In this document: positions 1-28,330 of the stretch, piece by piece
Numbering within the stretch: the stretch's first letter is position 1
Layout: every line of letters starts with the position of its first letter
IMG/VR virus record: IMGVR_UViG_3300025325_000113
Coordinates: 1 to 28,330 of that record
Strand: one strand, 5' to 3'
From: a virus
Length of the DNA: 28,330 bases
Notes under the pieces: model-generated
Told to the model about the DNA's origin: nothing
Database searches by the model: none
The model's input: the letters and a program-made list of their open reading frames with translations, nothing else
Translations under genes and position numbers: made by a program

Positions 1-504
1 CCCGTATGTCCATAGAGGCCCCGCCCCCGCGCCCGCCGTCCCCGCCGCCACCGCCGCCGTCCACGCCGCCGCCGCCGCCTCTGATTTCACTATCTTGCCT
101 GCGAGGTAGTCAGTAGACCACTTCTCCCACACCGGAATCCTAACGCTCTGGGCGGCGAGCGCCGCCTGAGCGACATAGATGGAGAAGGCGACTCGTTGAC
201 GTGGTGTAAAGTGGGGTAGTCGCGCCCGGCGCAGGGTCGTCCCCGCCTTGCCATGGCGCTTGAGGCCGTTGGTGTACCATTCGCCCTCTTCCCGGAAATG
301 CCAGAGGATAGGCCGGGAAAAATTGGCGTGTATGGGGTTCATTAACGCCGCCAGGTAGGGCGAGGCGTAGGAGTGGATAACGCCGTCCGTGCAGGCTTTC
401 ATACCCTTGCCGGTGGCTTCATGCCGGACGTTCTCGCCCCACTGGGTATCGTCGTGGGTGCGACCGTTGTGGTCCGTGAGCTTGTAGCTGATTGTTTCAG
501 TCAT
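1..504 (-). CDS. Ala-rich phage hypothetical, partial at left edge
   Basis: The frame is open from an ATG at 504 to base 1, giving 168 codons without a stop, so the C-terminus lies outside the window. An AAAGGAGGG ribosome binding site sits just upstream. The start overlaps the stop of the next upstream gene as ATGA, so translation is probably coupled. The first 125 or so residues look globular (GVIHSYASPYLAALMNP, ILWHFREEGEWYTNG). The visible end becomes an Ala/Gly/Trp tract (EAAAAAWTAAVAAGTAGAG) encoded by GCC/GCG triplets. Phage proteins with a short conserved N-domain followed by AAWxAA-type repeats are common, but no function is known to me and none is claimed. Confidence 0.8.
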   Translation of the reverse strand, partial: MTETISYKLTDHNGRTHDDTQWGENVRHEATGKGMKACTDGVIHSYASPYLAALMNPIHANFSRPILWHFREEGEWYTNGLKRHGKAGTTLRRARLPHFTPRQRVAFSIYVAQAALAAQSVRIPVWEKWSTDYLAGKIVKSEAAAAAWTAAVAAGTAGAGAGPLWTYG

Positions 505-725
505 TCCGTCCCTCCTTTCGCGGATACGGCGGCGCCCGTGTCGTTCAGATGGGAACCGGTCGCACCCCCATATTCCAGGGCAAACTCCAGGCACTCTTGA
601 TACGCTTCCAGCAGCTCCTCCAGCGCCGTCAGCAGGTTGCGGTTCTTGGCCTGGAGGCGGGCTCGATCCTTCACGGAATCCGTGTACATCTGCTGGAAGT
701 TGAGGGTTGCGGTGTGCTTGCTCAT
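501..725 (-). CDS. Small coiled-coil hypothetical protein
   Basis: This is a 74-aa protein beginning MSKHTATLNFQQMYTDS. Residues about 20-50 form a charged heptad-like helix (KDRARLQAKNRNLLTALEELLEAYQ), which suggests a coiled coil. A GATAGGAG ribosome binding site lies 6 bases upstream, inside a leader shared with the gene starting at 1829. Its stop overlaps the start of the left-edge gene by four bases (ATGA), so it belongs to the leftward operon. No family was recognised. Confidence 0.8.
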   Translation of the reverse strand: MSKHTATLNFQQMYTDSVKDRARLQAKNRNLLTALEELLEAYQECLEFALEYGGATGSHLNDTGAAVSAKGGTE

Positions 726-734
726 TTCGTTCTC

Positions 735-881
735 CTATCTCGGCGTCTGACTCCAGGCGTCGCCGATCTGGGTCTGTATCTCCGGGGCCACAAGTTCGCT
801 AATGACGCCGGCGGCGGCCAGCCCCAGGCCGAGGACGATGACCATGATGAGGGTAATCAGCCAAGCCTCGCGGGCGGTCAT
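735..881 (-). CDS. Small single-span membrane protein
   Basis: A 48-aa protein starts MTAREAWLITLIMVIV. A continuous hydrophobic stretch covers about residues 7-30 (WLITLIMVIVLGLGLAAAGV), enough for one transmembrane helix, followed by a short acidic/polar tail ending TPR. The ATG overlaps the stop of the upstream gene as ATGA, and GAGGTG precedes it. Its TAG stop lies inside the ribosome-binding leader of the next gene. The size and membrane segment would fit a holin-like, spanin-like or envelope-acting early phage peptide, but nothing here decides which. Confidence 0.7.
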   Translation of the reverse strand: MTAREAWLITLIMVIVLGLGLAAAGVISELVAPEIQTQIGDAWSQTPR

Positions 882-1207
882 GACGACACCTCGACATGGG
901 GGATACCGCCCTTGTTGGTAACGGTGTAGATGAACTCTTCCCCACAGTCGCGTGTGCCGGCTGGGTAGAGGTAGAACATCCCAATCCCATTCTTGAAATG
1001 GGCAATGACAGAAGCGGCCAAGCAGTTCATTCCATTGAAGTCAGCGTCAGTTTCGTTGGGGCCAATGCCATTGGAGATATGATGATCCTTAAGGAAGTCT
1101 GTTAGTTCCTGTCCGTGACCATCTGGGTAGCCGTCCATTTGGCGGTAGAGCACGGCGATTTCTGTGTCGTCCTCCTCTTTGAACACTGTCAGGCATCTTG
1201 TTCCCAT
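878..1207 (-). CDS. Conserved phage hypothetical, MGTRCLTVF family
   Basis: A 109-aa protein opens MGTRCLTVFKEEDDTEIAVLYRQMDGYP and contains DGHGQELTDFL. This N-terminal pattern recurs in many phage and some bacterial hypothetical proteins of similar length, so the gene looks complete. Its function is unknown. It has a strong AGGAGG site, carried in a 19-base leader that is nearly identical to the leader of the gene starting at 2375. The downstream membrane peptide gene is coupled to it through an ATGA overlap. Confidence 0.9.
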   Translation of the reverse strand: MGTRCLTVFKEEDDTEIAVLYRQMDGYPDGHGQELTDFLKDHHISNGIGPNETDADFNGMNCLAASVIAHFKNGIGMFYLYPAGTRDCGEEFIYTVTNKGGIPHVEVSS

Positions 1208-1217
1208 CTTCTTGTTT

Positions 1218-1236
1218 CCTCCTGCTACTCCTGTTC
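1218..1236 (-). repeat. Shared translation leader, copy A
   Basis: On the minus strand this reads GAACAGGAGTAGCAGGAGG and sits 10 bases before the ATG at 1207. It matches 2383-2401 at 18 of 19 positions. It includes the ribosome binding site, so the conservation covers more than the AGGAGG core. Confidence 0.75.
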
Positions 1237-1238
1237 AA

Positions 1239-1829
1239 TTACGCTTCCGCGCCGAACTCGAAGCTGTGGATGGTTTCGCCATCAACGACGGCATCAGCAA
1301 GCCACGGTGGGCTATCATCAGGCACAGTGTAAACAAGCGCCCTAAGGAACGATTGTCGAAGTGAGGGATCGCGGTCTATCTGGACAAGAAGACTCGGACG
1401 ATTCGCAAAGCGATGATTACGCCGTGCGTTACGGTCAAGCCACCGCAAGGCCACGGTTTTGGCTTTGTCGTCTAGTAGTCGATCAGCCCGAACCTTGAGC
1501 CGGACGCTGACCTCGATTGGCTGAATTGTTCTTTGCACCATAGGTAATGCTGTCTCCCTAAGGACGCGCCGTGCTTCGGTCATCCTGCCGCACAAACAGC
1601 CGTAAGACCGCTGTTCGCATTGGTATTCGCAATGGGAATTAAGGTATTGCTCGAACGCGGCGCGCAGGCGCTTGACCTTGGCCATCTCGTCGGCTATGTC
1701 GATGGTGGCTTGGGCGAATTCGCGCTCGGCTTGGTCGGCGCGGGCGCGAGCGGCTGACAGCGCCTCCTTTGCGGCTGCTGTCAGCTCGCGGCGCAGGGCA
1801 GGGTTGAGGCGCTTCCCGGTCAGTCTCAT
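1239..1829 (-). CDS. Hypothetical protein with coiled coil and Cys cluster
   Basis: This 196-aa protein has a long charged helix at about residues 14-62 (LTAAAKEALSAARARADQAE), probably a coiled coil. A compact Cys cluster follows (C67, C71, C78, C80), and then a basic C-terminal half with LRWLDRNARRNHRFANR. The cysteine spacing could bind a metal, but the family is not recognised. The start is set by AGGAGG in a GATAGGAGGACGGA leader. The gene lies 31 bases upstream of the MGTRCLTVF gene and is probably co-transcribed with it. Confidence 0.75.
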   Translation of the reverse strand: MRLTGKRLNPALRRELTAAAKEALSAARARADQAEREFAQATIDIADEMAKVKRLRAAFEQYLNSHCEYQCEQRSYGCLCGRMTEARRVLRETALPMVQRTIQPIEVSVRLKVRADRLLDDKAKTVALRWLDRNARRNHRFANRPSLLVQIDRDPSLRQSFLRALVYTVPDDSPPWLADAVVDGETIHSFEFGAEA

Positions 1830-1904
1830 TCCGTCCTCCTATCTTGGCCTGCCACATCAGCGGCGGGCGGCCATCCCCGCCGGACGCCCCGGAGGGCGTT
1901 TCGG

Positions 1905-2375
1905 CTAACTCTCCGTTATGGGAATCGGCACATCGCGGCCTAGAACTTCGCTTGCCAACTTGCAGCCCTCTTGCCACTCCTCTGGCTCACCGTCAGAGGT
2001 CACGTCTACGCACTCAGGGCCAGCAATGGCTCTCAGTGTCGCATAGACAGCCGTAACTACCACGTCATAGGGCTTGTGGGCTGTCTTGCAGAACATGAAG
2101 TGCGATTGGTCGCCGAACGTGCGGTCCCCACTAAGGTACGGTTGGCGCTCCAATTGAGCGAGTGTCGCGGGCACTTCTAGTGTTTCGTGTCCGTCCTCGC
2201 CGACGCCATTTGCCCAGATGCCGTCATCGCTGTAAAGTGGGCTGTCGCCCTCTCCAAATCCGTCTCCTAGTGGCACCGGCGATGCCTTAATGATTTGGGA
2301 GGCTGCCATGAAAGCCTCGCTCCATTGTCCTTGCGGGCCTGCGCGGTTCAGGTACATGTAGTGCGTGTATCCCAT
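1905..2375 (-). CDS. Conserved phage hypothetical, MGYTHY family
   Basis: A 156-aa protein starts MGYTHYMYLNRAGPQGQWSE. The MGYTHYW/M opening and the central GDRTFGDQSHFMFCKTAHKPYD segment are typical of a widespread, uncharacterised phage protein family, and the length fits. It is the first gene downstream of the leftward promoter at 2411-2439. Its AGGAGG site is part of a leader nearly identical to that of the MGTRCLTVF gene, which implies matched translation of the two. No function is known. Confidence 0.9.
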   Translation of the reverse strand: MGYTHYMYLNRAGPQGQWSEAFMAASQIIKASPVPLGDGFGEGDSPLYSDDGIWANGVGEDGHETLEVPATLAQLERQPYLSGDRTFGDQSHFMFCKTAHKPYDVVVTAVYATLRAIAGPECVDVTSDGEPEEWQEGCKLASEVLGRDVPIPITES

Positions 2376-2382
2376 TTCTGTT

Positions 2383-2401
2383 CCTCCTGCTATTCCTGTT
2401 C
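2383..2401 (-). repeat. Shared translation leader, copy B
   Basis: On the minus strand this reads GAACAGGAATAGCAGGAGG, upstream of the ATG at 2375. It differs from copy A by a single base. Confidence 0.75.
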
Positions 2402-2410
2402 GACAGGTTC

Positions 2411-2439
2411 AAGATACACCCTACTGTTGATGTTGTCAA
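2411..2439 (-). promoter_or_regulatory. Leftward sigma70-like promoter
   Basis: On the minus strand the -35 TTGACA (2439-2434) is separated by exactly 17 bases from the -10 TATCTT (2416-2411). Transcription would start near 2404 and read the whole leftward gene block. A short dyad TTGA-N5-TCAA (2427-2439) overlaps the -35 and could be an operator. Confidence 0.75.
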
Positions 2440-2486
2440 TAGTGTTAATGGACGATTTGTGATATTACACGGTAGCGGGTAGGGTC

Positions 2487-2515
2487 TAGTCAGGCTCAGG
2501 CCGGGGGCGTATAAT
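2487..2515 (+). promoter_or_regulatory. Rightward promoter with perfect -10
   Basis: TATAAT lies at 2510-2515, and a weaker -35 TAGTCA (4 of 6 matches) lies 17 bases upstream at 2487-2492. The expected start of transcription is near 2522, almost at the first codon of the zinc-ribbon gene. It is divergent from the leftward promoter, with about 50 bases between the two -35 elements. GTGTTAAT (2442-2449) and ATTACAC (2464-2470) form a loose inverted pair between them. Confidence 0.65.
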
Positions 2516-2525
2516 CTAGCGCAAG

Positions 2526-2726
2526 GTGGACGCTTTTGTGACTGTCACAAACTGTCCCCGCTGTGCCGGCTGTTTGTGGGATGACACGCTGGGGCTCGCG
2601 CCCTATCACTGTCTCAACTGCGGCGAGCGATATACGTCCGGGATGACGCTTATTCGCCGGACCCCGACCGAAGAGGAACAGTCGAAGAAGCGGCGTTTCG
2701 CCTACGCTAAACTGGATAGGCGATGA
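2526..2726 (+). CDS. Small zinc-ribbon protein
   Basis: A 66-aa protein carries CPRCAGC near the N-terminus and HCLNCGERY about 20 residues later. These two CxxC knuckles form a zinc ribbon. The C-terminus is basic (KKRRFAYAKLDRR). Such proteins often bind nucleic acid or act as transcription accessories, but no specific role is supported. The start is uncertain. GTG at 2526 would leave only a few bases of leader after the TATAAT promoter. GTG at 2538 has AAGGTGG eight bases upstream and is at least as likely. The stop overlaps the next start as ATGA. Confidence 0.75.
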   Translation: MDAFVTVTNCPRCAGCLWDDTLGLAPYHCLNCGERYTSGMTLIRRTPTEEEQSKKRRFAYAKLDRR

Positions 2727-3010
2727 GTCTACAGGTTGTCGCGTCGTTCCGGTGGGTACAGCTCAAGCCCGGCGCTCTCTTCCACGAGGCGCAGATGACC
2801 GGGCCGGGCTTCGATGAGCCCAGGGAGCGGACAGCCTGTGGTCTCCCCGTGGGCGTACCCTTGGAGGGCGCAAGGACAGGGCCTGCTTGCCGGCGTTGCC
2901 TGAGGGGCCCAAGGCACTTGCCACCTGAGATTATAACCAGCGCCACAGCTTCCACCACGGAGATCGATTGGACATATGGCAACGTAACTATGCTGAGCGG
3001 AGGAGTATGA
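2723..3010 (+). CDS. Small Cys/His hypothetical protein
   Basis: A 95-aa protein has an H-C-C-C pattern (FHEAQ, TACGLPVG, GPACRRCLR). This resembles small zinc-binding phage proteins with a His, then CG, then CxxC. It is flanked on both sides by ATGA overlaps, with the zinc-ribbon gene and with the HTH gene, which supports this frame over the antisense frames. It has no strong ribosome binding site of its own and is probably translated by coupling. Its function is unknown. Confidence 0.65.
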   Translation: MSLQVVASFRWVQLKPGALFHEAQMTGPGFDEPRERTACGLPVGVPLEGARTGPACRRCLRGPRHLPPEIITSATASTTEIDWTYGNVTMLSGGV

Positions 3011-3525
3011 GCGCCACACAAGCGCCACAGCACGCACCAGATGACGCTGTGGCGCAGGTGCTGGCCCTAACCCACGAGGGACACTCCGCCTCTGAGGCGT
3101 CGCGCCTGGTGGGCGTCCCTGTGCGTACAGGCATTCGCTGGGTTGAACGCGCCAGGGAAGTGGCGAACGGAAACAAGCCCATCCTGGACAAGTGGACCCG
3201 GAGAGTAGACCAGAGCCTTGACCTGATCCAGGACGGCCTCGACCTCATAGAGCAAGACGAATCAAGACAACTGGCGCTGAAGAACCTCCAAACACTCAAC
3301 ATCATCGCCGGCACCGGCACAGACAAACTTCTGAAATCCACAGACACATCCCAACCCCAGAACCTCACCCAAGTTATGATTGTTCTGAACTGTGAGCGTC
3401 CAGAGGACGTTATCGATAAGGCTAAGGAATACATTGAGGGTGAATCATCTGAGGTAAGCGCCAACGGTATACGCTTAACAGACGGCTCTTCGGAGAAGTC
3501 TGGCGGGGAGGCGCAAGACGGATAA
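3007..3525 (+). CDS. terS: HTH protein, putative terminase small subunit
   Basis: The start at 3007 is chosen because ATGA overlaps the previous stop and GGAGG precedes it; an upstream in-frame TTG at 2968 is less likely. The 172-aa protein has a helix-turn-helix at about residues 25-47 (SASEASRLVGVPVRTGIRWV), then a helical region with QTLNIIAGTGTDKLLKST, and an acidic, disordered C-terminus. Small terminase subunits have this plan of N-terminal DNA-binding HTH, oligomerising helices and a flexible tail that meets TerL. The position upstream of TerL supports the call. The gap of about 1.9 kb to TerL is longer than usual, so an HTH regulator remains possible. Confidence 0.6.
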   Translation: MSATQAPQHAPDDAVAQVLALTHEGHSASEASRLVGVPVRTGIRWVERAREVANGNKPILDKWTRRVDQSLDLIQDGLDLIEQDESRQLALKNLQTLNIIAGTGTDKLLKSTDTSQPQNLTQVMIVLNCERPEDVIDKAKEYIEGESSEVSANGIRLTDGSSEKSGGEAQDG

Positions 3526-3587
3526 GGGGTTGAGGCCGTCACTGATTTGAGATGGGCACGTGAAATATATCGAAGGTGAAGTGAAGG

Positions 3588-3851
3588 ATGTCTAAGGGAC
3601 TACATCAAGTCATAGCCCGCGTCCACTGGTCCTCCCAGGGACTGCACAGGGCCTCCCTGATCCTCAATGGAGTGACACTAGCCTTCACCACTATCGATGG
3701 GACAGAGACTATTATGGGGCCGGTAATCGCTGAGATACCGCAGGTTGAGGGAAATGGTAAACCGGCGTCCACCCAGGAAGCAAAAGGCACCCGTTGGCAT
3801 GGTGCGGATGGAGGATGCGCGGGTGTCAGGCTGGGCGGAACTGCGGGCTAG
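3588..3851 (+). CDS. Hypothetical protein
   Basis: An 87-aa protein starts MSKGLHQVIARVHWSSQGLH. The first 55 residues look like a beta-rich small domain (ASLILNGVTLAFTTIDGTE). After about residue 56 the sequence becomes low-complexity and Gly-rich, as expected where a second reading frame is used. GAAGGTGAAG precedes the ATG. No family was recognised. A separate 35-codon frame with its own GAGGG site overlaps the 3' end. Confidence 0.5.
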   Translation: MSKGLHQVIARVHWSSQGLHRASLILNGVTLAFTTIDGTETIMGPVIAEIPQVEGNGKPASTQEAKGTRWHGADGGCAGVRLGGTAG

Positions 3852-3861
3852 ACGTGGGTAG
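3754..3861 (+). CDS. Tiny basic overlapping ORF
   Basis: A 35-aa frame, starting MVNRRPPRKQKAPVGMVRME, lies out of frame inside the 3' end of the preceding gene and runs 10 bases past it. GAGGG sits three bases before the ATG. The product is strongly basic and ends in SGWAELRARRG. Either both frames are used, or the upstream ORF really ends in this frame after a shift. The evidence is only the ribosome binding site and composition. Confidence 0.3.
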   Translation: MVNRRPPRKQKAPVGMVRMEDARVSGWAELRARRG

Positions 3862-4066
3862 GTTTGCATGAGCGTCCCCTTTTCTCAGATAGGGGCTCAG
3901 TGACGGTAACGATGCGGCAGATACTCCATAAGAGCAATAGTGCGAACCAAGCGTCCCTTTTCAGCTCTATAGCCCTATCGGCGGCCCCTATAGCGACGGG
4001 TTTCCGTTCTCGCGTTCAGGTTCTAGCCGTATGGCCTTCCATTCCGCGATTTGGAGGTAGAAAAAG

Positions 4067-4459
4067 ATGTTAGAGGACTTGGTGAGGCCCGGCGCGTTAG
4101 AGTTAGCTCGTGAGGCGGTAAGACGGGGGATAGACATAGAGGGGATGTGTCGGCAGCCCACGTACAATCAGGGGTGTTACGGTTGTGGGAAGCATCAGGG
4201 TTGGGGCTGTGTGTGTAGAGGGGAAGAGAAAAGAGAAGCGTGGGAGAGGCGGGAGGTAAAGATGGCGACGCCTTGGTTTGCGGGGAAGTGGGATTCTGCA
4301 AACCTGCAAACCGTTTCTGCAAACCCTTCAGATACGAAGATTGCAAACCAGCCCAATTTGCAAACCAAGATTGCAAACCTCTGCGCGTGTGGCCGACCCA
4401 AGCGTCCTAAGGGAACAGATTGCTGGAAATGTTACAGGGGGCGAAGATGTACACCATAG
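4067..4459 (+). CDS. Cys-rich hypothetical protein containing octamer cluster
   Basis: This 130-aa protein has a good GGAGG site nine bases upstream of its ATG. It has two Cys clusters: GCYGCGKHQGWGCVC at about residues 36-50 and CACGRPKRPKGTDCWKC near the C-terminus. Together they could form two small zinc knuckles. The linker between them (NLQT, SANP, IANQ, NLQT, IANL) is low-complexity because the DNA there carries repeated TGCAAACC octamers. The last codons overlap the next gene by 13 bases, in an arrangement repeated about 400 bases downstream. Its function is unknown. Confidence 0.6.
   Translation: MLEDLVRPGALELAREAVRRGIDIEGMCRQPTYNQGCYGCGKHQGWGCVCRGEEKREAWERREVKMATPWFAGKWDSANLQTVSANPSDTKIANQPNLQTKIANLCACGRPKRPKGTDCWKCYRGRRCTP
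4275..4379 (+). repeat. Cluster of TGCAAACC octamers
   Basis: Six direct copies of TGCAAACC start at 4297, 4305, 4318, 4342, 4359 and 4372. One inverted seven-base copy, GGTTTGC, lies at 4275-4281. Start-to-start spacings are 8, 13, 24, 17 and 13 bases. The copies fall in more than one codon phase, so protein coding alone does not explain them. Located between the putative small and large terminase genes, the cluster could be a protein-binding site such as a packaging (pac) recognition region, or a replication iteron set. The role is inferred. Confidence 0.7.
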
Positions 4460-4487
4460 GCACGGCGGCGGTATCAGAGTATCGTTC
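4433..4487 (+). repeat. Duplicated gene-junction segment, copy 1
   Basis: These 55 bases align without gaps to 4835-4889, 402 bases downstream, with about eight mismatches by eye. The repeat spans the end of one ORF (GRRCTP stop) and the start of an overlapping ORF (MYTIGTAAVSEY). It includes ATGTACACC and an identical 13-base GTATCAGAGTATC. Confidence 0.85.
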
Positions 4488-4584
4488 TTATCGGCGGGTA
4501 CGGGTAGCGCCTGACCTGTGTTGTTTAAGGTGGGCGGTGATGTTTGCGTGGGTGACTGACCCGAAGAAGGTTATATGGTTCTAG
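4447..4584 (+). CDS. Small hypothetical protein, MYTxGxAxVSEY paralogue 1
   Basis: A 45-aa protein starts MYTIGTAAVSEYRSYRRVRV and ends DPKKVIWF. Its ATG lies 13 bases inside the preceding gene, and AGGGGGCGAAG serves as a ribosome binding site. The first 12 residues match the start of the gene at 4849 except for conservative changes, and the same overlap with an upstream ...RCTP stop recurs. Conservation of the frame in both copies argues that this short ORF is translated. Its function is unknown. Confidence 0.55.
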   Translation: MYTIGTAAVSEYRSYRRVRVAPDLCCLRWAVMFAWVTDPKKVIWF

Positions 4585-4614
4585 ACACGGTTCTATAAGG
4601 TCAAATGAGTATTT

Positions 4615-4633
4615 CGGGGGTTCTGCGAGCCCC
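4615..4633 (+). promoter_or_regulatory. GC hairpin before ribosome binding site
   Basis: GGGGGTTC and GAGCCCCC flank a three-base loop and form an eight-pair stem with one G-T pair. It ends immediately before the AGGAGG of the gene at 4646. There is no T-tract, so it is more likely to affect translation or RNA stability than to terminate. A 14-codon ORF (4605-4649, MSISGVLRAPRRRP) runs through it and ends at the next start as ATGA, so a leader-peptide arrangement is possible. Confidence 0.4.
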
Positions 4634-4645
4634 CAGGAGGCGGCC

Positions 4646-4861
4646 ATGAAGATAGCGATATTCCGACCCCGGCTCAATGGACCGTTGGGGCTGTATCGAT
4701 TCAAGGAATGCACAGTGCGGCCGGATGATGGTCCTTGCGGGACTTGCGCGAACAAGCCGGCGCGGGGCTGGGGGTTGTCGTTGCCTGCTATTATTGGGGT
4801 TAGTTTCGGCTCCAATCAGACGAGCGCGGAGGCCTACAAGGGGCGAAAATGTACACCGTAG
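4646..4861 (+). CDS. Small Cys-containing hypothetical protein
   Basis: A 71-aa protein starts MKIAIFRPRLNGPLGLYRFK with a strong AGGAGG site. It contains a CGTC pair at mid-length and ends AYKGRKCTP, like the CYRGRRCTP end of the gene at 4067. Its last 13 bases overlap the next ORF in the same way. The two genes therefore share a C-terminal end and junction but not the rest of their sequence. No family was recognised. Confidence 0.6.
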   Translation: MKIAIFRPRLNGPLGLYRFKECTVRPDDGPCGTCANKPARGWGLSLPAIIGVSFGSNQTSAEAYKGRKCTP

Positions 4862-4889
4862 GCGCGGCCACAGTATCAGAGTATCTTTC
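4835..4889 (+). repeat. Duplicated gene-junction segment, copy 2
   Basis: This is the partner of 4433-4487. It again places a GRKCTP stop over an overlapping MYTVGAATVSEY start, and the ATGTACACC and GTATCAGAGTATC cores are identical. Similarity stops soon after on both sides. Confidence 0.85.
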
Positions 4890-5094
4890 TCCTGAGTGGC
4901 CTGACGGAAAGGAGAATCGAATGCGGGAAGCTAAGCCGTTTGCAAGAGCAGAGCTAATCGATCTTAGGGAACGCGCTGCGGCTATGGCGGAGCTAAAAGG
5001 AACGAACCCTCGCTGGGTACGCGCTTACCTCACGTTGGCGGACGCCGCCGACCGCCTGGATGCGATGACGGAACGGACCAGAATCGGCGATTAG
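4849..5094 (+). CDS. Small hypothetical protein, MYTxGxAxVSEY paralogue 2
   Basis: The 81-aa frame starts MYTVGAATVSEYLSPEWPDG. The first 12 residues repeat the start of the gene at 4447. A second in-frame ATG at 4921 has an excellent AAAGGAG site six bases upstream and would give a 57-aa helical protein (MREAKPFARAELIDLRERAA...). That internal start may be the main one, with the MYT-start frame fused to it. The helical part has no recognised family. Confidence 0.6.
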   Translation: MYTVGAATVSEYLSPEWPDGKENRMREAKPFARAELIDLRERAAAMAELKGTNPRWVRAYLTLADAADRLDAMTERTRIGD

Positions 5095-5138
5095 TGGAGG
5101 GGAACCGGTTTCCGTGACCAAGGTGGAGTTTCGGGTCT

Positions 5139-5399
5139 GTGGCTGACCCTACAGGGAAGATAGCGGAGGTGACGTGGGAGGACTCCGTAGGGAGGCATGG
5201 CTGGAATGAGGATGTCATAGCGCTGCCGGTGAAAGAACCGATGACGAGTGTGGGTTATGTCCTACAGGATGACGAGGGTGGGATTGTTCTTCTCCAGGCA
5301 TACGACCATGACCCCAACTCCACGCGCCCTTACGGCTGCCAGGAAGCCATCCCCCGTTCGGCGATAAGAAAGGTTAGGCGCCTCCGTGGTAGTCGCTGA
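5139..5399 (+). CDS. Hypothetical protein upstream of TerL
   Basis: An 86-aa protein starts at GTG with AGGTGGAG about 11 bases upstream. It begins MADPTGKIAEVTWEDSVGRH, contains SVGYVLQDDEGGIVLLQAYD and ends in basic residues (RKVRRLRGSR). The strand-like pattern suggests a small beta-rich fold. It overlaps the TerL start by 14 bases, so it probably belongs to the same transcript. Its function is unknown. Confidence 0.65.
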   Translation: MADPTGKIAEVTWEDSVGRHGWNEDVIALPVKEPMTSVGYVLQDDEGGIVLLQAYDHDPNSTRPYGCQEAIPRSAIRKVRRLRGSR

Positions 5400-6702
5400 G
5401 CGCATCAAGCCCCTGGGCCTGATGAAGGGGGCCCAGACGGACTTCTATCTCTCGGAGAAGAGGTTCCCCGCCCTCATTGGGGGACGTGGAGCAGGCAAGA
5501 CGTGGGCGCTCTGCCTCAAGGCTTACAACCTCTGCCTGAAGTACCCCGGCATTCGGGGCGTACTTACAGAGCCGACGTTCGACATGATCCGCCGAAATCT
5601 AGTCCCGGTCTGGGAGAAGCAGTTCAAGGGCATAAACGGCTGGGGTTGGCGCATCTTCCATGACGGTGTGCCGTCCGAGATCGCCTTCGCCAATGCTTCG
5701 GTGATCGATTTGCGGCCGGCGACAGCCGACCAGGCGGGAAAGTTCGAGGGGCCGACCTATGGTTTCGGGGCGATGGATGAGATAAAGGAAGGGGACCAGT
5801 TTCCCGTTTTCATGGCGATGCTGCCATCCGTCCGCGCCCCCGAAACACCCCAGCAACTATTCGTGGCGACGACGCCGGAGCGCATCCGTCCTTGGATTAA
5901 GAGGATTTGGACGGAGAACGTCAGTCCCATAACGCGAGAGCCTTTGACTGCCGAGCACTACCCTAAGTTCCGCGCCGAGACAGACGACAACTATAACCTG
6001 GATAAAGAAACGAGGGCGATGTGGCATGAACTGTACGGCAACTCCCGCCTGGCTGACCAGATGCTGCGTGGGATGGACGTGGCCTTGGAGGGGATCGCCT
6101 TCGAGGACTTCACGGAGGCGCACATCGGTGAACCCCCTCCGGGGACGGTGTTCAAGCGCACCCTTGCGGGGCTGGACTTTGGCGCTACCTCCCCCACCTC
6201 CATGCACGAGATCAGACTCGATACTAATAGCGACGTGTGGATCACCCGCGAGTTCTACAAACGTAATATGACCGATTACGACTGGATCGCCGCCGCCGGT
6301 GAATGGAACATCCCCCTTGTAATCTGTGACCCTTCGCGGTCGGACAAAGAACTGGAAGACATGAGGCGGAAGTACTGCGTGAGAATCCAGCGCGCCCGCC
6401 CTCCGGCCAAACGGTTTGAGGAGAGAGTGCGGCTTCTCAGAACCCGCCTGGCCCCCGGCACGGACGGCCACATAAGGTTCCACATCTCCCGCAACTGCCC
6501 CAACGCCATCAGTGAGATACAGAACCTGGCCTTCGCTGAACTAAAGTTGGGGGAGTACCAAGTAGATAGATGGGAGCCGGGTTCCCTCGATCACGCCTTC
6601 GATGATATATGCTATGGTTTATCTGAGATTGACCTGCCGAGCTACGAGTATCACCCAACCGCTGTTTCATGGTTCGGACGGACAATGAGGGCAGGCGTAT
6701 GA
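5386..6702 (+). CDS. terL: Terminase large subunit
   Basis: This 438-aa protein is the ATP-driven DNA packaging motor and headful or cos nuclease, which docks on the portal. The ATPase half has Walker A GGRGAGKT at residues 32-39, a Walker B-type FGAMDE at about 127-132 and a coupling motif VATTP at 160-164. The nuclease half has an acidic residue in LAGLDFG (D264), VICDPS (D315) and DHAFDD (402-407), the usual three-acid arrangement of RNase H-like terminase nucleases. Length and motif order fit a complete enzyme. The GTG start at 5386 overlaps the previous gene and has a weak ribosome binding site; ATG at 5422 is an alternative. The stop overlaps the portal start as ATGA. Confidence 0.95.
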   Translation: MVVAERIKPLGLMKGAQTDFYLSEKRFPALIGGRGAGKTWALCLKAYNLCLKYPGIRGVLTEPTFDMIRRNLVPVWEKQFKGINGWGWRIFHDGVPSEIAFANASVIDLRPATADQAGKFEGPTYGFGAMDEIKEGDQFPVFMAMLPSVRAPETPQQLFVATTPERIRPWIKRIWTENVSPITREPLTAEHYPKFRAETDDNYNLDKETRAMWHELYGNSRLADQMLRGMDVALEGIAFEDFTEAHIGEPPPGTVFKRTLAGLDFGATSPTSMHEIRLDTNSDVWITREFYKRNMTDYDWIAAAGEWNIPLVICDPSRSDKELEDMRRKYCVRIQRARPPAKRFEERVRLLRTRLAPGTDGHIRFHISRNCPNAISEIQNLAFAELKLGEYQVDRWEPGSLDHAFDDICYGLSEIDLPSYEYHPTAVSWFGRTMRAGV

Positions 6703-8549
6703 CAGAGCCCGACGCTACCGAAATCAAGGCGTATTACGATCGCCAGAAGACCCGTGGCAGTCAGCCCCAACTCGACTCCTGGATGCTGGACATGTACCTC
6801 CAGGAGAACCTCATCTCCGCCCGCCCGCCGGACAAGGCGGGGACGCGGGTGGAGCGGGTCAAGGCTGGTCTCGCGGGCCTCACCGTGGACCAGGACACCA
6901 ACGTCCTCTCCGGCGAGAAGCGCGCCCACGTTACATCCAGGGGGAACGATGAGCACGCCGAGAAGCTGGAGGCGTTTATCGACGGCTCGATGCACGTTAT
7001 GGAGGAAGAAGACCCCGTGACCGATCCCGCCACTCAGGACTTAAGGATTTTCGGTCGCTGCGCCTCCCTCGGCCCTGTCCAAGACCCCAAACTCTGGGGC
7101 GACGAGGAGCTGAAGAAACTCGTAGACGAGATGAATGAGGCCGGGGACGCCGAGACCTACAAGGAAAAAGACAAGGCGGTGGAGGCGTTCAAGCGTGACA
7201 ACTTCCCGATAGTCTGGCAGCATATCCCCGCCGACTCATTCTTCCCTACGTTTAAGAGGGGAAGAGAGCTGAGCAAGTGCGTCTGGGTCAAGAAGATGTA
7301 CCGTGACGACGTGGAGGCGGAGTTCGGGGAAATCCTGGACGCCAGGGATAAGAAAACTGAAGAGATTGAGGTCCTGGAGTACGCCGACGAGTATGTCCTC
7401 AAGACGGTGCTCAACACCTCCACGCCGAAAGAGGTGAGAAGATGGGAGCACGGCATGAGGGTCGGTGGGAAACGGGTCGTGCCGGTCGCCTTTGAGGAGG
7501 TGGACAGGCTCCCCGCCAACAACAAGGGTTGGGTCTGGAAGGGGGCGCTGTTTCACGTCCGGGGCGGGTTGGAGGCGATAGACGAGACCCTGACCGACAT
7601 CTTCACCAACATCCACGAGCACACAACAACAGGGACATTCACCAAACTCAATCCTGCTCTCAGGACAGGTGTAGACGGCTGGCCGAGGGAGGTCAGGGTC
7701 GGGGCGGGCATCAACACCGAACTCCTCATCAATGAAGACATAGGCCGCGTCCCCGTCCCTCAGATAACCGAGCAGACATTCTCATTCCTGGCCTTGATGA
7801 AGGGTCTGGTGGATCAGGTAGCGACCAACCGCCCGGCCCTCCAGGGCACCGGCCCCTCCGGGCAATCGGCGGTCAACCTGGCCACCTCAAACGCCATCGG
7901 TAAGGCGGAGTTAAAACGCTCGCACAGAGCGTTGAACCGCTGGCTCACCAAGTCCGCGCGGCTGGCCTTCGCCTCCGTCGTCGCTCTCAACAAGAGCTTC
8001 CCCGATATCCCCGACAAGGTGACAGTCCGATCCGCTACCAGACGATTAGAAGAGCGCTCAAAAGAGATAGCGGTAACGCCCGCCGACGTAAAGGACTACT
8101 TCCACCTCGTCACGGTAACTGTCAGCCTGAACCTTCCCGTGAACCAAGGCGCCGATGCCCAGACAGCCTCTGTGCTAGTCCAGGCGGGACTAGCGGACGA
8201 ACTCACGGCGAGAGAGCTAATCCTGAACTGGGAAAACCCAATGGAGGTAGAGGAGAGACGGGCGAAGATTAAACTCATGCGAAGCACCGTCGCCGTTCTG
8301 AATGCTATACAGCTTCAGAGAATGACCGCATCGGCGCAGGCGGGCACGATCCCAGTTGCGGAACTAATCCAAAAGTCCTTCTCCATTACTCAGGCTGCTC
8401 AGCAAGCCCTGGTGATGGCACTGGAAGAGGATGGAGAGGACATTTCGGCTTTCACTGGCGTTCCCTCACCAGGCCGGTCATTGAACAATCAGGCCGAAGC
8501 GGGTAGGGTATCACAGATGTCGGAGCTTCAAGGAATGGGGCTGCAGTGA
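6699..8549 (+). CDS. Portal protein
   Basis: This 616-aa protein forms the ring at one capsid vertex, through which TerL pumps DNA and to which the tail attaches. The start at 6699 is chosen for the ATGA overlap with TerL and the GAGGG site. The position immediately after TerL, the length and the region RPALQGTGPSGQSAVNLATS (about residues 377-396) are typical of phage portals. So is the C-terminal ELILNWENPMEVEERRAKIKL helix. The N-terminal third is acidic and helical. The last codons overlap the next gene as GTGA. Confidence 0.88.
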   Translation: MTEPDATEIKAYYDRQKTRGSQPQLDSWMLDMYLQENLISARPPDKAGTRVERVKAGLAGLTVDQDTNVLSGEKRAHVTSRGNDEHAEKLEAFIDGSMHVMEEEDPVTDPATQDLRIFGRCASLGPVQDPKLWGDEELKKLVDEMNEAGDAETYKEKDKAVEAFKRDNFPIVWQHIPADSFFPTFKRGRELSKCVWVKKMYRDDVEAEFGEILDARDKKTEEIEVLEYADEYVLKTVLNTSTPKEVRRWEHGMRVGGKRVVPVAFEEVDRLPANNKGWVWKGALFHVRGGLEAIDETLTDIFTNIHEHTTTGTFTKLNPALRTGVDGWPREVRVGAGINTELLINEDIGRVPVPQITEQTFSFLALMKGLVDQVATNRPALQGTGPSGQSAVNLATSNAIGKAELKRSHRALNRWLTKSARLAFASVVALNKSFPDIPDKVTVRSATRRLEERSKEIAVTPADVKDYFHLVTVTVSLNLPVNQGADAQTASVLVQAGLADELTARELILNWENPMEVEERRAKIKLMRSTVAVLNAIQLQRMTASAQAGTIPVAELIQKSFSITQAAQQALVMALEEDGEDISAFTGVPSPGRSLNNQAEAGRVSQMSELQGMGLQ

Positions 8550-8848
8550 CGAAAGAAGATAAGTTTGTCGTCAGCCTAGAACGCGCAGGCCGGGCCGCGT
8601 TCGAGTTCGGGGAGCGCTATCTCAAGAAGATGACGGAGATGATGGACCGCGAACTAGGCTCCACTAAAGTTGATCCCGGCACCGAACTTCTTGACTACGC
8701 TAGAGTCCGCCATGACCCCGATATGCTCCGGCAGGCGTTCCTGGAGCCCCTGCGGGCGAGGCTGGGCAAGGGTAAGGGGAATGAAGCATTCGTGAAGTAC
8801 GTCCAGGACATGGAGGCGAAGCTGTTCGCTACGGACGGGACAGAATAA
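8546..8848 (+). CDS. Portal-linked small hypothetical
   Basis: A 100-aa, mostly helical protein starts at a GTG that overlaps the portal stop (GTGA), so it is translated by coupling. It begins MTKEDKFVVSLERAGRAAFE and ends VKYVQDMEAKLFATDGTE. It could be a small head-assembly or portal accessory protein by position only. It ends six bases before the stop of a convergent gene on the minus strand. Confidence 0.7.
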   Translation: MTKEDKFVVSLERAGRAAFEFGERYLKKMTEMMDRELGSTKVDPGTELLDYARVRHDPDMLRQAFLEPLRARLGKGKGNEAFVKYVQDMEAKLFATDGTE

Positions 8849-8854
8849 GGGCTA

Positions 8855-9157
8855 CTAATGACACCGCGTCGTTGCGAACCCGCCGAACAACTCGGTTGTC
8901 GTGCAGGAAAAGGTATTATCGATGACTGAACCCTCCGCTCCCTGCGCCCCAGGGAAACCTCGCGGACCGATAGGCCCCGCCGAGCCCTGTATTCCCCGTA
9001 TACCTTGCGGCCCCGCCGGGCCGGTTGCGCCGATAGCGCCCTCCTCGCCCGCCGGGCCAGGCTCAACTAGCCACTCGTTGACGGCAACCGCCATCCCGAA
9101 CTGGCTGAGTAGAATCACCAGAACGGTGACGGGAATCCAGAGCTTTTTAAGCGACAT
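8855..9157 (-). CDS. Membrane-anchored collagen-like protein
   Basis: A 100-aa protein starts [20 protein letters not shown], a lysine-positive end followed by a hydrophobic stretch that would act as a signal peptide or signal anchor. Residues 34-76 are 14 uninterrupted Gly-X-Y triplets ([19 protein letters not shown]...). This is the collagen signature that drives trimeric triple helices in bacterial and phage proteins. The C-terminus has two cysteines (C85, C99) that could form disulfides outside the cytoplasm. The start at 9155-9157 is chosen because GGAGGG lies eight bases upstream; an in-frame ATG at 9196 lies inside the next gene. Most phage collagen repeats are in tail fibres. The export signal here instead suggests the host envelope. 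Confidence 0.82.
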
Positions 9158-9158
9158 C

Positions 9159-9524
9159 TCATTTCCCTCCATGCCGCTCGTAGACCCTTGCGGCATCCGT
9201 GCAGCAGAAGCATGGGCCTTTGCCCGTAAGGGCGCGGCCTCGGTGGTAGCGTTCGTACAGCGCGTCGGCGTTGGCCTGGCCCTTCACATCCATAACCGCT
9301 GCGGCCTGAATGACGCCTTTGCGAAGCAGGCTAACCATATAGCCAAATGGCTTCTGGACAGCATAGCCATTCGCCATCTCGTCCTGAACTTGCGCCAGCG
9401 CAGCCCGAACCAGCGGCGCCCCGTATTCGTCCACGATGGGGGCCACGGTATCGGTGCGGATTCCCCAACAAACGGCAACCTCCATAATCGCCGCGTCAAC
9501 TTCAACCTCAGCGTCATACGGCAT
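9159..9524 (-). CDS. Hypothetical protein, possible replication-type helical domain
   Basis: The 121-aa protein starts [20 protein letters not shown]. Residues about 20-75 are helical and include [17 protein letters not shown]. The pattern P-x-GY-hydrophobic-LLRKG recalls the end of small DnaD or replication-initiator-like helical domains, but the match is loose. The C-terminus has CFCC. The chosen ATG has AGATAGGA upstream, resembling the leaders of the left-arm genes; a GTG at 9551 is the alternative. The stop lies one base from the collagen gene start, so the two form an operon. Confidence 0.65.
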
Positions 9525-9558
9525 TTCGTAATGTCCTATCTTCGCCCCCACCCCTCCC

Positions 9559-9586
9559 GGTACTGGTACTGTTCAGTTCCAGTTCC
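9559..9586. repeat. Dyad of doubled hexamers
   Basis: GGTACT occurs twice in tandem, and AGTTCC occurs twice in tandem four bases later. The two halves are reverse complements with two mismatches in 13 positions and a TT centre. It lies 35 bases upstream of the leftward cassette, where it could be an operator for a dimeric regulator or a structure in the leader RNA. Confidence 0.55.
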
Positions 9587-9705
9587 AGATATGCTACGAA
9601 GTAGCTTCCATCGGTGCGCCCGCCTGCGCGTGCGCGGGTTCCTCTTTCCACTCGTTATCCCCAGTTTAAGGATGCGCCTGACCGCCCCCTGGGACGAGGC
9701 AAGAT

Positions 9706-9734
9706 TTGACATATTGAGCCGTAGCGACGATAAT
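9706..9734 (+). promoter_or_regulatory. Rightward sigma70-like promoter
   Basis: A consensus TTGACA (9706-9711) is followed after exactly 17 bases by GATAAT (9729-9734, five of six matches). The expected start of transcription is near 9741. This places the dyads at 9751 and 9784 in the 5' leader of the large virion-protein gene. It is one of the best promoter matches in the window. Confidence 0.75.
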
Positions 9735-9750
9735 GGTGACGAGTCGTCAA

Positions 9751-9770
9751 GGGCAGGGTACACCTTGCCC
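9751..9770. promoter_or_regulatory. Imperfect palindrome just after promoter
   Basis: GGGCAGGGTACACCTTGCCC matches its own reverse complement at 16 of 20 positions. It starts about 10 bases after the predicted transcription start. It shares CAGGGTA with the perfect palindrome at 9784-9807, so both could be sites for one repressor. Confidence 0.5.
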
Positions 9771-9783
9771 GGTCGCCTTGTCA

Positions 9784-9807
9784 ATACCCTGTCTCCCGAC
9801 AGGGTAT
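9784..9807. promoter_or_regulatory. Perfect 10-bp inverted repeat
   Basis: ATACCCTGTC and GACAGGGTAT flank TCCC. The arms are perfectly complementary. It ends 22 bases before the ATG at 9830 and contains the first two bases of an upstream in-frame ATG at 9806. No T-tract follows on either strand, so it is more likely an operator or leader RNA hairpin than a terminator. Confidence 0.7.
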
Positions 9808-9829
9808 GCGGCTATCTGGGGGCTATCTG

Positions 9830-12800
9830 ATGGCCCGCCGCTATAGCCCCTTCCGCTGGCAGGCCCCCATGTCCCGCCTGCGGTTTTCTCAACTGCGCCT
9901 TCAGTCCGAAGCTCAGCGGTCGAAGGACCTGGACGAGCTGGAGGCGTTCTCTCGTACCCCCTCACCGTTCGCTGGGCCATCGCCACGAGAGCCGCTCGAC
10001 ATCTTGGCTAAGCGCACAGGACTAATCTCACAGGAGGGCGGCCTGCGGGTCGAAGTTCCCAGAATCGGGGCTCGTCCAGGTGGGCCCTATATGGGAACGG
10101 ACATTCTGGGGCCTGATGTGCCACGCCGCCACATCTTTGGGCAGGAGGCGCAAGCGTTCGCGGAAGAAGTCGCCCCGCGTGAGCACCGGAAATACCCCAT
10201 CCCTGAGAGCGTTGCGGAGCGGTTCGGTGTTCCTGGGCGCATAGCCCGCGAAGTGACGGCCGTAGACCCAACAACATTCATGCTCGCGCCGCTGTTTGGC
10301 CCCTCCGTCTTCCGTGGGGCTGCCGCTGGAGCCCGACAAGCCCCAACAGCGGCACAGCTTGCAGGCACAGCTCTAACCAGCGTGGGCGCGGATATTCCTG
10401 TCGCGGCGGGGCAGATTGGCCGTGCTGGGCTTCGGGCCGTAAGAAGCGAGATCGGCGGCGTGGCCCCTGAGCTGGCCGCCCGGCGCACCGCTCTCTTCCA
10501 GGAATCGCGGGCTCTGGAGATTCGTGCCCAGGACTTGACTAATGAGCGCTTCGGCTTCGGCACGTCGCTGGACGACGCCGCCCGCCGTGACCCTGAGATT
10601 GGCGGCATGGTGGACAGGGCGACCCAGGTGCGGAACGAGATAGCCGCCCTGGGCACCGAAGGCGGGGGCAGAGCGCCACGCAAGCCCGCGCCGGAGGGGG
10701 CGCTCTTAACTAACGATGTGCCTAGCGGCCCAGCGATTCAGAAGCGGCTCCGCGAGGTTGAAAAGAGTCTGGCGAAGCCTCGTCCCGGCAACCGCAAAGC
10801 CCTCATTACGGAGCGCGCTCAACTCCAAGCGCAGGCTGAAATCGATGCTGTTACTGGGTCCGGCAGACCACTCACTGACCAACTAGACGAGATTAACGCC
10901 GAACTCGCAGCGGTGCAGAATGAATCGAGGACTCGCAGCCTACCATTTCGTGGTCGTAGAACATATCGTGGGTTCGTGCCCTCTAAAGGGATAGAGGGCG
11001 GAGTGCGTCGTGGCGGGACGTTTGCAGAGCCGCCGAACGCCTACCCCGACTTGACGACCGCTGAATTAGTGGCACGCGAGAAAGTTTACCGTGAGTTCAG
11101 CGACAGTGCGAGACTTGAGCCTGTAGAGGTCGTTGCCCGTGAAGTTCCCTCCGAGGGCGGGGCCGTTCCTCCTGTGGGGCGACCTCCTTCCGGCCCCGCC
11201 CTCCCTCCTGAGCCGCCTGTTCCGCCGCGAGAACCGCCGGAAGGATTCGCCGCCAACATCCGGTTGAGCAAATATCCCGAAGAGATTCGCGCAGCCCTCC
11301 AGGAGTGGGTTGACGCTAACCCAGAGGCTGTGCAGGCAGCGAGACGCGGGGTGCGTTCCGATGCGCAAGTTATGGAAGATGCCCGGCTTCTTGTTGAGGA
11401 ACAGGGCGGTAATTTCTCCAAACTCCAACGCCGTTGGAAGCCTGGCGAGGCATGGAACGCCGAGGAAATCGCGGCCATTCGGGGAACCCTACGAAGCAAG
11501 ACCGAGGCTGTGCTGGAAGCCGCTAATGCGGCCCGCGCCGTAGATTCAACGGAGAACCATGCCCGGCTGATTTTAGCCATGCGGGAGCAGGCGCAAGTCC
11601 AGCAGGCCGTTCATGGCGTCACGGCTGAAGCAGGAAGAGCGTTGCGGTCCTTCCGGCAGGAAGCCTTCGATGCCATTGCGTCCAACGATACCCAAAAACT
11701 ACAGGAACTTATGCGGCGGATGGGGCTTGATAAAGGGAAGCTCGACGCTTTCGCTGACCGCATATCCAGCCTTGACCTGAACAACCCAGTGGAGGTCAAC
11801 AACTTCTTGCGTAGCGTGGATAAGCCGAAGTTCGGTGACTACGTTATGGAGTTCTGGATCAACAGCATCCTTTCAGGGCCAAAAACGCACATCATCAACT
11901 CAATCTCTAACACGCTCTTCGCAGCGATGTCGCCGGTAGAACGCGGCTTGGCGGCAATAGTTGATGTGCCGCTGGCGCGGCTTCAGGGGCGAGCCGGGCA
12001 ACGGTTCCTTCGGGAAGTCCCCGCTGATGCCGCTGGCGCACTATTTGGTATCCCTGAAGGCGTCAGGGCGGGGCTCAGGACGCTCAGGGACGGCATTACG
12101 CCAGCCCAAGCCTCCAAGTGGGAGTTTCGCCGCACGGCCTTTCCTGGTGTCGCTGGGCGTGTCATCCGTCTGCCTGGGACACTACTGGAGGCGGCGGACT
12201 CATTTTTCTACGCAATCAACTATCGGGCAGCGCTCAATAGTGGGATTATCCGGCAGGCCCGATCCGAGGGCTTACGCGGCGCGAAACTTGTAGAGCGCAT
12301 CGCCGATCTGAAGATGAATCCGGCGGCTGATCTGATCTCTAGGGCTGCCGGGACTGCCGAATACAGGCTTTTCCGCGCTGAGCCAGGCAAGATTATGCGT
12401 GGGTTCATGTCCTTGCGCGAGACTATTCCTGGCGGACGTTTCGTCCTACCCTTCCTTCGGACTCCAGGCAATCTGTTGGCCGCCGGCTTGGAGCGCTCAC
12501 CATTAGGACTGGCGAATCCGTCTCTATGGCGCAACCTGGCGACCAAGAGTCCAGAAGCGTCCGACCAGATAGCGCGCCTACTGTTGGGATCAGGCATTGC
12601 CGCCGGCTTGGGCACGATGATTGCCAGCGGAACCCTAGAAATCACGGGGAACGTTCCGACAAACGCAGCCGCGCGTGACCGCTTCTTCCGCGAGGGCAAG
12701 CAACCCTTCGCCATCAAGATTGGCGGTCAATGGATTCAGTATAGAAGGTTAGAGCCATTTAACCAGTCGCTCGCGCAACTAGCGGCATTCAAGGATGCGG

Positions 12801-13456
12801 TGGATGCGGGAGACGCTAAAAACGCTAATCAGATAGCGGCGCAACTTATCACGACTATCGGCAACAACCTCGTCAGTCAGACCTACCTTTCGGGCCTAAG
12901 CGATTTTCTAGACGCCATCTCGGACCCGGCGCAGGCTGGCGCCCGGTGGGGAGAACGGATAGCTACAGGCTTTGTGCCCGCTAGCGCAGCGCTACGGACA
13001 GTCGCCCAGGTGACCGACCCGACCGTCCGTCGGCCAGAGGGCTTGCTGGAGCAATTCCAGGCGGGCATTCCTATCCTCTCAGAGGAAGTCCCACCACGAC
13101 TGACAGCATTCGGTCGGCCAGCAACGAGGGAGACTGCGCCCTGGTCGCCAATTACGGTGACACCTGAAAAACAAAGCTTTGTCGATGCCGAACTGGAGCG
13201 CCTGGGCGTTGAGGTCGGTTTCGTCGGGGATTCGATTGGGGGCTATGCGCTCAACCGTGAGGAGCAATCTCGCTACCAAGAGTTAGCCGGGCAGGTCGCG
13301 GAACTTGTGCTTACCGACTTAGTTCAGTCAGCGGCGTACCAGTCGTTAAGCGACCCGGACAAAGAGACAGCTATCCGACGGGCTACCGACCGAAGCCGTG
13401 ACGCAGTTCGGGAGTTCCTGATTGAGGAAGCGACACAGAAAGCAGGGGTGCGATGA
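9830..13456 (+). CDS. Giant internal/ejection-type virion protein
   Basis: The start at 9830 (MARRYSPFRWQAPMSRLRFS) is preferred because GGGGGC lies seven bases upstream; an in-frame ATG at 9806 lies inside a hairpin. The product is 1208 aa. The N-terminal 300 residues are Arg/Ala/Pro-rich. A proline-rich linker lies at about 442-472. A helical centre contains AMREQAQVQQAVHGVTAEAGRA. Two motifs, NSILSGPKTHIINSISN (about 678-694) and VLPFLRTPGNLL (about 871-882), are the kind seen in very large phage internal or polyvalent proteins that are packaged in the head and injected with DNA. I cannot see a catalytic motif. It sits between the portal and the scaffold and couples to the next gene by ATGA. 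Confidence 0.7.
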   Translation: MARRYSPFRWQAPMSRLRFSQLRLQSEAQRSKDLDELEAFSRTPSPFAGPSPREPLDILAKRTGLISQEGGLRVEVPRIGARPGGPYMGTDILGPDVPRRHIFGQEAQAFAEEVAPREHRKYPIPESVAERFGVPGRIAREVTAVDPTTFMLAPLFGPSVFRGAAAGARQAPTAAQLAGTALTSVGADIPVAAGQIGRAGLRAVRSEIGGVAPELAARRTALFQESRALEIRAQDLTNERFGFGTSLDDAARRDPEIGGMVDRATQVRNEIAALGTEGGGRAPRKPAPEGALLTNDVPSGPAIQKRLREVEKSLAKPRPGNRKALITERAQLQAQAEIDAVTGSGRPLTDQLDEINAELAAVQNESRTRSLPFRGRRTYRGFVPSKGIEGGVRRGGTFAEPPNAYPDLTTAELVAREKVYREFSDSARLEPVEVVAREVPSEGGAVPPVGRPPSGPALPPEPPVPPREPPEGFAANIRLSKYPEEIRAALQEWVDANPEAVQAARRGVRSDAQVMEDARLLVEEQGGNFSKLQRRWKPGEAWNAEEIAAIRGTLRSKTEAVLEAANAARAVDSTENHARLILAMREQAQVQQAVHGVTAEAGRALRSFRQEAFDAIASNDTQKLQELMRRMGLDKGKLDAFADRISSLDLNNPVEVNNFLRSVDKPKFGDYVMEFWINSILSGPKTHIINSISNTLFAAMSPVERGLAAIVDVPLARLQGRAGQRFLREVPADAAGALFGIPEGVRAGLRTLRDGITPAQASKWEFRRTAFPGVAGRVIRLPGTLLEAADSFFYAINYRAALNSGIIRQARSEGLRGAKLVERIADLKMNPAADLISRAAGTAEYRLFRAEPGKIMRGFMSLRETIPGGRFVLPFLRTPGNLLAAGLERSPLGLANPSLWRNLATKSPEASDQIARLLLGSGIAAGLGTMIASGTLEITGNVPTNAAARDRFFREGKQPFAIKIGGQWIQYRRLEPFNQSLAQLAAFKDAVDAGDAKNANQIAAQLITTIGNNLVSQTYLSGLSDFLDAISDPAQAGARWGERIATGFVPASAALRTVAQVTDPTVRRPEGLLEQFQAGIPILSEEVPPRLTAFGRPATRETAPWSPITVTPEKQSFVDAELERLGVEVGFVGDSIGGYALNREEQSRYQELAGQVAELVLTDLVQSAAYQSLSDPDKETAIRRATDRSRDAVREFLIEEATQKAGVR

Positions 13457-15102
13457 CCAAGCACACACTGGCCGATCAAATCGCTAATAGTATCTTAGGT
13501 GACAGCGGTTCAACATCTACTGCCATCCCTGGCCGCATTAAGCAGATATTGACGGGGGGCACAGGTGCTGTAGCTCCTGAGCGGCCTACAGGCTACTTCA
13601 GCGTTCTCGATGGACATGAACTAAGCAGCGCCGAATTGGGCGTTACGAATACAGTCTTTGGCAACGACGGTCTTGTCTACACACGCAACAACGAGGGGAA
13701 GCTGGGGCTCGCCCCTCAGTGGTTGCAGGATCAATTTAGGGGTCAAACTGAGGCTGGCGGCGGTGGAGGCGGCTCCGCTGCTGCATCCGCAGCCGCTTCC
13801 CTGGCTGAGTCCAAGCGTCAGTTCGATATCTCTCAGAAGTACCAGACCGAAATCGACAAGGCGCGTATGGCCGCCGACCGTGAGGCCAGTCTTCGTTCCG
13901 AAATGAACGACCTCCGCCAAGCCCGCATCTCCGAACGCATGGCTGCCCGCGAGCAAGGGACGCAACTGGCGGGGACCGACCCCTTCCGCACACTGGGCTC
14001 GCTCCGCGCCCGCGCCATTCAAGGTTCTACGCCTCTTGATGTATTCAAGGGCGAACTCGGTCAGGCCGCTTCATTCCAGGAGCCCGTGTTGGGGCCGGGG
14101 GCGTCGATAGCCGACCTGGAGTCCGCCATCGCCAAGATGTCGCAGCCGCTCACCCCTCAAGGCGGCGGATTGGCTTCAGCCTTCCGGCCGCCAGGGCTGG
14201 AGCGCGGCGGGACGGTGAGCAAAGAAGAGGTGCAGCCGTTCACGATGGGCCGCCCTCATCCCAAGACGGCGATTGAGTTCGCCAAAAAGGCGGGCATGAC
14301 GACCGTGATGACGGGTGAGCGGTCGGGCGGGCCGGAGCTGGTCATAGGTAAAGAGTTCACCGTTATACCGCTCTCAGACGAGGAAGAGGACGAGTTGATG
14401 CACGGCCCGTTCGACATACCGAAGGCCCAGACCGGCGTGACGGTGGGTGGTACGGCAGCGCAACAGCTCGGCGGCACAGGCGTCGGCCCAAACTACGGCC
14501 TTGAGGGCTTTCAGGACTTACTTCGGGGTCTGCGGGAGCGGTCCGGTTTCCAATGGAGGCAGGGGCTCCCCAGCCGGGGAGAGGCTGCCTCGCTGGGTGC
14601 GTTCCAGAAAGCTCCAGGCTCTCTATTGAAATCTAGCGTCTCCGATAAAGTCTACATGGTTGATGAGACAGGCAGGCTCAGGTGGGTTACAAATCCCGAT
14701 GTGTTTAACCAGTCGGGTTTTAACTGGGGTAACATTGAGACGCTGGCAAACCCTGATGAAATTGGGTTGTTTGAGCGTGGCGCAGATATCACAGGGCCGT
14801 TTAGCCTGCCGGCGGGTGGGCTCGGCGCAGTGGGTGCTATAGGTAGCCCTCTAAGTATCCGCCGGGGGATCGGCGAGATTCCGGGGATGAGTCCGGGGGA
14901 GGCTGATAGGCTGGCGAACCTGATAGGTTTCCTGCCCGCGCCCCATCGCGTCGGGGGGTTGTTTAACCGATTGTTGCCGGCCGAGCAGACCGCTCTCATA
15001 AGCGCCTATCGTATGGCCGGAATCCCAGAGGCTGACCTGCTGAACATCATTGGCCGGACAGGGATACGGGGACGAGCGAGAACGGGAACCTTTACGGGTT
15101 AG
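13453..15102 (+). CDS. Virion-associated protein with tape-measure-like tail motif
   Basis: The 549-aa protein starts MTKHTLADQIANSILGDSGS and overlaps the large gene as ATGA. A Gly/Ala linker (residues about 100-117) is followed by a coiled coil (to about 165). At about 288-316 the sequence GERSGGPELVIGKEFTVIPL resembles the GERGPELVIP motif near the end of many tape-measure proteins. At about 399-432, KVYMVDETGRLRWVTNPDVF and FNWGNIETL resemble a small domain known from secreted and surface proteins of several bacterial phyla. It is probably a structural or injected protein partnering the giant protein. The exact role is unknown. Confidence 0.65.
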   Translation: MTKHTLADQIANSILGDSGSTSTAIPGRIKQILTGGTGAVAPERPTGYFSVLDGHELSSAELGVTNTVFGNDGLVYTRNNEGKLGLAPQWLQDQFRGQTEAGGGGGGSAAASAAASLAESKRQFDISQKYQTEIDKARMAADREASLRSEMNDLRQARISERMAAREQGTQLAGTDPFRTLGSLRARAIQGSTPLDVFKGELGQAASFQEPVLGPGASIADLESAIAKMSQPLTPQGGGLASAFRPPGLERGGTVSKEEVQPFTMGRPHPKTAIEFAKKAGMTTVMTGERSGGPELVIGKEFTVIPLSDEEEDELMHGPFDIPKAQTGVTVGGTAAQQLGGTGVGPNYGLEGFQDLLRGLRERSGFQWRQGLPSRGEAASLGAFQKAPGSLLKSSVSDKVYMVDETGRLRWVTNPDVFNQSGFNWGNIETLANPDEIGLFERGADITGPFSLPAGGLGAVGAIGSPLSIRRGIGEIPGMSPGEADRLANLIGFLPAPHRVGGLFNRLLPAEQTALISAYRMAGIPEADLLNIIGRTGIRGRARTGTFTG

Positions 15103-15106
15103 CAAT

Positions 15107-15325
15107 ATGAATAGATCGGACATGACTTCATACTCACTCGTTCCTGCTCGCACATTTCGATTTGCCAGAGTTCAATTAGTCGAATTATTCAAAACACAAC
15201 TCAATTCCGTAGATCGTTACGAATGGCGATTTGTGCCTAAGGGCAGCCGACTCGTCGAGTATGACAATAAGCCGTCGCTTCTCGCGGACGTGGATTACAT
15301 TGAGATTCAGGCGTTTGGAAGTTGA
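15107..15325 (+). CDS. Small hypothetical protein
   Basis: The 72-aa protein starts MNRSDMTSYSLVPARTFRFA and ends SLLADVDYIEIQAFGS. It is visibly more AT-rich than its neighbours. No good ribosome binding site precedes either 15107 or the second ATG at 15122, so coupling to the previous gene, which ends five bases upstream, is likely. Its TGA overlaps the next start as TTGA. The family was not recognised. Confidence 0.6.
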   Translation: MNRSDMTSYSLVPARTFRFARVQLVELFKTQLNSVDRYEWRFVPKGSRLVEYDNKPSLLADVDYIEIQAFGS

Positions 15326-15489
15326 CTCAAGCAGTCCTCAGCCCAGTCCGCTGCCCGAACTGCCGCAAAAGGTTGGCGGAGCGGGTAGAAGGTAAAGTAG
15401 AGTTCCGGTGTGAGCGCTGCCGCGCCTTTGTGGCTTGGTTGGGTGGCATCTGGTATATAGAGAAAGAGGCTAAAACTGCTGTGACGTGA
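15322..15489 (+). CDS. Com-like zinc-finger protein
   Basis: This is a 55-aa protein with a TTG start that overlaps the previous stop (TTGA). It carries RCPNCRKRLAERVEGKVEFR followed by CERC, placing cysteines at 11, 14, 30 and 33. This pattern, with a short basic link and a hydrophobic VEFRCERC strand, matches the Com family of phage Mu and relatives. Mu Com is a zinc-binding activator of mom mRNA translation. No mom gene is seen next to it, so its target is unknown. It is short but convincing because of the family pattern and the coupled start. Confidence 0.72.
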   Translation: MTQAVLSPVRCPNCRKRLAERVEGKVEFRCERCRAFVAWLGGIWYIEKEAKTAVT

Positions 15490-15495
15490 TATAAT
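15487..15495 (+). promoter_or_regulatory. Extended -10 promoter before capsid block
   Basis: TGATATAAT contains a perfect TATAAT (15490-15495) with the TG of an extended -10 element. No good -35 is visible 17 bases upstream, which extended -10 promoters tolerate. TATAATCT is shared with the promoter at 2510. A transcript would start near 15502 and meet the terminator about 50 bases later. Confidence 0.55.
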
Positions 15496-15519
15496 CTGCC
15501 AAAAGGAAATACGCTACGT

Positions 15520-15556
15520 GGCCCTCGTGCCCGACCTGGCACGAGGGCCTTTCTTT
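15520..15556 (+). terminator. Intrinsic terminator or attenuator
   Basis: GGCCCTCGTGCC and GGCACGAGGGCC form a perfect 12-bp stem with the six-base loop CGACCT, followed at once by TTTCTTT. This is a textbook rho-independent terminator on the plus strand. It ends the transcript of the ejection-type block and lies just before the scaffold gene. Because a TATAAT sits 25 bases upstream of the stem, it may also act as an attenuator or make a short RNA of about 55 bases. Confidence 0.9.
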
Positions 15557-15568
15557 AAGGAAGGACAC

Positions 15569-16423
15569 ATGAGCGACACCGAGGTTCTGAATCCGGCCAC
15601 TCCGCAGGAGACGGCTGCGCCGGAAGGCCCGTTTAGCCAAACGGCCCAACCGCCCCAGCCGGAGGCTGTCCCAGCCGAAACTGCGCAGGAAGTCGCCTCA
15701 GACAAGTGGTGGCCAGGCGTTGAGTCCGAGGATGACATTCTCGCCCATGAGCGGATTGCTCCGAGGCTTGAAGAGAGGGAACAGCAGGGCTATAGCCGTG
15801 GCGTCCTTGACGGTAAGGTGAGCGCCCTAGAGGTTCTCGATGCCCGCAGCAACACCGTCACTCAGGCGCAGAACGTGGCGTCCGCCATCATTGGCAGGTT
15901 GAACAAGGCTGCCCGCGATGGGAACTTGGACTCAGACGCTATCGACAACTTGCTTACCGATCACACCCAGTCATTGACCGCTCTCAACCGCATCATCGGG
16001 GACGAGTTGAGGGATGAGGGGCGCGTCGAAGGGTACAGAGAGTTCGTCCGCTCGGTCGCTGGGCACCTCTCCGACACTCAGTTGGAGACGGAGTTCACCA
16101 ACCGTATCGCCCTTGCGCTCAGGGGGGTGAAGGACGACAGGTTGGTATCCGATTTCGTGACCCGCATCACCCAGAAGGCGGAGAAAAGCGCTCACGATAA
16201 GGGCTTTGAGGAGGGCAAGAAGGCGGGGGAGAAGGCCGTCACCGAAAGGGTGAAGGCCGAGTCCCGCGCCGGCGAGGGGCCGCACACCGCGCCTGGGACT
16301 GGGGGCAGTAGCAGCATCACGAGAGCGGAGGACTTGGATAAAATCTCCACTGCCGAATGGCTAGCGATGCCGCAAGAGCAGCGGGACCGTTTGTTGCAAG
16401 AGGCGAAGAGGGTCAGCCGCTAG
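15569..16423 (+). CDS. Putative scaffolding protein
   Basis: The 284-aa protein starts at the ATG at 15569, which has AAGGAAGGA three bases upstream; a longer in-frame GTG start at 15518 would read through the terminator stem and is rejected. The N-terminus is Pro/Glu/Ala-rich and acidic. The centre is helical and charged. The C-terminus has a Lys/Glu-rich coiled coil (DKGFEEGKKAGEKAVTERVK) and ends STAEWLAMPQEQRDRLLQE. The acidic disordered start, helical body and position just before the capsid gene fit an assembly scaffold that is removed from the mature head. Confidence 0.72.
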   Translation: MSDTEVLNPATPQETAAPEGPFSQTAQPPQPEAVPAETAQEVASDKWWPGVESEDDILAHERIAPRLEEREQQGYSRGVLDGKVSALEVLDARSNTVTQAQNVASAIIGRLNKAARDGNLDSDAIDNLLTDHTQSLTALNRIIGDELRDEGRVEGYREFVRSVAGHLSDTQLETEFTNRIALALRGVKDDRLVSDFVTRITQKAEKSAHDKGFEEGKKAGEKAVTERVKAESRAGEGPHTAPGTGGSSSITRAEDLDKISTAEWLAMPQEQRDRLLQEAKRVSR

Positions 16424-16867
16424 ATGGGCTGGAAGCGTCTAGGGGAATGCCCGCCGAGCCGTTGTCGCGGCCGCTGCTGTGAGCATATCGGTGCTTGGTA
16501 CGATAACACGGAGGAGAGCCGGGCGTTTTTAGGAGCGCTAAGGATCAGGGGTTTGAAAGTCAGTGAAGCTGGCGGGAAGATGCTTGTGGACTTGCCACAG
16601 CGCTGCCAGTACCTGACAGTAGATGGCCTCTGTGGCCTTCATCCTGGCATGGCCCCTGGCCCTGATCTTCCAGAGCGCCCTCAGTTCTGCTGGGATTGGC
16701 CCCAGGAGCCGTCTCAGCTCCTACTCGACGATTGCGGCTTCCGCTTTGAATGGAGCGAGGAGCCGGAGAAGACATATGTAGAAAGGAGTCACTTAAGTTG
16801 GGCTCAACATCAATCACATCAACTACGGCCGCCGTCCAGAACCCCGCGATCACCTCAAAGGAGGTAA
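16424..16867 (+). CDS. CxxCxxCC-type Cys-rich protein (YkgJ-like)
   Basis: The ATG directly follows the scaffold stop. The 147-aa protein has eight cysteines: CPPSRCRGRCCEH near the N-terminus (C9, C14, C18, C19), CQYLTVDGLCGLHPG (C61, C70) and then C89 and C104. This spread resembles the YkgJ/CxxCxxCC family, thought to bind zinc or iron clusters. Residues after about 124 come from DNA shared with the start of the capsid gene; they are basic and probably not conserved. A Cys-rich protein between scaffold and capsid is uncommon. It could be an assembly factor, but this is not shown. Confidence 0.65.
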   Translation: MGWKRLGECPPSRCRGRCCEHIGAWYDNTEESRAFLGALRIRGLKVSEAGGKMLVDLPQRCQYLTVDGLCGLHPGMAPGPDLPERPQFCWDWPQEPSQLLLDDCGFRFEWSEEPEKTYVERSHLSWAQHQSHQLRPPSRTPRSPQRR

Positions 16868-17655
16868 TTGAGTTTAGGGAGGCCAATCTTGCCTTCGAGG
16901 GCACGGTGTCTCGGCGGTATACAGATGAAGCGAGGGTGGGCACGACTATACGCTGGTCGCCGATCACCTTGCCCAACTCTGGCGCGGCCAGAACAAAGAG
17001 CGAGGGAAACAGTGGTAATGATATCACCTACGATGCCAGCACTGAGACCGCTGTTACCCTCACCATCAATCAGCACCAATACAGCGCCTTTGAACTGGAA
17101 GAGTTTGAGGCGTCGCTATCCATTGTGGATCAGCAGTCTTGGTACACGCGAGCGGCCGCATATGTGGTGAACTTGGCCATTGACGACACGCTGGCCGCTC
17201 TCGTAGACGACTTCTCGCAGATCGTAGGAACGCTGGCTATTGATCTCACAGATGACGACGTGCGCCGTGCTGTGCAATACCTCGACGACGCGAACGCTCC
17301 CGGAGAGGGTCGCTTCTTCGCGATGGCCCCAGCCACCAAGAACTCAATGCTGAGTATTGACCGTTATGCTTCTAGCGACTTCGCGGCAGGAGGCGGAGCC
17401 AACATCGTACGGGGCGAGTTCGGCCAGATTTACGGCCTACGAACGTGGCAGTCAACGAACGTCGAGGGCAGCAACGCTGCTGGTCACGATAATGGCATTT
17501 ACCAGCAGGACTCTATCGCTCTGGCGATGCGTATGCAACCAAAGACGCGGGTATTCGATGACATCCAGAACCTGTCTACTCAACTCGCCATCAGCGCCAT
17601 TTGGGGCGTCATAGAAACTCGCGATGACCACGGAGTCTTCGCACGGGGAGCATAG
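16798..17655 (+). CDS. Major capsid protein
   Basis: The 285-aa protein begins at TTG 16798 (MGSTSITSTTAAVQNPAITS), chosen because AAGGAG lies nine bases upstream; a longer in-frame start would have no such site. The segments EANLAFEGTVSRRYTDEARV, GTTIRWSPITLP, YVVNLAIDDTLAALVDD and YQQDSIALAMR fit the coat-protein subgroup of HK97-fold capsids. The position after the scaffold supports it. The first 70 bases overlap the Cys-rich gene in another frame. A TTG start for the most abundant virion protein is notable, though the ribosome binding site is strong. Confidence 0.85.
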   Translation: MGSTSITSTTAAVQNPAITSKEVIEFREANLAFEGTVSRRYTDEARVGTTIRWSPITLPNSGAARTKSEGNSGNDITYDASTETAVTLTINQHQYSAFELEEFEASLSIVDQQSWYTRAAAYVVNLAIDDTLAALVDDFSQIVGTLAIDLTDDDVRRAVQYLDDANAPGEGRFFAMAPATKNSMLSIDRYASSDFAAGGGANIVRGEFGQIYGLRTWQSTNVEGSNAAGHDNGIYQQDSIALAMRMQPKTRVFDDIQNLSTQLAISAIWGVIETRDDHGVFARGA

Positions 17656-17658
17656 CTA

Positions 17659-18372
17659 ATGACAAAGCAGAACAGTTCGCCAACTATCGAGGCCCCGATG
17701 CCACGCTCAGAGCGAGGTAGGCGCGCCCGTCAGCCGAAAGTCCTGACGCCGCTAGAGCAGATCAGGATGCGACCAGGTGGCATAACTGGTCCTTGGGGAT
17801 ATTACCTTCGCCCAGATGGGGCGACCATCCGGGACGCCTTGATTCTCTATCCCAACGGTGGGCAGCCGGACACTAATAAGTTCGGCGTTAACGCCGAGTA
17901 TTACCGTCAGCGGCAGGCGGCAAAGGGTTTTCAATATCTGGGGCAATCGCTGACCACTGAAGGTGTCAAGCTGCTGGTGGAGACGCTGGAGCGGAATCGA
18001 GAAGACGAAATCCTGTTCTGCGAAGATGAGATCAATGAGTGCCAACATGTCATTAATAACTCTGACCGCCCCGAAGTGCGGGATGGTCAGAGGCGACGCA
18101 AAGACCAGTTCCATGTCAGGCTTGAGATGCTTCGTGCCCCCTGGGACCCGGATGCGCTTGTTCAGGAACTGAGTGATATAGCTCGCGCTCAGCGGCTGGT
18201 CAACATCGATCCCAATGTGCTCTCAGTCATGCGCGAAATGATCGGTGAAGTGAACGAGCGCACGCGGGAATTGGTCAAACACTTTACAAAGGGCAAGGCG
18301 ACTCAAGACCCAGATGTCCACGCCGCCACTTCTAGCGGTAGCGTGGAGTTCGGCATAGACCCAGATGCGTAG
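17659..18372 (+). CDS. Structural-region hypothetical, possible head protein
   Basis: The 237-aa protein starts MTKQNSSPTIEAPMPRSERG three bases after the capsid stop. It has GITGPWGYYLRPDGATIRDA, then long helices with charged residues (ETLERNREDEILFCEDEINE). It follows the capsid gene and overlaps the next gene by eight bases, so it is probably a head or connector component made in the same operon. No family was recognised. Confidence 0.6.
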   Translation: MTKQNSSPTIEAPMPRSERGRRARQPKVLTPLEQIRMRPGGITGPWGYYLRPDGATIRDALILYPNGGQPDTNKFGVNAEYYRQRQAAKGFQYLGQSLTTEGVKLLVETLERNREDEILFCEDEINECQHVINNSDRPEVRDGQRRRKDQFHVRLEMLRAPWDPDALVQELSDIARAQRLVNIDPNVLSVMREMIGEVNERTRELVKHFTKGKATQDPDVHAATSSGSVEFGIDPDA

Positions 18373-18943
18373 TTCTCTTGGTTCCCTTCCCGTAGGTACA
18401 CGGCGCAGGCTACCCTGGTCCGACAGCACTAGGAGTCTGCGTGTCCCTCTTATGACGCCTGCCCCCGAGGGTGAACTGCATCAGGGAATGATCCGCGTAC
18501 CCAATCATCTGATCGGTGCCCAGCAACACACGAACGCCCGCCACGTCTTGGAGAAGCTGCTGGCGGAGAACGTGGAGCGATGGCTGGCTTGGTACAAGCA
18601 GCGGGGCTGGGAACTAAACAGCCGCCCCAAGGTGAAAGGCCCCTACAATCCGCCGACTCCGAGGCCAGGGATGGAGAGCGGTGAGGGCGAAGTCAAATGG
18701 TATTTCGTCAAGGCCAGATTCAAGCGCTCCAGCCCGCTCTACATCCGGCTGGATGACTACCTGGAACTGGACCGGCTGGCGAAGTTGCATGGCATCAGCT
18801 TCGACGGAGATGGAGCGCAGGCTGAGCCAATTGGCGATGGCCCGCATGACCCGATGGAGTTCGCGGAGGCGCGCCGGCAGCGGCTGGGCATCCAACGAAA
18901 GGATTACCTATTCGGAGGTCAAGATGACAGAGACAAAGAGTGA
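18365..18943 (+). CDS. Hypothetical structural-region protein
   Basis: The 192-aa protein overlaps the previous gene and has no close ribosome binding site; an in-frame ATG at 18452 is an alternative start. It contains RHVLEKLLAENVERWLAWYK and VKWYFVKARFKRSSPLYI, which alternate helical and strand-like segments, and ends DRDKE. By position it could be a connector or neck protein, but no signature was seen. It overlaps the next start. Confidence 0.6.
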   Translation: MRSSLGSLPVGTRRRLPWSDSTRSLRVPLMTPAPEGELHQGMIRVPNHLIGAQQHTNARHVLEKLLAENVERWLAWYKQRGWELNSRPKVKGPYNPPTPRPGMESGEGEVKWYFVKARFKRSSPLYIRLDDYLELDRLAKLHGISFDGDGAQAEPIGDGPHDPMEFAEARRQRLGIQRKDYLFGGQDDRDKE

Positions 18944-19091
18944 ATCGGGCCGAACGGAGGTGGATGTGGAGCTGGACGAGTTCGGCAAGGGGTTGATCGT
19001 AGTCCAGCGCGACGGGCGGATCATTCACCGCTTTGACGTGCCGGAGGAGCAACTCAGTATCGACACTGAGCCCAGAGTGCGGACGGGTTAG
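18924..19091 (+). CDS. Small acidic hypothetical protein
   Basis: The 55-aa protein starts MTETKSESGRTEVDVELDEF with a strong GGAGGT site. The middle (FGKGLIVVQRDGRIIHRFDV) looks like a short beta hairpin. It overlaps the end of the previous gene by 20 bases. A longer in-frame start at 18681 lies inside that gene and is not supported. Its function is unknown. Confidence 0.65.
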   Translation: MTETKSESGRTEVDVELDEFGKGLIVVQRDGRIIHRFDVPEEQLSIDTEPRVRTG

Positions 19092-19128
19092 GGCCGCAGC
19101 GAGCTGTAAGACAGCAAGGAGGTAAGAC

Positions 19129-19911
19129 ATGCCTGCTACGGATTTTCTACCACGGAAGCTCTATAACGCCTTCTCGCGGGCAGGCTTCCCAAGCGAACCG
19201 ATAAAGGGGTTGCTGGCCCTCCTGGGCAATCCTGAGTACGTCGCCTTCTGGGATGACCACTTGGGAACCCGATCCGGCACGTGGCCGGCGGGTACACCCT
19301 ACGCATCCACCGTCGGCACAGGCACGGAGGTCATCGGCCTCACGCAAGCGGTGGGGGGCACGATGACCCTCACCACTGGTAACGCTGGTAGCGATTCAGC
19401 GGGTCAAGGGCTTGGCCTCAACTGGTCAGGCGACCGTGGCTTCTACTTCATTGCCCGCTTAAAGATCGACCGCATTACCGACAGCAAGTTCGAGATCGGC
19501 ATGACGGATGCCGTTAATGACGATGGCGCTGTTGCGGTTAAGGCGACGCCGACCTTTACCGCTACCGACTGTGGCCTCTTTGTCTTCGACAGAACCGACG
19601 ACGCCGAAGTCACCTTCGTTTCCAACGGTGGCACGACGGACGCTAATGCGGACGCCACGGACTTCGATATCGTCGCCGACACCTACTTCGTTGTGGAGAT
19701 TGTCTGTAAGGGGGCTACGGATACGACTGGTGACAACATCGCCGGTTACATCAACGGTCAGCTCATCGGCTCAGGGAACATCGATGGGGCCAACCCTCTG
19801 ACGATCTGGGCATACGTCGAAGACCTCGCGACCAGCACCGCCACCATTCTTACCGTCGATTACTGGGGCTGCGTTGGCCCCCGTGTCGCTCAGTGGGGCG
19901 TGGGGAGCTAA
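19129..19911 (+). CDS. Lectin-like structural protein
   Basis: The 260-aa protein has a strong AAGGAGGT site. After a short N-terminal helix (LPRKLYNAFSRAGFPSEPIK), it becomes Thr/Gly/Asp-rich and strand-rich (GFYFIARLKIDRITDSKFEI, DTYFVVEIVCKG, NIAGYINGQLIGSG). This is the pattern of a concanavalin-like jelly-roll lectin domain. Such domains occur on capsid decoration and tail proteins that bind sugars. Position after the capsid operon favours a decoration or head-fibre role, which is inferred. Confidence 0.6.
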   Translation: MPATDFLPRKLYNAFSRAGFPSEPIKGLLALLGNPEYVAFWDDHLGTRSGTWPAGTPYASTVGTGTEVIGLTQAVGGTMTLTTGNAGSDSAGQGLGLNWSGDRGFYFIARLKIDRITDSKFEIGMTDAVNDDGAVAVKATPTFTATDCGLFVFDRTDDAEVTFVSNGGTTDANADATDFDIVADTYFVVEIVCKGATDTTGDNIAGYINGQLIGSGNIDGANPLTIWAYVEDLATSTATILTVDYWGCVGPRVAQWGVGS

Positions 19912-19943
19912 CGCTCACAGCTAAAGCAAAGGAGAAAGCAAAC

Positions 19944-20582
19944 ATGGCAACTCTCGATGTAGCACAAAGAAGTTCGGCTGACAGGGGCATTACGAATCTC
20001 GCACAGGCGCTTCTCACCCTCGACGCCTCTGGCGCTCTCGTTGTGATCGACTTCTTCGCAAAGGCGATCTTGGACGATCATGGCTACCAGGTTCGGGCAG
20101 GCACGATCTCGGTGCCACTGGTTGGCGATGTGTTGATCACAGACACGGCGGCTGAGTTCTGCGCCGACGTAGCAGCGGGCCTTGTGCTCATACCTGTCGC
20201 TCAGCACATCTCAATCAACCTTGCGGGCGGCACGGCACACGAGTACGCGACCAAGAGCGTCGCTACGGTTTCAAGCGCGGGGACGGCTTTCGTCCCTCTA
20301 CCCTTGAATTCGGGTGGTCCGGCAGCGGCGTCAACAGCGCGTGTAGCCGCCGCTGGTGGAGTCACGGTGACGGCTGAGTTGGCGACTACGACCGTGTTTC
20401 ACTGGGGAGTTGGGCGGAGCGCCGCTGATTTGGCCGTCGATGGAGACTGGCAGCCCTTGCGCCCGCCAGTGTTGAACGGTCCACGCTGCCTTTACACGCA
20501 GATTGCTGCGGCTACGACAGGCCCTTCCTACTTTGCCCACCTTGACTACTTGGAGTTTGTGTCAGCGCAACTGGGTCAGTAA
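19944..20582 (+). CDS. Virion protein, tandem paralogue 1
   Basis: The 212-aa protein starts MATLDVAQRSSADRGITNLA with AAAGGAGA upstream. It is a paralogue of the next gene. They share GYQVRAGTI, PLVGDVLIT, TAAEFC, the run KSVATVSSAGTAF and the C-terminal GPRCLYTQIAAA...GPSY. Length and strand-rich composition suggest a decoration or tail-surface protein. No known family was assigned. Confidence 0.65.
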   Translation: MATLDVAQRSSADRGITNLAQALLTLDASGALVVIDFFAKAILDDHGYQVRAGTISVPLVGDVLITDTAAEFCADVAAGLVLIPVAQHISINLAGGTAHEYATKSVATVSSAGTAFVPLPLNSGGPAAASTARVAAAGGVTVTAELATTTVFHWGVGRSAADLAVDGDWQPLRPPVLNGPRCLYTQIAAATTGPSYFAHLDYLEFVSAQLGQ

Positions 20583-20611
20583 TCCTTGCACACACTGAAA
20601 GGAGAACGCAA

Positions 20612-21274
20612 ATGCCACTAATGCAGGTCTTCAGAGGTCTGGGGGCTGGGTTCGGCAACAACGCTACGCCGCCAGCCTATCTCAATACTATGGCTCAGCA
20701 GGTCGTGATGCAGTGGTATCAGGCCATGATTCTCGATGGCCGGGGCTTTCAGGTCCGGGCTGGCACGATCACCACACCGTTGGTCGGTGACGTGGCGATC
20801 ACGAACACCGCAGCCGAGTTCTGTGTCGATGCTGCGTCAGGGACGACGATTATGCCAGTAGCGCAGATCATCTCTATCCGCCTCTCAACGGGTACATTAC
20901 ATGAGTACGCGAGCAAGAGCGTTGCCACAGTCTCAAGCGCAGGGACAGCATTCACGCCCCTGCCCCTCAAGTCAGATGGGTCGGCGGCTGTATCAACGGC
21001 CCGCGTTCAGGCTGCTGGTGCCGTGACGGTAACGACCGAGGCGGCGACTACGACATTGCGCCACTGGTCCTGGGCAAACCCAGCAGCGGGCTTTACGGGC
21101 GCTCTTCCAGGCGATCAGCATCAGGAATGGTACCCAGCAGCGAACAACGGCTCGCCTGTTCTCGTGGGGCCTCGGTGTCTTTACACCCAGATCGCCGCTG
21201 CCGGCACAGGGCCGAGTTACTACGCTAACCTGGACTATCTGGAGATACCAACACTGATGGTTAATCCGTCCTAG
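20612..21274 (+). CDS. Virion protein, tandem paralogue 2
   Basis: The 220-aa protein starts MPLMQVFRGLGAGFGNNATP with AAAGGAGAACGCAAATG, a leader close to that of its paralogue. It shares GFQVRAGTI, PLVGDVAIT, SVATVSSAGTAF and GPRCLYTQIAAA with the gene at 19944, but has a different N-terminus and a short insertion (SWANPAAGFTGALPGDQHQE). A tandem duplication followed by divergence is the simplest reading. Confidence 0.65.
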   Translation: MPLMQVFRGLGAGFGNNATPPAYLNTMAQQVVMQWYQAMILDGRGFQVRAGTITTPLVGDVAITNTAAEFCVDAASGTTIMPVAQIISIRLSTGTLHEYASKSVATVSSAGTAFTPLPLKSDGSAAVSTARVQAAGAVTVTTEAATTTLRHWSWANPAAGFTGALPGDQHQEWYPAANNGSPVLVGPRCLYTQIAAAGTGPSYYANLDYLEIPTLMVNPS

Positions 21275-21292
21275 CGGTAACGGCGGAACCCA

Positions 21293-21643
21293 ATGCCCCT
21301 CTATGAATACGTTTGTCCTGGGGGACATGTAACGGAGCGGCTGGCCGCAATGGAGGTGAGGAGACTCTTCTGCTCCTGCGGCCAGCCTGCCACCCGTCAA
21401 GCTGTTTACCCCATCGCCTTCACAGGCTTCACGCGTACTCCCGTAGACCAGCGGGAGATCAAGATGGGGGCCTTCAATGAGGCGAGTGCGGAACTCGAAC
21501 ACCAGCACTCGAAGCAGACGAGGGTGGACGGCGCACCTATGCCTCCGCCACCACTATGGAAGATGGCGAAGGCTCAAGCGCGCCGTCTGCAACGATTGGG
21601 GGTCAAGGACTCTGCGGACTATGAGGAAGCGAAGCGGCGCTGA
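21293..21643 (+). CDS. FmdB-like small zinc protein
   Basis: The 116-aa protein starts MPLYEYVCPGGHVTERLAAM, the classic opening of FmdB-type putative regulatory proteins, followed by a second knuckle FCSCGQPATR. The usual first CxxC is altered: a single Cys is followed by GGH, so the metal site would use C8, H12 and C27/C29. A long basic helical C-terminus (AKAQARRLQRLGVKDSADYE) is added. FmdB-like genes occur in phage structural regions; their role is unknown. The ribosome binding site is weak. Confidence 0.7.
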   Translation: MPLYEYVCPGGHVTERLAAMEVRRLFCSCGQPATRQAVYPIAFTGFTRTPVDQREIKMGAFNEASAELEHQHSKQTRVDGAPMPPPPLWKMAKAQARRLQRLGVKDSADYEEAKRR

Positions 21644-21657
21644 AAGGACGATGAGAC

Positions 21658-22239
21658 ATGGTGCAAGTGGGAAACGAGAAACAGGACTCTTACGGGGACA
21701 TCAACCATAAGCTCGATTACCGGATCGGCAACCGTGAGCACGGGCAACTCGTCCAGATCGACAGGGCGAACGAAGCTCTCGCCGTCACGATCACTGGAGC
21801 GTTACCAACCTATAGCGCTGCCTTCAGTTTTGCTGCTGTCTCTGGCGATGCAGTCGTGATTTTTGGCAGCGTCCTGCACAACATCCGCGTTCAGGAGATC
21901 GTGATCGCCAAGCCGTCAGCGATTGAAACCGTGCTGATCGTCCAACGCAGCACGCTGGACACAGGCGGCACTTCCACTCTGGCCGTCAACGGGCTCGTCG
22001 ATCCTGACGACCCGATCACCTCAACAGCCGTCCGCCTCTACACGGCTGCGCCGACGTTGGGGACCTCCGCAGGCACGATTGCACGAGCTGTTGTGAACAT
22101 AAGCGACCTGATGGTGTTCAGCTTCAAGGACTGGCCCAAGCCACCAACGCTGCGGAACAGCACCGACTGCCTGGCGGTAAACGTGGATGCCTCCGCAACG
22201 CTACCTGGCTGGATCGTTTGGACAGAAGAGGCCCGATAA
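21658..22239 (+). CDS. Structural-region hypothetical
   Basis: The 193-aa protein starts MVQVGNEKQDSYGDINHKLD. It is rich in Thr/Val/Ala strands (AVVIFGSVLHNIRVQEIVIA, TVLIVQRSTLDTGGTS), and its composition is typical of small virion surface proteins. AAAGGACGATGAG precedes the start. No family was recognised. It is closely followed by another protein of similar style. Confidence 0.6.
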   Translation: MVQVGNEKQDSYGDINHKLDYRIGNREHGQLVQIDRANEALAVTITGALPTYSAAFSFAAVSGDAVVIFGSVLHNIRVQEIVIAKPSAIETVLIVQRSTLDTGGTSTLAVNGLVDPDDPITSTAVRLYTAAPTLGTSAGTIARAVVNISDLMVFSFKDWPKPPTLRNSTDCLAVNVDASATLPGWIVWTEEAR

Positions 22240-22240
22240 G

Positions 22241-22687
22241 ATGGCTACGAATCTAGGCTCTTCACCGCTCGTCAATCGCAGCATCGTTTCTGTCACCTTT
22301 ACCGGCGCGTCTGGTCTCGGCTTGGCTGGTTCCACCACCACGTTCTTCACGGTGACGGGCGAGATTCTTTGTTCACTTCAAGCCTACGTCGTTGAGACCC
22401 TCACCCAAAACCTCGGTACGCCGACCCTGACGCTCGGTGTCGCTAACAGCACTTCCCTCTTCATCGCCGCGACAACCGCTACGACTCTGGCGACCGGCGA
22501 ATTCTGGACTGAAAGCACGGGTGGGGGTACGGCCAATGCCGGCGTCGCAATGCCCGCCGCGATGAAGGATATCCTGGTTACGGCTAACGTCGTCGGCGTG
22601 GTTGGCGGTACGAACAACATCGACGGCGGCACTCTCCGGCTGGTCCTTCTCTGGATCCCCATGAGCACAGATGCAGCGGTGACATAA
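22241..22687 (+). CDS. Structural-region hypothetical
   Basis: The 148-aa protein starts at ATG 22241, one base after the previous stop, with AGAGG nearby. It is Thr/Gly/Val-rich (SIVSVTFTGASGLGLAGSTT, TLTLGVANSTSLFIAATTAT) and ends TDAAVT. It is probably a virion or tail-surface protein. A longer in-frame start at 22187 lies inside the previous gene and is not supported. Confidence 0.6.
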   Translation: MATNLGSSPLVNRSIVSVTFTGASGLGLAGSTTTFFTVTGEILCSLQAYVVETLTQNLGTPTLTLGVANSTSLFIAATTATTLATGEFWTESTGGGTANAGVAMPAAMKDILVTANVVGVVGGTNNIDGGTLRLVLLWIPMSTDAAVT

Positions 22688-22697
22688 GGAGAAGACG

Positions 22698-22799
22698 ATG
22701 CCACACAAAAGCGGCAAGCCCAACTACAAGGGCTCAAAGGGGCACCCTGGCAAGAAGAAGGGTGGCGGCAAGCGCTACGGCGGCCAAAGGAAGGGCTGA
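22698..22799 (+). CDS. Tiny Lys/Gly-rich basic protein
   Basis: The 33-aa protein starts MPHKSGKPNYKGSKGHPGKK and is almost all Lys, Gly and Arg. AAGGAG lies five bases before the ATG. It may bind DNA or RNA or be a packaged basic peptide. The next gene starts one base after its stop. Confidence 0.6.
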   Translation: MPHKSGKPNYKGSKGHPGKKKGGGKRYGGQRKG

Positions 22800-22800
22800 G

Positions 22801-22935
22801 ATGCCACTGAAGAAGGGCCGCAGCAAAGCGACCATCTCGGTCAACATACGGACTGAGATGGCTCACGGGAAGCCTCAGAAGCAGGCCGTCGCCATCGCCA
22901 TGAGGCAGGCTGGGAAATCTAGGCGTCGAAGGTGA
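22801..22935 (+). CDS. Small basic protein, MPLKKG...QAVAIA family
   Basis: The 44-aa protein starts MPLKKGRSKATISVNIRTEM and contains KPQKQAVAIAMRQAGKS. This pattern is a common short protein of tailed phages and some bacteria (a DUF of unknown function). GGAAGG in the previous gene serves as the ribosome binding site. Its role is not known; proximity to tail genes is typical. Confidence 0.8.
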   Translation: MPLKKGRSKATISVNIRTEMAHGKPQKQAVAIAMRQAGKSRRRR

Positions 22936-22944
22936 GACACTAGG

Positions 22945-24249
22945 ATGCCCAGCACTACTGTTAAGGCTATCCGCGGTAGGACTGCCGAGCGGGCATATAG
23001 TGGAAGGTACGCGCCCATCGTCAGCACCGCTACGGGCGGGGCGGTGGGTACAGTTGTCGATTCCGCCTACGCTATTCCTGGCGCGACAACGGATCACTTC
23101 GATTTCAAGATTATCAAGATCGCCACAGACGCAGGCGGCGCAGGCGCAGCTCCCGAAGGCGAAGTCAGGTACATCTCCGAGGGCGGCTACACCGCTGCTT
23201 CGGGGACGTTCGCCACCGAGGTTGACTTTACCGCCGCCGTCGCTTCCGGCGACACCTACGAAGTCCACGAGATACACCCTACCGAGATCGACAACATCAT
23301 CAAGCGCAAGGTCCGCAACCTCTACATGCCAACCCTCTGGCCGCTGTCCATGCTCATCGTCCAGAACGACGCCAACGACATGGAGCCCACAAGCATCGCC
23401 ACCGACTACGACACGGGCGGTGGGGGTGCTCTGGCGACGGAGACCAGCATCGTCTACAACGGCGCTCAATCGCTCAAGATGACCTGTTCCGCCGCTAACG
23501 AGTACGTCAGCCTCAAGGCTCTCCTGGGCGTGAACGAAACACAGCAGTTGGTCGCGGCGGTATCCTGCTATGTGACCTCCGGCGACGACGCCATCTTCAG
23601 GGTTTGGGATACCACAAACGGGGCCGCTATCGACGAGGCGGCCTCCGATGAGGTGCGATGGATGGACCTGATCGTCCCCTTCTCCGTTCCCACAGGCTGC
23701 GAGAGAATGGACTTAAGGCTGATGGGCGTCGGCTCCGATGATGTCATTTACTGGGACGACGTTCAGGTCTGGGCACCGAACCGGCAGGTCTACCCGCTCC
23801 CGTCATGGATCACCCGCCCCGAACAGATAGAGGGCGTGGTGGCCTTCCCCCAAGGCCAAACAGGGCCGGGGACGTTGCAGTACCGCCCTGACGAATGGAA
23901 CTCCTACAAGCTCAACTGGGGATTTGAGCGGGTGGACATCAGGGCCGACAACGAACTCTATGTCTGGGTGGAATCGCCGGGCTACAGCCGTCCCTATGTC
24001 ATCGCCCGCCGCAACCTGCCCGAACCGACCTCCGATACGTCTGCCATCAACTTCGAGCCTGACCTGCTGGTTGAGGGGACACTGGCCGAGGTCTACCCCA
24101 TCCTGGCCCGCATGAGCACGGGTGAAGACGCTCAGGGATACCTGAGAGATGCCAGGGAGTCGGAGGCTAGATGGCAGGCCGGGTTGCGCGATCTTGGGCT
24201 ACTTGAGCCGCTAGAGCGACCGACGCCCAGCCGGGTCTGGGTGCGCTAG
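22945..24249 (+). CDS. Tail or decoration protein with CBM-like domain
   Basis: The 434-aa protein starts MPSTTVKAIRGRTAERAYSG. Residues about 150-280 form a jelly-roll-like domain (ATETSIVYNGAQSLKMTCSA, then VSCYVTSGDDAIFRVWDTTN and IYWDDVQVWAP). This resembles carbohydrate-binding modules found in virion proteins. The C-terminus is helical and charged (YLRDARESEARWQAGLRDLG). It is probably a tail-associated adhesion or baseplate protein. AGGTGAG precedes the start. Confidence 0.65.
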   Translation: MPSTTVKAIRGRTAERAYSGRYAPIVSTATGGAVGTVVDSAYAIPGATTDHFDFKIIKIATDAGGAGAAPEGEVRYISEGGYTAASGTFATEVDFTAAVASGDTYEVHEIHPTEIDNIIKRKVRNLYMPTLWPLSMLIVQNDANDMEPTSIATDYDTGGGGALATETSIVYNGAQSLKMTCSAANEYVSLKALLGVNETQQLVAAVSCYVTSGDDAIFRVWDTTNGAAIDEAASDEVRWMDLIVPFSVPTGCERMDLRLMGVGSDDVIYWDDVQVWAPNRQVYPLPSWITRPEQIEGVVAFPQGQTGPGTLQYRPDEWNSYKLNWGFERVDIRADNELYVWVESPGYSRPYVIARRNLPEPTSDTSAINFEPDLLVEGTLAEVYPILARMSTGEDAQGYLRDARESEARWQAGLRDLGLLEPLERPTPSRVWVR

Positions 24250-24250
24250 G

Positions 24251-24259
24251 TGGTACAAT
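24251..24259 (+). promoter_or_regulatory. Weak extended -10 promoter candidate
   Basis: TGGTACAAT resembles an extended -10. A second TACAAT follows at 24269-24274. No good -35 is seen. It sits just before the HNH gene and could give that gene its own weak transcript. The evidence is thin. Confidence 0.3.
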
Positions 24260-24332
24260 GGTCATAGTTACAATAGATAGGGGCCGCGTCCATGCAGACC
24301 GGCCCCGCGACACCAGGAAGGGTTGGTTCCCG

Positions 24333-24761
24333 ATGTTCTCCAAGTTTACCACGGCACTTCCCCTCCGGTTCTGGCACAAGGTCCGCGCTCTTGAGAATGG
24401 CTGCTGGAAGTGGACAGCTGGTCAGCGAGCTGGATATGGCCGATTCCGACTTTATGGCCGCAGTGGCCCTTTAGTTCAGGCTCATCGTTTCGCCTATGAA
24501 CACCTGATTGGCCCTATTCCTGCTGGCCTCCAATCCGATCATCTCTGCCGCAACCGCGCTTGTGTGAATCCGGCACATCTTGAGCCTGTGACTCCGCGCG
24601 AGAATGTTCTGCGAGGCGATGGCCTCGCCGCGAGGGAAGCCCGCAAGACTCATTGTCCCAAAGGCCATTCTTACGATGCAGCGAACACCTACCATTATTT
24701 CAATAAGCGTTACTGTCGCACTTGTTATCGGGAACGCCCACGGCCTAAATCACGACTGTGA
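24333..24761 (+). CDS. HNH homing-type endonuclease
   Basis: The start at 24333 (MFSKFTTALPLRFWHKVRAL) is preferred because AGGAAGGG precedes it and the family usually begins a few residues before this RFWxKV; ATG at 24258 would add 25 unrelated residues. The 142-aa protein has GCWKWTAGQRAGYGRF, then AHRFAYEHLIGPIPAGLQ. The HNH core DHLCRNRACVNPAHLEPVT follows, with D/H and Asn/His active-site candidates. A C-terminal HCPKGH and YCRTCYRE zinc knuckle completes it. Free-standing HNH genes of this type are mobile elements in phage genomes. It appears intact, and its stop overlaps the next gene as GTGA. Confidence 0.88.
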   Translation: MFSKFTTALPLRFWHKVRALENGCWKWTAGQRAGYGRFRLYGRSGPLVQAHRFAYEHLIGPIPAGLQSDHLCRNRACVNPAHLEPVTPRENVLRGDGLAAREARKTHCPKGHSYDAANTYHYFNKRYCRTCYRERPRPKSRL

Positions 24762-26905
24762 AAATAGAATCCAAGTCCATTGTTATTGATTCTAAATCGT
24801 ACAATGTTGCCGCCGATCCTCAAGGCAATGCAATATGGCAGGTGCAGTCCGGCGAACGGCTGGAGAAGGAGTTTGGCTTTGGAGCAGGCATGGGGGAAAC
24901 CCGCTGTATGCATGAAGGGCCGTGCAACGGCACTTATTTCGCGGAAGGGTTCGACTATACAGACGGAACGGCGCGGCTTCACCCCCTGATAACGACAGTC
25001 GGGACACGCTACACAGGGACGTTCGACGACGCGGGCGGCACGACACTGACGGACGCCGCTGCGAGCTTCCCCACTTCAGGTGACGGGCTCAAGGGCTATA
25101 CCGTCACCATTACAGCAGGTACGAACATTGGCGAAGCGCGAACAATCACTGGAAACACAGCGACCACACTGACAGTAGCTTCGCTCACAACTAGCGCTAC
25201 TTCTCAATATGATGTCTCCGTGCTTGGGTCATTGGCTTACACCCCGCTTTCAATCTTTGAGGATTTTGACTCTGACGGTGACAGGGCAGTCTACTTCACC
25301 TTCAGGGACATGACGGTAACGTTTGACATCATCACCAAGAAAATTAGGCCCTCAGACGACACGCCTATAGACACTGAGATTTGGGGCACTGCTATCGCTT
25401 ATGCTCCGAAGTTGGGTCGCCCAGAGGTGTTCGCTGGTGCGACTTATCTCCCGCTGGGAGATAGATCAGGTTCGCGTGTCATGCAGAAGCTCGCTACCGT
25501 GGGCGACATCTCGGCAGAGACACCGGACACTTGGGAGGCTGCGGACGCTTCCACATGGGCGTTTGCCTGTGCGACGGTCACGGTAGATGGAGTAGCCAAG
25601 TTCATCCGCGCCATTGACAACAAGGTCAATCTTACTTCCTCTGAGCCCAAGACTCTAGCTAGTTATGAGGCTGCCCAGGATGTTGGAGAGAGCACGGACA
25701 TGATTACCTGGATCACTGAACTATCCGATGGGCTCATAGCTATGCACACGAACGCGAATCTCTGGCTGTGGGACTCGGATAGCAACGCTTATCCTGTTAT
25801 TCCTGGCGGAGGGCGGTCGGCAAAGGAGACTGACGCCAGAGAAGCGCACATAAGTGTCACTTATGACGATTACGGCGGGCATATGGGAACGAGTCTGAGC
25901 GCAGGTGTTCTTCACCCTAGCCATACAGGATTCTGGTTCTACCAGAATGGGCGTATCCAAAATGTCGCTGTTGACCAGATTGGACAAGGAACTCTAGCCC
26001 CTTATCGGCGCGTTCCCAACATCTCTAACATCCCGTTCGGCAACCGGCACTACGCTACGGTTGTCTTCAACCAGTGGATTTACTCAATCTACAAGCCCAC
26101 AGGCTTCTCCAATGCAGCCAACATCCATATCATGTGTGGCTACTATCAGAACGGGGAGATCACCTGGCGGACTCTTCTCACGGACTCAAAGGACATCATC
26201 GGCCTATTCCTCGATTCAGGAATGCGTCTGTGGTGGGTGAGCGATCCGCAAGACCCCGCGACCATTCCAGGGACACCCAGCGCTGACCTGAAATACATCA
26301 CCCTGAACGCGGATGGCTCACCCCGGACGCTCTTGGGCGTGAACCGGGGCACGGCATCCACAACCTACGAATACTATTTCCCAGAGGTAGACTTCGGCCT
26401 GCCCTATATCCAGAAGCAGCTTACCCTGATGACCCTGGAGACGGAAAATCTGCCCGGCTCCTCCGCCACCTCCACGCAGCTCAAGATTCACCGCGACGGA
26501 GGTAGTGCTGACAGTGTCGGGGCGGCTATCACGTCGGGGACCGTCACCGAACGTGAATCAACGACGTTCGGGACCAATGACAAGTTTTACCGTCTCCGTC
26601 CCCGGTTCACGGTCACGACTACATCAGGTTATGCCCCAACAACGTCTGACCCGCGCTGGCTGCGCCTCAAGGTGGAGGCGCGCTCCCCTGACACGATACG
26701 AACGGTGCTCCTGCCCTCCAGTCAGAGAAACCTGTTTGAGACCAAGAAGATATTGAGGAAGCTGAAGAACGCAGGAACAAAGACGATGAGGGAGCCGGAG
26801 ACGAACGAGACGTTTAGCGCAACCATCATCGCGGTCAACGACACCGTTCACGAGGGGAAACAGGCGGTCGAGTTGATCTGTCAGCGTTTCGGAGTTGCGG
26901 CATGA
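24758..26905 (+). CDS. Large tail protein
   Basis: The 715-aa protein starts at a GTG that overlaps the HNH stop (GTGA) and has no visible ribosome binding site of its own. Residues about 80-160 carry a beta-rich repeat-like domain (GTFDDAGGTTLTDAAASFPT, VTITAGTNIGEARTITGNTA). The middle is strand-rich, with Trp/Tyr blades that could form a propeller (DGLIAMHTNANLWLWDSDSN, TGFWFYQNGRIQNVAVDQIG). It ends with a helical lysine-rich region (LFETKKILRKLKNAG). Size and position next to the fibre gene suggest a tail hub or baseplate-type protein. The stop overlaps the fibre start as ATGA. Confidence 0.65.
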   Translation: MKIESKSIVIDSKSYNVAADPQGNAIWQVQSGERLEKEFGFGAGMGETRCMHEGPCNGTYFAEGFDYTDGTARLHPLITTVGTRYTGTFDDAGGTTLTDAAASFPTSGDGLKGYTVTITAGTNIGEARTITGNTATTLTVASLTTSATSQYDVSVLGSLAYTPLSIFEDFDSDGDRAVYFTFRDMTVTFDIITKKIRPSDDTPIDTEIWGTAIAYAPKLGRPEVFAGATYLPLGDRSGSRVMQKLATVGDISAETPDTWEAADASTWAFACATVTVDGVAKFIRAIDNKVNLTSSEPKTLASYEAAQDVGESTDMITWITELSDGLIAMHTNANLWLWDSDSNAYPVIPGGGRSAKETDAREAHISVTYDDYGGHMGTSLSAGVLHPSHTGFWFYQNGRIQNVAVDQIGQGTLAPYRRVPNISNIPFGNRHYATVVFNQWIYSIYKPTGFSNAANIHIMCGYYQNGEITWRTLLTDSKDIIGLFLDSGMRLWWVSDPQDPATIPGTPSADLKYITLNADGSPRTLLGVNRGTASTTYEYYFPEVDFGLPYIQKQLTLMTLETENLPGSSATSTQLKIHRDGGSADSVGAAITSGTVTERESTTFGTNDKFYRLRPRFTVTTTSGYAPTTSDPRWLRLKVEARSPDTIRTVLLPSSQRNLFETKKILRKLKNAGTKTMREPETNETFSATIIAVNDTVHEGKQAVELICQRFGVAA

Positions 26906-28330
26906 CACAGGCAACGCTGGAGCATGTGCAGGCTCTAATCGCGGACGCGGTACCGCGACGAGCCAAGAAGCACGCCAAAGAAGGCCACATTCATAACCTC
27001 TCAAACCATCCAGGTGGCGTCATCGGAGCGCGAGCGACACGAGACTCGGTACAGGGGATCGTTAACGGCGGCGTTTGGGTGAAAGTCGAGTATGACGATG
27101 AGGACTATGACACCAATGACGCCTATGATGCGGTCACTAACTTCAATTTCACCGTGCCGGTGGCGGGCCGCTATTTTATCAGCGGAAAGGTAACGCTGTC
27201 CTTCGGCACTACCGCCCCCACATTCAGCATCGCCATTTTTGTGGGCGGCGTGGAGATATCGCGCGGCCAACGTGTCGCCAATACAGGGGTAGCAACTTGG
27301 ACGCTTAAGGCAGTCGATATTTTGTCACTACTGCTCAACGACACGGTTGACATTCGGGTGGCCCACACGGGTGCAGGGACAGAGAACACCACAGCTGTTG
27401 CGACGGAGAACCACTTCGCCATAATGCGGGTCGGGGCGGCAGGCGGAAACACGACCGGAGCCCATAGCCTGCACTCCGGCCTCCTCTCAGATGACCACAC
27501 TCAATATCTCCTAGCTGACGGCTCCCGCAACCTGACCGGCAACCTGAGCGTCAGCGCGGGGGTGACAATCGATGGCGTGGATATTAGTGACCACGTTGTA
27601 GCTGCTGACCCGCACACGGGTTACCGTCTTGAGTCCGCCGACCACACGCACCAGAGCACAGGTTTACAGGCCGGGCAGCTCGATCATGGGGCGGCGGCGA
27701 CGGCGGCATCTCTGCTCGATGACGACCACACTCAGTACGCCCTCCTCGTGGGTCGTAACCCCGCGCAGGACCTCAGCGGTGGCACCCTGACCACGCAGCA
27801 GTTCATCCTCCGCGCCAACGCCATAGACGCCACCGGCGTCCTGACGCTCGACCCCACCCTGAGCACGCTGGCGGGGGCGCTGAGCCTGACGCAGCTTACA
27901 ACCACTCACGCTTCCCAGGGCATCATCATGGCGAACGGCTCCGCCATCAGCGCGGCTGGAACGGCCAATTTCGGGTTCCTGACCAGCCCCGCGAACAGCG
28001 TAGCCATCAATGCACCCGCTGGCGTGGTCCGGATTACGACCAACACGATTTCTCTTGGCGCGTCTACTTCCATAAAGGACACTGCCGCTAGCAGCCGTAT
28101 CCTCATCAATGACCCTGGGATATCCACCATCTTCAATGAGGACGGGGCGGATATAGACCATCGCTTCGAGGGCGATACGGACGTTAACCTTCTCTTCTTG
28201 GACGCTGGACTGGACAGGGTGGGGATAGGGACGGCGGCACCTAGCTCCAAACTAGAGGTGAACGGCCTGCTCACCGCCTCCGGCCACATCCGGATGGCCG
28301 CCAACGGCGAGATACAGGATGTCGCGGGGG
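26902..28330 (+). CDS. Tail fibre with C1q-like domain, partial at right edge
   Basis: The frame runs from an ATG at 26902 (ATGA overlap, GGAG eight bases upstream) to the last base without a stop, over 476 codons. An N-terminal helix is followed by a jelly-roll domain (FNFTVPVAGRYFISGKVTLS, FSIAIFVGGVEISRG) like C1q/TNF modules. Two tail-fibre motifs follow: SDDHTQYLLADGSRNLTGNL and DDDHTQYALL. Near the right edge, VGIGTAAPSSKLEVNG matches the GIGTTSPxxKLEVNG hallmark of phage fibre shafts. This is a receptor-binding or fibre protein whose C-terminus lies outside the window. Confidence 0.85.
   Translation, partial: MTQATLEHVQALIADAVPRRAKKHAKEGHIHNLSNHPGGVIGARATRDSVQGIVNGGVWVKVEYDDEDYDTNDAYDAVTNFNFTVPVAGRYFISGKVTLSFGTTAPTFSIAIFVGGVEISRGQRVANTGVATWTLKAVDILSLLLNDTVDIRVAHTGAGTENTTAVATENHFAIMRVGAAGGNTTGAHSLHSGLLSDDHTQYLLADGSRNLTGNLSVSAGVTIDGVDISDHVVAADPHTGYRLESADHTHQSTGLQAGQLDHGAAATAASLLDDDHTQYALLVGRNPAQDLSGGTLTTQQFILRANAIDATGVLTLDPTLSTLAGALSLTQLTTTHASQGIIMANGSAISAAGTANFGFLTSPANSVAINAPAGVVRITTNTISLGASTSIKDTAASSRILINDPGISTIFNEDGADIDHRFEGDTDVNLLFLDAGLDRVGIGTAAPSSKLEVNGLLTASGHIRMAANGEIQDVAG

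Follow-up and report, generated by a model that had tools for sequence, protein, structure and literature searches.

An antisense cassette encoding a predicted membrane-anchored mini-collagen and a replication-module protein within the structural gene block of an unclassified short-tailed phage

The window (the whole stretch of DNA that was analysed) comes from an unclassified short-tailed phage and corresponds to a linear IMG/VR virus record 28,330 bases long. Plus-strand genes occupy its right three quarters, and minus-strand genes lie at its left end. The plus-strand genes follow the order TerL (phrog_2 match, E 1e-24), a gene with a weak portal call (PHROG E 0.013), a 100-aa gene, a 1,208-aa gp16-like gene, the major capsid gene and tail-type genes. 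The initial annotation had placed two minus-strand genes at positions 8855-9524, between portal and ejection-type genes. Both genes, hereafter P0001 and P0002, are present at this place, and the ejection-type flank is borne out by a plus-strand gene at 9830-13456 whose product resembles T7 gp16/internal virion protein D (the ORF is also open from an ATG at 9806); the portal-type flank comes down to the weak call mentioned above. The immediate left border is the 100-aa plus-strand gene at 8546-8848.

Several features elsewhere in the window deserve mention. A type II hammerhead ribozyme (Rfam RF02276), which scores 53.9 bits where 37 would suffice (E 1e-8), lies on the minus strand at 1830-1906 (match 1843-1906), in the gap between the minus-strand genes 1905-2375 and 1239-1829. 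A 48-aa minus-strand ORF at 735-881, overlapping the end of 878-1207, contains one strong membrane helix (hydropathy 2.69), which gives the minus-strand set another small membrane protein besides P0001. Two proteins of the tail block (19893-20582 and 20612-21274) look like diverged duplicates, sharing VPLVGDVLITDTAAEFC / TPLVGDVAITNTAAEFC and HEYA.KSVATVSSAGTAF. The most palindromic 28-mer of the window (24/28; GCCCTCGTGCCCGACCTGGCACGAGGGC) is found at 15521-15548, at the start of ORF 15518-16423; either it acts as a terminator, perhaps, or the start assigned to this ORF may be too early.

Within the cassette, P0002 is read on the minus strand from an ATG at 9524 to a stop at 9159 (121 residues), with an in-frame GTG at 9551 as a possible alternative start, and P0001 from an ATG at 9157 to a stop at 8855 (100 aa). 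The TGA of P0002 and the ATG of P0001 are one base apart, a GGAGG Shine-Dalgarno sequence stands eight bases 5' of the P0001 ATG, and 6 bases separate the stop of P0001 from that of the convergent plus-strand gene 8546-8848. A long plus-strand ORF opposite the cassette (8901-9830) was considered as a real gene and rejected: its codon usage is poorer, and the frames antisense to P0002, which form part of it, contain stops in the homologue of P0002 described below.

P0001 starts with MSLKK, followed by a hydrophobic stretch, the sequence NEWLVEP, a collagen region at residues 34-78 and a tail with two cysteines, C85 and C99, the C-terminal pair that had been noticed at the outset. Of the collagen region, 14 regular Gly-X-Y triplets had been counted; these are confirmed, and a GSV adds one more, so that 15 triplets are consecutive. 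In 100,000 residue shuffles of P0001 the number of triplets never exceeded 8, and the Pfam Collagen model gives 34.9 bits, above its cut-off of 27.2, which makes P0001 a member of this family. Proline occupies X in five triplets and Y in one; with 15 unhydroxylated, proline-poor triplets, the trimer may need help to stay together. Codon usage alone, of the coding type only in this frame, supports the minus-strand coding of P0001.

The export signal that the initial annotation assigned to P0001 corresponds to a hydrophobic membrane helix at the N-terminus, seen by hydropathy (a stretch of 20 residues; best 19-residue value 2.25) and by AlphaFold; it may be either an uncleaved anchor or a cleaved signal, a possible signal peptidase site being located after AVA. 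In the single-sequence AlphaFold model, which is of low overall confidence (mean pLDDT 61), residues 4-29 form a helix at pLDDT 82-91. Hydropathy and this helix suggest that P0001 is a cytoplasmic-membrane protein. The two lysines before the hydrophobic stretch and the glutamates after it suggest a probable N-in, C-out orientation. The model further contains strands at 85-90 and 94-99, which pair in a hairpin that puts C85 against C99 and would let these cysteines face one another. For the collagen part the model gives no structure, as expected for a single chain; if fully folded, the triple helix is computed to be about 12.9 nm long. Insertion by Sec, trimer formation and disulfide closure are presumed.

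No homologue of P0001 with the same termini was found in the viral sequences searched, bacterial genomes, plasmids or deposited phages, the searches of the last three being weakened by the BLAST low-complexity filter and by exact-peptide seeds. A relationship to tail fibres was considered and rejected, since the ten viral hits all come from larger ORFs, most of them of fibre type, whose likeness to P0001 is confined to the triplets. Against the family models of the bacterial collagens Lcl, SclA and SclB, P0001 scores 28-36 bits, far below the cut-offs of 325-500; it matches no PADLOC defence family and no similarity to known exclusion proteins was found.

Exported collagens are uncommon in the loci examined, but not unique to this one. 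In 1.17 Mb of loci that had been fetched for other reasons, 31 collagen ORFs have at least seven triplets, and in not one of them does a membrane helix precede these. A scan for early-starting collagens (beginning about 25-35 codons after the start) gave a hydrophobic stretch before the collagen in 6 of the 185 ORFs among the matches listed, which are a sample; about half of the six are unconvincing. Among these matches, three look exported: a 185-aa protein of contig L216 with an anchor, 31 triplets and two late cysteines, the nearest in plan to P0001; a 219-aa protein with signal and collagen (L196/L226); and a 222-aa lipoprotein (L103). All share with P0001 an export signal and collagen in a phage-classed contig, but they show no similarity to it outside the triplets, have other neighbours, and none is paired with P0002. 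The sequences thus indicate that exported phage collagens exist, are uncommon in the matches listed and appear unrelated to P0001 in sequence. In L216, the collagen gene (5373-5930, minus strand) overlaps a holin-like 80-aa membrane gene; it comes after that gene, at the end of an apparent late operon, a position suggesting that this collagen is used late or at lysis.

In contrast to P0001, P0002 has a relative, encoded at 10022-10399 of a 20,575-base IMG/VR contig (L002, also L013). The two proteins are 87-88% identical, 58 of the 79 DNA changes fall at third codon positions, and dN/dS is 0.06 (dN 0.083, dS 1.38); P0002 is under strong purifying selection, as far as this one pair of sequences tells. 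The clustering of changes at third positions, together with codon usage, supports its coding on the minus strand. No other carrier of P0002 was found in IMG/VR besides this contig, and no relative in phages and plasmids; an HMM search of 18,015 ORFs from the loci fetched gave no match, nor did the PDB by sequence, and the fold search yielded no usable match. HTH families gave no hit. The model of P0002 (confidence 62) is all-helical and, in the 130-aa reading, may include a helix-turn-helix at residues 20-43; P0002 is probably a small helical, DNA-acting protein. The evidence on P0002 comes from one homologue.

The DNA homology between the contig and the window covers about 440 bp, comprising P0002 and a short element upstream of it; it starts directly after a TAG in the contig and runs to the end of P0002, and no other homology was found beyond either end. 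In the contig, P0002 is preceded by a replication-initiator N-terminal domain (phrog_2447, E 4e-28), whose nearest counterparts occur in Gordonia, Arthrobacter and Streptomyces phages, and is followed by RusA; a RecT-like gene lies upstream. P0002 thus has neighbours of replication type in another phage, which supports the moron-like layout of the cassette in the window. No match to P0001 or to collagen was found in this 20.6-kb record, which may be a fragment. The initiator domain, a single TAG, the element and P0002 share a reading frame and add up to 298 codons, about the length of the profile (295 positions). Region 9503-10399 has the look of a replication initiator that an in-frame TAG has cut in two at the domain linker; the origin-like palindrome comes directly after this stop. 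This arrangement suggests that P0002 began as, or replaced, the C-terminal part of the initiator, for which profile comparison gives no confirmation: P0002 has no profile similarity to six full-length initiators, including their C-domain, nor to phrog_2447, which matches only the preceding ORF of the contig, and no match to the SPP1 gp39 helicase loader (PF11417) at E <= 10. The window and the contig share two kinds of possibly mobile gene, since an HNH_3 endonuclease gene inside the tail block of the window (24258-24761, plus strand) has similar HNH genes in the contig at about 3.6-4.7 kb.

The element upstream of P0002 (9559-9609, minus strand) is 51 nt long and reads GGAAGCTACTTCGTAGCATATCTGGAACTGGWACTGAACAGTWCCAGTACC in both genomes, with 49 of 51 positions identical as against 79% across the P0002 gene. 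It consists of a GCTAC-TTC-GTAGC inverted repeat and the palindrome GGWACTGGWACTG-AA-CAGTWCCAGTACC, holds a few palindromic GGWACTG repeats without a long iteron array, and is among the three most palindromic 28-mers of the window, being operator- or origin-like in appearance. No second copy was found in either genome, and no carrier in IMG/VR other than the contig described above. In the window the element has no strongly AT-rich stretch next to it, whereas its counterpart in the contig lies in the most AT-rich stretch of that locus. The copies differ at two positions, which mirror one another and are mismatched in either copy (A-A to T-T). A conserved RNA hairpin was considered for the element and rejected, the mirrored differences being better suited to a DNA site and the fold z-score being only -2.

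Further upstream, two divergent promoter-like sites were identified. The weaker one, TTGACA-18-TACCCT on the minus strand at 9784-9755 (9/12), is a candidate promoter for the cassette, and the other, TTGACA-17-GATAAT on the plus strand at 9706-9734 (11/12, with 0.6 sites expected by chance in the 1.6 kb scanned), a candidate for restarting the late genes after it; their use as promoters is suggested by sequence. If the cassette is an inserted unit, the late block is predicted to restart after the antisense insert, and the plus-strand site fits this prediction.

The moron-like layout put forward by the initial annotation is upheld by the opposite strand, the coupled gene pair, the divergent promoter-like sites and the replication-type setting of P0002 in the L002 contig. 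As expected of a foreign inserted unit, the cassette is antisense to its surroundings, and in the other contig its element and P0002 are part of the replication module; as regards a promoter of its own, a moron trait, there is the weak minus-strand site, and no terminator was found after P0001. Searches by TerL, portal and TerL profile returned no close relative of the phage above about 29% identity. Since the element and P0002 are met among quite different neighbours in the two phages, we read the cassette as an inserted unit composed of a control-or-origin element, a replication-module gene and an exported mini-collagen. We hold this anatomy of the 8855-9800 segment, insertion and export included, to be highly probable.

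The side of the envelope reached by the collagen depends on the host. The ejection gene is nearest to those of podoviruses of Pelagibacter, Roseobacter, Synechococcus and Desulfovibrio, and the major capsid protein matches cyanopodoviruses of the Pf-WMP3 kind; these matches, at 21-27% identity, point weakly to a diderm host. The host may also be actinobacterial, the group to which the initiator of the L002 contig points for its own phage. With a diderm host assumed, P0001 would face the periplasm and not the cell surface; the surface stalk and the adhesive role originally proposed are conjectural.

We propose that a moron was inserted at 8855-9800, as a transcription unit of the minus strand complete in itself, which would carry the palindromic control- or origin-like element, P0002 and P0001. 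P0001 would reside in the cytoplasmic membrane with its N-terminus inside, and a mini-collagen of about 13 nm, capped by a disulfide-closable hairpin, would extend on the far side. Standing outside virion assembly, the exported rod would act in the envelope of the infected cell and hinder DNA entry by a second phage; anchored at the cytoplasmic membrane, it could interfere with assembly of the conduit. Obstruction of DNA is favoured because single inner-membrane phage proteins such as SieA act in this way. In line with this proposal, the gene beside the cassette encodes an ejection-type protein, though neighbourhood is weak evidence for a target; against it stand the weak minus-strand promoter, the missing match of P0001 to defence families and known exclusion proteins, the doubtful stability of so short a trimer and the exported collagen of L216 with its late or lysis-time context. 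No integrase was seen within the 28 kb of the window, which is a fragment, and a lysogenic phase is conjectural. The anatomy is real and the function of P0001 is a guess: the exclusion role, an envelope block to incoming phage DNA, is drawn from analogy and is at best a tentative assignment, and the explanation as a whole, an inserted moron with an envelope exclusion role, has in our estimation somewhat less than an even chance of being correct.

The segment could instead be mainly a second replication site, with palindromes that bind the initiator, P0002 as an accessory protein (possibly the detached C-terminal part of the initiator) and the collagen as a hitch-hiker. The single-frame succession of initiator domain, stop, element and P0002 in the contig, the AT-richness of the element there, and the example of phage SPP1, whose initiator gene contains one origin and whose late block has a second one next to morons (PMC6316719), all favour this reading, but the few palindromic repeats, the lack of an adjoining AT-rich stretch in the window and the failure of P0002 to match initiators, the SPP1 helicase loader family or any fold weigh against it, and we consider it unlikely. 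A doubtful reading of similar standing takes P0002 for a small autoregulatory DNA-binding protein that has the palindrome as its operator and regulates the collagen, the moron then being independent of replication. The position of the palindrome directly upstream of P0002, its conservation above that of the gene, its single occurrence in each genome and the possible helix-turn-helix agree with such a role; P0002 hits no HTH family, however, the confidence of its model is 62, and the element of the contig can be read in frame behind the initiator domain, so that its conservation could reflect coding history. Both readings of the element, as replication origin and as operator, are compatible with an envelope role for P0001.

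The remaining alternatives concern P0001 itself. Its topology, an N-terminal membrane helix with the rod outside, resembles that of an inner-membrane spanin, and it might act in the envelope during lysis, as a spanin-like or holin-associated protein with a triple helix that crosses part of the envelope; in Desulfovibrio phage ProddE a putative spanin is encoded next to the ejection genes, and the anchored collagen of L216 follows a holin-like gene. However, no lipobox ORF that could encode a spanin partner was found at or beside 8855-9524, whether overlapping P0001 or next to it, the gene is antisense to the late block, and the scans of window proteins turned up no endolysin, all of which makes this role improbable. 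That P0001 is an ordinary virion collagen, a fibre or capsid decoration encoded on the other strand, would agree with most PHROG collagen families being virion proteins and with SPP1 gp12 being a capsid protein, but is quite improbable for a 100-aa protein of the opposite strand that has an N-terminal membrane helix, lacks fibre or capsid-binding domains and shares with its larger, mostly fibre-type hits nothing beyond triplets. A non-functional leftover or spurious ORF, which the missing homologue with the same termini might suggest, is very improbable in view of the 15 regular triplets, the strong Shine-Dalgarno sequence, the coupled start and the frame-specific codon usage.

If the proposed moron with an envelope role is correct, triple helices of phages also serve as envelope devices in the infected cell, and P0001 would represent a non-virion use, the phage collagens met in our searches being nearly all virion fibres or capsid decoration. 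Independently of that role, the shared 51-nt element and P0002 provide a clean case of a replication-type module in a structural block. As a speculative extension, possible in our view but unlikely, phage morons of this kind may form a class: their exported mini-collagen (membrane helix, triple-helical rod, disulfide hairpin), active in the host envelope during infection, would be controlled from, or sit on, a mobile origin- or operator-like element that came from a replication module.

The interruption of the late block has, by analogy, a precedent in SPP1, where it is broken by oriR and three morons bracketed by transcription signals (PMC6316719). Common to the SPP1 segment (genes 8-10) and the cassette is a conserved late order broken by a replication-type element and small genes; SPP1 differs in that transcription is from one strand and the segment is not antisense, no collagen is described in genes 8-10, and the element of the window is a candidate origin. 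For the putative exclusion function, the comparison is with SieA of P22, an inner-membrane prophage protein that blocks injection of P22 DNA via the ejection proteins (PMC10883804). SieA is a phage-encoded cytoplasmic-membrane protein, as P0001 is predicted to be, and the target in P22 is the ejection conduit; P0001, however, is a single-helix collagen with no similarity found to SieA, and its exclusion activity is putative. SPP1 gp12 and the tail-fibre collagens likewise carry collagen triplets in a phage protein, but they are virion proteins without a membrane anchor, whereas P0001 has a predicted anchor and a predicted cysteine hairpin, is 100 aa long and is encoded antisense. The bacterial surface collagens Lcl, SclA and SclB resemble P0001 in the triplet region, with no match outside it.
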